Positions 1-64,000 of a stretch of DNA of 64,000 nt are shown here, piece after piece. The position numbers and the translations under genes are program-made. The stretch comes from Pararhodobacter oceanensis (GTDB lineage Bacteria; Pseudomonadota; Alphaproteobacteria; Rhodobacterales; Rhodobacteraceae). Position 1 is the first letter of the stretch. Each line of letters begins with the position of its first letter. The notes beneath the pieces are model-generated. The model was not told the DNA's origin. It did not search any database and saw only the letters and a program-made list of their open reading frames with translations. Where the stretch lies: contig NZ_QDKM01000009.1 of NCBI RefSeq assembly GCF_003076755.1, forward strand, positions 1 to 64,000, given 5' to 3'.

Positions 1-69
1 ACGCTGGAAACCGTCGCCGCCATTTGCGACACTACCTCCATGGACCCGGCGACAATCGCCGCCCTGTAA
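1..69 (+). CDS. 3' end of an unidentified plus-strand ORF
   Basis: Frame 1 is open from the first base to a TAA at 67-69 and encodes 22 residues ending in ATIAAL. It converges on the broken end of cas9. The position fits the tail of a transposase or other mobile-element gene whose insertion or rearrangement removed the rest of cas9, but the fragment is too short for me to recognise a family. It could also be a chance open frame in GC-rich DNA. Confidence 0.3.
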   Translation, partial: TLETVAAICDTTSMDPATIAAL

Positions 70-99
70 CTGCGGCCAAGCCAAGGCCGAAGAACAAAG

Positions 100-1851
100 T
101 TACACCAGTTCCTGGGACACGATCCATAACCGTAGCCGCAGACGGTTGGCTCCGGTGTTGGGCACGCCCATCTCCTCCAACTTTAGACCACGGGCAATCG
201 CCGCGTCGGTGTTCTTCTTGATGTCGCGCTGCACCTCGCGCTTTTGATCCTCGGACAGCTTCAGATCACGTGCCAGTTCCACGACAATCTCATCGGGCTT
301 GCCATAGACGGTGATGATCTGGTTCACCAAGCGCCGCAACTGGTTGAGGCCGATGTGGACTGTCGGGTTGGTGACGCGGCCATAACGGGTCACGTCGTCA
401 TCGCGTTCATCGTAACTGCCTGGTATCACGTGCCGGTCGAGGATCTGGCCGTAATACGGCAGCGCATCCAACCCCTCCCCGGTGCGACCATCTGAATGAT
501 GCCAGCCACAAGCGGCGACCGCCGCGCTATAGGGGATCACATCGGCCTCGAGTGCTGCCAGAATGCGGGTCGTGGCCGTCAGACCCAGACGTCCATAGCC
601 TTCGGGCAAGGGCGCTTTGGCGGCCTCGATGGCATTCGTGTGCTCGAGCTGATGATGCGTCTTTAGCCAAGTCACGAAAATGTCGAAGCACTCTTCACTC
701 TGCACTGCGCGAATACGCCTGACGATTTTCCACTGTGAATGACTATCCAGCGCTGACCAGCGTGGCCCAAACCTATCGGGATGCGACAGGCTGGCCCGTA
801 CCGGGTCGCAGGCAATCGCATCGCGGTTAGCGGTTTCAAGTGTAAAGCCCTGACCTTTCCGCAGTTTGATGACCTTGCCCAGTGCGGCCAGTTTCATCGA
901 CATGCCCAACATTGATTTGGTATGCACCTTGTTGTCCAGCGCATGAACGATCTGATCACGTTCCTCTTTGGTCAGGCCTCGTGCCGCTTCGCCCTGCGCC
1001 GTGATCCGCAAGGCGTTGACCGTCTCAAACAGAATGCGGCGTTGATTAAGGGGGTGGGCGCTGGGGATGCGCAGATCATCGGTGAATAGACACAGGCCCA
1101 CTTTGGGGATCTTCAGGGGCCGTTGATGAAAAATAATTGTCTCAATTTCACTGCGCAATTCATCGGTCAGCGCATCGGCGTGGCAGGCGGCTTGTGCCCG
1201 CCACAACTTGTCGAATTCCTCGGCCAGATGGCGGCGGTCGGGATAGTAATCGTATCCGGCCTCCTCCTTTTCCGCATTGTCACGCTTGGCAATTGACAGG
1301 CGGGTGCGCACGGTTGGCACCTGCCGTTCATCTGGTGCAGCGGCGCGGCGCATATGCAGAAACTCACCGTACGTCCGGGCACCCTTGGCCATCATAGCCT
1401 GATCCAGCCGCGCGGTGGCATCCTTGATCTTGCCGCTTTCATTGTCGCCGCGATCCGTTTTTCGGTTCGATTTAAAGCCTCGCCGTTGGTTCAAATGAAA
1501 CAACGCCCGGCCAAGATGTGTCAGCGGCAAAGCCTGATCCAAGCCCCGCGCCCGCAGCGCATAGGGATCCAGCAATTCCAACTCTTTGGCCACAGCTGGA
1601 TTGGCGGGCATTAAACCCACTTCAGCCATGCGCTTCATCAATGCGGCCTTGCGCCGCAAATATCGATCTCGGCGGCGGCGCTGGGCGCGGGCCGCACGGC
1701 GATCAACAGCCAAAGATGCTTTGGATTTCGGATCACGCCCATCCGAAAAGATTCGCACACCGCCATCAACAACCTCAGAGATCGAACCATTTTCGGCTGC
1801 ATAGAGCCACCAGCCAATTGAGTTCGTGCCAATATCGAGACCTAGACGCAT
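100..1851 (-). pseudogene. cas9: Type II-C Cas9, truncated before the HNH domain
   Basis: This is the N-terminal part of a Cas9 RNA-guided nuclease. From the ATG at 1851, preceded by a strong GGAGGGG ribosome site, it runs 583 residues. Visible in order are RuvC-I (GLDIGTNSIGW, catalytic Asp6), the arginine-rich bridge helix (about 50-75), a REC lobe, and RuvC-II (VVELAR, catalytic Glu near 525) with the following helix to LRLRLW. Family members then continue with a Glu-rich turn into HNH, RuvC-III and the PAM-interacting domain, for about 1050 residues in total. Here the frame leaves the family right after that Trp and stops eight codons later. HNH, RuvC-III and the PAM domain are missing, so DNA cleavage is not expected; guide-RNA binding by the remnant is conceivable. 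The open frame extends upstream to about 2001, but that part has no homology character and overlaps the tracrRNA candidate. Confidence 0.9.
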
Positions 1852-1917
1852 AACTACCCCTCCGCACATGTACGGTATCGTTGCACCGTCCGTTCGGATG
1901 CTCAACCCTAAAGTGTA

Positions 1918-1946
1918 TTGACATCTGGCTTGCAGATCGTCATTTG
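1918..1946 (+). promoter_or_regulatory. Possible sigma70 promoter for the tracrRNA
   Basis: A perfect TTGACA (1918-1923) is followed after 17 bases by CATTTG, a weak -10. Initiation would fall near 1952, at the start of the presumed anti-repeat. The -35 match is good and the -10 poor, which is common for alphaproteobacterial promoters. Confidence 0.4.
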
Positions 1947-1947
1947 T

Positions 1948-2030
1948 GTATTGTTCAAAATTCGCGGTCGAGCCGTTAACAAGCATTCGATTGCACCACA
2001 TTGAAACGCAGGCTGCGGCCTGCGTTTTTT
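1948..2030 (+). ncRNA. Candidate tracrRNA of the type II-C system
   Basis: The region between the cas9 start and the next gene contains a rho-independent terminator on the plus strand, although no protein gene runs in that direction, so a small RNA is implied. Its 5' part (TTCAAAATTCGCGGTCGAGC, 1952-1971) has the character of an anti-repeat and, from memory, resembles the complement of CRISPR repeats in Rhodobacterales type II-C loci. A short linker (about 1972-2003) with a possible nexus follows, then the terminator hairpin. Location just upstream of cas9 and opposite in direction is a known arrangement for tracrRNA. The exact 5' end is unknown, and no array is present in the window to prove pairing. 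Confidence 0.65.
2004..2030 (+). terminator. Rho-independent terminator of the tracrRNA candidate
   Basis: AACGCAGGC (2005-2013), loop TGCG, GCCTGCGTT (2018-2026), then a run of six T. The T-run is on the plus strand only, so it serves a rightward transcript. Confidence 0.85.
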
Positions 2031-2034
2031 CATT

Positions 2035-3048
2035 TCACCCTCTAATCAACTCGGCCTGCCGTTCTTGCGATACGGGCAGATAGCTGGACACGGTGGTCAG
2101 TGCGCTGTCGTGGCCGATGTTTTGCGAGAAGGCTTTGAAGGCTTCGCGGGTAGGGTAGTGGGTATCGGCCCAGCGCACCAAGGTCTTGCGAAAGCTGTGG
2201 GGGACGAAGGGGTGCAGACCTGCGCAAACAAAGGCGTCCTTGATCGCGGTGCGAATGGCCCCGGCATTGGCGTAGGGTTCGCGCTTGAGGCCAGTGACGG
2301 CAAACTGACCGTTGACGCGTTCCATCTGTGGCGGCGGGAACAAAGCATCCTCATGGCCAAACAGCAAATCATCGCGCAGATGGTGAACCCAAGCCGTGAA
2401 GCACTCCAGATACACGGGATCAACGGGCAGGAAATACGTCGTGAATGTCTTTGAGAACTTGGTACGCACATCGCGCCCATCTTGATGAACACAGCCCTCG
2501 ATCAAATCAATGCGCTTTAGCCGTAGCGATGAGATTGCGCCATCGCGTGCGCCGGTAATCATCAGAAATGCAAACAGGGCTTTGTCCCGCTTTTCAATAT
2601 CGGACCCCAAGGGCATCGCGTCAAAGGCGTGGCGGCATTGCTTGAGCGTCGGGTAGGGTGTTTCGCGGTGGGCGTGGGCGACACGGGCGTCTTTGGCGTT
2701 TTGATTGAAGTATTCGGCATCGGAATAGCTGATCCGAGACTTGTAGCCTGGTTGTCCAGCTAGCCAGAGAACGAACGCCTTGTTGGCGCGTAGAACACCG
2801 CTGATCGTCGCTTTAGACAGTGGCTTGCCGGTTCGGTGGTGTGTCGCGGCGTTTAGCTTGACCTTGAAGGCGCTGACCTGCTCAATGTGGAACCTCTTGA
2901 AAGATTTGTAACCCGTGCTGGCCTCGAATTTAAGGATGGCATCAGCCGCCCGATCCACGGTGACGGTGTCGCAGCGATTGGCATCGCGCAGATAAGCCAG
3001 ATACAGCCTCTTGATACGCTCGTTTTCTTCGTTGATTTTGCGGGCCAT
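2035..3048 (-). CDS. Tyrosine site-specific recombinase (phage-type integrase)
   Basis: A 337-residue recombinase that cuts and rejoins DNA through a catalytic tyrosine. An N-terminal SAM-like core-binding domain (about 1-125) is followed by the catalytic domain with Arg168 in TGARDG, a Lys near 197-200, the HxxR box His284/Arg287, His313 in IGHD and nucleophile Tyr323. All expected residues are present, so it looks active. The start at 3048 is chosen because AAGGA lies seven bases upstream; an in-frame ATG 15 bases earlier lacks such a site. Its stop lies five bases from the terminator of the tracrRNA candidate. It is distinct from the P4-type integrase at the tRNA end and probably belongs to a different element or moves a smaller module. 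Confidence 0.85.
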   Translation of the reverse strand: MARKINEENERIKRLYLAYLRDANRCDTVTVDRAADAILKFEASTGYKSFKRFHIEQVSAFKVKLNAATHHRTGKPLSKATISGVLRANKAFVLWLAGQPGYKSRISYSDAEYFNQNAKDARVAHAHRETPYPTLKQCRHAFDAMPLGSDIEKRDKALFAFLMITGARDGAISSLRLKRIDLIEGCVHQDGRDVRTKFSKTFTTYFLPVDPVYLECFTAWVHHLRDDLLFGHEDALFPPPQMERVNGQFAVTGLKREPYANAGAIRTAIKDAFVCAGLHPFVPHSFRKTLVRWADTHYPTREAFKAFSQNIGHDSALTTVSSYLPVSQERQAELIRG

Positions 3049-3096
3049 GGTCGATCCTTTCAAAGTGTCAGTTTCAGAGGGGGTTGTTGGTATCCC

Positions 3097-3522
3097 TTAG
3101 GGTGTTGGGTCCTCTCGTCTGGTGACATCAAAGATTTGGCCAAGTTGCGGGATTTGTGCTTTACCAATCATCCGAAAACTGGGCATCTGACAGGCCTCGC
3201 AGAGACCCATGATGCGAGCCGTTGAGCCGGGTTGGTCGATTAGATCGACAAGCATCCCCCATGGGCGGCGCGGAGCTTTGCAGGACATGCAGTAGAGCTG
3301 ATCGGGTTGCAGTTTCGCTTTGGCCTTGCCCTGTCGCGCCTCAAGATAGCTCCGCGCAACAGACCCAAGTACCAAGTATGGCCGCTGGGCCTTCAGCGCG
3401 GGCAAGTCATCGCGGGCCCACCCCCGCACCGCACCGACGGAGACGCCCAGCACTTGCGCGAGTTCAGGGATGGTGTAGGCGCGATTGGCCTTTAGAACGC
3501 GGGGATTGAGACGCTTTGCCAC
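3097..3522 (-). CDS. Small HTH protein with C-terminal cysteine pairs
   Basis: A 141-residue protein starting at a GTG preceded by GAGGAC, four bases after the stop of the AlpA-like gene, so the two are cotranscribed. Residues about 14-60 form a helix-turn-helix (YTIPELAQVLGVSVGAVRGW), like MerR/excisionase-type winged helices. The C-terminal half carries CMSC and CEAC pairs that could bind zinc. DNA-binding regulator or recombination accessory protein is the likely role; I do not recognise a named family. The open frame extends upstream through the alpA-like gene, but that part is a shadow. Confidence 0.6.
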   Translation of the reverse strand: MAKRLNPRVLKANRAYTIPELAQVLGVSVGAVRGWARDDLPALKAQRPYLVLGSVARSYLEARQGKAKAKLQPDQLYCMSCKAPRRPWGMLVDLIDQPGSTARIMGLCEACQMPSFRMIGKAQIPQLGQIFDVTRREDPTP

Positions 3523-3526
3523 GGGC

Positions 3527-3727
3527 CTAGTCCTCGCCCTCGAACAAGGCGCGAATGTCCTGAGCTTTCCAAACCGTGGTACGTGGACCAAGTTTTTGCG
3601 GCTTGGGAAATCGCCCGTCTTTGACACCTTGCCACCAAGTCGATTTGGATACGGGGATCGGGCCCGCCGGGGCAAGGATTTGAGAGAGCCTTACCAACCC
3701 AGTTTCAGGAAATATGCGATGATCCAT
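3527..3727 (-). CDS. AlpA-family excisionase/regulator
   Basis: A 66-residue protein with the AlpA layout: a short helix-turn-helix with SKSTWWQGVKDGRFPKP followed by a strand and the WKAQDIRALF helix. AlpA-like proteins activate integrase expression or act as excisionases in prophages and tRNA islands. It is first in a two-gene run with the HTH/Cys-pair gene, and its upstream region holds a cluster of palindromes. The start codon has only a distant GAGG (about 11 bases). Confidence 0.8.
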   Translation of the reverse strand: MDHRIFPETGLVRLSQILAPAGPIPVSKSTWWQGVKDGRFPKPQKLGPRTTVWKAQDIRALFEGED

Positions 3728-3795
3728 TGTGATACGACCTCATGCGTTAAGAGCTGAGGAAGTCTTTTCATGGTTCAAATCGCAGGTGGCGGAAT

Positions 3796-3872
3796 AGCGA
3801 ATTCGCTGAAACGAATAGGCGTAAGGCATTGTTAAAAAATAATAATACAGAATCTATTCGTTGGACGAATAG
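3796..3872. promoter_or_regulatory. Palindrome cluster upstream of the AlpA-like gene
   Basis: The 148-base AT-rich gap between the AlpA-like gene and the unknown gene at 3876 contains AGCGAATTCGCT (3796-3807, perfect 12-base palindrome), ACGAATAG (3811-3818) and the inverted repeat CTATTCGT-TGG-ACGAATAG (3854-3872). The same eight-base word therefore occurs three times. This looks like an operator region controlling the leftward AlpA-HTH operon. Confidence 0.5.
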
Positions 3873-3875
3873 TGA

Positions 3876-4805
3876 CTATTCCGCGTTCCAGTCGGGTGGC
3901 AAGTGTTGTGCACCAAGTTGCAGGTACTTCCTGATGGTATCCTTGGAAACACTAAGGCCCAGTTTGTCTGCAATAGATGCGATCTCACCGGGTATTGGGC
4001 TGCGGGGCTGGCTTGGGTCATAGCCATAGGCATCCGTTGCTATCGCGGTCAAAAGCTTTGCCAAGCTGACTTTTTCACGTGCGTCGGGATATCCTGCGCC
4101 GTTGTCGTCTCGTTCGACAGTAGGAACCGAACTGTTCGAACCTGGGTCGCCGACGGCTTGTTGAAGCATCGCCAAGAATTCAGGGTGTACCGGAAAATTT
4201 ACGCGCTCGATCCATCGAAGTAACGCATTCGCCTTGATTTCTTCGCTCTGAGCAAAGAGTTGGAACTCTCGTCGAAGGAGCTCTGTGTGTCGGGACATAT
4301 AGAGCGCGACGGTTTTTAGTGTGCGAGGGCGGCCAAACTGATCGTAGGGTGATGCAGCGGCGCTAAGGGAAGCGCTCGGCTCCAAGCCAACCGAGAGCCA
4401 AACAACCTCATCGAGTGACCAAAAACTTGATCTCCCCCAGTGCTCAAAATTGGCAAGATCACTCGTTCGGAAGAGAGGCGCCAAGTACCAGGTCGACAGG
4501 CCACTGAAGGCATCCAGAATCCGCCGTTTCGTGATGTCGAACCAGCTTTTTTCCGCCTCTGTTTGCGGCTTGCCTTCCCTGTCATATGACTGCGCAAGTT
4601 CTTCATCCGACATAGCGGCAAGGCGCTTCGTAATTTCGGCAAGGAAGTCATTCCGCTTTGCCAAGATCCTTGTCATTGTCCGATTGTAGTCTTCTCCAAG
4701 GGGCAAGATTTCATCAGCATCTGGTGGCAAAAAGAGCTTGCCCCCCAAACGCACCAAAACAGGACCGACGTAGGCAATGCGACTTAACGTCTTGTTCTCC
4801 GGCAT
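3876..4805 (-). CDS. Unknown island protein, 309 aa
   Basis: No family recognised. The protein is soluble, with no signal peptide or membrane segment. The middle contains aromatic-rich stretches (LAPLFRTSDLANFEHWGR, SSFWSLDEVVWLSVGLEP). The C-terminal 70 residues read like a small helical DNA-associated domain (EIASIADKLGLSVSKDTIRK) of the kind found in proteins carried beside integrases. It lies 27 bases downstream of the P4-type integrase gene on the same strand, so it may be cotranscribed. Function unknown; cargo or integrase-associated protein. Confidence 0.65.
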   Translation of the reverse strand: MPENKTLSRIAYVGPVLVRLGGKLFLPPDADEILPLGEDYNRTMTRILAKRNDFLAEITKRLAAMSDEELAQSYDREGKPQTEAEKSWFDITKRRILDAFSGLSTWYLAPLFRTSDLANFEHWGRSSFWSLDEVVWLSVGLEPSASLSAAASPYDQFGRPRTLKTVALYMSRHTELLRREFQLFAQSEEIKANALLRWIERVNFPVHPEFLAMLQQAVGDPGSNSSVPTVERDDNGAGYPDAREKVSLAKLLTAIATDAYGYDPSQPRSPIPGEIASIADKLGLSVSKDTIRKYLQLGAQHLPPDWNAE

Positions 4806-4832
4806 AGAAACCTCATCGACATTATGATGTGA

Positions 4833-6020
4833 TCAGGTTGCCCTTAGTTCTCCCAAGAATCCAGCCCACCAATCCGCAAGCCTGAGGCGTTCCTCCCAGT
4901 GCTGCCCGCGATCATAGGCGCGGCGAACTTGGTTGCTTTCGACATGGGCCAATGCGCGCTCGATGGAGTCAGGGTGCCAAAGGCCGCTCTCGTTGGCGAT
5001 GGTTGAGAAGGACGCACGAAACCCGTGCGCGGTCATTTCATCACCGCTTATCCCCATCCTGCGCAGTGCGCCGTTTAACGTGTTCTCGCTGATCGGGCGC
5101 AGGTGAGTTCGTAGGGATGGAAAAAGATAGACGCCATTACCGGTCAATCGCCGCAGCTCATCCAGCAATGCCAGCGCCTGAGGTGGCAATGGCACTTTAT
5201 GTGGCCTGCGCATTTTCATTTGTTCTGCGGGGATCGACCAAACTGCATTGGCAAAATCGATATGCTCCCACTTTGCAGAGCGCACTTCGCCGGGGCGTTG
5301 CGCTACAAGCGCGAGGAACTGCAACGCGATCTTTGTCGTCGTTTGGCCGTGGAAACCATCAATGGCGCGCAACAATCCGCCCAGCGTGGCCGGGTCTGTA
5401 ATGGCGGCGCGGTGCTTAACCGTCGGGGTGATCAACGCGTCCCGCAAGGCATAGGTCGGGTCGATCTCAGCGGCACCCGTAGCAATAGCCAATCGAAACA
5501 CTGCGCCGATTATGGCGCGTAGCCGTTTGGCGGTTTCGTAGTTCCCCTTGGCTTCGACTTTGCGCAGGCAGGCCAAAACGACGGGCGACGTAATGTCGGA
5601 GATTGGGATGTTGCCCAAGTCGGCATTGGCGAGGCCAAGTAGCCATACTGTCTTGCTCATAGTCGCCGGTGCTTTGTTCTCCTTGCGGGCTTTGACAATG
5701 TATGCGTCGGCGAACTTGGCGAACGTGTCGCCATTCGCTTCCCGAAGTTTCCGCTTTTGCTCTTTCTTGACCGCGCTGGGATCTTCGCCACTCGCAAGCA
5801 AGGCGCGCGCTTGGTCGCGAAGGCGCCTTGCGCTGGCAAGCGACACGCTTGGATATGCCCCGAACGACAGCAGCTTTTCCTTACCCTCAAAGCGATACTT
5901 CATCTGCCAAAGGCGCGACCCCGTCGGTTTGACCAAAAGGAACAATCCCTCCATGTCCGAGACTTTATAGGGTCTGTTCCGAGCGCCGAGATTTCGAATC
6001 TGTGTGTCTGTCAAAGGCAT
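4833..6020 (-). CDS. intS: P4-type tyrosine integrase (DUF4102/CP4-57-like)
   Basis: A 395-residue integrase that inserts islands into tRNA genes. It has an N-terminal DUF4102 arm-binding domain (about 1-85, with GLFLLVKPTGSRLWQMKYRF), a core-binding domain (about 97-185) and a catalytic domain with Arg242 (QRPGEVR), a Lys near 269-275, His332/Arg335 (AHGFR), His359 and Tyr369. All active-site residues are present. The gene points away from the tRNA-Thr 3' end 167 bases to its right, the classic arrangement for this family. Three copies of a nine-base word lie directly upstream. Its start codon sits two bases from the first copy, so the protein may autoregulate. The gene symbol is given at family level only. 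Confidence 0.9.
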   Translation of the reverse strand: MPLTDTQIRNLGARNRPYKVSDMEGLFLLVKPTGSRLWQMKYRFEGKEKLLSFGAYPSVSLASARRLRDQARALLASGEDPSAVKKEQKRKLREANGDTFAKFADAYIVKARKENKAPATMSKTVWLLGLANADLGNIPISDITSPVVLACLRKVEAKGNYETAKRLRAIIGAVFRLAIATGAAEIDPTYALRDALITPTVKHRAAITDPATLGGLLRAIDGFHGQTTTKIALQFLALVAQRPGEVRSAKWEHIDFANAVWSIPAEQMKMRRPHKVPLPPQALALLDELRRLTGNGVYLFPSLRTHLRPISENTLNGALRRMGISGDEMTAHGFRASFSTIANESGLWHPDSIERALAHVESNQVRRAYDRGQHWEERLRLADWWAGFLGELRAT

Positions 6021-6022
6021 CT

Positions 6023-6085
6023 GGGGGTATCGTAATACTAGCGTTTTCGCGATACCCCCAAGAACACCCCCATACAGGGGGTATC
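6023..6085. promoter_or_regulatory. Three copies of GGGGGTATC upstream of the integrase
   Basis: GGGGGTATC occurs at 6023-6031 and 6077-6085, and its complement at 6051-6059. The inner two form an inverted repeat. Placement between the integrase start and the tRNA attachment site fits arm-type integrase sites or excisionase sites that also cover the integrase promoter. Confidence 0.55.
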
Positions 6086-6131
6086 ACATTGGATAAGGCT
6101 GAACGTCATTGGACAACCCAGCACCGCCCAA

Positions 6132-6153
6132 CCCCTTGTAACACAGGGGGTTT
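6132..6153 (-). terminator. Weak hairpin after tRNA-Thr
   Basis: Read on the minus strand, AACCCC and GGGGTT flank a ten-base loop about 35 bases past the tRNA 3' end. There is no clear T-run, so termination here is uncertain. Confidence 0.25.
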
Positions 6154-6186
6154 CGGATGTCTTTGGTGCTGTCTGGATTAAGAAGT

Positions 6187-6206
6187 GGTGCCGCTGAAGG
6201 GACTCG
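6187..6206. other. Presumed attachment site (tRNA-Thr 3' end)
   Basis: P4-type integrases usually recombine in the T-arm and 3' end of a tRNA gene, and the integrase gene lies directly next to this end. The matching direct repeat should be at the far end of the island, left of the window; I found no second copy inside it. The exact core is inferred. Confidence 0.5.
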
Positions 6207-6262
6207 AACCCCCGACCCCATCATTACGAATGATGTGCTCTACCAGCTGAGCTACAGCGGCA
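6187..6262 (-). tRNA. tRNA-Thr (anticodon CGT)
   Basis: A complete cloverleaf with encoded CCA. The acceptor stem is GCCGCTG paired with CAGCGGC, the anticodon stem CATCA/TGATG encloses the loop TTCGTAA, and the T-arm contains GGTTCGAGTCC. Anticodon CGT reads ACG. The 3' end faces the integrase and is the presumed attachment site; the gene is intact after insertion. Confidence 0.95.
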
Positions 6263-6423
6263 CTGACGCGCGGGGGTGCGTGGCAACCCTGCTCTGGTGG
6301 CGCGGTGTGTAGCACCGCGTCGGGGCCGGTTCCAGCCCCTATTTTCATGTTTTCGGATCGAATGCGCCACTATGCCTTGACGGGCCGCGACAAGCGGCGA
6401 CACACCGTGCCAGGCCGGACCGG

Positions 6424-8043
6424 TTAGAGGCCGGCGCGTCGGGTTTGTTCGAGGTCGATGGGTTTGGGCGCGGTTGGCGCGGGTTCGGCCTCGGCGGTCG
6501 GCGCGTCAGCAGGCGGGGCTGCGGATGCGTCTGCCGGCTCGGGCGTGGCCTCGGGTTCGATGGTCTCGGCCTCCTCCGCCTCGGGCTTTGCGGCAGCGGG
6601 TTCGGGGGGCTCAGGCGCTTGCAGGTCGATCTCGACCTCGGGCTCCGCGACCTGTGGCTCGGCGGCAGGCAGCGCGCCGACGATCAGCGGCAGCATCTCG
6701 GTGCCGGTGGCGCTGGGACCGGTGCTGTCGGGCGGGGATTTCCAGCTCAGCGTGTCGAACGAGGTGCAATTGTCGCAGAGCGCATGCCAGCTGGCGTGCA
6801 CATGCTGGCAATTCTCGCAGACCCATTGCGGGCCGCGCGGCGCGGTCAGGGCGCGGGCCAGCCAGCCGCGCACCACGGTGTCGGGCGAGCCTTCGCCGCG
6901 CTCGATCGCGGCCATGATGGTCATCACCCGCTGGCTGGGCAGGCGCTCATGCAGATCGCCGATGGCGCGGCGGGCGGCGGGGAAATCCTCGGCCGCGATC
7001 AGGAGTTCAGCGCGGGTCTGGCGGGCTTCGTCGCCCTCGACCATGGACAACAGGCTGTCGAAACGGCGCACCCGTTCGGCGGCAGTTTCATCCGCTTCGA
7101 TACCGGCGAAGGCGCGGGCGAGTTCGGGATGCGGCTGGGCTTTCCAGGCGCGGCGGATCACCTTGGCGGCGGCGCGTTTCTTGCCGCGCGCGGTCAGCGC
7201 CTCGGCGGCCATGACCGCGGCGGGGACCAGCTCGGGCGAGTGTTTCGCCGCCTCGATGGCGAGATCCTGCGCCACAGATTCGCGTCCGGCTTTCGCCTCG
7301 GCCTGCGCCTGTTGCAGGGTCAGGACCGCGTCGCGGCGTTTGTAGACCGGCTTGGGCAAGCGGCCCGAACGCGAGGTGTCCAGAAGCGTGCGGCGCGCGC
7401 CGGACCAGTCGCCGGCCTTGTTTTGCAGCGCCATCAGCGTGTCTTGGGTCTGGCCGTGACCGGGGCGCAGGGTCAGCGCGGTTTCGGCGAGTTTGCGGGC
7501 GGTCTCGGGGTTACCGGCCTCGATCTGCTGCTGCATCAAGCCGCGCACGCCGACAAACCGCGCGCGGTCCTCGTCGAGCAGGCGTTTGAAATAGGTCTCG
7601 GCCAGCGCTGTGTCGCCCTTGGCCTGCGCCGATTGGGCGATCAACAGGTTGGTAAGTGTCCGGTTTTCCAGTAGTTTCTCGGCGCTGCGGGCTTTGGTCA
7701 GCGCCTTGTCACCATCATCGGAGGCGAGCGCGATGAAGCCTTCGGTGAGCGCGTCAAAGCCGCGTTTGCGCCGCGAGCGCTGGAAATAGCGGCTGATCGC
7801 GGTTTCGTCGCCGTTGATAAAGCGCAGGGTCGCGACCAAGAGGCCGGAGAGTTTCAGGAGCAGCCAGAGCGCGCCGAGCAGGAGGAGCGCGGCGAGCGCC
7901 ATCTGGATCGGACCGAGGGTAAATTCGACATTGGCAAAGGCGATGCGCAGCCCTGCGTCACTACTCATCAGGGCTTCGGCGCCGAGGGTCAGACCGGCGA
8001 CAACGGCCAGAAACAGAACGATTTTCAGAACGGTCCAGATCAT
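6424..8043 (-). CDS. hemY: HemY-like membrane TPR protein
   Basis: A 539-residue inner-membrane protein with two N-terminal membrane segments (about 4-24 and 46-75), the HemY N-terminal domain (INGDETAISRYFQRSRRKRGFDALTEG), and TPR-like helical repeats to about residue 330. A Cys-containing patch (CENCQHVHASWHALCDNC, about 405-422) could bind metal. The C-terminal tail of about 90 residues is low in complexity (Ala/Pro/Glu). In proteobacteria hemY-like genes sit with late heme genes, as here with hemD two genes upstream, but the protein has no proven enzymatic role. It starts just after the mitofilin-like gene and is surely cotranscribed with it. Confidence 0.85.
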   Translation of the reverse strand: MIWTVLKIVLFLAVVAGLTLGAEALMSSDAGLRIAFANVEFTLGPIQMALAALLLLGALWLLLKLSGLLVATLRFINGDETAISRYFQRSRRKRGFDALTEGFIALASDDGDKALTKARSAEKLLENRTLTNLLIAQSAQAKGDTALAETYFKRLLDEDRARFVGVRGLMQQQIEAGNPETARKLAETALTLRPGHGQTQDTLMALQNKAGDWSGARRTLLDTSRSGRLPKPVYKRRDAVLTLQQAQAEAKAGRESVAQDLAIEAAKHSPELVPAAVMAAEALTARGKKRAAAKVIRRAWKAQPHPELARAFAGIEADETAAERVRRFDSLLSMVEGDEARQTRAELLIAAEDFPAARRAIGDLHERLPSQRVMTIMAAIERGEGSPDTVVRGWLARALTAPRGPQWVCENCQHVHASWHALCDNCTSFDTLSWKSPPDSTGPSATGTEMLPLIVGALPAAEPQVAEPEVEIDLQAPEPPEPAAAKPEAEEAETIEPEATPEPADASAAPPADAPTAEAEPAPTAPKPIDLEQTRRAGL

Positions 8044-8047
8044 CGTG

Positions 8048-9415
8048 TCAGTCCTCGTCGCGGGTCAATTGGGTTTGCATCTCGGCCAGCGCATCCAGCG
8101 CGGCCAGTCGGGTCTCGGCCTGCGCGCGCCAACCGGCCATCGCGGCGGCGGGCGCCTCGGGCAGCGCCTCGAGTTCACCAAGCGCGGCGGTGATCTCGTT
8201 TTGCCGCACCAGCGCCTCGGCGCGCGACAGGATCGCGTCGGTGCTATCGCCGTCACGCGGGGCGAGCGAGCGCGCCCCGGTCTGGTTGCGCAGGAAGGTC
8301 AGCAGGCGGTCGGCGACCGGCGCATCGGCGGGCGGCGCATCGGCATTGAGCGCTTCGCGGGCGGCGGGGGCGAAGGCGGCGCGCAGACCGGGGGCGGTGA
8401 TCAGACCATCGGCCAAAGGGGCGAGCGCCTCGGGGGTTTCGGTGGCCGCATTGAGCGTGGCCAGCGCCCCGGGCGCGGCTTCGCCCGAATCGGCGGCGGC
8501 GATCAATTCGGCGAGCGCGGCGCGGGCGGCAATGCGTTCTTGCGCGGCTTCGACATCGGTCTCGCGGGCGTTGAGCGCTTGCGCCTGTGCCTCGACCTCG
8601 GCGCGGGACTCGGCCAGCGCGGCATCGACGGCGGCCTGCGCCTGCGCGGGGATACCGGCCTCAAGCTGGGCGATGCGGGTGTTGACCGGCGCCAGCGCGC
8701 TGCCGATGGCGGCGTTGAGGTCGGCGTTGTTGAGCCGTGCCTCTTCGAGCGCGGCGATGCGGGCTTCCAGCGGTGCGAGGTCGGTCTCGGCCTGCTCCAA
8801 GGCGGTGACACGGTCGGTCAGATCAGGGGCGGCCTCAAGCGCGGTGAGGCGGTCAGACAGCGAGGTCAGATCCGCGGAGGGCGTGCCGCCGGTGTTGGCC
8901 TCAAGCGCGGCGATACGGGACTGCAGATCGCCGGAGGCATTGCGCCAGCCCTCGGGGAAAACCGCCAGCGCTGTGAGCCCGCCGATGCCTGCGGCGAGAA
9001 CGCCACCGATGATCATATTGCCCGCGCCTGCGGTTTTGGCGGCCTGCGCAGGGAGCGGGGCGGGAACCGGCGCGCGTTCGGCCTCGGGGGGCTGGGTGGT
9101 ATCCGTGGTGTCTGCTTCGGTGTCTGTGGCCTCGGCTTTGGCGCTATCTGCGGCGTCATCCGCTGGCGGTTCTTGCGGTTCGCCATCCTGCAGGGTCACG
9201 TCTTCGGTCACATCATGCGGCACATCCAGCGCGGCGTCGGTGTCAGCTACGGTATCGGCGTCAGGGCTGGTGTCAGCACTGGTGTCTGCGGTGGCGTCGG
9301 TGGCGAAGACATTGGTCACCTCGGTCGACTCACCTCTGGCCTCAGCTTTGGCGGCATCGCTTTTTGCAGTCTGTGCGGGCCTGCGCGTGCCGCGATTGCC
9401 GTCGGTGTCTGACAT
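8048..9415 (-). CDS. Mitofilin-like inner-membrane protein (COG4223)
   Basis: A 455-residue protein with an acidic, Thr/Ala/Asp-rich N-terminus, one membrane segment near 133-153 (MIIGGVLAAGIGGLTALAVF), a long coiled-coil region (about 165-300) and a C-terminal helical domain resembling mitofilin/Mic60. Alphaproteobacterial homologues near heme genes shape intracytoplasmic or inner membranes and contact the outer membrane. The start at 9415 is chosen for GGAGG five bases upstream. It lies between hemD and hemY in one leftward operon, the same order as in many Rhodobacterales. Confidence 0.8.
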   Translation of the reverse strand: MSDTDGNRGTRRPAQTAKSDAAKAEARGESTEVTNVFATDATADTSADTSPDADTVADTDAALDVPHDVTEDVTLQDGEPQEPPADDAADSAKAEATDTEADTTDTTQPPEAERAPVPAPLPAQAAKTAGAGNMIIGGVLAAGIGGLTALAVFPEGWRNASGDLQSRIAALEANTGGTPSADLTSLSDRLTALEAAPDLTDRVTALEQAETDLAPLEARIAALEEARLNNADLNAAIGSALAPVNTRIAQLEAGIPAQAQAAVDAALAESRAEVEAQAQALNARETDVEAAQERIAARAALAELIAAADSGEAAPGALATLNAATETPEALAPLADGLITAPGLRAAFAPAAREALNADAPPADAPVADRLLTFLRNQTGARSLAPRDGDSTDAILSRAEALVRQNEITAALGELEALPEAPAAAMAGWRAQAETRLAALDALAEMQTQLTRDED

Positions 9416-9461
9416 TCCATCCTCCAGATAGCCGCGCCCCAAGTCCCGCGGCGGGTAGGTT

Positions 9462-10229
9462 TTACTTATCGGTTACGGGGGCTTGCCTCAAGCCATCCGC
9501 CGCAATCCGCGACATCACATCCGCGATGGCCGCCATCATCCCCTCGGCATCCGGCGTGCGCGCAATCTGGCACAAGGCGCGCAACTCCGGCGGCAGATTA
9601 TCCGCACAGGCCGCGCTGATCGCCACCATTCGCAGGTCTTGCAACTCTGCGCCCTGCAACTCTTGCATGAAACGCAGCGCCGCGCGCGGGGAAAATAACG
9701 GCACCACACAGACCTGCCCCGCGGGACGGGCCTGCAATTGGGTCAACACCGATGGCGGCCAATTGGTTGCACGCGCCTCATAGACTTGCACACTGCGCGG
9801 CTCCATCCCCTCGGGCCCGAGCGCCGCGACCATGTCGCGGGCCAGATGCACGCCGTGAGCATGAACCAGCGGCCCCTCGGGGCGGCGGGCGATCAGATAG
9901 GCGACCATCGCCACCGCATCACCGCCGCAGTTATAGGCCACAAAGCCAGCGTCTTGCGCGGCCTGCATCGTCGCCGGGCCGACGCAAAAGGCGGGCAGAC
10001 CGGCGATCCCAGGCATATCCTTGGCCACCTGCGCCACCGCTGGCACCGCATTGACCGAGGTCAGCAGGAGGCCGCGTGCGCCCTTGAACACCGCAGGATC
10101 AAAGGCCAGCGGCACGATCCCCGAGAGCGGCGCGATCAGCAGATCATGCGGCGGGCACTGCGTTTGCGCCTCGGCGGCGAAGTGATGCGCTTGCGGCAAC
10201 GGGCGGGTGAGCAGGAGTAACGGGCGCAT
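9462..10229 (-). CDS. hemD: Uroporphyrinogen-III synthase
   Basis: A 255-residue HemD that cyclises hydroxymethylbilane to uroporphyrinogen III, the branch point to heme, siroheme, cobalamin and bacteriochlorophyll. The two-lobed fold is recognisable from LLLTRP at the N-terminus, LLLTSVNAV (about 51-59), [16 protein letters not shown] (about 82-97) and VPLFSPRAA plus VAISAACA in the second half. Sequence conservation in this family is low, so the call rests on these motifs and on the hemY/mitofilin neighbours. It is divergent from tsaD, sharing an 88-base promoter gap. Confidence 0.85.
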
Positions 10230-10317
10230 GAACCTCAACTTAACGGCGGCCGCGCCCATTGTCTGCGACGCCCCCCGATGTTACCCCCAGCGCCGAACCA
10301 TGCGCAACCGGGTGCAG

Positions 10318-11397
10318 ATGACCAGAGTGCTGACTTTATTGGGTATTGAATCCAGCTGCGACGATACCGGCGCGGCACTGGTCCGGCATGCGCCGGGCGC
10401 GGCGCCGCAGATATTGGCCAATTGCATCGCCGGACAGACCGAGCTGCACGCGGCCTACGGCGGTGTGGTCCCCGAGATTGCCGCCCGCGCCCATGCCGAG
10501 AAGCTGGATCTGATGGTCGAGGCGGCGCTGGCGGAGGCCGGGCTGGGGCTGGCGGATATTGACGCGATTGCGGTGACCGCAGGGCCGGGGCTGATTGGCG
10601 GGGTGCTCTCGGGCGTGATGCTGGCCAAGGGGTTGTCACTGGCCAGTGGCGTGCCGCTGATCGGGGTGAACCATCTGGCGGGCCATGCGCTGACCCCGCG
10701 GCTGACCGACCAGCAGGCGTTTCCCTATCTGATGCTCTTGGTCTCGGGCGGGCATTGCCAGTTTCTGCGCGTGGACGGGCCGGATGATTTCACCCGTCTG
10801 GGCGGCACGATTGACGATGCGCCGGGCGAGGCCTTTGACAAAACCGCAAAACTGCTGGGTCTGCCGCAACCGGGCGGGCCGTCGGTGGAGCGCGAGGCGC
10901 TGGCGGGTGATCCCGCGCGCTTTGCCTTCCCGCGGCCGCTTTTGGACCGTGCGGGCTGTGATCTGTCATTTTCGGGGCTGAAAACCGCACTGATGCGTGC
11001 GCGGGATGCTCTGGTTGCCGAGCAAGGCGGGCTGACCCAGCAGGACCGCGCCGATCTCTGCGCGGGATTTCAGGCGGCGGTCGCCGATGTGCTGGCCGAG
11101 AAATCGCGCCGTGCGCTGGCGCAATGCCCCGATATCACCGGCTTTGCGGTGGCGGGCGGGGTGGCGGCAAATAAATCCCTGCGCGCAGCCCTTGAGCGGG
11201 TTGCCGGTCAGGTGCCGTTTCTGGCGCCGCCCCTCGCGCTCTGCACCGATAACGCGGCGATGATCGCCTGGGCGGGGCTCGAGCGGTTCCGCGACGGTCA
11301 CCGCGACGATATGAGCCTTTCCGCGCGGCCTCGCTGGCCGCTTGACACGACTGCGCCCGCCCTGATCGGATCAGGCAAACGTGGCGCCAAAGCCTGA
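10318..11397 (+). CDS. tsaD: tRNA N6-adenosine threonylcarbamoyltransferase
   Basis: TsaD transfers the threonylcarbamoyl group from TC-AMP to A37 of ANN-decoding tRNAs, with TsaB and TsaE. The 359-residue product starts [17 protein letters not shown], the family N-terminus, and shows the metal-site histidines in [10 protein letters not shown] and the phosphate-binding [21 protein letters not shown]. The C-terminal ASKHA motif [10 protein letters not shown] and CTDNAAM are intact. The open frame extends 37 codons upstream, but the start at 10318 gives the normal family length. Confidence 0.95.
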
Positions 11398-11405
11398 GGA
11401 TATCT

Positions 11406-11678
11406 ATGCCCCTATTCGCCATGATCTGCACCGATAAAGCCGACCACGAGCCCCTGCGCAAAGCCAACCGCGAGGCGCATCTGGCCTATCTGAACGAGAC
11501 CGGCTGCGTCACCTATGCGGGCCCGTTTCTGGACAATGGCACGATGACCGGCTCTTTGGTGATCATCGAAGCCGCTGACAAAGCCGCCGCCGAGGACTGG
11601 GCGGCCAATGACCCCTATGCGCTGGCGGGATTGTTCGCCAAGGTGCGCGTTGAAGAATGGAAGAAGGTGATCGGCTGA
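11406..11678 (+). CDS. YciI-like protein
   Basis: A 90-residue ferredoxin-like alpha/beta protein of the YciI family (PLFAMICTDKADHEPLRKANR, HLAYL, GPFLDNGTMTGSLVIIEA). Family members dimerise and bind small molecules at a conserved His/Asp pocket; enzymatic roles are mostly unproven. Eight bases separate it from tsaD and its stop overlaps the next start (TGATG), so the three genes form one operon. Confidence 0.9.
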   Translation: MPLFAMICTDKADHEPLRKANREAHLAYLNETGCVTYAGPFLDNGTMTGSLVIIEAADKAAAEDWAANDPYALAGLFAKVRVEEWKKVIG

Positions 11679-12091
11679 TGCGTTACTGGTTGATGAAATC
11701 CGAGCCCGATGTGTTCAGTTGGGATGATCTGGTCGCCGTGGGCGATAAGGGCGAGGAATGGGACGGCATTCGCAACTATCAGGCGCGTAATTTCATGCGC
11801 GAGATGGAAATTGGCGATAAAGTGTTCTTTTACCACTCGAATATCGGGCTTGAGGTGGTCGGGATTGCAGAAGTCTCGGCAACGATCCACCCCGATAGCA
11901 CCACCGAGGATCCGCGCTGGGAATGCGTCGATATCCGCGCGGTGAAACCGCTGCCGCGTTCGGTGACGCTGAAAGAGGTCAAGGCGACGCCCGAGCTGGC
12001 AAATATGTCGCTGGTCACCTCGATGCGCCTCTCGGTGCAGCCGGTGACGCCCGAGGAATGGGAAATCGTCTGCAAAATGGGCGGGCTGTAA
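11678..12091 (+). CDS. EVE domain protein
   Basis: A 137-residue single-domain EVE protein. EVE is a PUA-like fold that is thought to bind modified bases in DNA or RNA. Recognisable parts are YWLMKSEPDVFSWDDL, WDGIRNYQARNFMREM, GDKVFFYHS and the C-terminal SLVTSMRLSVQPV. It starts inside the stop of the YciI gene (TGATG), which fixes the start. Its neighbour tsaD, a tRNA modification gene, fits a nucleic-acid role. Confidence 0.9.
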   Translation: MRYWLMKSEPDVFSWDDLVAVGDKGEEWDGIRNYQARNFMREMEIGDKVFFYHSNIGLEVVGIAEVSATIHPDSTTEDPRWECVDIRAVKPLPRSVTLKEVKATPELANMSLVTSMRLSVQPVTPEEWEIVCKMGGL

Positions 12092-12199
12092 GGCGCGCGC
12101 GCCTGCGGCACCGAAACAGCTTACGGCACGGAAATAAGTAGTCAGGCGGGCAACCGCCGGTTAATCTTTGCTGTGTCGTCATCAAAACAGGAGGGGGCT

Positions 12200-12592
12200 A
12201 TGGCCTATCTGGCGGTTATCGTCGCCGCGATCGCAGGGTTTGCGATTGGTGCGGTCTGGTATGGTGTGTTGTCGAAACAATGGATCAAGGCCGCGGGCAT
12301 CACCGTCGGCGCCGATGGCAAGCCCGAGGGTGGCTCGCCGCTGTTGATGGTCCTTGGCTTTCTCTGCGTGCTGGTGGTCGCCGGTATGATGCGCCACGCC
12401 TTCATCATGTCGGGCATCAACACGCCGATGTCCGGTCTGGTCGCGGGGCTGGGCATCGGGTTGTTTTTCATCACCCCCTGGATCACGCTGAACGCGCTCT
12501 TTGGGATGAAGCCCAAGGAATTGCCAATGATCGACGGCGGTTACGCGACGCTAGGCTGCGGCGTGATGGGGCTGGTGCTGACGCTGTTTTAA
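12200..12592 (+). CDS. DUF1761 membrane protein
   Basis: A 130-residue protein with four predicted membrane helices (about 4-22, 50-66, 78-98 and 112-130) and the DUF1761 signature GAVWYGVLSKQWIKAAG at the N-terminus. Function unknown. The start at 12200 is preceded by GGAGGGGG. It stands alone downstream of the tsaD group after a 108-base gap. Confidence 0.85.
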   Translation: MAYLAVIVAAIAGFAIGAVWYGVLSKQWIKAAGITVGADGKPEGGSPLLMVLGFLCVLVVAGMMRHAFIMSGINTPMSGLVAGLGIGLFFITPWITLNALFGMKPKELPMIDGGYATLGCGVMGLVLTLF

Positions 12593-12737
12593 CCGGCGGG
12601 CGGTGCGGGCGTCCCTCAAGCGGGGAACGCTCGACCTGCCCCCCTGCCCCGCCTTGCGCGGCTTGGCATGCGCGCCGGAACCTCTGGCACGCGTGGCCTG
12701 TTATCGTTGCCTGCGCAGACCCGTTGACCAGTCTCGC

Positions 12738-13418
12738 TCAACGCCGCCGGATGCGGCGGAAGCTGAGGTTGGAATTGCGCCCGATCCCGCGCCGCAACCC
12801 CCAGTAAATCACCGCCAGACTCAGCAGTAGCCAGAGCGCGCCCCAAAGCACCGTCGGCCCGCCGTATTGCGCGGCGAGCATATAGGCGTCCGAGCGCTCG
12901 CCCGAGCGGCGGATGGTGTCGTCGAAAATATCATAAGGCACATAGAGCACGCTGGTCAGCCCGATCAGCCGCAGCACCATGTCATTGATTTCAATGCTCA
13001 AATAGCGGCCAATTGCCAGCATGCCAAAGCCTGCGACGCCGCAGAACAAGAGCGCGAACGCCTCGCGCACATAGAGCAGCGCGACCAGCAGGGTCAGAAA
13101 ACCGAAGCCCATCACCACCACGCGGTCCCAGCGGGTGCGCAGCGCCACCCACAATAGTGCCATGCCCAGAAACAGCGATCCCAGATAGCCCGCCGAGAGG
13201 ATCAAAAACCCGTTGCCGCCCCGCGTCAGCGCCGTGCCGCCCTGTTGCGCCGAGACGGAAATCCGCTCGATCGTGCCGCCCGTGGCGATGGCCGCACCGC
13301 CGTGCGACAGCTCGTGCAGGAACACCACCAACAGTTTCAGCGGAAAGACGGCGGGCGTATCCCAGAGCAAAAACACCAGCGCGGTGAGGAGGATAAGCTG
13401 CCAATGGGATTTGATCAT
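12738..13418 (-). CDS. M50-family membrane protein (HELSH)
   Basis: A 226-residue multi-spanning membrane protein with the zinc motif HELSH in the second helix (about 36-40), as in M50 metallopeptidases and their relatives with a beta-propeller-free short form. The glycine-rich GTALTRGGNGFLILSAGYLGSL that follows is typical of the M50B-like group. The Asp that completes the zinc site in true site-2 proteases is not obvious, so activity is uncertain. Between the two possible starts (13424 and 13418) the second has the better spaced AGGGG. Confidence 0.8.
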   Translation of the reverse strand: MIKSHWQLILLTALVFLLWDTPAVFPLKLLVVFLHELSHGGAAIATGGTIERISVSAQQGGTALTRGGNGFLILSAGYLGSLFLGMALLWVALRTRWDRVVVMGFGFLTLLVALLYVREAFALLFCGVAGFGMLAIGRYLSIEINDMVLRLIGLTSVLYVPYDIFDDTIRRSGERSDAYMLAAQYGGPTVLWGALWLLLSLAVIYWGLRRGIGRNSNLSFRRIRRR

Positions 13419-13628
13419 CTGCATGCCCCTATGACGCTGGTTTGCGCTGCAATGTCAATTCCACCCCGTCAACGGCACGGGCTCACGCAAGATTGTTACC
13501 CAATCACCGCAGTTTCCAGACAGTTCCAAACTTAGGGGTTTACACAAGCCCCGCTTGAGCGTTCATTTTTCATATGCCGTCACTCAGCGCGCGGCGCGCC
13601 AGAGACGGATGCGGAGAAGGACGCGGAT
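13419..13628. promoter_or_regulatory. Divergent promoter region, M50 gene / kor operon
   Basis: A 210-base gap between the leftward M50 gene and the rightward oxidoreductase operon. It must hold both promoters. I see no convincing operator or FnrL-type box in it. Confidence 0.3.
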
Positions 13629-15422
13629 ATGAAACCGACAGACACGCAGAATCCCGAGTATTTTCATAAAGTCGTTGATTGCCAATACGCCTGCCCCGCG
13701 CATACGCCGGTGCCGCTTTATATCCGGTTGATCGCACAGCAGCGCTATTCCGACGCCTATCTGGTGAATTGGGAAAGCAATGTGTTCCCCGGTGTTCTGG
13801 GCCGCACCTGCGACCGGCCCTGCGAGCCCGCCTGCCGCCGCGGCCGCATTGATGAGGAACCGGTGGCGATTTGTCGGCTGAAACGGGTGGCGGCGGATAA
13901 CAAAGAGGATGTGACGGCGCGGCTGCCGAAAGCGGGGCCGCCCAATGGCAAGAAAATCGCGCTGATTGGCGGTGGTCCGGCGTCATTGACCGTGGCGCGG
14001 GATCTGGCGCCTTTGGGGTATGAGTTGCATCTCTATGAGGGCGAGGCCAAGGGCGGCGGTTTCATGCGCTCGCAAATCCCCTCATTCCGGCTGCCAGATT
14101 CGGTGCTCGATGAAGAGGTCGGCTATGTGCTGGATATGGGCGTGGTGAGTCATTTCAACAGCTATATTAACAGCATGAACGAGATGCTCACCAAGGGCTA
14201 TGACGCGATTTTCGTCGGCTGCGGTGCGCCGCGCGGGCGCGATCTGCCGAAGCTGAAGGGCCGCAAAGAGGCCGCTGCGCATATCCATGTCGGGATCGAC
14301 TGGCTGGCCAGCGTCGCCTTTGATCATATCGAGAGCATTGGCAAACGGGTGATCGTGCTCGGCGGCGGCAACACCGCGATGGATTGCTGCCGCACCGCGC
14401 GGCGGATGGGCGGCGAAGATGTGAAGGTGATCGTGCGCTCGCCGTTTGCGGAAATGAAAGCCTCGCCATGGGAAAAAGAGGACGCGGTGCATGAGGGCAT
14501 CCCGATCATCGACAACCATGTGCCCAAGGAATTCGTGGTTAAGGATGGCAAGCTGGTCGGCATGCATTTCGACCGTGTCGAGGCGGTCTACAAGGACGAT
14601 GATAGCCGCGAATTGGTCTCGACCGGCGAAGAACCGGTGTTCTACCCCTGCGACGATGTGTTGATCGCCATCGGGCAGGAAAACGCCTTTCCGTGGATCG
14701 AAAAGGACAGCGGCATCCGCTTTACCTCTTGGGGCACGCCGATCCTCAATGACGATGACACCCTGCAATCGACGCGCAAAGAGGTGTTTTTCGGCGGCGA
14801 TTCCGCCTTTGGCCCGAAGAATATCATCACCGCTGTGGCCCATGGGCATAAAGCGGCGGTGTCGATTGATCTGTTTTGTCGCGGCAAGGATCTGGAGGAT
14901 CGCCCCGCGCCGATGGTTAATCTGGTCAGCCAGAAAATGGGCATCCATGAGTGGAGCTATGACAATGATCCGGTGAATGACGCCCGCGAGGCGGTGCCGC
15001 TGGTCGAGTTGGAAGCGGCGCTCAGCGACCGCGCGCTGGAGGTGGAACTGGGGTTTGACGCGAGTTCCGCCTTTGTGCAGGCGGCGCGCTGTCTGAACTG
15101 CGATGCGCAGACCGTATTCACGGCCAGCAACTGCATCGAATGCGACGCCTGCGCCGATATCTGCCCGACCTCTTGCATCAGCTTTGTGCCCCCTGCCCCC
15201 GAGGAGGACTTGCGCGCAAGATTAACCGTGCCGGCGACCAATCTGGAGCAGGATATCTTCGTCTCCGACCCGCTGCCGACCGCCCGTGTCTTGGTCAAGG
15301 ATGAGGACGTCTGCCTGCACTGCGGGCTCTGCGCCGAACGCTGCCCGACTTCGGCTTGGGACATGCAGATGTTTCTTTACAACACAACCAAGGCAACGCC
15401 GGAACTGGTGGAGATCCCATGA
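13629..15422 (+). CDS. korC: NAD(P)H/FeS coupling subunit of 2-oxoacid:ferredoxin oxidoreductase
   Basis: A 597-residue GltD-like flavoprotein. The N-terminal Cys-rich domain (Cys18, Cys22 and RTCDRPCEPACRR near 58-70) binds FeS. Two Rossmann motifs follow: IALIGGGPASLTVARDLA for FAD and VIVLGGGNTAMDCCRTAR for NAD(P)H. Two C-terminal 4Fe-4S clusters are CIECDACADICP and CLHCGLCAERCP. This layout matches the extra subunit that links KorAB-type enzymes to NAD(P). It is first in a three-gene operon with ATGA overlap to the alpha subunit. It should pass electrons between ferredoxin-type clusters and the pyridine nucleotide pool. The gene symbol is by analogy. Confidence 0.8.
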   Translation: MKPTDTQNPEYFHKVVDCQYACPAHTPVPLYIRLIAQQRYSDAYLVNWESNVFPGVLGRTCDRPCEPACRRGRIDEEPVAICRLKRVAADNKEDVTARLPKAGPPNGKKIALIGGGPASLTVARDLAPLGYELHLYEGEAKGGGFMRSQIPSFRLPDSVLDEEVGYVLDMGVVSHFNSYINSMNEMLTKGYDAIFVGCGAPRGRDLPKLKGRKEAAAHIHVGIDWLASVAFDHIESIGKRVIVLGGGNTAMDCCRTARRMGGEDVKVIVRSPFAEMKASPWEKEDAVHEGIPIIDNHVPKEFVVKDGKLVGMHFDRVEAVYKDDDSRELVSTGEEPVFYPCDDVLIAIGQENAFPWIEKDSGIRFTSWGTPILNDDDTLQSTRKEVFFGGDSAFGPKNIITAVAHGHKAAVSIDLFCRGKDLEDRPAPMVNLVSQKMGIHEWSYDNDPVNDAREAVPLVELEAALSDRALEVELGFDASSAFVQAARCLNCDAQTVFTASNCIECDACADICPTSCISFVPPAPEEDLRARLTVPATNLEQDIFVSDPLPTARVLVKDEDVCLHCGLCAERCPTSAWDMQMFLYNTTKATPELVEIP

Positions 15423-17299
15423 AACAGATCAAGGGCGTCAATGACTTTGTGGTGAAATTCGCCAATGTGAACGGCTCCGGCTCGGCCAGTGCCAACCACC
15501 TGTTTGCAAAGGCTATTTTCCGCATGGGCATTCCCGTCAGCCCGCGCAATATCTTCCCGTCGAACATTCAGGGCCTGCCGACATGGTATGAGGTGCGGGT
15601 CAGCGCCAAGGGCTATCTGGGGCGGCGCGGCGGGGTGGATATCATGTGCTGCGTCAACCCGCAAAGCATGGAGGCGGATGTCGCCAGCGTCGAGCCGGGC
15701 GGGTATTTTCTCTATGACAGCACCAAGCCGCTGGCACCGCATTTGCAGCGCGATGACATCAGTTATTTCGGGGTGCCGTTAACCGAGATGTGCATGCGCG
15801 AATACCCCAATCCGCGGCTGCAGCAACTGTTGAAAAACGTGGTCTATGTGGGCGCGATGGCGGCGCTTCTGGATATCAAATTCTCGATCCTCAAGGACCT
15901 GCTGGGCGACCAGTTCAAGGGCAAGGAAAAGCTGATTTCCTCGAATGTCCACGCGCTGGAAATGGGCTATCACTATGCGATGGATCACTTCAAATGCCCG
16001 CTGCCGATCCATCTGAAAGCCGGTGGCAATGCGGCGCCGCATATTCAGGAGAGCGAGCATATCTTGATGAACGGCAACACCGCCGCCGCGCTGGGCGCGA
16101 TCTACGGTGGGGCGACGGTGGCGGCGTGGTATCCGATCACGCCCTCGACCTCGGTGGTCGATGCGTTTGCGCAATACGCCGAGCGGATGCGGATTGATCC
16201 GGGCAGCGGCAAGAAGAATTTCGCCATCGTGCAGGCCGAGGACGAGTTGGCGGCGATCGGCATGGTGGTCGGCGCCAGCTGGAACGGCGCGCGGGCGTTT
16301 ACCGCCACCTCGGGGCCGGGATTGTCGCTGATGAGCGAGTTTCTGGGGCTCGCCTATTTCGCCGAAGTGCCGGTGGTGTTGATTGATGTGCAGCGCTCGG
16401 GCCCCTCGACCGGGATGCCGACGCGCTCGCAGCAATCGGATATTCTGGCCGCCGCCTATGCCAGCCACGGCGACACGAAACAGGTGCTTTTGTTCCCCGC
16501 CACCCCGCGCGAATGTTTCGACATGACCGTGCAAGCCTTTGATCTGGCAGAGCAATTACAGACGCCGGTGATCCTGATGTCTGATCTGGATCTGGGGATG
16601 AACGACTGGATGTCGCCACCTTTGGAGTGGGACGACAGCTATCAGATGGACCGCGGCAAGGTGCTGGACGCCGAAGGGTTGGACAAGGCCGCGCGTTGGG
16701 GGCGCTATCTGGATGTTGACGGTGACGGGATTTGCTATCGCACCTTGCCCGGCGCGCACCCGGATAAGGGCGCCTATTTCACTCGCGGGTCGTCAAAGAA
16801 CGAGATGGCGGTCTATTCGGAAAGCGGCGAAGATTACGTGCAGAATATGGACCGGCTCTTGCGCAAATTCGAGACCGCGAAATCCTATGTACCGGCGCCG
16901 AAAACCCATGATCCGATCCCGGTGAGTAAGCCGAAAACCAAGCTGAAGCTCGGCGCATTGTTCTTTGGCACCTCGGCCTCGCCGGCCTATGAGGCGGTGG
17001 AGATGATGGCCGAAGATGGTTACCCGATTGATACGATGCGGATCAGGGCGTTTCCGTTTCACGAGAGTCTGGATGCCTTCATCCATGCCCATGATTTGGT
17101 GTTTGTGATCGAGCAGAACCGCGATGGGCAGATGCGGCGGTTAATCATTAATGAGTGTGAAATCCCGCCCGGCAAGCTGCGCCCGATCCTCAATTACTCG
17201 GGCACGCCGATCACTGCGCGGTCCATTGCCGATGAAATCCGCAACGCGCTTGGTGCCAAAAGTGCCGAGGTGGTCGCCCTGCATTCGGAGCCTGTCTGA
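15419..17299 (+). CDS. korA: 2-oxoacid:ferredoxin oxidoreductase, fused gamma-alpha subunit
   Basis: A 626-residue subunit in which the gamma domain (about 1-190, with NGSGSASANHLFAKAIFRMG) is fused to the alpha domain (from about 215, GNTAAALGAIYGGATVAAWYP, ITPSTS and AEDELAAIGMVVGASWNGAR). Together with the beta subunit it decarboxylates a 2-oxoacid with CoA to the acyl-CoA and reduces ferredoxin. The substrate (2-oxoglutarate, or aryl- or branched 2-oxoacids) cannot be read from sequence alone. The start at 15419 overlaps the previous stop as ATGA. Confidence 0.85.
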   Translation: MKQIKGVNDFVVKFANVNGSGSASANHLFAKAIFRMGIPVSPRNIFPSNIQGLPTWYEVRVSAKGYLGRRGGVDIMCCVNPQSMEADVASVEPGGYFLYDSTKPLAPHLQRDDISYFGVPLTEMCMREYPNPRLQQLLKNVVYVGAMAALLDIKFSILKDLLGDQFKGKEKLISSNVHALEMGYHYAMDHFKCPLPIHLKAGGNAAPHIQESEHILMNGNTAAALGAIYGGATVAAWYPITPSTSVVDAFAQYAERMRIDPGSGKKNFAIVQAEDELAAIGMVVGASWNGARAFTATSGPGLSLMSEFLGLAYFAEVPVVLIDVQRSGPSTGMPTRSQQSDILAAAYASHGDTKQVLLFPATPRECFDMTVQAFDLAEQLQTPVILMSDLDLGMNDWMSPPLEWDDSYQMDRGKVLDAEGLDKAARWGRYLDVDGDGICYRTLPGAHPDKGAYFTRGSSKNEMAVYSESGEDYVQNMDRLLRKFETAKSYVPAPKTHDPIPVSKPKTKLKLGALFFGTSASPAYEAVEMMAEDGYPIDTMRIRAFPFHESLDAFIHAHDLVFVIEQNRDGQMRRLIINECEIPPGKLRPILNYSGTPITARSIADEIRNALGAKSAEVVALHSEPV

Positions 17300-18348
17300 T
17301 GTCCTATATCAAGCCAAAATTCCAGCATCCCAATATGCCCAAGAACGCGCTTGGCTATACGGTGGGCGATTATAACGGTGCAATTTCAACGCTTTGCGCG
17401 GGCTGCGGGCATGACAGTATCTCGGCAGCAATCCGCAATGCGTGTTTTCTATCCTCGATCCCGCCGCACCGGATTGCGAAACTATCGGGGATCGGCTGTT
17501 CGTCGAAAATGCCGACCTATTTTCTGGGGCGCAGCCACGGGTTCAACTCGGTGCACGGGCGAATGCCTTCGGTGGCGACTGGTGCTTCGCTGGCCAATCG
17601 CGAGTTAACCTATATCGGGATTTCCGGCGATGGCGATACGGCGTCGATTGGCATGGGGCAGTTTATCCATCTGATCCGGCGCAACGTGAATATGACCTAT
17701 ATCGTGGCGAATAACGGCTGTTACGGGTTAACCAAGGGGCAGGATAGCGCCACCGCCGATCTGGGCGCGGTCAGCAAGGCCGGTAACGTGAACCCGTTTG
17801 ACGGGATTGATCTGGCGAGTCTGGCGATCTTGCAGGGGGCCAGCTTTGTCGGGCGAAGTTTTTCGGGCGATAAGGAACAACTCGAGCCGCTGATCCGCGC
17901 GGCGATGGCGCATAAGGGGTTTGCGTTTATTGATGTAGTCTCGCCCTGTGTGACGTTTAACAATCACAGCGGATCGGGCAAATCCTATGCCGAGACGCGC
18001 AAAGCGCTGGATGCGATGCCCTTGGATTTCGTGCCGATGCGCGAGGAAATCCGCACCCAATATGAGCCCGGCACGACGCAGGGGGTGACGCTGCACGACG
18101 GCTCGGTGATCCATCTGCACAAGGCGAGCAACGGGTATAAAACCGACGACCGCAATGCCGCGCTGCTGTCGGTGCAGGAGGCGCGGGACGAGGGGCGGCT
18201 GTTGACCGGTCTGCTGTATCTGGACCCGAATACGCAGAATCTGGCGCAGAATCTAAAGCTGGCGAGCAAGCCGTTGAACAGCCTGAGCAAGGATGAATTA
18301 TGCCCCGGCAGCCGGATGCTGGACAGTATCAATCAGGGGCTGCGGTAG
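17299..18348 (+). CDS. korB: 2-oxoacid:ferredoxin oxidoreductase, beta subunit
   Basis: A 349-residue thiamine-diphosphate subunit. It has the N-terminal CAGCGHD cysteines, GIGCSSKMPTYF with another cluster ligand, and the TPP/Mg motif ISGDGDTASIG...NNGCYGLTKGQ; Cys314-region ligands complete the 4Fe-4S site. The start overlaps the korA stop (TGATG), giving tight translational coupling. No ferredoxin gene is next to the operon. Confidence 0.9.
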   Translation: MSYIKPKFQHPNMPKNALGYTVGDYNGAISTLCAGCGHDSISAAIRNACFLSSIPPHRIAKLSGIGCSSKMPTYFLGRSHGFNSVHGRMPSVATGASLANRELTYIGISGDGDTASIGMGQFIHLIRRNVNMTYIVANNGCYGLTKGQDSATADLGAVSKAGNVNPFDGIDLASLAILQGASFVGRSFSGDKEQLEPLIRAAMAHKGFAFIDVVSPCVTFNNHSGSGKSYAETRKALDAMPLDFVPMREEIRTQYEPGTTQGVTLHDGSVIHLHKASNGYKTDDRNAALLSVQEARDEGRLLTGLLYLDPNTQNLAQNLKLASKPLNSLSKDELCPGSRMLDSINQGLR

Positions 18349-18353
18349 GGCGT

Positions 18354-20381
18354 TCAATAGAAGGCGCAAGTCCTGAGCGCGTCCAAGAGCGCGGCGTGCA
18401 GGTTGCGGCTGGTCACTGCGTCCCCGATGCGGGCGAGGTGATAGGTGCCGGATTTGTTGAGCGTTTGGAACGGGTTGGTGCCAGTGATCAGCGCTTGGTG
18501 GTCAAGCTGACCGGCGTTGCGGGACCCTGCTTTCAGGGTGTGAAAGAGTTCATCCATCGGCGTGGCGCCGTGCTCGATGACGACGTGATCGACCTCGCGG
18601 GTGACCTCCTCTTTGGTTAACACATGGCGCAGGGTGGCTTTGATCCGGTTGCCCTCACGCATGAGGCTCAAAGGTTCATAGAGGCAGGTGAAACTGACGC
18701 CCGTGCGCGCCAGATCGCGCAGCGCCACCGCGGAGGTTGTCGGGCCGAGGTCGTGCAGCAGCGCGCGGTCCGGCGTCGCCAGTTCCAACGAGGCACCGGC
18801 GCTGGCCATAAACTCCGCGACCACCGCCGAGGGTTGATCGCCGACCTCATCGCAGAGCAAGATCTCGCCCGAGACGCGCGCGGCGCCGGTCAATACGTCC
18901 CAACTGGACAGCGCCAATTCGGCGCCGGGAATGGAGGGGGCATCGGGCCAGCCGCCACTGGCGATAATGACCAGATCGGGGGATTCGGCGTGGATGTCCT
19001 CGGGCTCGGCATAATGGTTAAGGCGCGGCTCAACGCCCAGCGCCGCGAGTTCAGAAATTAACCAATCCGCCACGCCCCAAATCTGCCGCCGCGTGCGGGA
19101 TTTAGCCGCCAGCGCCAATTGCCCGCCAAGCCGGTCGCTGGCCTCGAACAGCACCACCTGATGCCCGCGCAGGGCCGAGACCCGCGCCGCCTCCATGCCC
19201 CCAGGGCCGCCGCCGATCACCACCACGCGTTTCGGCATATCGGCTTTTGTGATCACATGCGGCAAGACCGCCTCGCGTCCGGTGGCGGCATTTTGGCCGC
19301 ATACGGCGGGCTTGCCTTGGTTAACGCGGTCGACGCAGTAGCCAAGCCCGACGCAGGGGCGGATGCGGACCTCCTCACCGCGCATCAGTTTCGCCACCAG
19401 ATGCGGGTCGGCCATATGGGCGCGGGTCATGCCGACGAGATCGACATGCCCGCCCGCCACCGCATGGCGCGCGGTGGCCAGATCGGCGATGCCGCCCGCG
19501 TGCAGGATTGGCAGGGAAACGGCCGCGCGGATGCGGCCTGCGACGGGGATATGCGGCGCCGAGGGCAGGCCCATCGGGCGCACCCAGCCGGCAAGGCCGA
19601 GGTCGTCATAGGGGGCTCCGGCGAGGATGTTGAGAAGGTCCACCTGCCCCGTCGCCTCAAGCATTTTGGCCGCCTCGATACAGTCTTCGGCGCTGAGCCC
19701 GCCGTCCAATTCCTCATCGCCGGTGATCCGCATGGAGAGGATAAAATCGGGCCCAACCTCGGCGCGCACCGCGTCCAACACTTGCAGAGTCAGGCGCATG
19801 CGGTTGGCGAGCGATCCGCCGAAGGCATCCTCGCGCTGGTTGGTGGCGGGCGAGAGGAATTGGCCGAGAAGATGCGAATGCGAGAGCAGTTCCAGCCCGT
19901 CAAACCCGCCCGCCTGCACCCGCCGCGCGGCCGCGGCGAAATCGCCGATCACGCGGGCGATGTCTTCCGCCTCCATCACCTTGGGAAAGGCGCGGTGCGC
20001 CCGTTCGCGCAGCCCCGAGGGCGCCAGCACCGGCAGCCAATGCCCGTCATCCCAAGCGGTGCGCCGCCCCATATGGGTGATCTGGCACATCACGGCAGCG
20101 CCATGGGATTTTACGCCATGCGTAAGCTTTTGAAACCACGGAATGATACTGTCGTCACCGGCGTAAAGCTGGCCAAAGACCGAAGGGCTGTCGGGGGCGA
20201 TATTGGTCGAGCCGCCGATCATCGTCAGCGCGACGCCGCCCTTGGCCTTTTCCTCATGATAGAGCCGGTAGCGGGTTTTCGGATGGCCGTTTTCAACGAG
20301 GTTCGGCGCATGGGCGGTGCTGACAATCCGGTTGCGCAGGGTCATTGTGCCAAGCTGGAAGGGCTCAAGAATATCACTCAT
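18354..20381 (-). CDS. NADH:flavin oxidoreductase, TMADH/2,4-dienoyl-CoA reductase type
   Basis: A 675-residue enzyme with an N-terminal old-yellow-enzyme barrel (about 1-365, FMN), a 4Fe-4S site (CVGLGYC and a following Cys, about 340-365) and C-terminal FAD/NAD(P) Rossmann domains (VVVIGGGPGGMEAARVSALRG). Relatives include trimethylamine dehydrogenase, 2,4-dienoyl-CoA reductase and Rhodobacterales N-methylproline/betaine demethylases. Substrate undetermined. The start at 20381 has AGGAG eight bases upstream. It converges with korB, leaving five bases, and is divergent from the acyl-CoA dehydrogenase gene. Confidence 0.85.
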   Translation of the reverse strand: MSDILEPFQLGTMTLRNRIVSTAHAPNLVENGHPKTRYRLYHEEKAKGGVALTMIGGSTNIAPDSPSVFGQLYAGDDSIIPWFQKLTHGVKSHGAAVMCQITHMGRRTAWDDGHWLPVLAPSGLRERAHRAFPKVMEAEDIARVIGDFAAAARRVQAGGFDGLELLSHSHLLGQFLSPATNQREDAFGGSLANRMRLTLQVLDAVRAEVGPDFILSMRITGDEELDGGLSAEDCIEAAKMLEATGQVDLLNILAGAPYDDLGLAGWVRPMGLPSAPHIPVAGRIRAAVSLPILHAGGIADLATARHAVAGGHVDLVGMTRAHMADPHLVAKLMRGEEVRIRPCVGLGYCVDRVNQGKPAVCGQNAATGREAVLPHVITKADMPKRVVVIGGGPGGMEAARVSALRGHQVVLFEASDRLGGQLALAAKSRTRRQIWGVADWLISELAALGVEPRLNHYAEPEDIHAESPDLVIIASGGWPDAPSIPGAELALSSWDVLTGAARVSGEILLCDEVGDQPSAVVAEFMASAGASLELATPDRALLHDLGPTTSAVALRDLARTGVSFTCLYEPLSLMREGNRIKATLRHVLTKEEVTREVDHVVIEHGATPMDELFHTLKAGSRNAGQLDHQALITGTNPFQTLNKSGTYHLARIGDAVTSRNLHAALLDALRTCAFY

Positions 20382-20539
20382 CCGGCGCGCTCCTCTGGCC
20401 AAGAAAACCCCATTATTTCCGCCAGTGAACCCGCGGCGGGCGCAGAGGTCAATCCATCCCTGCCGCGCAAGTGACGCCACGGCGTGATTGTCCGAACGGG
20501 GGGCTTGGCCCTAGCATTTTGGCAACCAAGGAGCCTGCC

Positions 20540-22210
20540 ATGACACCGCGTGACCCGATTGCCCAGCTGCCGACCCATGAGGTTTTGAATACGCCGCCGC
20601 ATATGGGGGATCAGGATCTTTGGGCCGGTGACCGCGCCCTGCGCCATTGGGCGGCGCAGAGCGGGGCGGGGGCGCATAGCGCTCATATGGCCGAGGCGGG
20701 GCGGGCGTTTGGCCGTGACGAGACCTTCGAGAAAGCCACGCAGGCAAACCGCTATGATCCCGAGTTGCGCGCCTTTGACCGCTACGGAATGCGGCTCAAT
20801 GCCGTCGAGTTCCACCCCGCCTATCATGGTTTGATGGCGCTGGCGGTCGCGAATATGGCGCATAATTTTGCGTGGCATCACGAAGGGAACGCGGGGCATG
20901 TCGGGCAATCATTGCTGACCTATATGTTTGCGCAGCCCGAGGGCGGGGTGCTCTGCCCGATGGCGATGACCTATTCGGTGCCGCCCTCTCTGCGGTTTAC
21001 GCCGGCGCTCGAGGCCGAGTGGATGCCGCGCATCCTCTCCACCGATTACGACCGCCGCGACATCCCTGCGCCTGAGAAAAGCGGCGCCCTGATGGGGATG
21101 TTCATGACCGAGAAACAGGGCGGCTCGGATGTGCGGGCCAATTCGACCATGGCGCGGCCCGAGGGGGCGGCGACCGGCAATGGCGCGGCGTATCTGTTAA
21201 CCGGTCATAAATTCTTCTGCTCGGCGCCGATGTGTGATGCGTTTTTGGTGCTGGCCAATACCGAGGGGTGCGGGCTGTCGTGTTTTCTGGTGCCGCGCTG
21301 GCGGCCTGACGGGACGCGCAATGCGCTGTATTTACAGCGGCTTAAGGACAAGTTGGGGAACCGTTCGAACGCCTCCTCAGAGATGGAGTTTCTGGACACC
21401 TACGGGACGATGGTCGGCGATGAGGGGCGCGGGGTGCGCACGATCATCGAGATGGTCAACGGCAACCGGCTGTTCTGCGCGATGGGCTCGGCGGGGATCA
21501 TGCGGCAGGCGCTGGTGCAGGCGCTACATCACTGCGCGCATCGCTCGGCGTTCCAAAAGCGGCTGATCGCGCAGCCGCTGATGCAGAATGTGCTGGCGGA
21601 TATGGCCGTCGAGGTTGAGGGCGCACTGGCTTTGGGGCTGCGGGTGGCGCAGGCGATGGACAATGCGATGAGCGATCCGGCCGAGGCGGCGCTGGCGCGG
21701 ATCGGCACCGCGGTGGCGAAATACTGGAACTGCAAGCGCTGTCCGGTGCTGGTGGCCGAGGCGCTCGAGTGCCATGGCGGGCCGGGGTATATCGAGGAGA
21801 GCATCATGCCGCGGCTCTACCGCGAGGCGCCGCTGAACTCGATCTGGGAGGGTTCGGGGAATGTGATGGGGCTGGATGTGCTGCGGGCGATGGCGCGGGA
21901 GCCCGAGGGGATTGCAGCCTATATGGCCGAGGTGGAACTGGCGCGGGGGCTGCATCCGCAGCTTGATCGGGCTATTGGAGAACTGAAGGATGAGTTGGGG
22001 GATAGGGCAGGGCTTGAGGGCAGGATGCGGAGTGTGACCGAGTTGCTGGCGCTGTGCCTGCAGGGCGCGCTGCTGCTGCGGTTCGGGGATAGCGCGGTGG
22101 CCGAGGCCTTCTGCGCCTCGCGGCTGGGTGCGCGGTATCGCGGGGCATTCGGGACGCTGCCGAAAGGGTGTGATCTGGAGGTGATTATCGCGCGGGCGAT
22201 GCCGGGGTAG
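20540..22210 (+). CDS. AidB-type acyl-CoA dehydrogenase
   Basis: A 556-residue flavoprotein of the acyl-CoA dehydrogenase superfamily with the AidB-specific N-terminal extension (THEVLNTPPHMGDQDLWAGD). The core shows MFMTEKQGGSDVRAN for FAD/substrate binding, KFFCSAPMCDAFLVLA, GNRSNASSEMEF and the C-terminal ALECHGGPGYIEESIMPRLYREAPLNSIWEGSGN. AidB responds to alkylation in Escherichia coli and binds DNA, but many homologues work in fatty or branched acid catabolism. Here the close enoyl-CoA hydratase gene makes a catabolic role at least as likely. Start at 20540, with AAGGAG upstream. Confidence 0.85.
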   Translation: MTPRDPIAQLPTHEVLNTPPHMGDQDLWAGDRALRHWAAQSGAGAHSAHMAEAGRAFGRDETFEKATQANRYDPELRAFDRYGMRLNAVEFHPAYHGLMALAVANMAHNFAWHHEGNAGHVGQSLLTYMFAQPEGGVLCPMAMTYSVPPSLRFTPALEAEWMPRILSTDYDRRDIPAPEKSGALMGMFMTEKQGGSDVRANSTMARPEGAATGNGAAYLLTGHKFFCSAPMCDAFLVLANTEGCGLSCFLVPRWRPDGTRNALYLQRLKDKLGNRSNASSEMEFLDTYGTMVGDEGRGVRTIIEMVNGNRLFCAMGSAGIMRQALVQALHHCAHRSAFQKRLIAQPLMQNVLADMAVEVEGALALGLRVAQAMDNAMSDPAEAALARIGTAVAKYWNCKRCPVLVAEALECHGGPGYIEESIMPRLYREAPLNSIWEGSGNVMGLDVLRAMAREPEGIAAYMAEVELARGLHPQLDRAIGELKDELGDRAGLEGRMRSVTELLALCLQGALLLRFGDSAVAEAFCASRLGARYRGAFGTLPKGCDLEVIIARAMPG

Positions 22211-22239
22211 TTGGTCTTTTGCGGGCGGTCCGAACAAAG

Positions 22240-22870
22240 CCCAAGGGCAGCGCGGTCACGCGGGGCAAAGCGAAGCGCCGCCGTCGCCCTCCGGTATTCA
22301 TGGGGGCGTGACGGCGCTGCCCGACGGTTCCCATCGGGCGGGAGATTGGATTAATGTGTGCGCGTAAGCTGCGATATGCCTAAGCTCGGCGCCATTATTC
22401 CGAGGGCAGTGCCGCCACACGGGGCGTAGATTATGGGTGAGCAAGCTATTGGGCGAGGCCAAAGGGCAACGCCCTATTCCCAAGGGCGCGCCGAACCGAG
22501 GGGCAAGCGAAGCGCCGACCCGTGGGGTCGGTTCGGCGCTGCCCGACGGTTCCCATCGGGCGGGAGATAGCATCAATGTGCGCGCGCAGGCTACGACATG
22601 CCTAAGCACGGCGCCTTAATTCCGAGGGTGCGCCGAACCGAGGGGCAAGCGGAGCGCCGCCCCCCCGACACAATAGAATGCGGGTCGGTTCGGCGCTGCC
22701 CGGCGGTGCCGCCGGGCGGAAGACAGGATCAATGTTGGCGCGGAAATACTGATATTGCTAAGCGCAGCGGCTCATTCCCAAGGGCAGCGCTGCCACGCGG
22801 GGTGGAGCGAAGCGCCGCCCCGAGGGGGCGTGGCGGTGCTGCCCGACGTGTCCGTCGGGCGGGGTGTTGG
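22240..22870. repeat. Tandem array of family A structured repeats
   Basis: The 682-base gap between two genes holds about five units (starts near 22240, 22398 partial, 22476, 22618 and 22773), spaced about 140-155 bases including a conserved linker. Each full unit is a long hairpin (GCGC plus variable 8-base stem ... complement plus GCGCTGCCC) with an inner GGGGCAAGCGAAGCGCCG-like loop, followed by a small hairpin CCCGACGG/CCATCGGG. Stem bases change between units but remain complementary. Small open frames across the array are by-products of its composition. Confidence 0.8.
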
Positions 22871-22892
22871 ATATATGTCGGGCGGTAAGCCG

Positions 22893-23684
22893 TTAAATCT
22901 CGCCGAAGTCCCCTCCCCGGCCTTTTCCGCTGGCGAAACGACCCGCGCCCTCGATGCCCACCGCGATCTGCGCTTTGCTGCCGCGCCATTCCTGCCGCAG
23001 CGCGTCCAATTCGCTGAGCCCGTGTTGCGCGCGGGCTGAATGGCGGTCGGCGCGCATGCAGGTCTGCGGGAAGCGCGCAATGTCATGGGCCAGCGCCTCG
23101 GCCTTGGCCCGTGCCTCGCCCTCGGGCACCACATATTCGCAGAGCCCGATGCGCAAAGCCTCCTCGGCCCCCACACGGCGGCCGGTCAGGATCAGGTCCA
23201 TCGCCCGCCCCTCGCCCACCAACCGCGGCAGCCGCACGGTGCCGCCGTCGATCAAGGGGACGCCCCAGCGGCGGCAGTAGACGCCCATGAAAGCGCTCTC
23301 TTCCATCACCCGGATATCGGCCCAGATCGCCAGTTCCATCCCACCCGCCACCGCCGGACCGGCGACGGCGGCGATCACCGGTTTTGACAGGTCCAAGCGG
23401 CTTGGCCCCATTGGCGCCATCGGAGGGGTGCCGGCGTCGGGAATGTCATAGCGATCCATCGCTTCGGGGCCGGACAGCGCCGCCGCGTGTTTGAGATCCC
23501 AGCCCGCGCAGAATGCCCCGCCCTCGCCCCAGAACACCGCCACGCTGGCGCTGTCATCGGCGTCAAACTCTTGAAACGCGTCATAAAGCGCGGTGGCGCT
23601 GGCCAGATCCATCGCGTTGCGCGCCTCGGGGCGGGAGTGGATGATGGTCCAGACCGGACCGGATTTCTCAATGCGCACGCTCAT
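22893..23684 (-). CDS. Enoyl-CoA hydratase/isomerase family protein
   Basis: A 263-residue crotonase-fold protein. Visible are RPEARNAMD, the oxyanion-hole region GEGGAFCAGWDLK and AAVAGPAVAGGMELAIWADIRV. The usual catalytic Glu pair position after GGMELA has WGVPLIDGGTVRLPRLVG, typical of the group. The substrate is unknown. The start at 23684 has GAGG upstream; the open frame extends 70 codons further without family character. Confidence 0.85.
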   Translation of the reverse strand: MSVRIEKSGPVWTIIHSRPEARNAMDLASATALYDAFQEFDADDSASVAVFWGEGGAFCAGWDLKHAAALSGPEAMDRYDIPDAGTPPMAPMGPSRLDLSKPVIAAVAGPAVAGGMELAIWADIRVMEESAFMGVYCRRWGVPLIDGGTVRLPRLVGEGRAMDLILTGRRVGAEEALRIGLCEYVVPEGEARAKAEALAHDIARFPQTCMRADRHSARAQHGLSELDALRQEWRGSKAQIAVGIEGAGRFASGKGRGGDFGEI

Positions 23685-24006
23685 TGGGGCCTCATGTTGC
23701 TGCGGTGGTTTGGGGCAAGTCTTTACCTGCGGGCGAGGCATGGCAAGACAAGGCTGGCGGGCGAGGAAAATACCGTGGCGTCGCGGGGGAAGCGCTGAGG
23801 GACGCGCCCGACACTGGGTGGGCGCTTGCAACCAATGATCGGCACGGGCGCTCAACAGCTTCCATGTCGGTTGCGCGGCGAAAGACATCGCCAAGGCGCC
23901 CTCCCGGGGGGAGGGTCGGGCGCGGCCCGGCGTATCCGCCGGGCGAAACAGGCTATAATGGCAAACGCCGCCCCGTGGGGCGGCGCGTCGTCTGGTAATT
24001 AAGGGC
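23685..24006. repeat. Single family B repeat in a 322-base gap
   Basis: One copy at about 23812-23960: GCGCCCGAC...GTCGGGCGC arms enclosing CCCTCCC/GGGAGGG and followed by CCGGCG/CGCCGG, as in the array at 59.6-60.2 kb. A further short hairpin, CGCCGCCCC/GGGGCGGCG, lies at about 23967-23988 before the hutU stop and could end leftward transcripts. No gene seen. Confidence 0.65.
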
Positions 24007-25686
24007 TCACAGGATACCCGGCAATTTCAACCCGTGCTCGCGGGCGCAGGCTTTTGCCTCGTCATAGCCTGCATCGGCGTGGCGCCAGACGCCGCTGGCG
24101 GGGTCGTTCCACAGCACCCGCTCGAGCCGCTTGGCGGCCTCGGGCGTGCCATCGGCGCAGATCACCACACCGGCGTGCTGCGAGAAGCCCATGCCGACGC
24201 CGCCGCCGTGGTGCAGGCTGACCCAGGTCGCGCCCGAGGCAGTGTTGACCAACGCATTGAGCAGCGGCCAGTCCGAGACCGCGTCCGAGCCGTCCATCAT
24301 CGCCTCGGTCTCGCGGTTCGGCGAGGCCACCGAGCCCGAATCCAGATGGTCACGGCCAATCACGATCGGCGCTTTCAGCTCGCCATTCGCCACCATCTCG
24401 TTGAACGCCAATCCAGCGCGGTGGCGGTCGCCCAGCCCGATCCAGCAAATCCGCGAGGGCAGCCCCTGAAACGCGATCCGGTCGCGGGCCATATCCAGCC
24501 AGTTGTGCAGATGGGTGTTCTCGGGGAACAGTTCTTTCATCTTCTGGTCGGTCTTGTAGATATCCTCGGGATCACCCGAGAGCGCCACCCAGCGGAACGG
24601 GCCGACACCGCGGCAGAACAGCGGGCGGATATAGGCGGGCACGAAACCGGGGAAGGCGAAAGCATCCTCGAGCCCCTCTTCCAGCGCCACCTGCCGGATG
24701 TTGTTGCCGTAATCGACCGTCGGCACACCCATATTGTGGAAATCCACCATCGCCGCGACATGGATCTTCATGCTGGCGCGGGCGGCTTTTTCCACCGCTT
24801 TCGGGTCGCTTTCCTGCTTGGCTTTCCAGTCGGCCATGCTCCAGCCCTGCGGCAGATAGCCGTGGCGCGGGTCATGGGCCGAGGTCTGGTCGGTGACGAT
24901 ATCGGGGCGCACGCCGCGTTTGACCAACTCGGGGAACACATCCGCCGCATTGCCCAAAAGCGCCACGGATTTCGCCTCACCGGCTGCGGTCCAGCGCTCG
25001 ATCATTGCCAGCGCTTCATCAAGACTGTCGGTCTTTTCATCGACATAACGGGTGCGCAGGCGGAAATCGATGCTGTCGGGGTTGCACTCTACGGCCAAGC
25101 AGCAGGCGCCGGCCATCACCGCCGCCAAGGGCTGCGCGCCGCCCATGCCGCCCAAGCCACCGGTGAGGATCCATTTGCCCTTGAGCGAGCCGCCGTAATG
25201 CTGGCGTCCGGCTTCGGCAAAGGTCTCATAGGTGCCCTGCACGATCCCCTGCGAGCCGATGTAGATCCACGAACCGGCGGTCATCTGGCCATACATCGCC
25301 AGACCCTTTTTATCCAACTCGTTGAAATGGTCCCAAGTCGCCCAATGCGGCACAAGGTTCGAGTTGGCAATCAAGACGCGCGGCGCGTCCGTATGGGTTT
25401 TGACCACCGCAACGGGCTTGCCCGATTGCACCACCAGCGTCTCGTCGGCTTCCAGATCGGTCAGGCTTTGGACGATCAGATCGAAGTCTTTCCACGTCCG
25501 CGCCGCGCGCCCGATGCCGCCATAGACCACCAGTTCATGCGGGTTCTCGGCCACATCGGGGTGCAGGTTGTTCATCAGCATCCGCAAGGGGGCCTCGGTC
25601 ATCCAGCTTTTGGCGGTCAGTTCGGTGCCGGTCGGCGGGTAGACGTCGCGGGTGTTCTTGCGCGGGTTGCTCTCGGTCTCGCTCAT
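24007..25686 (-). CDS. hutU: Urocanate hydratase
   Basis: A 559-residue urocanase that converts urocanate to imidazolonepropionate using a tightly bound NAD+. Clear family blocks are [84 protein letters not shown] and the NAD/active-site region [19 protein letters not shown] with its Cys. Full length. It is last in the leftward hutI-hutG-hutU operon, its start overlapping the hutG stop as ATGA. Confidence 0.97.
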
Positions 25687-26471
25687 TGGGGTCTCCAGTC
25701 GGACAGGGTTTGCAGGATGGTCTTGAGATGGGGACGCAGGCGTTCGGCGGCCTCTGGCGCATAGGCCCAGGGCGGGCTCTCGATCATATAAGTGGATTGC
25801 GCGAGCTCCATCTGGATCGCGTGCTGGCCCGCCTCGGGGCGGCCATAATGGCGCGTGGTCCAGCCGCCCTTGAAGCGCCCGTTGCTGATCGAAGAATAGC
25901 CCTCGGCGCCCTCACAGATCGAGGCCACAGGGTCGGCAATACTGGCATCGCAGGTGGTGCCGAGATTGGTGCCGATGTTGAAATCGGGCAGAGTGCCGTC
26001 AAACAGGAACGGGATATGCGAGCGGATCGAATGGCAATCATAGAGGATCGCGAAGCCGTGGATCGCATAGACGCGGTCGAGTTCGGCCTGCAGCGCGTCG
26101 TGATAGGGCGCATGGTAGAACTCGCGGCGGCGGGCAATCTCGGCTTCGTCGGGTTCCTGCCCCTCGCGGTAGATCGGCTCACCGTCGAAATCGGTCAGCG
26201 GGCAGAGGCCGGTGGTGTTCTGGCCGGGATAGAGGCTGACGCCAGACGGGTCGCGATTGGCGTCGATGACATAGCGGTGGATGGTGGTTCGGACTGTGGT
26301 CACATTGTCGACCAGACCGGCGTAGAGATCATGGATATGCCAGTCGGTATCACTGATCGCCAACCCGCGCGGGTTCAGCCGTGCAGCGCAATCGTCGGGC
26401 AGGTGGGTGCCGGTATGGGGCAAGCCCAGCACCAGCGGGCTGCTGCCACGGGTGATCTCAAGCAAGCTCAT
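25683..26471 (-). CDS. hutG: N-formylglutamate deformylase
   Basis: A 262-residue zinc amidohydrolase of the HutG/FGase group that makes glutamate and formate from N-formylglutamate. Motifs include [14 protein letters not shown], the acidic [26 protein letters not shown]-like [24 protein letters not shown] and [18 protein letters not shown]-type C-terminus ([11 protein letters not shown]). This form goes with HutF, giving the five-step pathway. Overlaps hutI by 14 bases. Confidence 0.95.
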
Positions 26472-27666
26472 GCTGGCCTCCGTAGATGCGGGCGTGCAGC
26501 GGGTTGATGCCGATCCCGTAAGAGAGTTCGCCGGGTTCCTCGACGTCCCAGACCGCCAGATCGGCGCGCATGCCCGCGGCGATCATGCCGCAATCGATGA
26601 GCCCCAGCGCGCGGGCGGCGTTGCTTGTGGTGCCGGCCAGCGCTTCGGCGGGGGTCAGGGCAAACAGCGTGCAGCCCATATTCATCGCCAAGAGTAGCGA
26701 GCCGAGCGGCGAGGAGCCGGGGTTCCAATCGGTGGCGACGGCCATCGGCACGTTATGCTTGCGGAAGGCGGCGATCGGCGGTTTTTGCGTCTCATGGATG
26801 GTATAAAACGCACCCGGCAAGATCACCGCGACACTGCCCGCGGCGGCCATCGCCTCGACGCCCATCTCATCGGCGTATTCGACGTGATCGACCGAGAGCG
26901 CCCCGTAACGCGCGGCCAGAGGCGTGCCGCCGATGTTGCTGAGCTGGTCGGAATGGAGTTTCACCGGCAGGCCCAGCGCCTGCGCCTTTTGGAACACGCG
27001 CTCGATTTGGGCGGTGTCAAAGGCGATGCCCTCGCAAAACCCGTCCACCGCATCGACCAGACCCTCGGCATGGGCGGCCTCGAGCGTGGGAATGCAGATG
27101 TCGTCGATATAGGCGTCGGGATTCATGCCTTTGGGCACGGCATGAGCGCCCAGAAAGGTGGTTTTGACCCGCACCGGCCGGTGCTGAGCGATCTGGCGGG
27201 CGACGCGCAGCATTTTGAGTTCGCTGTCACGGTCGAGCCCGTAGCCCGATTTCACCTCGATCACCGCGACGCCCTGCGCGATCAGCGCATCGGCTTTGAC
27301 CAGCGCCTTTTTCAGCAGTTCCGCTTGCGATTCGCTGCGCGTGGCCGAGACCGTCGAGGCGATGCCGCCACCGGCGCGCGCCACCTCTTCATAGCTGGCA
27401 CCATTGAGCCGCATCTCGAATTCGCGGGCGCGGTTGCCGCCGTAGACAATATGCGTGTGGCAATCAATCAGCGCCGGGGTGACCAGCCGCCCACCAAGTT
27501 TATGGATCGCCAGCCCGGCAAATTGCGCCGGTTGATCCGCGCGTTTGCCGACCCATGCGATCTTGCCGCCCGCAACCACCACCGCAGCATCCTCGATCAA
27601 CCCGTAGCCGCCACTGGCGACCTGCATGGTGGCCGCGTTGATATCGTGAAGCGCATAGTCTTGCAT
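26458..27666 (-). CDS. hutI: Imidazolonepropionase
   Basis: A 402-residue amidohydrolase-superfamily enzyme that opens the imidazolone ring to formimidoylglutamate. Metal motif [22 protein letters not shown], plus [30 protein letters not shown] and [22 protein letters not shown], are all intact. It is the first gene of the leftward hut operon, transcribed from the gap shared with hutF. Confidence 0.97.
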
Positions 27667-27741
27667 GATGGGTTGTCCTATCGTTAGATCATGCTTATTA
27701 CTATTATGTAGCTACATATAAAAGTCAATGGAGCCTGAGCC
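27667..27741. promoter_or_regulatory. Divergent hut promoter with HutC-type operator
   Basis: A 75-base AT-rich gap between hutI and hutF. It contains the perfect palindrome TATGTAGCTACATA at 27705-27718, of the form bound by GntR/HutC-family repressors. One operator here can control both operons, and hutC itself lies at the end of the rightward one. Confidence 0.75.
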
Positions 27742-29109
27742 ATGCAATTCATCAATGCCAAACAAGTGCTTACTCCGCAGGGTTGGCAGGCCGACCGGCA
27801 GCTGCATATCGGTGCCGACGGGCGAATCGCCGGGATCGGGCCGCAAGAGCGCGCGGCGGATGCGCAGGTCGATCTGCTGCTGCCGGCGCCGGTCAATCTG
27901 CACAGCCATGCGTTCCAGCGCGCCATGTCCGGCCTGACCGAAGCGCACGGCCCCGATCCGCGCGACAGTTTCTGGACCTGGCGGCAGTTGATGTATCGCT
28001 ATCTCGACCGTTTGACGCCGGATCATGTCGAGGCGATTGCGGCGATGGTGTTCATGGAGATGCTCGAATCGGGCTATGCCAGCGTCGCCGAGTTCCATTA
28101 TCTGCATCACGCGGTGGGCGGAGTGCCCCATGCCGATCCCGCCGAGATGGCCGCGCGCATCACCGCTGCGGCGACGCGCACCGGTATCGGGCTGACGCTG
28201 TTGCCGGTGCTCTACCAGTTCGGCGGCTGCGACGGGCGGGCGCTGAACGGCGGGCAGATGCGCTTTGGCAATACGCCGGAGCAATTTGCCGAGTTGCATG
28301 CGGGTTCGGCGCGGCTGATCGCGCAGCAACATGCGGATTACCGCATCGGCGTCGCACCTCATTCCTTGCGCGCGGTGGATGCAGAGGGGATGGCCACGGC
28401 GCTCTCGCTGGCGGGCGACGGGCCGATCCATATGCATCTGGCGGAACAGGTGGCCGAGGTTGAGGAAGTGCAAGCCCATCACGGCGCGCGGCCGGTGGAA
28501 TGGCTGCTGGCCAACCATGAGGTGGGCGCGAACTGGTGCCTGATCCACAGCACCCAGATGACTGCGGCTGAGACCGAGGCTCTGGCGCGGACCGGCGCGG
28601 TGGCGGGGCTTTGCCCGATCACCGAATCCAACCTTGGCGACGGGATTTTCCCTGCCACCGAGTTCACCCGACACGGCGGGCGCTTCGGGGTCGGCTCGGA
28701 CTCCAATGTGCATATCGCGCTGTTCGAGGAACTGGCGGCGCTGGAGTATTCGCAGCGGTTGCGCGACCGTTCGCGCGCGGCATTGGCGCAGGAGAGCGCC
28801 TCGACCGGGCGCGTGCTGTTTGATCAAGTGGCAACTGCGGGGGCGCAGGCGGGCGGGCGCGACGCGGGGCGGATTGAGGTGGGGGCTTGGGCGGACCTGC
28901 TGGGCATCGAGACCGACAACGCGTGGATCTGCAACCGGCAGGGTGACGCGGCGCTCGACAGTCTGATCTTTGGTGGCCACGGGCGCGACTGTGTGCAACA
29001 AGTCTGGAGCGCCGGACGCCATGTGGTAAGCGCCGGTCGCCACGCCGATCACGAGGGGATTGCCCGCGCGTTTCAAACCGCCGTGCAGGAGCTGGGCCAA
29101 GACATTTGA
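27742..29109 (+). CDS. hutF: Formimidoylglutamate deiminase
   Basis: A 455-residue amidohydrolase that turns formimidoylglutamate into formylglutamate, the substrate of HutG. It shows NLHSHAFQRAMSGL (metal HxH), MEMLESGYASVAEFHYLHH, HMHLAEQVAEVEE, LIHSTQM and GVGSDSNVHIALFEELAALEYSQRL. Full length. The C-terminus overlaps the start of hutC (TTGA). Confidence 0.95.
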   Translation: MQFINAKQVLTPQGWQADRQLHIGADGRIAGIGPQERAADAQVDLLLPAPVNLHSHAFQRAMSGLTEAHGPDPRDSFWTWRQLMYRYLDRLTPDHVEAIAAMVFMEMLESGYASVAEFHYLHHAVGGVPHADPAEMAARITAAATRTGIGLTLLPVLYQFGGCDGRALNGGQMRFGNTPEQFAELHAGSARLIAQQHADYRIGVAPHSLRAVDAEGMATALSLAGDGPIHMHLAEQVAEVEEVQAHHGARPVEWLLANHEVGANWCLIHSTQMTAAETEALARTGAVAGLCPITESNLGDGIFPATEFTRHGGRFGVGSDSNVHIALFEELAALEYSQRLRDRSRAALAQESASTGRVLFDQVATAGAQAGGRDAGRIEVGAWADLLGIETDNAWICNRQGDAALDSLIFGGHGRDCVQQVWSAGRHVVSAGRHADHEGIARAFQTAVQELGQDI

Positions 29110-29807
29110 CCGAACCGATCCGCCATAGCTGGACCGACATCCGCGACCGCATCCATGCGCGGCTTCTGGACCGCACTTACCGGCCCGGCGACAAGCTGCC
29201 GCGCGACGAGGATATCGCGCAGGATCTGGGCTGCGCGCGCTCGACGGTGCAGCGTGCGATGCGCGATCTGGCGGATGCGGGGCTGGTCGAGCGCAAGCGC
29301 AAGGGTGGCACCACGGTGCGCGCCGATCCGGTGACCCGCGCGACGCTGGATGTGCCGATCACCCGCGCCGAGGTCGAGGCCTTGGGCAGTGTCTACGGCT
29401 ATCATCTGCTGCTGCGCGATCTTGCCGTGACCCCGCCCGCCATCGCCGCGACTCTGGCACTGCGCAAGCCGGTGGAGATGCTGCATGTCGAGGCGCTGCA
29501 TCTGGCCGACCAGCGGCCCTATATCCTCGAGGATCGCTGGATCTCTCTGGAGACCTCGCCGGAGATACTGGGTGTGGATCTGGCGGTGGAGAGCGCCAAT
29601 GAATGGCTGGTGCGCAACAAGCCCTACAGCCGCTGCGACCTGCGGCTCTATGCGATCGAGGCCAATGCGCGGACGGCGTTGCAACTGGACACGCCGGTGG
29701 GCGCGGCGCTGTTGGTGATCGAGCGCACGACCTGGATCAACGAGGCCCCGATCACCACGGTGCGCTCGGTGACCAAACCGGGGTATCAGATGTTGACGCA
29801 GATTTAG
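29106..29807 (+). CDS. hutC: Histidine utilisation repressor, GntR family
   Basis: A 233-residue regulator with an N-terminal winged helix (YRPGDKLPRDEDIAQDLGCARSTVQRAMRDLADAGLVERKRKGGT, about 25-70) and a C-terminal UTRA effector domain that binds urocanate in the family. The start is TTG overlapping the hutF stop; there is no downstream ATG before the HTH, and the only SD-like AGGAG is about 14 bases away. Translation probably depends on coupling to hutF, which would keep repressor levels low. Confidence 0.92.
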   Translation: MTEPIRHSWTDIRDRIHARLLDRTYRPGDKLPRDEDIAQDLGCARSTVQRAMRDLADAGLVERKRKGGTTVRADPVTRATLDVPITRAEVEALGSVYGYHLLLRDLAVTPPAIAATLALRKPVEMLHVEALHLADQRPYILEDRWISLETSPEILGVDLAVESANEWLVRNKPYSRCDLRLYAIEANARTALQLDTPVGAALLVIERTTWINEAPITTVRSVTKPGYQMLTQI

Positions 29808-30104
29808 AGGGCACCCTGCCCCGCGTCGCGCAGTGCCAGACTGCCGGGTGTTTTTGTGCTGCGCGGAGTCGAGGCGAAGCCGCCGCGCATCGCCAGACCG
29901 CCCCCCGGGCTGGCGATTTGGTTGGCCTTGGCGCGCCGCTTCATAGTCGTGCGGGTTTGCCACGATAAAGCGCGTCGCTCAGCGGTGGGATCGCCATCCC
30001 GCGGTCTGGCACTGCGCGGCTCGGGACAGGTGCGGCGGCTTGCGCCTTGTGTCCGCGCGGGGCCCATACCGCGGTCTGGCAATGCGCGGCACTCCCTCAT
30101 CTCA
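29808..30104. repeat. Family C repeats between hutC and serA
   Basis: The 352-base gap contains an inverted family C copy at about 29857-29920 (CGCGGAG...GGCGAAGCCGCCGCGCATCGCCAGACCGCC) and a second, degenerate copy at about 29985-30095 with ATCGCCATCCCGCGGTCTGGC and GCGGCGGCTTGCGCC. The last 35 bases are the serA terminator. No gene seen. Confidence 0.6.
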
Positions 30105-30141
30105 ACAAAAAAGCCCCCCGAACCTGCGTTCGGAGGGCTTC
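30105..30141 (-). terminator. Rho-independent terminator of serA
   Basis: On the minus strand, AAGCCCTCCGAAC, loop GCAG, GTTCGGGGGGCTT, then a run of six T. Confidence 0.92.
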
Positions 30142-30159
30142 TCTTAACCTGTCACCAGC

Positions 30160-31755
30160 TTACGACACGTCGAATTTCAACGGCCGCACCTGCTGGAACA
30201 TACCGGTCGAAGCCAGCTTCTCGACCACTTCGCCGCTCAGCGGGTGATCGAGATACAGGAGCGCGATCGCGTCTTTGCCTACGGTCGCACGACCGAGGGT
30301 AAAGTTGGCGATATTCACCCCGTTCTTGCCCATCGTCTCACCCAAGAGACCGATAATCCCCGGCTCGTCTTTGTTGGTGGTATAGAGCATATGCTCGCCA
30401 ACCTCGGCGTCGATATTGATACCCTTGATCTGGATGAACCGCGGCTTGCCATCGCTGAACACGGTGCCGGCAATCGAGCGCTCGCGGTCGTCGGTGACCA
30501 CGGTCAGCTTGATATAGCCATCAAAGGCGCCGGTTTTATCCTGATGCGTGGTCGACATTTTGATGCCGCGCTCGCGGGCGACAACCGGTGCCGAGACAAG
30601 GTTCACATCGGGGTTCGAGGCCTTAAGCACACCGGCAATCGCCGCGCAATCGAGCGCCTTGAGGTTCATCTTCGCGGCGGCCCCGTCATAGAGCACATTG
30701 ATCGCGCGCACCGGCTCATTGGTCATCTGACCGGCAAAGGCCCCGAGATGGGCGGCGAGTTTGATCCACGGCCCCATAACGGCGGCCTCTTCGGCGGTGA
30801 CCGAGGGCATGTTGAGCGCGTTTTGCACGGCGCCGGTGAGCAGGTAATCCGACATTTGCTCGGCGACTTGCAGCGCAACGTTTTCTTGCGCTTCGGTGGT
30901 CGAGGCGCCCAGATGCGGCGTGCAGACCACATTCGGCAGGCCGAATAGCGGGTTTTCCTTGGCCGGTTCTTCGGCAAAAACATCCAATGCGGCGCCAGCC
31001 ACCTGCCCCGAGGTCAGCGCCTCGGCCAGTGCCGCCTCGTCGATCAGACCGCCGCGCGCGCAGTTGATGATCCGCACACCCTTCTTGGTCTTGGCGAGGT
31101 TCTCGCGGCTCAGGATATTGCGGGTCTTGTCGGTCAGCGGCACATGCAGGGTGATGAAATCGGCGCGCGCCAGCAATTCATCGAGATCCACCTTGGTGAC
31201 GCCCATTTCCTTGGCGCGGGCCTCGGTGAGGAAGGGATCAAAGGCGACAACCTTCATCTTCAGCCCATGCGCGCGGTCGCAGACGATACCGCCGATATTA
31301 CCGGCGCCGATCACCCCGAGGGTCTTGTTGAACAGCTCAACCCCCATAAAACGCGACTTTTCCCATTTGCCGGCATGGGTCGAGGCATTCGCCTCGGGCA
31401 GTTGCCGCGCAACCGCGAACATCATCGCAATCGCATGTTCGGCGGTGGTCACCGAGTTGCCAAAGGGCGTGTTCATCACGATCACGCCTTTTTTCGAGGC
31501 GGCGGGGATATCGACGTTATCGACCCCGATACCGGCGCGGCCGATGACTTTGAGGTTGTCGGCTTTCTCGAGCAGTTTCGCGGTGGCTTTGGTGTTCGAG
31601 CGGATCGCGAGACCATCGTATTGGCCGATCACCTCGGCGAGTTTTTCCTTATCCTTGCCCAGATCGGGCATGAAATCGACCTCGATGCCGCGGTCGCGGA
31701 AGATCTGGACGGCGGTTTCCGAGAGTTTGTCGGAGACGAGAACTTTGGGGGCCAT
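30160..31755 (-). CDS. serA: D-3-phosphoglycerate dehydrogenase
   Basis: A 531-residue SerA, the first enzyme of serine synthesis (3-phosphoglycerate to 3-phosphohydroxypyruvate). It is the long form: catalytic/NAD domain (GRAGIGVDNVDIPAA, GVIGAGNIGGIVCDRAHG, catalytic Arg in NCARGGLIDE, Glu region and HLGAST), an intervening substrate-binding domain (about 320-450) and a C-terminal ACT domain (about 455-531, ending GMFQQVRPLKFDVS), the site of serine feedback in many species. It follows serC in the same direction with a 157-base gap. Confidence 0.97.
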   Translation of the reverse strand: MAPKVLVSDKLSETAVQIFRDRGIEVDFMPDLGKDKEKLAEVIGQYDGLAIRSNTKATAKLLEKADNLKVIGRAGIGVDNVDIPAASKKGVIVMNTPFGNSVTTAEHAIAMMFAVARQLPEANASTHAGKWEKSRFMGVELFNKTLGVIGAGNIGGIVCDRAHGLKMKVVAFDPFLTEARAKEMGVTKVDLDELLARADFITLHVPLTDKTRNILSRENLAKTKKGVRIINCARGGLIDEAALAEALTSGQVAGAALDVFAEEPAKENPLFGLPNVVCTPHLGASTTEAQENVALQVAEQMSDYLLTGAVQNALNMPSVTAEEAAVMGPWIKLAAHLGAFAGQMTNEPVRAINVLYDGAAAKMNLKALDCAAIAGVLKASNPDVNLVSAPVVARERGIKMSTTHQDKTGAFDGYIKLTVVTDDRERSIAGTVFSDGKPRFIQIKGINIDAEVGEHMLYTTNKDEPGIIGLLGETMGKNGVNIANFTLGRATVGKDAIALLYLDHPLSGEVVEKLASTGMFQQVRPLKFDVS

Positions 31756-31912
31756 ATCGGCGCTCCTTTCCTGTCACGGCGTCTGGGACGCATGGGTGAC
31801 GGTGTTTTGGGTCGGTGACGGTGCGTGCAGAGCACACACCCTACGGGTCAGGGACTTCGGGCGGCGGTAGGGTGCGTGCTATTGCACGCACCGAACCAGT
31901 TTGCGGCCGAGT

Positions 31913-33061
31913 TCAGGCGTTCTGCGCTTCGATCTCGGCGTTGAACGCCCAGTCGATCCAGGGCATCAGCGCCGCGACATCGGCGGTTTCCACCGTCGAA
32001 CCACACCAGATCCGCAGACCCGCAGGCGCATCGCGGTAAGCGCCGATATCCAGCGCCACGCCTTCGGCCTCGAGCCGCTTCGCCACCGCTTTGGCAAAGG
32101 CCGCCCCGTCCTTGATCCGCGGATCGTTGAACTTCAGGCAAACGCTGGTGGTCGAGGCCTGCGCCGGATTAACCGCGAGGTTCTCCAGCCACGGGGTTTT
32201 CGCCACGAAATCCCAGATCGCCTGTGCGTTGGCCGTGGCGCGGGCCTTCAGCGCCGGTTGGCCGCCAAGGCTCTGCGCCCATTTCAGCGCCACGAGGTAA
32301 TCTTCAACCGCCAGCATCGACGGCGTGTTGATCGTCTCGCCGCGGAAGATGCCTTCGATCAGCTTGCCGCCTTTGGTCAGGCGGAAAATTTTCGGCAGCG
32401 GCCATGCGGGCGTGTAGCTTTCCAGCCGCTCGACGGCGCGGGGGCTCAGGATCAGCACGCCATGCGCGCCCTCGCCACCCATCACCTTCTGCCAGCTGAA
32501 AGTGGTCACATCCAGCTTGTCCCAGGGCAGATCCATCGCAAAGGCCGCCGAGGTCGCGTCGCAGATCGTCAGACCCTCGCGGTCGGCGGGGATCGCATCG
32601 CCATTGGCCACACGCACGCCCGAGGTGGTGCCGTTCCAGGTGAACACCACGTCCTTGTCGAAATCGACCTGCGCGAAATCAACGATCTCGCCGTAGGGCG
32701 CCTTGCGCACTTCGGCCTCGATCTTCAGCTGTTTGACCACATCGGTCACCCAGCCTTCGCCAAAGCTTTCCCAAGCCAGCATCTCGACGCCGCGGGCGCC
32801 CAGAAGCGACCAGAGCGCCATTTCGACCGCGCCGGTGTCCGAGCCGGGCACGATTCCGATACGGTAGTCCTCGGGCACGCCGAGAACCTCGCGGGTCAGG
32901 TCGATCGCCTGGGCGAGTTTGGATTTCCCCACCGCGGCGCGATGCGAACGGCCCAAGGGCGCGTCGGCAAGCATATCCAGCGAGAAATTGGGGATTTTAG
33001 CGCAGGGGCCAGAGGAAAAACGCGGATTGGCCGGCCGCGTGGCCGGTTGTGCAATAGCCAT
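31913..33061 (-). CDS. serC: Phosphoserine aminotransferase
   Basis: A 382-residue PLP enzyme making phosphoserine from phosphohydroxypyruvate and glutamate. The N-terminus [20 protein letters not shown] and the PLP-Lys region [23 protein letters not shown] belong to the short alphaproteobacterial SerC branch. The start at 33061 follows AAGGA and the leader RNA; the much longer open frame upstream covers serB antisense and is a shadow. Confidence 0.95.
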
Positions 33062-33065
33062 TGAT

Positions 33066-33124
33066 GCTATCCTTCCAGATAAGCGCCCCTCGTTGGGGAG
33101 GGGTGTCCCACGGATGGGGATAGC
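33066..33124 (-). ncRNA. serC leader RNA motif
   Basis: Directly before serC the minus strand folds into a closing stem GCTATCC/GGATAGC (33124-33118 with 33072-33066) around a hairpin CCCCTC-CCCAAC-GAGGGG. The 3' arm of the closing stem covers the AAGGA ribosome site four bases before the ATG. This matches, from memory, the serC RNA element described upstream of serC in Alphaproteobacteria. Sequestration of the ribosome site suggests control of serC translation; the ligand or factor is not known to me. Confidence 0.75.
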
Positions 33125-33226
33125 CGCGCCGCCCCACTGGCACAAGCGGCAAAATTCGCCTAATGCGGCGGTAGAGGCGCGCAAACCGACCGGCGTGCCG
33201 CGAAATGTAGTCGATCGGAAACAGCC

Positions 33227-34129
33227 ATGCCCGCCACCCCCTCGCCCGCCCCTTTCGTCGCCACGCTGCTGTGCAACCCGCAAAATCCGGTGCTGGAGCC
33301 GACGCTGGTGGAAACCCTGCGCAACGCTTGGGGCGGCGGCGAGGCGCGCTGGCTGAATCCGGGGATTGCCGCCGAGTTTGATCTGGGCGCGATGCCCGAC
33401 ACCCGCTGGACCACTTGGGAGGACCTGCAGGCGCTGGGGATCGACCTCTGCGTGCAGCCCGCTGCGGGGCGGCGCAAGGCGATGCTGCTGGCGGATATGG
33501 ATTCGACGATGATCGAGCAGGAATGCATCGATGAATTGGCGGATATGGCGGGCGTCGGTGCGCATGTGTCCGAGATCACCGCGCGGGCGATGAATGGCGA
33601 GCTGGATTTCGAGGCGGCACTGCGCGAGCGGGTCGGATTGCTGGAAGGGCTGGCCGAGGGGATCATCGCGCAGGTGCTCTCCGAGCGGATTACCTTCATG
33701 CCCGGCGGCAAGGCGTTGATCGCGACGATGAAGGCGCATGGCGGGCATGCGGCGCTGGTCTCGGGCGGGTTTACCGGTTTCACCGAGGCGGTGGCGCGGG
33801 ATCTGGGCTTTGACGAGCACCGCGCGAATACATTGCTGGCGCAGGACGGGATGCTGACCGGAGAGGTTGCCAAGCCGATCCTTGGCCGGCAGGCGAAGGT
33901 CGATGCGCTCAATGACATCACCGCGCGGCTAGGGCTGACGCCCGCGCAGGTGATCGCGGTGGGTGACGGGGCGAATGATCTGGGGATGCTGGATCTGGCC
34001 GGTGCCGGTGTCGCGCTCCACGCCAAACCGGCGGTCGCGGCGCAATGTGATTTACGGGTGAACCACGGCGACCTGACCGCGCTATTGTATCTTCAGGGAT
34101 ACAGTGTCGAAGAATTCGCCCCGATCTGA
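33227..34129 (+). CDS. serB: Phosphoserine phosphatase
   Basis: A 300-residue HAD phosphatase, the last step of serine synthesis. The nucleophile motif [14 protein letters not shown] starts at Asp90, SGGFTGF gives motif II, and [10 protein letters not shown] gives the Mg site. The N-terminal 85 residues form the regulatory-type domain. It is divergent from serC, so the three serine genes share one 4-kb locus. Confidence 0.95.
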
Positions 34130-34154
34130 GGGCTGTAGCTGCCGAACCCGACCA

Positions 34155-34175
34155 GCGGGGGTTTCACACCCCCGC
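34155..34175. terminator. Hairpin after serB
   Basis: GCGGGGGT, loop TTCAC, ACCCCCGC. No T-run follows on the plus strand, so it may act with Rho or simply be a common intergenic hairpin of the group. Confidence 0.4.
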
Positions 34176-34218
34176 ACCCCCGTGGGATATTTCTGGACAG
34201 ATGACGGGGGAGACGGGC

Positions 34219-35814
34219 ATGGCGCAGACGGGGATTTTTATCGGTGGCGGCGGTGAGGGTTACGGTGATCCGCAGGAGTTGCTGCTGCGCTATGGCAACC
34301 GCCACGGGCTGATCGCGGGGGCGACGGGCACCGGTAAGACGATCACCATGCAGATCATGGCCGAGGCGTTTTCGCGCGCCGGTGTGCCGGTGTTCCTGAC
34401 CGATATCAAAGGCGATGTCAGCGGCATGGCGGCGGCGGGGGAACCGCGTGAAGCCTTTGCCGCGCGCGCTGCGACGATTGGGCTGAGCGACATTGATTAC
34501 GCGGCGATGCCGGTGACCTTTTGGGATCTGTTCGGCGAGATGGGCCATCCGGTGCGCGCCACCGTGGCCGAGATGGGGCCGCTGTTACTATCGCGGATCA
34601 TGGAGTTAACCGAGGCGCAGGAGGGGGCGGTGAATATCGCCTTTCGGATCTCGGACGAGCAGGGCTGGCCGATCCTTGATATCGCCGATCTGCGCGCGAT
34701 CCTGCAGTTTCTGGCCGAGAACCGCAAAGAAATCTCGGCGCAATACGGCAATGTCACCACCTCCACGATCGGCGCGATCCAGCGGCGGTTGCTGGTTTTG
34801 GAGAACCAAGGCGCGGCGTCGTTTTTTGGCGAACCGGCGCTGGATATCCGCGATCTGATGCAGCTTGACGGTGCGCAAGGGCGGGTGAATATCCTCCATG
34901 CGGCGAAGCTGATGACCACGCCGCGGCTCTATGCGACCTTCATGCTGTGGCTCTTGTCGGAACTGTTTGAGGAACTGCCCGAGGTGGGCGATGCCGACAA
35001 GCCGAAGCTGGTGTTCTTCTTTGACGAGGCGCATTTGCTGTTCAACCGCGCGCCGCGGGCGCTGGTCGAGAAGGTCGAACAGGTGGCGCGGTTGATCCGG
35101 TCCAAGGGCGTCGGCGTGTATTTTGTCACCCAGAACCCCGATGATGTGCCGGAGACGATCCTCTCGCAACTGGGCAACCGTGTGCAGCACGCGCTGCGCG
35201 CTTTCACCGCGCGCGACCAGCAGGCGCTCAGGCGTGCGGCGCAGACCTACCGCAGCAATCCGCGCTTCGAGACCGAAGTGGCGATCCGCGAGGTCGGGGT
35301 TGGCGAGGCGGTGACCTCGTTTTTGGAGCATAAGGGCGTGCCCGGCGTGGTCGAGCGGACGCTGATCCGCCCGCCCTCTTCGGTGATGGGGCCCTGCGAG
35401 GATGCGGTGCGGCGGCAGGTGATGGCAAATTCGCCGATGGCGGGGAAATACGACCGCGCGGTGGACCGCGATTCGGCGCATGAGATGCTGGCGCGGCGGG
35501 CACAGGAGGCGGCGCAGGAGGCCGAGGGATTCGAGGACCGCACTGCGCAGGAGGACGAGGCGACGGAGCGTTATTCGCGGGCGCGGCGCTACCAGCCGCC
35601 GGGGCGGATGGCGGAGCGCGTTGAGACGGGCAGCTCACGGGCGCGGCGGCTGGGCAGTCGCAAGACGACCACGCAGACACCCACCCGCAGCCGCTCGTCG
35701 CGCTCGGATTCGGTGCTGGAGACCTTTGGCAAGTCGATGGCGCGCTCACTTGGCACCGGCGCAGGCCGCGCCTTGTCGCGCGGCGTGCTGGGGACGTTGT
35801 TTCGCGGGCGCTAA
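34219..35814 (+). CDS. HerA-like ATPase, DUF853 family
   Basis: A 531-residue P-loop ATPase. Walker A GATGTGKT is at about 34-41, Walker B KLVFFFDEAHLLF near 263-275, and a HerA-type sensor region VYFVTQNPDDVPETILSQLGNRVQHALRAF follows. The last 100 residues are basic and low in complexity (RSRAR-, TTTQTPTRSRSSRSDS-like). The family (YjgR in Escherichia coli) is related to HerA/FtsK translocases, but its job is unknown. Start at 34219 with GGGGGAG upstream. Confidence 0.9.
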   Translation: MAQTGIFIGGGGEGYGDPQELLLRYGNRHGLIAGATGTGKTITMQIMAEAFSRAGVPVFLTDIKGDVSGMAAAGEPREAFAARAATIGLSDIDYAAMPVTFWDLFGEMGHPVRATVAEMGPLLLSRIMELTEAQEGAVNIAFRISDEQGWPILDIADLRAILQFLAENRKEISAQYGNVTTSTIGAIQRRLLVLENQGAASFFGEPALDIRDLMQLDGAQGRVNILHAAKLMTTPRLYATFMLWLLSELFEELPEVGDADKPKLVFFFDEAHLLFNRAPRALVEKVEQVARLIRSKGVGVYFVTQNPDDVPETILSQLGNRVQHALRAFTARDQQALRRAAQTYRSNPRFETEVAIREVGVGEAVTSFLEHKGVPGVVERTLIRPPSSVMGPCEDAVRRQVMANSPMAGKYDRAVDRDSAHEMLARRAQEAAQEAEGFEDRTAQEDEATERYSRARRYQPPGRMAERVETGSSRARRLGSRKTTTQTPTRSRSSRSDSVLETFGKSMARSLGTGAGRALSRGVLGTLFRGR

Positions 35815-35847
35815 GGCGCGGTATTCGCTACGGCTTTAGCTGCGGCG

Positions 35848-36594
35848 TTAGCTACGGGCGGCGGCCATCAGCCGGCGCATTTCGGTGATCGCCGGTGCCA
35901 GCCCCATGAACACCGCTTCCGAAATCAGGAAATGGCCGATGTTCAACTCGCGGATCTCCGGCGTGGCGGCGAAGGGCTGCACGGTGGCAAAGCTGAGCCC
36001 GTGGCCGGCGTGGACCTCAAGCCCCGCCGCATGGGCGATCTGCGCGCCCTTCATCAGCGCGGCGAGCTCCAGCGCGGCGGCTTCCTCCTGCCCCTCGGCC
36101 ACCAAGTCGCAATAGCGGCCGGTGTGCAATTCGATCACCGGCGCGCGCACCGCAACCGCGGCTTCGATCTGGCGTTCGTCATGGCTGATGAACAGCGACA
36201 CGCGGCTGCCCGCCTCGCGCAGCGGCGCGATGTAATCGGTGAGCCGCGCGATATCGCTGGCCACATCCAAACCGCCCTCGGTGGTGCGTTCCTCGCGCTT
36301 TTCGGGCACCAGACAGACCGCGTGGGGCTTGTGGCGCAGGGCAATCGCCTGCATCTCGGCGGTGGTCGCCATCTCGAAATTCAACGGCAGGTCAATCGCC
36401 GCCATGATACGGTCGATATCGGCGTCGACGATATGGCGCCGGTCCTCGCGCAGATGCGCGGTGATGCCGTCGGCGCCCGCCTCTTGCGCGATCAATGCGG
36501 CGCGCACCGGATCGGGATAGGCCGAGCCACGCGCGTTGCGCAGCGTAGCGACATGGTCAATGTTGACACCCAAACGAAGCGGCGAATTGGTCAT
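35848..36594 (-). CDS. pdxJ: Pyridoxine 5'-phosphate synthase
   Basis: A 248-residue TIM-barrel enzyme that condenses aminoacetone phosphate with deoxyxylulose 5-phosphate. [47 protein letters not shown] and [10 protein letters not shown] are all family blocks. Start overlaps the DUF2062 stop (ATGA), so it is cotranscribed with relA/DUF2062. acpS, often next in relatives, is not here. Confidence 0.97.
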
Positions 36595-37238
36595 ATCTTA
36601 TCTCCGGTAGTGGCGGATTGCTCGCGACGGCGAGCCTCCTCAAAGCGGGCCTTGAGCCGTTTCTGGCGCCCGCGCTGATAGGCGCGCACCAGTGGCAAAT
36701 GTAGAAGATAGATCACCACAGCAGAAGGCAAGCCGATGATCGCGCCGCCCAGCATATAGGGCAGGAACACCTGCCAGAAGACATCGGCGAGATTATTCCA
36801 ATGGACCTCTTGGGTGGACATTAGCGCCATGAAATTGCGCGACAATTCCCCGCTGGCATGGCCGATTGCCGACATCGCGGCGCGGAAAGACACCGCGTCA
36901 TCGGACCCCAGTATCCAATGCCCCAATTCCATCGCCGCCACCGCCATCACCGGAAAGGTGATCGGATTGCCGTAGAAGGTGCCCAAAAGTGCGGCCAGAA
37001 CATTGCCGCGCAACACCCATGCGAGCAGCGCCGCGGTGGCGAAATGCAACCCGAAGAGCGGCAGGAAGGAGGCGAAACAGCCCAGAGCGATGCCGCGGCA
37101 GATGCGCTCGGGCGAATCCGGTAAGCGGCGCATCCGGTGCAGCACATAGGTCGCCGCCCGACGCCAGCCACCGCGCGGCCAAAAGAATTCAGCGACGGTG
37201 CGGAGCAGGGTCTTGGGGTTTCGACGCTTGAAAATCAC
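36591..37238 (-). CDS. DUF2062 membrane protein
   Basis: A 215-residue protein with three or four membrane segments and the DUF2062 block [22 protein letters not shown] followed by [13 protein letters not shown]. Function unknown. The likely start is a GTG at 37238, 16 bases after the relA stop; the open frame reaches further into relA. C-terminus is basic. Confidence 0.8.
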
Positions 37239-37254
37239 GCGACGCCGTCCGGGT

Positions 37255-39375
37255 TCAGGGTTGCCGGTTCGGGTCTCGAACACGGATGATTTGAGCAACA
37301 TCGCTTTCCGCCGAAAGCAAGGTCAGGATTTGATGCAGATGAGGGGCATCTGACACTTCGATCTCGACGAAAATGCGGAAATAATCGGGCTTTCGGTCGA
37401 TAAACCGCAAATCCGAGATATTCGCCTTATTCTCGCCAATCACCGAGCAGACCAGCCCCAGAACACCGGCGTTATTGGTGATCGTAACCTCAAGCGAGAC
37501 CGCGTGCACAGGGGGGTGTTTGCCCTCATGCCAATGCAGGTCGATCCAACGCTCGGGCTGGGCCTCAAGGCTGGCCAGCACATCGCAGTCAATCGCATGC
37601 GCCACGACGCCCTTGCCGCGGTAGGTGATGCCGACGATACGCTCGCCCGGCACCGGCTGGCAGCATTGCGCGCGGCGGAATTCCTGCCCCGGATCAAGGC
37701 CGATCACCGGACGCGCGGTGTCGATTTCCTCATCAGGCAGCACCGCCAGATCGGGATACAGTTGCGCGACCACGGCGCGGGCGCTGATCTCGGCCGAGCC
37801 GATACGGGCCAGCAAGTCCTCGGCCCCCTTGAGCGCCATCCCCCCCGCCGCCGCGTCCAGCGCCTTATCGGTGATCTTGCGGCCAACGTTCTCAAAGGCC
37901 ACCCGCGCCAGTTCCCGACCCAAGCGGATGAAACGGGCGCGGTTTTCCTCACGCAGCGAGCGGCGGATCGCGGATTTGGCGCGGCCGGTATGCACCAGCT
38001 CGATCCAGCTGCCCTGCGGGCGCTGGCCCTGCGCGGTGATCACCTCGACCGACTGGCCGTTGCGCAGCCGTGTCCAGAGCGGCACGCGCAGCCCGTCAAC
38101 CTTGGCCGAGACCGTGGAATTGCCGATTCGCGTATGGATCGCATAGGCGAAATCCAGGGGCGTGGCGCCGCGCGGCAGCTGGATCACATCGCCCTTGGGG
38201 GTGAAGCAAAACACCTGATCGGAATACATCTCGAGCTTCACATGCTCGAGAAACTCGCTGTGATCCTCGGCGGTATCGAGCCGCTCGGTCAGTTTGGCGA
38301 TCCATTTCGCCGGATCGACGGCAAAGGGGTTCACCGCCCGCGACCCGTCGCGATAAGCCCAATGGGCGGCGACACCGGCCTCGGCGACCTCATGCATCTC
38401 GCGGGTGCGGATTTGCACCTCGACGCGTTTGCCATCGCGCCCCGACACGGTGGTGTGGATCGAGCGGTAACCGTTGTTCTTGGGCTGGCTGATATAGTCC
38501 TTGTAGCGCCCCGGCACCGCGCGCCAGCGCTGGTGGATCAACCCGAGCACGACATAGCATTCCGACACCGTATCAACGATGATCCGAAAGCCGTAGATAT
38601 CGGAGAGCCGCGAGAAGGCGAGGTCCTTCTCCTGCATCTTGCGCCAGACCGAATAGGGCTTTTTGGCGCGCCCGTAGACGGTGCCGTCAAGATCGGCCTT
38701 ATCCAGTTCCAGCCGGATATCGGCGGTAATGCGCGAGATCACATCGCCGGATTCGCGTTGCAGGGTGATGAACCGGCGCAGGATCGAATTGCGCGCCTCG
38801 GGGTTGAGCACCTTGAAGGCGAGGTCTTCAAGTTCCTCGCGCATCCATTGCATGCCCATACGCCCGGCCAGTGGCGCATAGATTTCCATGGTTTCGCGGG
38901 CTTTTTGCGCCTGTTTATCGACCCGCATCGAACGGATCGTGCGCATATTGTGCAGGCGGTCGGTGAGTTTGACCAGAATCACCCGCAGGTCGCGCGACAT
39001 CGCCATCAACAGTTTGCGGAAGTTCTCGGCCTGTTTCGCCTCGGAGGAGGAGAGCTGCAGGTTGGTCAGCTTGGTGACGCCATCGACCAGTTCGGCGATC
39101 TCTTGGCCGAACATCTTTTCGACCTCGGCATAGGTCGAGGGAGTGTCTTCGATGGTGTCATGCAGCAGCGCGGTGATGATCGTCGCATCATCTAGCCGCA
39201 TCTCGGTGAGCAGCGAGGCCACCGCCACCGGATGCGAGAAATAGGGCTCGCCCGAGTGGCGGAACTGGCCCTCGTGCATCCGCGCGCCGTAGTCATAGGC
39301 GGCGCGGATCAGGTCTTCGTTGCAGTTCGGGTTGTAATTGCGGACCAGCGCAATCAGATCATCGGGCGTGATCAC
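37255..39375 (-). CDS. relA: Bifunctional (p)ppGpp synthetase/hydrolase (Rel/SpoT)
   Basis: A 706-residue stringent-response enzyme. The HD hydrolase domain is intact (FSHPVAVA, ALLHDTIEDT near 71-80), and the synthetase domain has SRLSDIYGFRIIVDT and NNGYRSIHTTVSG. TGS (about 385-445, FTPKGDVIQLPRGATPLDFAYAIHT), a Cys-containing helical/CC region and a C-terminal ACT domain follow. With both catalytic domains intact it is the single long RSH of the type usual in Alphaproteobacteria. It follows rpoZ, as in many bacteria. Confidence 0.96.
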   Translation of the reverse strand: MITPDDLIALVRNYNPNCNEDLIRAAYDYGARMHEGQFRHSGEPYFSHPVAVASLLTEMRLDDATIITALLHDTIEDTPSTYAEVEKMFGQEIAELVDGVTKLTNLQLSSSEAKQAENFRKLLMAMSRDLRVILVKLTDRLHNMRTIRSMRVDKQAQKARETMEIYAPLAGRMGMQWMREELEDLAFKVLNPEARNSILRRFITLQRESGDVISRITADIRLELDKADLDGTVYGRAKKPYSVWRKMQEKDLAFSRLSDIYGFRIIVDTVSECYVVLGLIHQRWRAVPGRYKDYISQPKNNGYRSIHTTVSGRDGKRVEVQIRTREMHEVAEAGVAAHWAYRDGSRAVNPFAVDPAKWIAKLTERLDTAEDHSEFLEHVKLEMYSDQVFCFTPKGDVIQLPRGATPLDFAYAIHTRIGNSTVSAKVDGLRVPLWTRLRNGQSVEVITAQGQRPQGSWIELVHTGRAKSAIRRSLREENRARFIRLGRELARVAFENVGRKITDKALDAAAGGMALKGAEDLLARIGSAEISARAVVAQLYPDLAVLPDEEIDTARPVIGLDPGQEFRRAQCCQPVPGERIVGITYRGKGVVAHAIDCDVLASLEAQPERWIDLHWHEGKHPPVHAVSLEVTITNNAGVLGLVCSVIGENKANISDLRFIDRKPDYFRIFVEIEVSDAPHLHQILTLLSAESDVAQIIRVRDPNRQP

Positions 39376-39399
39376 TTTGCGATTCCGCCCAATGCATCG

Positions 39400-39756
39400 T
39401 CAATTCTGCTCGCTTTGCGCGGCGACCAACTGGCGGAGCATCTGCTCTTCGGTCATGTCGTCGTGCTCGGGGGTGTCGTCCTGCGCCCCCATGCGCATCG
39501 CCATATCGTCCTCGACCGGCAGGTCGACTTCGTTCTGCGTGCGCATGCTCTCGATGAGCCGCTCGCGCAGGGCATCTGCACCCTGGGTTTCCTCGGCGAT
39601 TTCACGCAGCGAAACCACGGGGTTCTTATCGTTGTCGCGGTCAACCGTCAGTTCACCACCCGACGCGATTTCACGCGCGCGGTGGGCGGCAAGAACCACC
39701 AACTCGAAGCGATTCGGAACCTTGTCAACGCAATCTTCGACCGTAACACGGGCCAT
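39400..39756 (-). CDS. rpoZ: RNA polymerase omega subunit
   Basis: A 118-residue omega with the core motif [29 protein letters not shown] and [13 protein letters not shown]. The acidic C-terminal tail is typical of Alphaproteobacteria. Omega helps assemble beta' and is linked to ppGpp binding, so its place before relA is functional as well as conserved. Confidence 0.97.
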
Positions 39757-39864
39757 GAAGCACTCCTAATGAGTCAGAGGGGAGGGTCAAGCAGTGTCCT
39801 TTACCGGCATTTCCCAGCAAAGACAAGCCCAGCGGCACCCGGTAAAGGCTGTGATCGGGGGTGA

Positions 39865-40479
39865 TCACGGTTTTGCGCTCATCGCCCGCAGCGCCGCCAC
39901 CTCACCGGGGTCCAATGCGGCGCACATCTCGCTGACGCTCTGGCCAAGCAGCGGATGCCGCCAGTCGGGCGCGACCTCGCACAGCGGCAGCAGCACAAAG
40001 GCGCGGTCCTGCAGGCGTGGATGCGGCAGGATCAACTGCTCGGGGGCGACACGCATCTGCGCCTCAAGCGGCAGCTCCTGCCAATGACGCTGCGTCACCG
40101 CATCGGGCAGGACCAGATCACCGGCGGCCAGCAAATCCAGATCAATCACCCGCTGGCCCCAGCGTTTTTCGCGGGTGCGGCCCATCTCGGCCTCAATTTG
40201 GTGCAGCACCTCCAAGACCTGCGCCGCGCTCAGATCCCCCGAGGCCAGCGCGCAGGCATTGGCAAAATCCGGCCCCGCCCCTGCCGGAAACGCCGGTGTC
40301 CGCCAAATCCCGCTTATGCGCTCAATCGTGAGGCCGGACTGGTTGATATGCGTCACTGCGGCCTTAAGTATGACCTCATTATTGAGTGCGTCATCCGAAG
40401 CGTTGCTGCCCAGAGCCAGCAGGAAGCTGTTGCGGTAATTTTGCTTCACATCTATACCCAATTCTGCCTGTGCCGCCAT
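39865..40479 (-). CDS. folK: Dihydropterin pyrophosphokinase
   Basis: A 204-residue HPPK of folate synthesis. FLLALGSNAS, ISGIWRTPAF, GRTREKRWGQRVIDLDLL and LPHPRLQDRAFVLLPL are signature blocks. The first 20 residues are an extension before the usual start; the ATG at 40479 has GGAG upstream, while the open frame reaches 40554. Divergent from the NYN gene. Confidence 0.93.
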   Translation of the reverse strand: MAAQAELGIDVKQNYRNSFLLALGSNASDDALNNEVILKAAVTHINQSGLTIERISGIWRTPAFPAGAGPDFANACALASGDLSAAQVLEVLHQIEAEMGRTREKRWGQRVIDLDLLAAGDLVLPDAVTQRHWQELPLEAQMRVAPEQLILPHPRLQDRAFVLLPLCEVAPDWRHPLLGQSVSEMCAALDPGEVAALRAMSAKP

Positions 40480-40583
40480 AGTGGTATGCTCCGGTGTAGC
40501 GTCTTGCGAGACTGTTTTGGCAAGTTCCGGCTCATTTGAGTTATAATACTGCATTTTTTGTCGCGGATTTGAAAGGAATTACA

Positions 40584-41177
40584 ATGTTTTACAAAGATGA
40601 GCGCCTTGCGTTGTTCATCGACGGCGCGAACCTCTTTGCTGCCGGCAAGGCCCTTGGCTTTGACATTGATTACAAGCTGTTGCGGCAGGAATTCATGCGT
40701 CGTGGCAAATTGCTGCGCGCCTATTACTACACCGCGCTGCTGGAAAACGACGAATACTCGCCGATCCGCCCGTTGATCGACTGGCTGAACTACAACGGCT
40801 ATTCGATGATCACCAAATCCGCCAAGGAATACACCGACTCGATGGGCCGCCGTAAGGTCAAGGGCAATATGGATGTCGAACTCGCGGTCAACGCGATGGA
40901 GATCGCCAACCGTATCGACCATGCGGTGCTGTTCTCGGGCGATGGCGACTTCCGCCCGCTGATCGAATCGCTGCAGCGTCAGGGCGTGCGGGTCTCGGTG
41001 GTCTCGACGATCCGCAGCCAGCCGCCGATGATCGCCGATGAATTGCGCCGTCAGGCCGATAATTTCATCGAACTTGACGAACTCCGCGATGTGATTGGCC
41101 GCCCGCCGCGCGATCCGCGCCCCCTGCGTGATGAAGACGAGACTGCGGTGGATGATCCGGCCGAAGTGTCCAGCTAA
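40584..41177 (+). CDS. LabA-like NYN domain protein
   Basis: A 197-residue NYN/PIN-like protein with LALFIDGANLFAAGK, an Asp-rich nuclease-type site, GNMDVELAVNAMEIA and HAVLFSGDGDFRPLIESLQRQG. NYN domains resemble PIN ribonucleases; the Asp residues needed for metal are present. AAAGGA precedes the ATG. A YqaA gene starts three bases after its stop. Confidence 0.88.
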   Translation: MFYKDERLALFIDGANLFAAGKALGFDIDYKLLRQEFMRRGKLLRAYYYTALLENDEYSPIRPLIDWLNYNGYSMITKSAKEYTDSMGRRKVKGNMDVELAVNAMEIANRIDHAVLFSGDGDFRPLIESLQRQGVRVSVVSTIRSQPPMIADELRRQADNFIELDELRDVIGRPPRDPRPLRDEDETAVDDPAEVSS

Positions 41178-41180
41178 GCC

Positions 41181-41612
41181 TTGATCGCAGGCCTCGTCGG
41201 GCTGTTCGGGGCGGCATTCCTTGCCGCCACGCTGATCCCGTTCAACTCCGAAGTGATTTTTGTCGGCCTGCAACTGGGCGGCGTCGCGCCCTTGTGGCTG
41301 ATGGTTGCGGTGGCCTCGGTGGCGAACACCTTGGGCGCCTTTCTCAATTACTGGATCGGGCTGCGGCTGGAAGATCGCGGCGCGCACCGATGGATGCGTA
41401 TTCCCGACGCGCAATTCGACCGCGCCCACCACTGGTGGGAGCGTTGGGGGATCTGGACGCTGCTGCTCAGCTGGTTGCCGGTGGTCGAGCTGACCACGGT
41501 GCTGGCGGGCGCGATGCGCACCCCCTTGTGGCAGTTCACCCTGCTGGTGACGCTGGCCAAGACGGGCCGCTACATCGGGCTGGCGCTGATCACCGCCGGA
41601 TTGTTCGGCTGA
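41181..41612 (+). CDS. YqaA-family membrane protein
   Basis: A 143-residue membrane protein of the DedA/SNARE-associated group (YqaA branch): FGAAFLAATLIPFNSEVIFVGL, NTLGAFLNYWIGL, and LLLSWLPVVELTTVLAGAMRTPLWQF, with the conserved Gly/Arg-rich re-entrant segments. The start is TTG three bases after the previous stop, with no good ribosome site, which suggests coupling. DedA proteins handle lipid-carrier transport and membrane homeostasis; the exact role here is unknown. Confidence 0.82.
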   Translation: MIAGLVGLFGAAFLAATLIPFNSEVIFVGLQLGGVAPLWLMVAVASVANTLGAFLNYWIGLRLEDRGAHRWMRIPDAQFDRAHHWWERWGIWTLLLSWLPVVELTTVLAGAMRTPLWQFTLLVTLAKTGRYIGLALITAGLFG

Positions 41613-41713
41613 TCCCCCTGCCCCGTGGCGACGCGGTTTTCCGCCCTGAGCCGCATCGCGACTGGACCCCGCGCGCCCAAAGCCTTACCTGTGGGCGAAA
41701 CGGAGGCCCCTAG

Positions 41714-42664
41714 ATGTCGAAACAGCCCCTGACCCTGTATCTGGCCGCCCCGCGCGGGTTCTGCGCCGGTGTCGACCGCGCGATCAAGATTGTCGAAATG
41801 GCAATCGCCAAATGGGGGGCGCCGGTCTATGTGCGCCACGAGATCGTGCATAATAAATACGTCGTCGACAGCCTGCGCGAACAAGGCGCGGTGTTTGTCG
41901 AGGAACTCGATGAATGCCCCGATGACCGGCCGGTGATCTTTTCGGCCCATGGCGTCCCCAAATCCGTTCCCGCCGCTGCGCAGGCCCGCGAGATGGTGTT
42001 TGTCGATGCCACCTGTCCGTTGGTCTCGAAGGTGCATATCGAGGCCGAGCGGCATTCGTCGAACGGCCTCCAGATGGTGATGATCGGCCATGCGGGCCAC
42101 CCCGAGACGGTGGGCACCATGGGGCAATTGCCCGAGGGCGAGGTGCTGCTGGTCGAGACCGCCGAGGATGTGGCCCATATCACCCCGCGTGATCCGCAAA
42201 AGCTGGCCTTCATCACCCAGACCACGCTCAGCGTTGATGACACCGCCGGTATCGTTGCCGCGTTGCAAGAGCGTTTCCCGCAGATTGTCGGCCCGCATAA
42301 GGAAGACATCTGTTACGCGACCACCAACCGGCAGGCGGCGGTCAAGGATATCGCCGACCGCATCGATGCGCTCTTGGTGATCGGCGCGCCCAACTCCTCG
42401 AACTCGCGGCGGCTGGTCGAAGTGGGCCGCGCGGCGGGCTGTGCCTATGCGCAGCTCATCGGTCGCGCCTCCGAGATCGACTGGCGGGCGCTGGACGGGA
42501 TCAAAGCCATCGGGTTGACCGCAGGGGCCAGCGCGCCGGAGATCCTGATCAACGAGGTGATCGAGGCCTTTGCTGAGCGCTATGACCTGACCACCGAGAT
42601 CGTTGAAACCGCTGTCGAGAACGTCGAATTCAAAGTCCCGCGTGTGTTGCGGACGCCTGCATGA
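41714..42664 (+). CDS. ispH: 4-hydroxy-3-methylbut-2-enyl diphosphate reductase
   Basis: A 316-residue FeS enzyme, the last step of the MEP isoprenoid pathway. The three cluster cysteines are in [29 protein letters not shown] and [28 protein letters not shown] and [10 protein letters not shown] are intact. Start ATG at 41714 after a 101-base gap. First of a four-gene run with ATGA overlaps. Confidence 0.97.
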
Positions 42665-43278
42665 CGGCTACAGGGATGAGTGGCGACCCCGAGACCCTTG
42701 CGGTCTATCAGGCGCGCGCCGAGGACTATGCGCGGATGATCGAGGACACGGCACCGGACGCGGATTTGCAGTCTTTCATCGCGCGCCTGCCTGCGGGGGC
42801 CGCTGTGCTCGATCTGGGCTGTGGCCCGGGGCCGGCCTCGGCCGCGATGCTGGCGGCGGGGCTTGAGGTTGATCCGGTGGATGCAACACCGGCGATGGTC
42901 GAACTGGCCCGCGCCTGCACCGGCAATCGCGCGCGGCTGGCGACATTCGATGACCTGATCGCGCATGCCGCATATGACGGTGTCTGGGCGAATTTCAGCC
43001 TGCTGCACGCGCCCCGTGCCGATCTGCCGCGCTATCTGGAAGCGATCCGCGCGGCGCTGACCGAGGACGGTGTGTTCCATATCGGGATGAAGCTGGGTGC
43101 CGGTGAAGAACGCGATGATCTGGGCCGCTTCTACAGCTATTACAGCCGCGATGAACTGGCCGGACTGCTGGCTACGGCGGGGTTAGAAATCCTCTCCGAA
43201 GAGATCCGCACCGAGGCCGGCCTCTCGGGTAAACCCGCCGCGGGCATCACTATTTTGACAAGGGCACTGCCGCAATGA
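42661..43278 (+). CDS. Class I SAM-dependent methyltransferase
   Basis: A 205-residue Rossmann methyltransferase: [16 protein letters not shown] is the SAM site, followed by [14 protein letters not shown] and [18 protein letters not shown]. Substrate unknown. Starts within the ispH stop (ATGA) and ends overlapping rnhA. Confidence 0.88.
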
Positions 43279-43736
43279 CCGAAGTTTTGGCATGGACCGA
43301 TGGCGCATGTTCAGGCAACCCCGGACCGGGGGGCTGGGGCGTGTTGATGCGCGCGATGGACGGCGCGAAGCTGCTCAAAGAGCGCGAATTGCAGGGCGGC
43401 GAGGCCGACACCACCAACAACCGCATGGAGTTGATGGCCGCGATCAGCGCGCTCGAAGCGCTGACCCGCAGCACCGCGATCACCATCACCACCGACTCGG
43501 CCTATGTCAAAAACGGCGTCACCGGCTGGATCCACGGCTGGAAGCGCAACGGCTGGAAGACCGCGGCCAAGAAACCGGTAAAGAACGCCGATCTCTGGCA
43601 GCGGCTGGATGCGGCGCAGGCCAATCATCAGGTGACGTGGAAATGGATCAAGGGCCATGCCGGTCACGCCGAGAACGAGCGCGCCGATGAATTGGCCCGC
43701 GCCGGTATGGCACCGTTCAAACCGGCCAAAGCATGA
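43275..43736 (+). CDS. rnhA: Ribonuclease HI
   Basis: A 153-residue RNase HI that removes RNA from RNA-DNA hybrids. The four catalytic acids are visible in [34 protein letters not shown] and NERADELA, and the basic protrusion [21 protein letters not shown] is present. Overlaps its neighbours on both sides by four bases. Confidence 0.97.
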
Positions 43737-44356
43737 CCCTGCTCTCGGCGCTCGACTATCTGTCGGTGTTCATCTTTGCCCTGACCGGCGCGCTGGCGGC
43801 CAGCCGCGCGCAGCTCGATCTGGTCGGTTTTTTCTTTATCTCCTGCCTGACCGCGGTCGGCGGCGGCACCATCCGCGATGTGCTGTTGAACCGCGATCTG
43901 GTGTTCTGGGTCACCGATCCTTGGTATATCGCCGCTGCCTGTGTGGCTGCGGTTTTGGTGTTTTTCCTGGCCCATAAGCTGGAAAACCGCCGCCGCGCGC
44001 TGGATTGGCTGGACGCGGGCGCGCTAGCGGTGGCGGTCTCGGCAGGGGTCGGCGTGGCGTGGTCGCTGGGGCATGGACCGGCGATTGTGCTGATCATGGG
44101 GATGATCACCGGCACCATGGGCGGGATGATGCGCGATGTCGTCTGCAACGAGGTGCCCTTGGTGCTGCGCAAGGGCGAGTTGTATCTGAGCGCCGCGTTC
44201 TTCGGGGCTTTGGTGGCGCAGATCATCCATCTATTTACCGATTACGACCTGCTGGCCTTTGCCGCCTGCGCGGTGGTGACCTTCTTGCTGCGTGCGGGGT
44301 CGCTGGCCTTCGGGTGGAAGCTGCCGATCTATAAGGCGCGGCCCAAGCGGCATTGA
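43733..44356 (+). CDS. TRIC/UPF0126 family membrane protein
   Basis: A 207-residue seven-helix membrane protein of two repeated UPF0126 units. Each carries the conserved glycine/arginine motif: [18 protein letters not shown] and [20 protein letters not shown]. Bacterial TRIC homologues form monovalent cation channels. Last of the ispH run. Confidence 0.9.
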
Positions 44357-44429
44357 GGCGTGATTAAGGTTGACAGAGGCGCGTGGCATGCCCATGTCGC
44401 ATTCTGATTTGTGAATACGTGAGGCTGTG

Positions 44430-44879
44430 ATGAGCGCGAAGATCAAACTGACCTGTAGCGACTGCGGGCAGGTCAACCAATTCCCCGCCGACAAAGCCGG
44501 AGCGGCGCCGAAATGCGGGATCTGCGGGGCGGCTCTGGGGCTGGGCAAGGTCGCGGCGCTGGATTTCAAGACGCTGGAGAAGGCGGCGAAGTCCGACGGG
44601 GTGCCGCTGCTGGTGGACTTCTGGGCGCCGTGGTGTGGGCCTTGTCGCGCGATGGCGCCCGAGTTCGAGAAGGCCGCGAAGGCGCTGGCGCCGAAGGTGC
44701 GGCTGGCGAAGATCAACACCCAGTCCAACCCCGACGCGACGGTGCGCTATAATATCCGCGGGATACCGGCGTTTATCCTGTTCCATAAGGGGCGCGAGAT
44801 TGCCCGTCTGTCCGGCGCGCGCCCGGCCGCGGCGATCGAGAAATTCGTGCGGGACAGTTTGGCGAAGCAGAAGGGGTGA
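44430..44879 (+). CDS. trxC: Thioredoxin 2-like protein with zinc ribbon
   Basis: A 149-residue Trx2-type thioredoxin. The N-terminal zinc ribbon (LTCSDCGQVNQFPADK, PKCGICGA) comes before the Trx domain with active site FWAPWCGPCRAMAPEF and cis-Pro in RGIPAFILF. Trx2 is often heat- or oxidant-inducible. The ATG at 44430 has GAGG six bases upstream; a GTG three bases earlier is less likely. Confidence 0.92.
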   Translation: MSAKIKLTCSDCGQVNQFPADKAGAAPKCGICGAALGLGKVAALDFKTLEKAAKSDGVPLLVDFWAPWCGPCRAMAPEFEKAAKALAPKVRLAKINTQSNPDATVRYNIRGIPAFILFHKGREIARLSGARPAAAIEKFVRDSLAKQKG

Positions 44880-45280
44880 GGCGCCCTCGCACGGCGACAA
44901 GGCGAAGCCGCCGTGTGTCATTATGCACAAGCCGAGCAGCGTCAGGCCGCGGGCGGGCGACCGCGGGTAAAGCGGCGCATTTTATGGTGCGTTCTACATC
45001 CATGATTTGAACGGGGCGCTGGTGGTAATGGATCGCCAGTCCGGGGGGCGGCCTGGCGATGCACGGCGGCTTCGCCTTGATTCCGTGCGGGGGCAAGCAG
45101 AGCAACGAAGCGCCTCGCCAGACCGCGGGATGGCGATCTGACCGTCGAACGAAGCGCTTTATGGTAGCTAAGTCAGAGCACAGATTGAGTGATGTGCCTC
45201 GGTCCAGAATATCGCCAGCCCGTGCGGGCGGTCTGGCGATGCGCGGCGGCTTCGCCTTTACTCCGCGCGGGGGGCAGGAA
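44880..45280. repeat. Family C repeats after trxC
   Basis: The 455-base gap has two good plus-oriented copies at about 45023-45090 and 45209-45275 (ATCGCCAG...GGCGGTCTGGCGATGC, then a hairpin around GGCGGCTTCGCC), 186 bases apart, and a degenerate inverted copy at about 44885-44920. The outer stem of that hairpin is GCACGG/CCGTGC in one copy and GCGCGG/CCGCGC in the other. No gene seen; the last bases are the potC terminator. Confidence 0.65.
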
Positions 45281-45282
45281 AG

Positions 45283-45310
45283 CAAAACGCGGGACCGAGG
45301 CCCCGCGTTT
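45283..45310 (-). terminator. Terminator of the ABC importer operon
   Basis: On the minus strand AAACGCGGG, loop GCCTCGG, TCCCGCGTTTTG, about 25 bases after the last permease gene. Confidence 0.85.
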
Positions 45311-45334
45311 GACTGATTTCTGCTGAACGATGCC

Positions 45335-46186
45335 CTACCCCGGCGACATGCCCCGCAGGCGCTCGTTACGGCGGCGCAGGATTTCGAGCGTGGCCAGCAA
45401 GAGGATCGACAGCCCCACCATCAGCGTCGCCACCGCCAGAATCGTCGGGCTGATCTGCTCACGCAAGCCGGTGAACATCTGCCACGGCAGGGTCTGCTGC
45501 CCCGCCGAGCCGACGAAGATCACCACCACAACCTCGTCAAACGAGGTGATGAAGGCAAACAGCGCGCCCGAGATCACCCCGGGCAGGATCAGCGGCAATT
45601 GCACCTTGAAGAAGGTCCGCACCGGCCCCGCCCCCATCGAGGCGGCGGCACGGGTCAGCGAGTTGTCAAACCCGACCAAAGTCGCGGTGACGGTGATGAT
45701 CACGAAGGGAATGCCCAAGATCGCATGGGCCAGAACCACGCCCCAATAGGTGCCCTGCAAGCCAATCGTCGAGAAGAAGAAATACATCCCCGCCGCCGAG
45801 ATGATCAGCGGCACGATCATCGGCGAGATCAACACCGCCATGATCACCCGCTTAAAGGGCACATGGCTCTGGCTGAGACCCACCGCGGCCAAAGTGCCCA
45901 GCGACACCGAGACCAAAGTCGCCATCGGCGCGATCGACAGCGAGTTCCACATCGCATGCTGCCAATCGGGGTTGGTGAAGAAATCGACATAGTGATGCAG
46001 CGAATAGCCTTCGGGGTCGAGGGCCAGCATCTCGGGGGTGAAGGTGAAGTAATTCTGCGCGTTGAACGACAGCGGCACGATCACCGCAATCGGGAACATC
46101 AGAAAGAAAAAGATCAGCCCGCAGATCACCCGAAACCCGTAATACCAGGTGCGTTGCAGCGGCGTTGCATAGGTCGGAAGCGCCAT
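45335..46186 (-). CDS. potC: ABC transporter permease, PotC type
   Basis: A 283-residue inner-membrane permease with six helices and the EAA loop SLTRAAASMGAGPVRTFFKVQLPLILPGVISG that contacts the ATPase. It pairs with the permease gene six bases upstream. The PotC likeness suggests a polyamine or related cationic substrate; the gene symbol is by family. Confidence 0.88.
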   Translation of the reverse strand: MALPTYATPLQRTWYYGFRVICGLIFFFLMFPIAVIVPLSFNAQNYFTFTPEMLALDPEGYSLHHYVDFFTNPDWQHAMWNSLSIAPMATLVSVSLGTLAAVGLSQSHVPFKRVIMAVLISPMIVPLIISAAGMYFFFSTIGLQGTYWGVVLAHAILGIPFVIITVTATLVGFDNSLTRAAASMGAGPVRTFFKVQLPLILPGVISGALFAFITSFDEVVVVIFVGSAGQQTLPWQMFTGLREQISPTILAVATLMVGLSILLLATLEILRRRNERLRGMSPG

Positions 46187-46192
46187 GATCTT

Positions 46193-47476
46193 TTACCCCA
46201 GCTTTACGTTGTCGATGCCGACAATCTTGTCATAGACCCAATAGAGCACCAGCACGGCGACCAAGAGGATGGTGCCCAAAGCGCCAACCAGCCCCCAGTT
46301 GCCCGAGACATTCCACTGGTGCGCGATCCGGTTCGAGATGAACATCCCCGAGGGGCCACCGACCAGTTCGGGCGTGATGTAGTAGCCCACGGCCATGATG
46401 AACACGAGGATCGCTCCGGCGCCGATACCGGGCACCGATTGCGGGAAATACACCCGCCAGAAGGCGGTCCAGTCATTTGCGCCAAGGCTCTTGGCGGCGC
46501 GCACATAGCTCGGCGGGACGGTTTTCATCACCGAATAGAGCGGCAGGATCATGAACGGCAGCAGGATATGGGTCATCGCCACGATGACACCGAATTTATT
46601 GTTGATCATCGCCAGCCGGTTGTCATCGGCGACCAGCCCGATCCAGACCAGCAACTGGTTGATCACCCCCTGCTCTTGCAACAGCACCTTCCACGCCGAG
46701 GTCCGCACAAGTAGCGAGGTCCAAAACGGCAAGAGCACCATGATCAATAACAGATTGGCATATCGCTCTTTGACATTGGCGAGGAGGAAGGCGACCGGAT
46801 AGCCCAGCAACAGTGTGAGGAAACAGATCAACCCGCTCATCCATGCGGTGCGCCAGAATAGCATCAGATGGATAGATCGGTTGTCGGGCAGTGGCTCGAT
46901 CTCGCCCGAGACCATCGTGTAATCCACCGCCGAGAGGTAATAGCCCACGGTATAGGGCGAGGAATAGGCCTTGAGCGCGCGCCATGTGGCGACATCGCCC
47001 CAGTCATCATGCGCCTCGATCATCAACTCGCGAAACGGGCCGGTGGCATCGTCATCAAGCCGCCGCAGGGGCCGCGAGGCGCGCCGCACCATGGTGGTAA
47101 ACCCGGCCATCTCATAGTTCATCCGTCGCGCCATGGTCATCGCGGTGCGCTCTTCAATGGCGATCCGCAGGTCGCTGACCAGAGCGGTATAGACCGCCTC
47201 GGACGGGAGTTCATTGCTATCCGCATCCCAATCCGCCAGCGCGACCACGGTGCGCGGCAGGATATCGGTGATCTGCGGGTTTTCGACCGAACGGAACAGC
47301 ATCGAGCCGATCGGCATCAGGAAGCCAAGGACGATAAAGGCCAAGAGCGGCGCGATCAGCAGTAACGCCCTGATTTTCTGGCGGCGCAAGGCCCGCGCGA
47401 GGCTGCGCTTGAGCGGTTCGCCACCGCGGGCGTCCATACTGCGTTCGTCGTGATCTGTGGCCTGAGTGCTCATCAT
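46193..47476 (-). CDS. potB: ABC transporter permease, PotB type, with long N-terminal insert
   Basis: A 427-residue permease, longer than the usual 290-310. After the first membrane helix (about 36-56) it has about 150 extra residues facing the periplasm (PRTVVALADWDADSNELPSE ... DYTMVSGEIE) before the standard five helices and EAA loop YVRAAKSLGANDWTAFWRVYFPQSVPGIGAG. Such extended permeases occur in some Rhodobacterales polyamine-type importers. Second permease of the operon. Confidence 0.85.
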   Translation of the reverse strand: MMSTQATDHDERSMDARGGEPLKRSLARALRRQKIRALLLIAPLLAFIVLGFLMPIGSMLFRSVENPQITDILPRTVVALADWDADSNELPSEAVYTALVSDLRIAIEERTAMTMARRMNYEMAGFTTMVRRASRPLRRLDDDATGPFRELMIEAHDDWGDVATWRALKAYSSPYTVGYYLSAVDYTMVSGEIEPLPDNRSIHLMLFWRTAWMSGLICFLTLLLGYPVAFLLANVKERYANLLLIMVLLPFWTSLLVRTSAWKVLLQEQGVINQLLVWIGLVADDNRLAMINNKFGVIVAMTHILLPFMILPLYSVMKTVPPSYVRAAKSLGANDWTAFWRVYFPQSVPGIGAGAILVFIMAVGYYITPELVGGPSGMFISNRIAHQWNVSGNWGLVGALGTILLVAVLVLYWVYDKIVGIDNVKLG

Positions 47477-47574
47477 TCTTTCCCTGAGGTTGCCGGTTCC
47501 CAGAGGCGGGAACCGGCGGGTTCATGAAAAACCGGCCCGAATGCGTATCTGCAAGGGGCCGGTTTGCTCAGGAG

Positions 47575-48693
47575 TTACTGAGCCAGCCACGCCTGGAAGC
47601 GGGCGTCCAGCTCATCGCGGTAGTCAGCCCACCAGGTGTAGTTGAACAGGAAGGAGCCTTCCATATTCTCGGGCGAGGTCGGCATATGCGGACCCATATC
47701 AATGCCCAGTTCGGCGTGCTGGCCAACCATCGGCGCCGAGGAGGTGCGTGCCGGACCATAGGAGATATAGGCCGCCTGATCCGCCAGACGCTGGGTGTCG
47801 GTGGCAAACATCAGGTAGTCCATCACCCGTGCCTGCGCCTCATCCGAGAGACCGGTGGGCACGATCCAACCGTCAAGGTCGAACATCTGGTGGCCCCAGG
47901 CCATGCCGATCGGCTGGTCCTGCTCGGCAATCGCGGCGAACAGACGTCCGTTATAGGTCGAGCCCATGAAGACTTCGCCATCGGCCAGCAATTGCGGCGT
48001 TTCAGCGCCTGCCGACCACCAGACGGTCTGGTCCTTGATCGTGTCGAGCATGGCAAAGGCGCGGTCAACGCCCTCGTCGGTCTCGAGCGTGGCATAGACT
48101 TCGTCATAGGGCACGCCGTCGCAGAGCAGCGCCCACTCCATGTTACCAATCGGACGACGCTCGAGCGCGCGGCGACCCGGATAGGTTTCAAGGTCGAAGA
48201 CATCGCAAGCGCCGGTCGGTGCATCGACACCCTCGGGCACCATATCGGTGCGGTAGCCGAAGGTCGTCGAATAGACGATCTGCGGGATGAAGCACTCGGA
48301 GATGATCATATCGCCGAAGTCCTCAGACGCCGAGGTGCCATCGGGCGCGGCTGCCAGAACCGCGTCATGGTCGATTTCCTGCGCCAGACCCTCGTCGCAC
48401 AGACGCATCGCGTCCGAGGCCACGGCGTCGACCAGATCCCAGGTCATATTGCCGGCTTCGTCCATCGCCCGCAGCCGCGCCACAGCATCGCCCGAGCTTT
48501 CGTCGGTGATGATCGTGACATCGGGATTCTGCTCGAGATAGGGGTTGTGATAGGCGTTCACCTGCGAGGCCTGATAGGCCCCGCCCCAGGAGACGATGGT
48601 CATTTCATTCGCCATATGGCCTTCGGCCGAAGCGCTTCCAACGGTCAATGCGACAACGCCGACAGCGCCTTTTAAAGCGGTGGTCAATTTCAT
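47575..48693 (-). CDS. potD: Periplasmic polyamine-type substrate-binding protein
   Basis: A 372-residue binding protein with a 22-25-residue signal peptide (MKLTTALKGAVGVVALTVGSASA). The N-terminal lobe starts EMTIVSWGGAYQASQVNAYHNPY, and WWSAGAETPQLLADGEVFMGSTYNGR is a PotD/PotF-like ligand region rich in aromatics and acids. Substrate assignment is by family only. The start at 48693 has GGAG eight bases upstream. Confidence 0.85.
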   Translation of the reverse strand: MKLTTALKGAVGVVALTVGSASAEGHMANEMTIVSWGGAYQASQVNAYHNPYLEQNPDVTIITDESSGDAVARLRAMDEAGNMTWDLVDAVASDAMRLCDEGLAQEIDHDAVLAAAPDGTSASEDFGDMIISECFIPQIVYSTTFGYRTDMVPEGVDAPTGACDVFDLETYPGRRALERRPIGNMEWALLCDGVPYDEVYATLETDEGVDRAFAMLDTIKDQTVWWSAGAETPQLLADGEVFMGSTYNGRLFAAIAEQDQPIGMAWGHQMFDLDGWIVPTGLSDEAQARVMDYLMFATDTQRLADQAAYISYGPARTSSAPMVGQHAELGIDMGPHMPTSPENMEGSFLFNYTWWADYRDELDARFQAWLAQ

Positions 48694-48782
48694 GTAGTTA
48701 CTCCCTAGTCGTATGCCCGCGTTGTAATTGTCTCGCGCCACCCTGCGGACAAAGGCGGCGTGCAGTCGCGTCGCGTCGCGCC

Positions 48783-49880
48783 TTAGGCGTCGAGCGCGCG
48801 ACAATCCTCGGGACGCCAGCCAATGCGGATCTTGTCACCCTTTTGATAGCGTGGCTGGTCCTGTGCATTGCGGTATTTCATCACGAAATCCTGATTTCCG
48901 GCCACCCGCAAACGGGTGCGGAACGTGTCGCCCATATAGATGAACTCCAGCACCTCGGCGTCGATCAGATGCGCGTCGGGGTGCAGACGCTCGGGGTTGG
49001 ATTCAACGCGCTCGGGGCGGATCGACACGCGGGTGCGCTCCCCAGCCTGCGAGACATTGACCGGCTGCGCATCGACCAGCGTGCCATCGTCCAGACGCAC
49101 GGTGCAATGCTCGCCGTTGATCGTTTCCACCACACCGTCGAGCTTGTTATTCTCGCCGATGAATTGCGCGACAAAGCTGTTTTCGGGGCGTTCATAGAGA
49201 TCTTCGGGCGGTGCCAACTGCTGGATGCGCCCATCGTTGAACACCGCGACACGGTCCGACATGGTCAGCGCCTCGGTCTGGTCATGGGTCACATAGACCG
49301 TGGTGATGCCCAGATCATGGGCCAGTCGGGTGATCTCGAACTGCATATGCTCGCGCAGCTGTTTATCCAGCGCGCCCAAGGGTTCATCCATCAGCACCAG
49401 CTCGGGCTCGAACACCAAGGCGCGGGCCAAGGCGACGCGCTGCTGCTGGCCGCCGGACAATTGCGCCGGACGCCGGTTCACAAAGTCCTCCATCTGCACC
49501 ATGCCCAGTGCGCGGGTGATCTTGGCCTCGCGTTCGGATTTGCCCATGCCGCGCACTTCCAGCGGGAACCCGAGGTTCTCGCCAATCGTCATATGCGGAA
49601 AGAGCGCGTAATTCTGGAACACCATCCCGATACCGCGCTTATGCGGCGGGATGTTGTTGATCGGCTTGCCATCAAGCCGGATGTCACCATGCGTCGCCGT
49701 TTCAAACCCGGCGAGCATCATCAGACAGGTGGTCTTTCCTGACCCCGACGGTCCGAGCATCGTAAGAAACTCGCCCTTCGGCATGCTGAGGTTCAAATCC
49801 TTAACGACAAGTATCTCGCCGTCATAGCTTTTTTGCACGCTGTCGAAAACGACGAATTCGTCGGAGCGGTCAGTCGGCAC
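48783..49880 (-). CDS. potA: ABC transporter ATP-binding protein, PotA type
   Basis: A 365-residue ATPase with Walker A MLGPSGSGKTTCLMMLAG, signature LSGGQQQRVALARAL, Walker B LVLMDEPLGALD and a C-terminal TOBE domain (about 285-360). A GTG start at 49880 with GGGAG upstream gives the family N-terminus; the open frame extends 39 codons further without homology. First gene of the leftward importer operon, order potA-potD-potB-potC. Confidence 0.9.
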   Translation of the reverse strand: MPTDRSDEFVVFDSVQKSYDGEILVVKDLNLSMPKGEFLTMLGPSGSGKTTCLMMLAGFETATHGDIRLDGKPINNIPPHKRGIGMVFQNYALFPHMTIGENLGFPLEVRGMGKSEREAKITRALGMVQMEDFVNRRPAQLSGGQQQRVALARALVFEPELVLMDEPLGALDKQLREHMQFEITRLAHDLGITTVYVTHDQTEALTMSDRVAVFNDGRIQQLAPPEDLYERPENSFVAQFIGENNKLDGVVETINGEHCTVRLDDGTLVDAQPVNVSQAGERTRVSIRPERVESNPERLHPDAHLIDAEVLEFIYMGDTFRTRLRVAGNQDFVMKYRNAQDQPRYQKGDKIRIGWRPEDCRALDA

Positions 49881-50125
49881 TAGGTTTTCTCCCTGTTGAA
49901 CAGCTATTCGTGTTCTTGCGTTCAGTAGAACTACCGCGCAGCAATATTTCAAGGATATTTTGGGAATGTGATCAAAATTCGCAGCGAAAGGCGACATTCG
50001 CCCTGCGTATCGGGTGATTTGAAACGCAAATGACCTGCCAAAGGCTAGTTTTTAAGCAATCGTCCCGCCGCGCCATGAAATTCAAGGGCTATCGGCCAGC
50101 GCAAAGCGCAGGTTTTGGGAAAAAA

Positions 50126-50212
50126 TGGTGCGGTCGAGAAGACTCGAACTTCCACGGGGGTTAGCCCACAGCGACCTCAACGCTGCGCGTCTACCAATTC
50201 CGCCACGACCGC
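50126..50212 (-). tRNA. tRNA-Leu (anticodon GAG)
   Basis: A complete class II tRNA with long variable arm and encoded CCA. Acceptor GCGGTCG/CGACCGC, anticodon stem CAGCG/CGCTG with loop TTGAGGT, T-arm GTTCGAGTC. A T-run follows the CCA directly. No mobile element adjoins it. Confidence 0.96.
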
Positions 50213-50270
50213 ACTCTGGATTGGTGCGGTGCTGATAGCGGGTTCGCCATGGGATGTGAAGGGGGAAAAC

Positions 50271-50302
50271 GAAAAACCCCGCCCGCAGCAAGCGGACGGG
50301 GC
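50271..50302 (-). terminator. Terminator of the gene at 50333
   Basis: On the minus strand GCCCCGTCCGC, loop TTGCT, GCGGGCGGGG, then five T. It lies 30 bases after the stop. Confidence 0.9.
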
Positions 50303-50332
50303 AGGCAAAGCCGGTAAAACGCCGGTATTTGC

Positions 50333-51640
50333 TTATTTGCTATAGGGTTGCGGCGCGGTTTGCGGGGCAATCACCGGCGCGACCGGGGTCGCCGCCATGG
50401 GCGCGGCGCCGGTGGCACCATCGACCGCGGCCAGAATCAGCGCATTGCGCGAATCAGGTCCGGGACGGAAGGCAACCTCGGTGCTGACCACGCCACCGGC
50501 GGGCAGGCTGGCGCGGAACCATTCTGCCGCCAGCTCGCGGCGCTGGGTGGCGCCGATCCCCTGCATCAGGTGATGCGCGGGCAATTCGCCGTAGCTATGC
50601 TCGCCCAGCGCCACCAGCACCATCGCCGAGCCGACCGCGACGGTCAGATCTTCGGTCAGATAGCCGCTCGACAGGCAGATCCGCGCGGTGCTGGCCAGAT
50701 CACTGGTGCTCATCCCCGAGGTCAGCACGAATTGCGTCACCCCCTGCAGCACCTGATCGCGCGGCTGCACCGAGAGCGCCGCGACATGGGGCTGCAACAG
50801 CGGCTCGAGCCCCTGACACTGCGCGGCGATGCTCTGCGCGGTGGCGCCGGGCACCTGTGCGACCAGCGCCTCGCCCTCGGCGATGGCATAGCCACGGGCG
50901 AGGCAGAACTGCTCATTCAGGGCAAAGACCGGATCGCTCAGCGTGCCAAGCTCGGCATAGCCGCCATTGGCATTGGTCACCAAGGAGACGCGGTTGCAAT
51001 GCGAGGCCAGCGAGGCCTGCTGCACCGCGCCGCCCGACTGTCCGCCAAAGAAATTCGGCACCGCGCTGGTGGCGGCGGGCGCCTCAGGTGCGGCGGGCAC
51101 TGCGGTTGCGGCGGGAACCACGGGCGGCGCGGGCGTGGCCACGGTCACCGGCTGCTGGTTGATGCCCAGCATCTCGTCGCGCACGGTGTCCAGCAAGCCG
51201 CGCATCCCGTTCGGATGGCTCGCCGCCACGCGGGTCACATGCGGCCCGCCCATCACCGCGCGCTGGTGCGCGCTGAGCAGCACCTGCCGTTCGAATTCGC
51301 TGAGATGGCCGGTGACCGGAAAGCTCAGATAGGCCTGATACTGCGAGATCCCGGCGCGCGACTGGCGTCCGAGCACCCCGTCAGCGACGCCGACATGGAA
51401 CTGGAAATGATTGAGCGCGGTCTGCACATCGCGCGCCTGCTGCCGCGCCGCCGAGGGCACCCGCGGGCGATGGGTGCGCACCGGCTGCGTGCGGGTGCGG
51501 TTGTGCTGGATCGCGCCAACGATCACCCCGCCGATAATTCCACCTGCGATTGCATCGCCGATATCCGCGGTGGCGCGACCGGTGCCGCTGACCATCAAAG
51601 CCGCCGCAAGTGCGGTTGCGGTTAATGTGTTGAGTTTCAT
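50333..51640 (-). CDS. Secreted protein with peptidoglycan-binding-like domain
   Basis: A 435-residue exported protein: signal peptide ([19 protein letters not shown], cut near 25), a glycine-zipper segment (DAIAGGIIGGVIVGAI), a peptidoglycan-binding type 1-like domain (about 65-120, RDVQTALNHFQFHVGVADGVLGRQSRAGISQYQ), a Pro/Ala linker (about 165-195) and a Cys-containing C-terminal domain of unknown family. The glycine zipper could insert in a membrane. Role in the envelope is likely, detail unknown. GGAGGG precedes the ATG. The gene stands alone. Confidence 0.75.
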   Translation of the reverse strand: MKLNTLTATALAAALMVSGTGRATADIGDAIAGGIIGGVIVGAIQHNRTRTQPVRTHRPRVPSAARQQARDVQTALNHFQFHVGVADGVLGRQSRAGISQYQAYLSFPVTGHLSEFERQVLLSAHQRAVMGGPHVTRVAASHPNGMRGLLDTVRDEMLGINQQPVTVATPAPPVVPAATAVPAAPEAPAATSAVPNFFGGQSGGAVQQASLASHCNRVSLVTNANGGYAELGTLSDPVFALNEQFCLARGYAIAEGEALVAQVPGATAQSIAAQCQGLEPLLQPHVAALSVQPRDQVLQGVTQFVLTSGMSTSDLASTARICLSSGYLTEDLTVAVGSAMVLVALGEHSYGELPAHHLMQGIGATQRRELAAEWFRASLPAGGVVSTEVAFRPGPDSRNALILAAVDGATGAAPMAATPVAPVIAPQTAPQPYSK

Positions 51641-51797
51641 AATACCCTCCCGAAAATGTATTATCTCTTAATGGCGTGCCACCCTAGCACCGTGATTCGA
51701 TTCGTGCCAAGTCTCTTGGCCAGACCGCCGTTACCAGCGGTCACAACAGCTTAGACGGGATTGCCGCCCAAATGGTTCAAAAGAAATAAAAAATACG

Positions 51798-52451
51798 ATG
51801 GAATGGAAAACGCTTGACGGGTTGCAGCCCTATCTCCCGACCCTTGCCGCGATGGAAGAGCGGGTGGCGCAGATCGCCAGTGGCGAGGCCGAAGAGGCGA
51901 TCTGGCTGCTCGAACACCCGCCGCTTTACACCGCTGGCACCTCGGCCAATGCCGCCGATCTGACCGATCCCGGGCGTTTCGAGGTCTTCAGCGCCGGGCG
52001 CGGCGGGCAATATACCTATCACGGGCCGGGCCAGCGGGTGGCCTATGCAATGCTCGATCTCAACCTGCGCGGGCGCGATGTGCGCCGCTTTGTGCACAAG
52101 CTCGAAGACTGGGTGATCGCCACGCTTGACGAGTTCAACGTCAGGGGCGAGCGCCGCGAGGGCCGTGTCGGCGTCTGGGTGACGCGCCCCGACAAGCCGC
52201 GCAACGCCGATGGCAGCCTGCGCGAGGATAAGATCGCCGCGATCGGGGTGAAACTGCGCCGCTGGGTCAGCTTTCACGGCATCTCGATCAATGTCGAACC
52301 GGACCTGAGCCATTTCGACGGGATCGTGCCCTGCGGCATCCGCGAACACGGGGTGACATCGCTGGTCGATCTGGGCCTGCCGGTGACGCTGGAGGATGTG
52401 GATGTCGCCCTGCGGCGCGCCTTTGACGCGGTGTTCGAGTCGCAAGACTGA
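51798..52451 (+). CDS. lipB: Octanoyl-[acyl-carrier protein]:protein transferase
   Basis: A 217-residue LipB that attaches octanoate from ACP to lipoyl domains. [34 protein letters not shown], the catalytic Lys in [12 protein letters not shown] and Cys in [12 protein letters not shown] are all present. No clear SD is seen. The protein feeds 2-oxoacid dehydrogenases and the glycine cleavage system. Confidence 0.95.
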
Positions 52452-52561
52452 GGCGGCAGGCGCGATCCCGAGGCTCTGGCGCGCATCTGGCGCCGGTCTG
52501 GCGCGGCCCGCACCCCTGCCGGAGCGCCCGCAGCGGCAGGTCAAAAACCCTCGGATTGTCA

Positions 52562-52575
52562 TTGACCTACATCAA
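52562..52575. promoter_or_regulatory. FnrL/Fnr-type box upstream of ctaD
   Basis: TTGAC-CTAC-ATCAA matches the FNR half-sites (TTGAT-N4-ATCAA) with one change and lies 142 bases before the ctaD start. In Rhodobacter FnrL controls terminal oxidase genes by oxygen, so repression or tuning of the aa3 oxidase at low oxygen is the natural reading. Confidence 0.6.
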
Positions 52576-52716
52576 ATTTTTGCCTTCTGCGTCAACTCGA
52601 GCGTTGCCGCCGCCTGTCGGGCGAACTAGAACAGGGGCAGGTTCACCCCGGAGTCCTTGGATTTCGGGGAAGGTTTACGTAGAAAAACAAGATCACCAAG
52701 GGAACGGGAGCAAAGA

Positions 52717-54390
52717 ATGGCCAACGCAGCCGCTCACGGGCACGAGGACAACCGGGGGTTCTTTACCCGCTGGTTCATGTCCACGAACCATAAAGACATC
52801 GGTGTCCTCTATTTGGTCACCTCGGCACTCATCGGCTTCATCTCGGTAGCCTTCACCGTCTACATGCGCATGGAGCTCATGGAGCCGGGCGTGCAATATA
52901 TGTGTGCCGAAGGCGCGCGCCTGCTGGCCGACGGCCATTGCGAGGCGGCGAACGGCCACCTGTGGAACGTTTTTGTCACCGCGCATGGCATCCTGATGAT
53001 GTTCTTCGTGTTCATTCCCGCCCTGTTCGGCGGGTTTGGCAACTATTTCATGCCGCTGCACATCGGTGCGCCGGATATGGCGTTTCCGCGGCTGAACAAC
53101 CTGTCCTACTGGCTCTATGTCGCCGGTGCTTCGCTGGCGGTGTGTTCCTTGTTCGCACCGGGTGGCGGTGGCGATCTGGGCACCGGCGCCGGTGTTGGCT
53201 GGGTGCTCTATCCGCCCCTCTCGACCAACTTCGAGGCCGGGTTTGCGATGGATTTCGCGATCTTCGCGGTGCACCTCTCGGGCGCCTCGTCGATCCTTGG
53301 CGCGATCAATATCATCACCACCTTCCTGAACATGCGCGCGCCGGGGATGACCCTGCATAAAGTGCCGCTGTTTGCATGGTCGGTGTTTGTCACCGCCTGG
53401 ATGATCCTTCTGGCGCTGCCGGTTCTGGCCGGTGCGATCACCATGCTGCTGACCGACCGGAACTTTGGCACCACCTTCTTTGATCCGGCAGGTGGCGGCG
53501 ATCCGATCCTCTACCAGCACATCCTGTGGTTCTTTGGCCATCCGGAAGTCTATATCATCATCGTTCCGGGCTTCGGCATCGTCAGCCATGTGATTGCGAC
53601 CTTCGCGCGCAAGCCGATCTTTGGCTATCTGCCGATGGTCTATGCGATGATCGCGATCGGGGCCTTGGGCTTTGTGGTCTGGGCGCACCATATGTTCACC
53701 GTCGGCATGTCGGTCACCCAGCAGAGCTATTTCATGTTGGCGACAATGACGATTGCGGTGCCAACAGGGGTCAAGATCTTCAGTTGGATCGCGACCATGT
53801 GGCGCGGCTCGGTGAGCTTTGAAACCCCGATGCTATTCGCCTTCGGCTTCCTGTTTGTGTTCACCGTGGGCGGCGTGACCGGCATTGTGGTGGCACAAGC
53901 GCCGCTCGACCGCAGCTATCACGACACCTATTATGTGGTGGCGCATTTCCACTATGTGATGTCGCTGGGTGCTGCTTTTGCACTGTTCGCCGGGATCTAT
54001 TTCTGGATGGGCAAGATGACCGGCCGCCATTACCCGGAATGGGCAGGCAAGCTGCACTTCTGGCTGATGTTTGTCGGCACCAACCTGACCTTCTTCCCGC
54101 AGCACTTCTTGGGTCGTCAGGGCATGCCGCGCCGCTACATTGACTATCCCGATGCCTTTGCGCAGTGGAATATGGTCAGCTCGATCGGTGCGTTCATCTC
54201 GTTCGTGTCCTTTGCGTTCTTCATCGGTGTGGTGGTTTACACCCTGCGCGCCGGCAAGCGCGTGACCGAGAACAACTATTGGAACGAGCACGCGGATACG
54301 CTGGAATGGACCCTGACCTGCCCGCCGCCCGAGCACACCTTCGAGCAGCTGCCGAAGCGTGAGGACTGGGATCACGGCCACGCGCATTAA
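52717..54390 (+). CDS. ctaD: Cytochrome c oxidase subunit I (aa3 type)
   Basis: A 557-residue, twelve-helix heme-copper oxidase subunit. Heme a ligand in [14 protein letters not shown], CuB/Tyr in [17 protein letters not shown], CuB histidines in WAHHMFTVG, and the heme ligands in [12 protein letters not shown] are intact, as are [15 protein letters not shown] of the D channel and the K-channel region. Subunit II and III genes are not next to it; scattering of ctaD from ctaCBGE is usual in this group. GGGAG precedes the ATG. Confidence 0.97.
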
Positions 54391-54412
54391 GCGAAGGTCT
54401 GCTAGACTGCTG

Positions 54413-54442
54413 AAAGGCCCCGGTATTCGCCGGGGCCTTTTG
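54413..54442 (+). terminator. Terminator of ctaD
   Basis: AAAGGCCCCGG, loop TATTCG, CCGGGGCCTTT with a short T-run, 23 bases after the stop. Confidence 0.9.
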
Positions 54443-54465
54443 CTTTGCCACAGCCGGAGGTCTGA

Positions 54466-54813
54466 ATGTTCAGCGGCACCCATATCATCATCTATTCCAC
54501 CGATCCGCAGGCCGACCGCGCCTGTCTGCGTGACACGCTGGGCCTGAGCTTTGTCGATGCCGGTGACGGCTGGCTGATCTTTGCCCTGCCCGCCGCTGCC
54601 GAAGTGGCGATCCATCCGCATGCGACTTCGGGTGCGCAGGAGGTCTATCTGATTTGCGAGGATATCACGGCGACCTGTGACGCGCTGGAGGCCGCGGGAT
54701 TGCCCAGCGAGCCGCCGAGTGACGAGGGTTGGGGGATACTCTCGGGGTTCACCCTGCCCGGCGGCAGCAGGTTGCGGTTCTACCAGCCGCGGCACGCCCG
54801 CCCGACGGGGTGA
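54466..54813 (+). CDS. VOC/glyoxalase-fold protein
   Basis: A 115-residue single VOC domain: MFSGTHIIIYSTDPQADRACLRDTLGLSFVDAGDGWLIF and the C-terminal GSRLRFYQPRH. Probably a dimer with a small-molecule site; substrate unknown. Confidence 0.85.
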   Translation: MFSGTHIIIYSTDPQADRACLRDTLGLSFVDAGDGWLIFALPAAAEVAIHPHATSGAQEVYLICEDITATCDALEAAGLPSEPPSDEGWGILSGFTLPGGSRLRFYQPRHARPTG

Positions 54814-54943
54814 TGCGCCCGACACCCCAGCCCCCTTGCCTCGCGCCGCCGAGCGCTTAGACTTCCTGTTAACGCCTCCCAACCAAGTGCCCCCGTGCCC
54901 TGCCCATACACCACACCCCAGCTACTGCGACCGGAGCCCCCCG

Positions 54944-55438
54944 ATGCCCTATGAGCTGCACCAAGAGGCGGACGGGCGCGCAGAACTGCGGCTTTGGCCC
55001 TATAACGCGCTGGCGCCGCGCGGCTTTGCAGTGGTGATCGTGATGGCGGCGGGCACTCTGGCGATTCCGCTGCTGGCGGTGATCGGCTCAAAGGTGCTCT
55101 GGGGGTTGCTGCCCTTTGCGCTGATCGCGCTCTGGGGGCTGTGGTATGCGCTCGACCGCAATTACCGCGACCGGCGTATTCTTGAAGCGATGGAGCTGAC
55201 CCGCAGCGAAGTGACGCTCAGGCGGCAGACCGCCAGTGGCATGGTGCAGGAATGGCGCGCAGATCCGCATTGGATCAGCCTGCATCTGGCGGCCAAAGGC
55301 GGGCCGGTGCCGCAATATCTGACCCTGACCGGCGGCGGGCGCGAGGTGGAGCTTGGCGCCTTTCTCACCCCAGAAGAGCGGGTGCGGCTGAGCGAATCGC
55401 TCGGCGCGGTGTTGATCCGGCTCAAGTCGTATTCCTGA
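54944..55438 (+). CDS. DUF2244 membrane protein
   Basis: A 164-residue protein with two membrane helices (about 28-46 and 50-66) and the DUF2244 C-terminal part (NYRDRRILEAMELTRSEVTLRR, GAFLTPEER). In Rhodobacterales this family often lies near cytochrome oxidase genes, as here. Function unknown. Start set by GGAG eight bases upstream; the longer open frame overlaps the VOC gene. Confidence 0.8.
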   Translation: MPYELHQEADGRAELRLWPYNALAPRGFAVVIVMAAGTLAIPLLAVIGSKVLWGLLPFALIALWGLWYALDRNYRDRRILEAMELTRSEVTLRRQTASGMVQEWRADPHWISLHLAAKGGPVPQYLTLTGGGREVELGAFLTPEERVRLSESLGAVLIRLKSYS

Positions 55439-55509
55439 GCCGCCCGCCGATGACAGTTCCGTCTGACAGAGTGGCGCGGCTCAGGTTTATATCGTTAGGC
55501 GATTGGCGT

Positions 55510-55974
55510 TCAGTTGCCCATCAGGCGGGCTTTGACCAGCGGGCCGACCTGGGTGAAATCCATCTGGCCGGTATAGCGCGCCTTGAGCGCATTCATCACC
55601 TTGCCCATGTCGCGGATCGATCCGGCCTCAAGCTCGGTAATGGTCTCGGCAATCGCGCTTTCGGTCTCGTCTGCCGATAGCTGGCGCGGCAAATAAGCCT
55701 CGATCACCGCGATCTCGGCCATCTCGCGCTCGACCAGTTCCAGCCGCCCGCCCTCTTCATAGGCGCGCGCGCTTTCGTGCCTTTGCTTGACCATCCGCGA
55801 CAGCACGGCGGTGATTTCGGCATCGGAAATCTCGCGGTCCTCGCTGTCGCCGCGCAGGGCGATATCGCGGTCCTTGATCGCCGCGTTGATCAGCCGCAGC
55901 GTGGATAGGGTCAGTTGATCTTTGGCCTTCATCGCGGTTTTGGTGTCTGCGGACAGACGAGCGCGCAACGACAT
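55510..55974 (-). CDS. GatB/YqeY domain protein
   Basis: A 154-residue YqeY protein: MSLRARLSADTKTAMKAKDQLTLSTLRLINAAIKD, VLSRMVKQR and the C-terminal GKVMNALKARYTGQMDFTQVGPLVKARL, similar to the tRNA-binding tail of GatB. Possibly a tRNA-linked factor; often near carA. Leftward, ahead of the tRNA-Ala gene. Confidence 0.92.
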   Translation of the reverse strand: MSLRARLSADTKTAMKAKDQLTLSTLRLINAAIKDRDIALRGDSEDREISDAEITAVLSRMVKQRHESARAYEEGGRLELVEREMAEIAVIEAYLPRQLSADETESAIAETITELEAGSIRDMGKVMNALKARYTGQMDFTQVGPLVKARLMGN

Positions 55975-56137
55975 GTGATATATCCATATTCGTGTCAGGG
56001 TCGGCTACATTACCTGTCGCGGCGGCCAAGAGCAACGGGGCTTCACGCGGGCCTGATCGGGTGGCGCGCGCCCCAGCGCCCCCAGCGCCCCCGCAAATAC
56101 TTGACACGACTCGGTCAATTCCGCAAAAAACCGGCAT

Positions 56138-56213
<76 letters not shown>

Positions 56214-56239
56214 CGCCCCGCCCGCTGCGCGATGCCGGT

Positions 56240-58039
56240 TCAGCCGCCGACAAAAGCCTCGACACCGGCGGCGACCTGCCCGACAAAATCCCTGCCGATC
56301 CCCGCCGCATTGCCCTCATCGGTGTCGATATGCATCTCGGTAAAGGCATTGGGCTGCACCCGCACCAAAGTGCGCGCGAAGGTCAGCGCGCGGTCGCCGG
56401 TGCCAATGCGCACCCGCACCAATTGCCGGTCTTCCAGCCCCATCGCTTCGGCGTCGGCGGGGTTGATATGGATGTGCCGCGCCGCGACGATCAACCCGTC
56501 GGTATCCAATTGCCCCGCCGGTCCGACCAAGCGGATCTCGGGCGTGCCCTCCAGATGCCCCGAATCGCGCACCGGTGCCTCGATGCCCAGCGTGAAACTA
56601 TCGGTGCGCGAGACCTCGATCTGGGTGCGCGGCCGCAGCGGGCCAAGGATCGCGACATTCTCCAAGGTGCCCTTGGGCCCGACCAGCGTGACCCGCTCAT
56701 TGGCCACCCAATTGCCCGGCTGGCGCAGCGGTTTCGCCTCGGTGAGCTGATAGCCCTCGCCAAACAGAGCCGCCAAAGAGTCCGCGCTCAGATGCACATG
56801 ACGGCCCGAGACCGCAATCGGGATCGGCCGCGCCGCAGGCATGGGGCGGGCGAGATGCGCGGCGACTTCACGCGCGATCTGCAGTTGCTCGGCGGTTTCG
56901 GTGACGATCACCGCCACCTTCGAGCCGTAGGCCTGAATATGCGGCGCCGCGTAATTGTCCAGATCGGGCGCAAGGTTGCGGTCGTGGTCCAGCCGCAGCC
57001 CGAAGAATTGCAGCCCGTCGCAAATCCGCCGCCGCATCGAGGCCGAGTTCTCGCCGATGCCGCCGGTGAAAATCACCCCGTCAACGCCGCCCATCGCCGC
57101 CGCATAGCCGCCGATATATTTGCGCACGCGGTAAGCGTAGAGATTGATCGCCAGCTGCGCCTGTGCATCGCCCGCGGCGGCGCGGTCCTCGACATCGCGC
57201 ATGTCGGCGCTGCCGGTCAGCCCCTTGAGCCCGCTTTCATAGTAGAGATCATGCTCGATCTGCGCGACACTCAGGCCCAGTTCGCGCTGCAGATAGCCAA
57301 AGGCTCCCGGGTCGATATCGCCCGAGCGGGTGCCCATCACCAGCCCCTCCAGCGGGGTCAGCCCCATCGAGGACTCAAGGCTTTGCCCCAAATTGATCGC
57401 GCAGACGCTGGCGCCATTGCCCAGATGCACCGAGATCAGCCGCAGATCACCCAGCGGCTGCCCCATCGCCTGCGCGGCGCGTTCGGCGACATATTGATGC
57501 GAGGTACCGTGGAAGCCGTAGCGTCGCAGCCCCGCCTCGCGCCACGCCTGCGGCACCGCATAGGTGGTGACGCGCGGCGGGTTATCCAGATGAAAAGCGG
57601 TGTCAAACACGCCCACCTGCGGCAGATCGGGCCAGACCGCGCGCGCCAGCCGCACGACATTCAGATTGGCGGGGATATGCAGGGGCGCCAGCGGGGTGAG
57701 CGCCTCGATCCCCGCCAAAGTCTCGGGGTCCAATGTCGCCGGCCCGTCATGCGCCTCGCCGCCGTGGACAATCCGGTGGCCGATGGCCTCGATCCCCGTG
57801 ACCCCCCAATCGGCGAGTAGGCCCGGCACCGCAGCGGTGGCGGCGGCCAGATCGGCATAGGGGGCGGTGAAATCCTCGCTGCGGTCCGCGGCTTGCAGAT
57901 GCACCGTGCAGCCGCCGTCGCGGAACCGGCCAAAGCCGCCCTTGAGCCGCTGCACGACCTGCGCTCCGGCCTCGCCTCCGGTATCGAAAACGCCGATTTT
58001 CAGGCTGGAACTGCCCGCGTTGAACACCAGAATGCGCAT
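56240..58039 (-). CDS. Acetate kinase fused to PduL-type phosphotransacylase
   Basis: A 599-residue single frame with two enzymes. Residues 1 to about 390 are an acetate/propionate kinase: ILVFNAGSSSLKIGVFD, GHRIVHGG, VFDTAFH, RYGFHGTSHQYV, ISVHLGNGASVCAI, GTRSGDIDPG and VIFTGGIGENSA. From residue 406 to the end is a PduL-like phosphotransacylase: IAVSGRHVHLS (His414, His416), AARHIHINP (His522, His524) and EMHIDTDEGNAAGI (His570), the zinc and CoA/phosphate residues of that family. It could interconvert acetyl-CoA and acetate within one protein. No stop, frameshift or start site separates the parts. The start at 58039 has AGGGG six bases upstream. An MFS transporter gene precedes it on the same strand. 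Confidence 0.9.
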   Translation of the reverse strand: MRILVFNAGSSSLKIGVFDTGGEAGAQVVQRLKGGFGRFRDGGCTVHLQAADRSEDFTAPYADLAAATAAVPGLLADWGVTGIEAIGHRIVHGGEAHDGPATLDPETLAGIEALTPLAPLHIPANLNVVRLARAVWPDLPQVGVFDTAFHLDNPPRVTTYAVPQAWREAGLRRYGFHGTSHQYVAERAAQAMGQPLGDLRLISVHLGNGASVCAINLGQSLESSMGLTPLEGLVMGTRSGDIDPGAFGYLQRELGLSVAQIEHDLYYESGLKGLTGSADMRDVEDRAAAGDAQAQLAINLYAYRVRKYIGGYAAAMGGVDGVIFTGGIGENSASMRRRICDGLQFFGLRLDHDRNLAPDLDNYAAPHIQAYGSKVAVIVTETAEQLQIAREVAAHLARPMPAARPIPIAVSGRHVHLSADSLAALFGEGYQLTEAKPLRQPGNWVANERVTLVGPKGTLENVAILGPLRPRTQIEVSRTDSFTLGIEAPVRDSGHLEGTPEIRLVGPAGQLDTDGLIVAARHIHINPADAEAMGLEDRQLVRVRIGTGDRALTFARTLVRVQPNAFTEMHIDTDEGNAAGIGRDFVGQVAAGVEAFVGG

Positions 58040-58106
58040 GTTGTCCCCTGTATCTCCCAGCCACTTTGATAGGAAACCTGCGCCGCCAGCGAAACCCCGA
58101 AACCCG

Positions 58107-59339
58107 TTAGCCGCCGCCCTCTGCCTTTGCGTCACGCAGCAAAAACCGCGCCGCCAGTGCCGCAAGCAGTGAAGCGAGGGCGAAATAGAGCGCAATCGCC
58201 CAGCCTTGGCGCGCGAAATCAATGCCCTGGTCGATGATCACCCCGGTCAGCCCCGGTCCGATCGCCGAGCCGAGCACGCTGACCGCCGCCATCATCGCCC
58301 GGATCGAGCCGAGGTTGCGGGTGCCGTAAGCCTCGGCCCAGATCGTCGTGCCCAGCGTGTTGTTCATCCCCGCCGAGGCGCCCATGCAGATCATCCCCAG
58401 CGCGCCGGTCCATGACGAAGGGGCCAGCGCGAAGATGATGAAACCGGCGGCATTGGGCAGCAGATACACCGGCATCAGCCGCGCCGAGCCAAAGCGGTCG
58501 ACCATCCAGCCCGCGACCTGCAAGAACACCACCGCCGACACGGTGAACACCGGGAACAGCGCCACCAGAACCGCATGGCTCCAGTCTTTGACCTCGGCCA
58601 GATGCACCTGATGAAAGAAGAACGCCGTGCCCCAAGCCGGCGGGCCGATCAGCGCCGGCACCATCAGCCAATAAAACGGATGGCGCAGCGCCTCGAGCCG
58701 CGTCCAGTTGCGCCCCTGCATGCCCTGGCTGCCCTCATCGGTGGTGAAACTCTGCGGCGTGCGCTCGTTGCGCAGCAGCACAAATAGCACCGGCGCCAGA
58801 CAGAGCAGCACCAGCGCCGAGGAAATCCACAGGTTGCGCCAGGCGACGAAGCCCAGCAGCGCCACGAAACTCAGCGGCAAGAGCGACTCGCCCAGTGAAA
58901 TCCCCAGTCCAGCGATACCAATGGCGCGCCCGCGCGTGGCGATGAACCAGCGCGACATCGCCACCATCGCGGTATGGCTCATCAGCCCCTGCCCGAAGAG
59001 CCGCAGGAAAAACACCGCCAGCGCCAGCATCCACAGCGAGGAGGCCATGGCCATCGCCAGAGCCGCCGCAGAAAGCCCGACAATCACCATCGGCCCGAGA
59101 TTGCGCACGCGGATACGGTCGGTCAGCGTGCCCGCGAACACCATGACCACCGCCGAGGCCATGGTGGCAGCGGCATAGAGCCCGCCCCAAGCGCCATGCG
59201 AGAGGCCGAAATCCGCACGAATATTGCCCGCGAAGACCGAGATGAAAAACGTCTGGCCAAAGCTCGACAGGAAGGTCAGCAGCATCCCCGCGCCCAGCCA
59301 GAGGGCGTTGCTGCGGATAAAGGCGAGAAGGCCGCTCAT
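58107..59339 (-). CDS. MFS transporter
   Basis: A 410-residue, twelve-helix major facilitator. TM2-3 loop GTLTDRIRVRNLG is motif A, and RGRAIGIAGLGISLGESLLPL (TM4-5) and WAEAYGTRNLGSIRAMM are typical of the monocarboxylate/oxalate-formate-like branch. The nearby acetate kinase fusion, 67 bases downstream on the same strand, suggests an organic-acid substrate, which is inference. Start at 59339 chosen to match family length; ribosome site weak. Confidence 0.82.
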   Translation of the reverse strand: MSGLLAFIRSNALWLGAGMLLTFLSSFGQTFFISVFAGNIRADFGLSHGAWGGLYAAATMASAVVMVFAGTLTDRIRVRNLGPMVIVGLSAAALAMAMASSLWMLALAVFFLRLFGQGLMSHTAMVAMSRWFIATRGRAIGIAGLGISLGESLLPLSFVALLGFVAWRNLWISSALVLLCLAPVLFVLLRNERTPQSFTTDEGSQGMQGRNWTRLEALRHPFYWLMVPALIGPPAWGTAFFFHQVHLAEVKDWSHAVLVALFPVFTVSAVVFLQVAGWMVDRFGSARLMPVYLLPNAAGFIIFALAPSSWTGALGMICMGASAGMNNTLGTTIWAEAYGTRNLGSIRAMMAAVSVLGSAIGPGLTGVIIDQGIDFARQGWAIALYFALASLLAALAARFLLRDAKAEGGG

Positions 59340-60222
59340 CGCAGGGGACGCCCGCAAAGGGGACGGGGGGCGGGGCCGGCGCATGGGGCGCATTGGGGGC
59401 GTGTGTTGAACATGTTCACAAAGGATCAGAACCCCGCGCCCGAGGCAAGTGGCCTGATCGCCCCGCAGCCAATCCCGAGGCCCCTCAAGCACAGGGGCGG
59501 GTCCGAGGGTGGATCGACGATGCGCGGCATGGCGTTCGGGTATTGGAACCGGATCAACCGCAGCGAGGAACGATGCGCAAAGGGTCGCGCCCGACACTGG
59601 GTGGGCGCCCTGCCCTTGCCACGAGGCGGAGCATGTCAAAGCAGCAATGTCGGGTGAGCAGCGAAGGACATCGCCAATGCGCCCTCCCATGGGGAGGGTC
59701 GGGCGCGGCCCGGCGGTGCCGCCGGGCGTGGCGGTGGAACGGGGCTGCACGGGATTACTTCCTGCTTATGAAAGCCGACGGATCAATAATGGCTGGGAAC
59801 AATGCACATAGGGTCGCGCCCGGCCCTGGGTGGGCGCCCTGCCCTTGCTACGAAGCGTTGCGCTCGAAAGCAGGGATGTCGGTTGAGCAGCTTATGCCAC
59901 CGCCAATGCGCCCTCCCATGGGGAGGGTCGGGCGCGGCCCGGGGTGGCCCCGGGCGTGACGGTTGAACAGGGCTGCGCGGAATTACTCCCTGTCTTTGTA
60001 ACCCAACAGACCAACTATGGCGGGGAACAAAGCACAAAGGGTCGCGCCCGACACTGGGTGGGCGCCCTGCCCTTGTCACGAGGCGGAGCACGTCAAAGCG
60101 GCAATGTCGGATGTGCGACGACCATCATCGCCAACGCGCCCTCCCAGGGGGAGGGTCGGGCGCGGCCCGGCGGGGCCGCCGGGCGTAGGGGTGGAACCGG
60201 GACGCTTAATGCCGACAGAGTG
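59340..60222. repeat. Tandem array of family B repeats (about 228-base period)
   Basis: Three head-to-tail units start at 59581, 59810 and 60038, each with AGGGTCGCGCCCG...GGGTGGGCGCC, a middle of about 60 bases (GCGGAGCA-GTCAAAGC), GCGCCCTCCC/GGGAGGGTCGGGCGC and CCGGCGG/CCGCCGG. Units differ by point changes only, so duplication is recent. The part 59340-59580 before the array has no gene that I can support. Small open frames inside the array share translated text (RVAPDTGWAPCPCHEAEHV) only because the DNA repeats. Confidence 0.85.
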
Positions 60223-60423
60223 TCAGTCCTGCGGATCGCGTGGATCGTGTTCGGGGATTTCTCCTTCGGCCTCGCCATCCGGCCCCGGGATCACGTAATC
60301 CCCGCGCAGCCAGCGCGCCAGATCGACATCCGCGCAGCGTTTCGAGCAAAACGGCTTATGCGCATCCACCGCCGCTTTCCCGCAATTCGGGCAGCGCGGC
60401 GCTTTCGTCGCGGGCGCGCTCAT
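60223..60423 (-). CDS. yacG: DNA gyrase inhibitor YacG
   Basis: A 66-residue zinc protein with CPNCGK and [22 protein letters not shown], the YacG family signature; it binds GyrB in Escherichia coli. Start at 60423 overlaps the RNase G stop as ATGA, so it is last in the infA-maf-rng-yacG run. Confidence 0.93.
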
Positions 60424-61454
60424 TGCGCCAGCCATGATTTCACCGGCACGCGGTCGCGCTTGCGGGTCAGTTCAAAATTGCCCAGCGGTGTCCAGCCCGC
60501 CAAATTCGCCTCGCCGGGATCATCGCGGAAGGCTTTGCCCAGAACCTGCTCGATCACATGCCGGTCGCGTTTGGGGAAGGGCGCAAGGTCGACGACCACG
60601 ATGCCGCCCAATCCGCGCAGCCGCAATTGCCGGGGCAGATCGCGGGCGGCGGCGAGATTGGCCTTGAGACCGGCGGCGGGCGAGGTATCCGTGCCGGTAT
60701 TCACATCCACCGCCACCAGCGCGCGGGTCGGTTCGATGCTCATCGAGGCACCACCACCCAGCGGCGCCTGCGCAAGCGCCAGAGCTTCGATCTGGTCCAA
60801 AGCGCCCGAGTGATCGAGCGCCTCCTCGCTGGTGTCGACCTCATCGACATCACCCCAGTCTCGCCAGGCCAATTCATGCGGGCCGGGCGCGTCGACCAGA
60901 AGTTCCGGCACGCCTTTGACATCGGCCAGAACCGCTTCGGCCAAGGCGCGCATCTGGGCGATATCCTCGGCGATTTCTTCCGCCTCGACCGCCTCGCAGG
61001 CCGAGCGCAGGATCAGCCCGAGGCTGTCATCGGCCCCTGCCATCCCACCATTGGCCAAAGCCTCAAGCTCGTCGCGCAGCTCAGTGTCGCGGATCGCGCG
61101 CGAGACGTTGCGGCCCGGCGCGCCGGGGGTGACGATGGCGTAGCGGCTCTTGAACAGGAGCCGCAGCACCAAGGGGATCGCCTTGCCGTCCTCGGCCACG
61201 CCCGAGACCTGCACCAGAATGCTTTGTCCCGGCGCCAGCCCTTTGGGTTGACGCAGGAACCCGCGCTGCCCCTCGGGCAGATCAACAAACACCCCGCCCA
61301 GCCCTTTGACTGGACGCCCGACGGTGCCGCGCAGGATCGCACCCGGCGCGAGCCCGTCGAATTCCAGCGCCAGATCGTCAAGCTGCCCGTCGACCATCAT
61401 CGCGGCAACCTCGCGCTCGCCGATATGGCCCAGCGCAATGACCCGTCCCTTCAT
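60420..61454 (-). CDS. rng: Short RNase E/G family protein
   Basis: A 344-residue member of the RNase E/G family. An S1-like N-terminus ([32 protein letters not shown]) is followed by the core with [50 protein letters not shown], which holds the catalytic Asp pair region. It is much shorter than RNase G (about 490) and lacks the zinc-link Cys pair that ties RNase E dimers together. Start fixed by ATGA overlap with maf. Confidence 0.85.
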
Positions 61455-62014
61455 ACCCGATACCCCGCAGCGGTTAGGAGATTGGCGGTCTCGGCCAAGG
61501 GCAGGCCGACAACCGCGCTGAACGAGCCCGAGATCCACGGGATCAAGGCGCCGGCACGGCCCTGAATGCCGTAGCCACCGGCCTTGCCGCGCCATTCTTC
61601 GGAGTGCAGATAGGCGTTCAACTCATCATCCGAGAGACGCTTCATCTTCACCGCCGTGACCACTTCGCGGGTCCAGATGCGCGCGCCGCATTTCACCGCC
61701 ACAGCGGTGATCACCGAATGCCGCCGCCCGCCCAGTTTGAGCAGGAATTCGGCGGCCTCGGCGGCGTTTTCGGGTTTGCCCAGTATGCGGCGGCCCAGCG
61801 CCACGGTGGTGTCGGCGCAAAGCACGACCTCACCCTCGGCGGCGGGGATCGCCTGCACCTTCTCCAAGGCCATGCGCGCGCAATAGGGGCGCGGCAGTTC
61901 GGCCTTGCGAGGGGTCTCGTCAATGTCAGCGGGGCGGATGTCGTCCGGAACGATGCCGATCTGCGCCAGCAGTTCCAGCCGGCGCGGGCTGGCAGAGCCC
62001 AATATCAGGCGCAT
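61451..62014 (-). CDS. maf: Maf-like nucleotide pyrophosphatase
   Basis: A 187-residue Maf protein: [28 protein letters not shown] and [31 protein letters not shown]. Maf proteins hydrolyse non-canonical or modified NTPs, limiting their incorporation. Start overlaps the infA stop (TGATG). Confidence 0.95.
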
Positions 62015-62232
62015 CACTTAAAGCGATAATTGATCCGGCCCTTGGTCAGATCATAGGGCGTCATTTCAACTTGCACGCGGTCACCCGTAAGGACGCGAAT
62101 CCGGTTCTTACGCATTTTACCTGCCGTATGGGCGATAATTTCATGGCCATTTTCCAACTCGACCCGAAACGTCGCATTCGGCAGGAGCTCGCGCACGACA
62201 CCGGGGAATTCGAGCAGTTCTTCCTTGGCCAT
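62014..62232 (-). CDS. infA: Translation initiation factor IF-1
   Basis: A 72-residue OB-fold protein: [60 protein letters not shown]. Normal length and fully conserved. An open frame extends 22 codons upstream, but the family start is 62232. First of the infA-maf-rng-yacG run. Confidence 0.98.
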
Positions 62233-62309
62233 GTTCACTCCAACACTTTTCCACCCGCTAAAGTTACGGGCGAGCATTAAATGCGCCTTTGTTGGCAAAA
62301 GTTCAAGGT

Positions 62310-63221
62310 TTAACTTGTTGTGATCACTTGAATGGGACGCGAGAGCCGCGCGGACTGCTCGGGCCAGTGTTGTAAGGTCAAAACGCCCCCTTTGGCGCGG
62401 GTCTGGCGGATGCGCGCGCGCGACACCTGCGCGAGGGTCCAGCCCGGTGCATCCATCTCGCCCTCGGCCAGCACGCCGTTGGCCGGCCAGCCGATATCGG
62501 GCGGCCCGTAGATCGCCGCGCGGCCGGTGTTTTCCTCAACGCCTGCGCACCACGGCGCGGTGCCGATCAGCGGCGCTTGCACCACCACGCATTGGTTCTC
62601 CAACGCCCGCGCCATCGAACCGACGCGCACGCGGGTGAAACCGGCCTCGGTTTCGGTGCAGCTTGGCGCCAGCAGGATCTCGACCCCCGCCTCGGCGAGG
62701 GCGCGTGACAAGAGCGGGAACTCGCTATCATAGCAGATCACCACCCCCAGCCGCCCGATTGGCGTGTCGAAGACTGCCAAACCGTCGCGTCCGGCGGTGA
62801 CATCCCAATCGTCGCGCTCGAAGGGCGTCATGATCTGCTTGTCCTGATGCCCGATCACCCCCTGCGGCCCGTAAAGCACCGCGCGGTTGACCGGCCTCTT
62901 ACCCGTGAACACCGGCCCCGAAGCACCCAGAATATAGACCCCGTGTTCCGCCGCGAGACCGGCGAGCACCTCATCCACCTGTGGTGCGTGGCGCGCGACT
63001 TCTGAGAGTGCGCCCTGCAGATCGGCGGCAACCTCGGCACCGCCCAAACTGGCCAGTTCCATCGCGCCGTATTCGGGGAAGACCAGAAGGTCCGCCCCCT
63101 GCCCTGCGGCTCCGGCCACCCAGTCGCGCAGTTTACCGGCGTAATCGTCAAAGCTGTGGCACCAGTCCAGCGGATAGGCGGCGGCGGCAATTGTGATCGG
63201 ATCAGGGGACATCTCGCTCAT
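62310..63221 (-). CDS. Carbon-nitrogen hydrolase (nitrilase family)
   Basis: A 303-residue nitrilase-fold amidase. Glu in [13 protein letters not shown], Lys near [16 protein letters not shown] and the nucleophile Cys in [20 protein letters not shown] form the triad. Substrate unknown; this branch often sits beside a GNAT gene. Start overlaps the GNAT stop (ATGA). Confidence 0.9.
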
Positions 63222-63799
63222 AGCTTACGCATCCAGACTTGCAGCGGTTTCAATGTGTCTTGCGCCGCGCCAAGGTCTTTCCAGCCGAACTGCGCCACCG
63301 CGCCTGCCAAGGGCGCATAGCCACGCGCGCGCCAGAAGCCGTCAAGCGGGCGATAACCGGCAGGGCGTGCGGGATGATCCTCGGGCCGCTGCACCGCACA
63401 GAATGCGACATATCCACGGCCCATTTCGCACGCATGCGCCTCGCGGATGTCAAAAAACCGATGTCCGACGCCCTGCCCGCGAAATTCTGGCAGCAGCACG
63501 GATTCGGCGCAATAGAATATGTCTGACATATCCAAGCCACGCCCCGCGAAGGCCTCGGCGAATTCATCGGCATGGTCTTCCATCGGCGTGCCGGTGGCGG
63601 CGCCGACCAGCCGCGCGCCGTCAAAGGCACCGGCGACGATCGCCCGCGGGTTGTCGCGGTAGGGTTCCAGATACCGGCGCTCATAGGCGATATCGCCATC
63701 ATAGAGATACGGCCAGTCACGAAACACCGCGATGCGCAAGCGCGCCAGATCCTCCAGAGCCTCGTCCAGCGCAGGGCCGGTCAGCGCCGCGACCTTCAT
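63218..63799 (-). CDS. GNAT family N-acetyltransferase
   Basis: A 193-residue GNAT acetyltransferase: acetyl-CoA loop in VLLPEFRGQGVGHRFFDIREAHA, with FRDWPYLYDGDIAYERRYLEPY at the N-terminus. Substrate unknown. ATGA overlaps on both sides show one operon with the nitrilase and the SnoaL-like gene. Confidence 0.88.
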   Translation of the reverse strand: MKVAALTGPALDEALEDLARLRIAVFRDWPYLYDGDIAYERRYLEPYRDNPRAIVAGAFDGARLVGAATGTPMEDHADEFAEAFAGRGLDMSDIFYCAESVLLPEFRGQGVGHRFFDIREAHACEMGRGYVAFCAVQRPEDHPARPAGYRPLDGFWRARGYAPLAGAVAQFGWKDLGAAQDTLKPLQVWMRKL

Positions 63800-64000
63800 G
63801 CCGAGACCTGAGCCATCCAGTCGCGCAGGTTGTAATAAGTCGTCACCCGCGAGATCAGCCCGTCCTTGAGGGTGAAAAACGCCCCCGCCGGTAACTTATA
63901 GGTCTGGCCGCGCGCTTCGGGCAGGCCCGGATCGGTTTTCAGATAGGTGCCATTGACGGTGAATTCCGCCGCCCCGCGCGTGCCGCTCTCATCGGTGAAA
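63796..64000 (-). CDS. SnoaL/NTF2-like protein, C-terminal part
   Basis: The last 67 residues of a protein continuing beyond the window. FTVNGTYLKTDPGLPEARGQ, LPAGAFFTLKDGLISRVTTYYNLRDW matches the end of ketosteroid-isomerase-like (SnoaL) domains. It overlaps the GNAT start as ATGA and is the upstream gene of that operon. Confidence 0.75.
   Translation of the reverse strand, partial: FTDESGTRGAAEFTVNGTYLKTDPGLPEARGQTYKLPAGAFFTLKDGLISRVTTYYNLRDWMAQVSA

Follow-up and report, generated by a model that had tools for sequence, protein, structure and literature searches.

A putative type II-C tracrRNA gene divergent from a cas9 gene probably split by an IS256-family insertion in Pararhodobacter oceanensis

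The window analysed here is a stretch of 64,000 nucleotides from Pararhodobacter oceanensis, and its base 1 is the start of a contig, C9. The 5' part of a cas9 gene lies on the minus strand next to this contig start, and a candidate tracrRNA gene lies upstream of it on the plus strand. A long minus-strand open reading frame (100-2001) spans the region; it is cas9 with the open frame continuing upstream of it. The rest of the CRISPR locus opens another contig, C2, on which coordinates are given for the stretch L009. The features are as follows.

1-124, no strand: end of an IS256-family element, cut by the contig start; five genomic copies
125-132, no strand (second copy at L009 128-135): target-site duplication of 8 bp (shared word 9 bp) at the IS boundary
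125-1851, minus strand: 5' part of cas9 (TIGR01865, 290 bits; profile positions 2-570 of 1070)
1918-1923, plus strand: -35-like box TTGACA of the putative tracrRNA gene, seen in the sequence, without a clear -10
1948-1981, plus strand: anti-repeat, by near-identity to the array repeat and duplex energy
1953-2036, plus strand: tracrRNA homology region, by a covariance model of 53 relatives
1983-1994, plus strand: nexus-like hairpin, conserved helix 1 in 53 relatives
2003-2030, plus strand: rho-independent terminator hairpin and T tail, by terminator scan, fold and helix 2
L009 (contig C2) 3006-3700: region of the CRISPR array; the repeat first in transcription (the last repeat along the contig) is degenerate, with 7/36 positions changed

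An earlier, sequence-only reading had pointed to a terminator, an anti-repeat-like stretch and a TTGACA box at this site, and all three are present there. Of the three terminator-like sites that the terminator scan found in window 1-6000, the one at 2003-2028 (+) has the longest stem, with 11 pairs and a T tail. Shuffled sequences contained a mean of 7.2 such sites versus these three. Chance terminator-like sites are thus common, and the case for a tracrRNA rests on evidence other than the scan. The folding energy of region 1953-2031 is -30.2 kcal/mol (z -4.3), and 0/200 shuffles were equally stable. The free fold of this region pairs part of the anti-repeat with the stretch just downstream; when the RNA is folded by itself, its lowest-energy structure therefore lacks the short nexus hairpin of the family alignment. 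Upstream, TTGA[C/A] was found 32-37 nt 5' of the core in 46/57 homologous loci (28-40 nt allowed), versus a frequency of 3% in mononucleotide-shuffled upstream sequences. The promoter scan revealed no plus-strand site at the tracrRNA gene and no convincing -10 box there, and the homologous loci resemble each other only weakly in the -10 region; -10 boxes of Rhodobacterales promoters are often poor. We consider that the gene is presumably transcribed.

The genome's own CRISPR array carries a repeat that matches this region. A search of the genome with window 1840-2040 returned the region itself and ten sites on contig C2, spaced 65-66 nt, each of which matches window 1952-1975 (+) at 23/24 positions. 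The array lies near the start of C2 and has 11 repeats of 36 nt and 10 spacers. Window 1952-1975 is the reverse complement of its crRNA-sense repeat, with 23/24 positions identical, and the predicted duplex between the repeat (GTTG end first) and window 1944-1985 has an energy of -48.1 kcal/mol, versus -29.9 kcal/mol for the best of 1000 mononucleotide shuffles. Thus, the pairing that the sequence-only reading had proposed to look for was found. When 9138 stretches of the window were scanned for duplex formation, the tracrRNA site was the best; the energy alone is not decisive, because a GC-rich stretch at 56967, unrelated to the tracrRNA, gave -41.2 kcal/mol. We also counted changed terminal repeats over 50 arrays; excluded from the count were arrays within 70 nt of the end of their contig, those of under 3 repeats and those whose repeats were masked. 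The changed repeat was at the end far from cas2 in 25 and at the cas2-side end in 2.

Homologous loci were collected by a cas9 scan of named genomes, which gave at least 80 loci with a best segment 48-80% identical. Sixty of the 80 loci listed had a called array and the start of cas9 and were taken; L101 was dropped because the repeat called there was short, and the set came to 59 relatives plus the window. In L119, L132 and L144 the best repeat match was on the other strand. These three loci were omitted from the comparison of anti-repeats with repeats, so that the test set comprised 57 loci (56 relatives plus the window); the covariance model later placed the tracrRNAs of L119 and L144 divergent from cas9 and that of L132 on the cas9 strand. 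In the 57 loci, the 17-nt anti-repeat core has a mean of 15.7 matches to the repeat of its own array versus 12.35 to those of others. Own-repeat matches came to 895 versus a permutation maximum of 760, with 0/10,000 permutations as good, and for the 41 distinct pairs only they came to 630/697 versus a maximum of 541; both permutations ignore relatedness. The L118 row of this test is not the tracrRNA of that locus, which the model places elsewhere. Each anti-repeat among the 57 loci thus tracks the repeat of its own array.

The alignment of tracrRNA genes consists of 53 relatives that were chosen as divergent from cas9. L084, L118 and L148 were dropped for lack of the word AACAAG, and the invariance of this word in the alignment is due to that selection. 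The nexus-like and terminator helices are paired in 93.1% of cases in the 53 relatives, versus 33-53% when partners are slid by 1-3 columns. Helix 1 (nexus-like) is paired in 99.4% of cells with both-side changes in 2/4 pairs, and helix 2 (terminator) in 90.6% of cells with both-side changes in 7/9 pairs. Over the 53 relatives, 9/13 pairs show both-side changes, and none of the 500 shuffles reaches the covariation score; two of the five covariation measures are not above shuffles, since the number of both-side-changed pairs was as high in 23/500 and that of further pair types in 151/500.

A covariance model built from these 53 relatives, with the window omitted, matches 1953-2036 (+) with 96.5 bits and E 5.3e-26 over model positions 1-84 of 84, which answers the call of the sequence-only reading for a covariance search with II-C tracrRNAs. 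The next-best match in the window scores 16 bits and is confined to the terminator half, and the next-best in the whole genome scores 18 bits and is an array repeat; the tracrRNA is the sole strong match. Outside the model set, 26 of the 27 named loci (80 loci listed) gave a full match, and the one miss, L102, is on a contig that begins inside cas9. Among the 26, the tracrRNA is divergent from cas9 in 25 and on the cas9 strand in one. This one, at L132 8660-8743 (+) in Sphingomonas soli, is the only same-strand tracrRNA among the named loci listed. A tracrRNA was thus placed in 79/80 loci listed, divergent in 78, of which 53 had been chosen as divergent. Seven further loci gave a full match in L044 and L049 and none in L043 and L045-L048. 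Rfam at gathering scores has no match at the tracrRNA site and reported no tracrRNA in the window, and the present analysis yields a covariance model and a placed set of tracrRNAs for alphaproteobacterial II-C systems.

Own-array repeat pairing and the model of relatives bear out the proposal of a tracrRNA at 1948-2030 (+). We regard this stretch as a putative type II-C tracrRNA gene whose sequence is intact, an unexceptional representative of a known class. It is very probable that this is the tracrRNA gene of a type II-C CRISPR-Cas system, divergent from cas9 and about 100 nt upstream of it, and that cas9 itself is split by an IS256-family insertion.

The nuclease was said to be absent; it turned out to be interrupted, and its remainder opens contig C2. 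From its start, C2 carries the rest of cas9, cas1 (1680-2591), cas2 (2588-2932) and the array. A Cas9 profile search of the genome found two pieces, one in the window (profile positions 2-570) and one on C2 (566-956), and no uninterrupted or other cas9 in the assembly. Compared with a 1083-aa relative, the two pieces cover residues 1-583 and 581-1082, and therefore no loss of cas9 sequence is seen. Both parts retain open frames. Among the open reading frames of the window start and of L009 1-3000 on C2, there are no cas genes in addition to cas9, cas1 and cas2 with the array; the gap at the IS is unassembled. The parts on C9 and C2 would together make up a single II-C system whose guide-RNA side is complete.

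The starts of C9 and C2 each carry one end of the same element. Beyond these ends, both contigs read on into a shared 9-bp word; 8 bp of it were taken to be the target duplication. The ends themselves are inverted repeats related to each other. Each end has five genomic copies, all at contig ends and identical over the 124 nt compared. Nine plasmid matches have ends 92-96% identical; an IS256-family transposase is annotated in four, 'Transposase' in one and none in four, and the interior of the element is unassembled here. We infer that C9 and C2 are joined through the element, the C9-IS-C2 junction being unassembled. The insertion point in cas9 is, as we take it, near the start of the HNH part. 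It looks as if cas9 was split by a simple insertion and not by loss, and the identity of the IS copies suggests that the insertion is probably recent. An insertion element, not loss, would have broken the nuclease gene, while the assembly cut the locus in two; the wider value of this is modest.

Self-targeting was considered as a cause of cas9 loss and rejected, as no convincing self-target was found in the own genome. Comparing the array with the genome (E up to 10) gave 25 matches, including the array and the anti-repeat. The best of the rest are two: one, at C2:550490, matches a repeat together with its edge over 31 nt (87%), and the other, at C3:422720, agrees at 20/21 positions with the last bases of spacer 2 plus two bases of the repeat. 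The latter is unconvincing as a self-target because the matched end is read as PAM-distal, as judged from the array orientation. Spacer 1 at up to 3 mismatches matches only itself in the genome, and 0/10 spacers match the window and L009 at up to 7 mismatches. Against phages (44 records), there was no significant match, with a lowest E of 0.8. The end of spacer 2 (L009 3119-3139) with its edge resembles four Rhodobacter phages over 23 nt at 95.7%, which is not significant (E 9). Against plasmids, the lowest E among the matches listed (40 of 61 records) is 0.02, and the matches listed are mostly Pseudosulfitobacter, in ten joined pieces, which were taken as repeats.

Tyrosine recombinase genes at 2035-3063 (-) and 4833-6020 (-) adjoin the tracrRNA gene, an AlpA-like regulator gene at 3527-3727 (-) lies between them, and a tRNA-Thr gene at 6186-6261 is nearby. 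Further away, a serC leader RNA (RF00517, 73.9 bits) is at 33062-33113 (-). Relatives of the first recombinase were found in 4/100 cas9 loci and those of the second in 12/100, in fetched stretches in which some genomes are counted twice. This suggests that II-C loci are carried by mobile DNA. A tRNA-borne island was also considered and rejected. No clear second copy of the tRNA-Thr end (6125-6215) was found; other matches reach at best about 30 nt at 90%, and an island boundary is therefore not shown. Relatives of Cas9 at 63% are borne on plasmids; there are matches in 52 plasmid records, of which 37 are from Pseudosulfitobacter, and plasmids of Pseudosulfitobacter pseudonitzschiae carry relatives of the Cas9 of the window.

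In type II systems in general, as outlined in PMC8730458, the tracrRNA pairs with crRNA repeats and forms the guide of Cas9. In the ancestral system of this genome, the anti-repeat would have paired with each crRNA along its repeat part. This duplex, with the nexus and terminator hairpins, would have been the guide in Cas9. In the present genome, the tracrRNA gene, cas1, cas2 and the 11-repeat array look intact, and an IS256-family element appears to sit inside cas9. Judged from the DNA, the guide-RNA side is probably still made and whole Cas9 is not, and interference would be dead.

Other explanations would read the same region differently. A neighbouring transcript's terminator might stand by chance beside a repeat-like stretch, and both the frequency of chance terminator-like sites and the stretch that reached -41.2 kcal/mol in the duplex scan lend this some plausibility. 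However, the tracking of own repeats, the conserved helices, the model matches and the near-identity to the Pelagivirga sediminicola gene, taken together, speak against it, as does the end-to-end match of a model built without the window; we regard coincidence as having a negligible chance of being correct. It is unlikely, too, that the population is mixed or unstable, with some cells lacking the IS in cas9 and the tracrRNA serving a working Cas9. Such a state would agree with a break at a contig end created by a repeated element and with the open frames kept in both cas9 parts, but the assembly contains no uninterrupted cas9, and an IS end with the repeated word is present at the start of each contig.

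Retention of the RNA for a role of its own after Cas9 loss, for example with an N-terminal Cas9 remnant, would draw on two other loci in which an intact-looking tracrRNA gene lies beside a broken cas9: L112 (97.8 bits) and L168 (89.0 bits). In L112 (Aliiroseovarius sp. S1339, 8816-11939), the cas9 frame stops at 518 aa and is followed by two open reading frames judged by eye to be transposase-like; the stretch showed neither an array nor a match to cas1 or cas2. In L168 (G053, 6226-8721), cas9 lacks about residues 186-619 and the cas1 match covers residues 1-100 only, and the repeat word is absent from the 18 kb. Apparently, cas9 was broken by transposase-like open reading frames in the former and by deletion in the latter. 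However, retention is explained equally well by damage that is recent and a target of 84 nt that decays slowly, and the IS copies here are identical over the 124 nt compared; we consider a role of its own very unlikely. That roseobacter tracrRNAs outlive Cas9 through such a gained role, with the window, L112 and L168 as three separate examples, is likewise highly improbable. The reading that we prefer remains an ordinary II-C tracrRNA gene beside a cas9 gene split by an insertion.

Our literature search, mainly of open-access papers, found none on this locus, and comparison is with related systems. The closest tracrRNA is that of Pelagivirga sediminicola (L080), which differs from the window copy at 1/77 nt; together with those of Roseovarius sp. 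A-2 (L072) and Yoonia vestfoldensis (L076), the range is 1-2/77 nt. These three II-C tracrRNAs share with the window the anti-repeat core, the nexus, the terminator and divergence from cas9. In the three loci, cas9 is found across the whole N-terminal query, whereas cas9 of the window is split by the IS. In the II-C plan set out in PMC12080349, new spacers are added at the last repeat, and changes accumulate in the repeat that is transcribed first. The C2 array fits this plan; as in the arrays with a changed extra repeat described there, its first-transcribed repeat is altered, at 7/36 positions, as judged from the sequence. According to PMC5006608, the II-C locus of Riemerella anatipestifer has a putative tracrRNA upstream of cas9 and likewise comprises three cas genes, an anti-repeat upstream of cas9 and an array after cas2. 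That locus, by the same source, has a 47-nt repeat and a 16-nt anti-repeat, whereas here the repeat is 36 nt and the anti-repeat is long.
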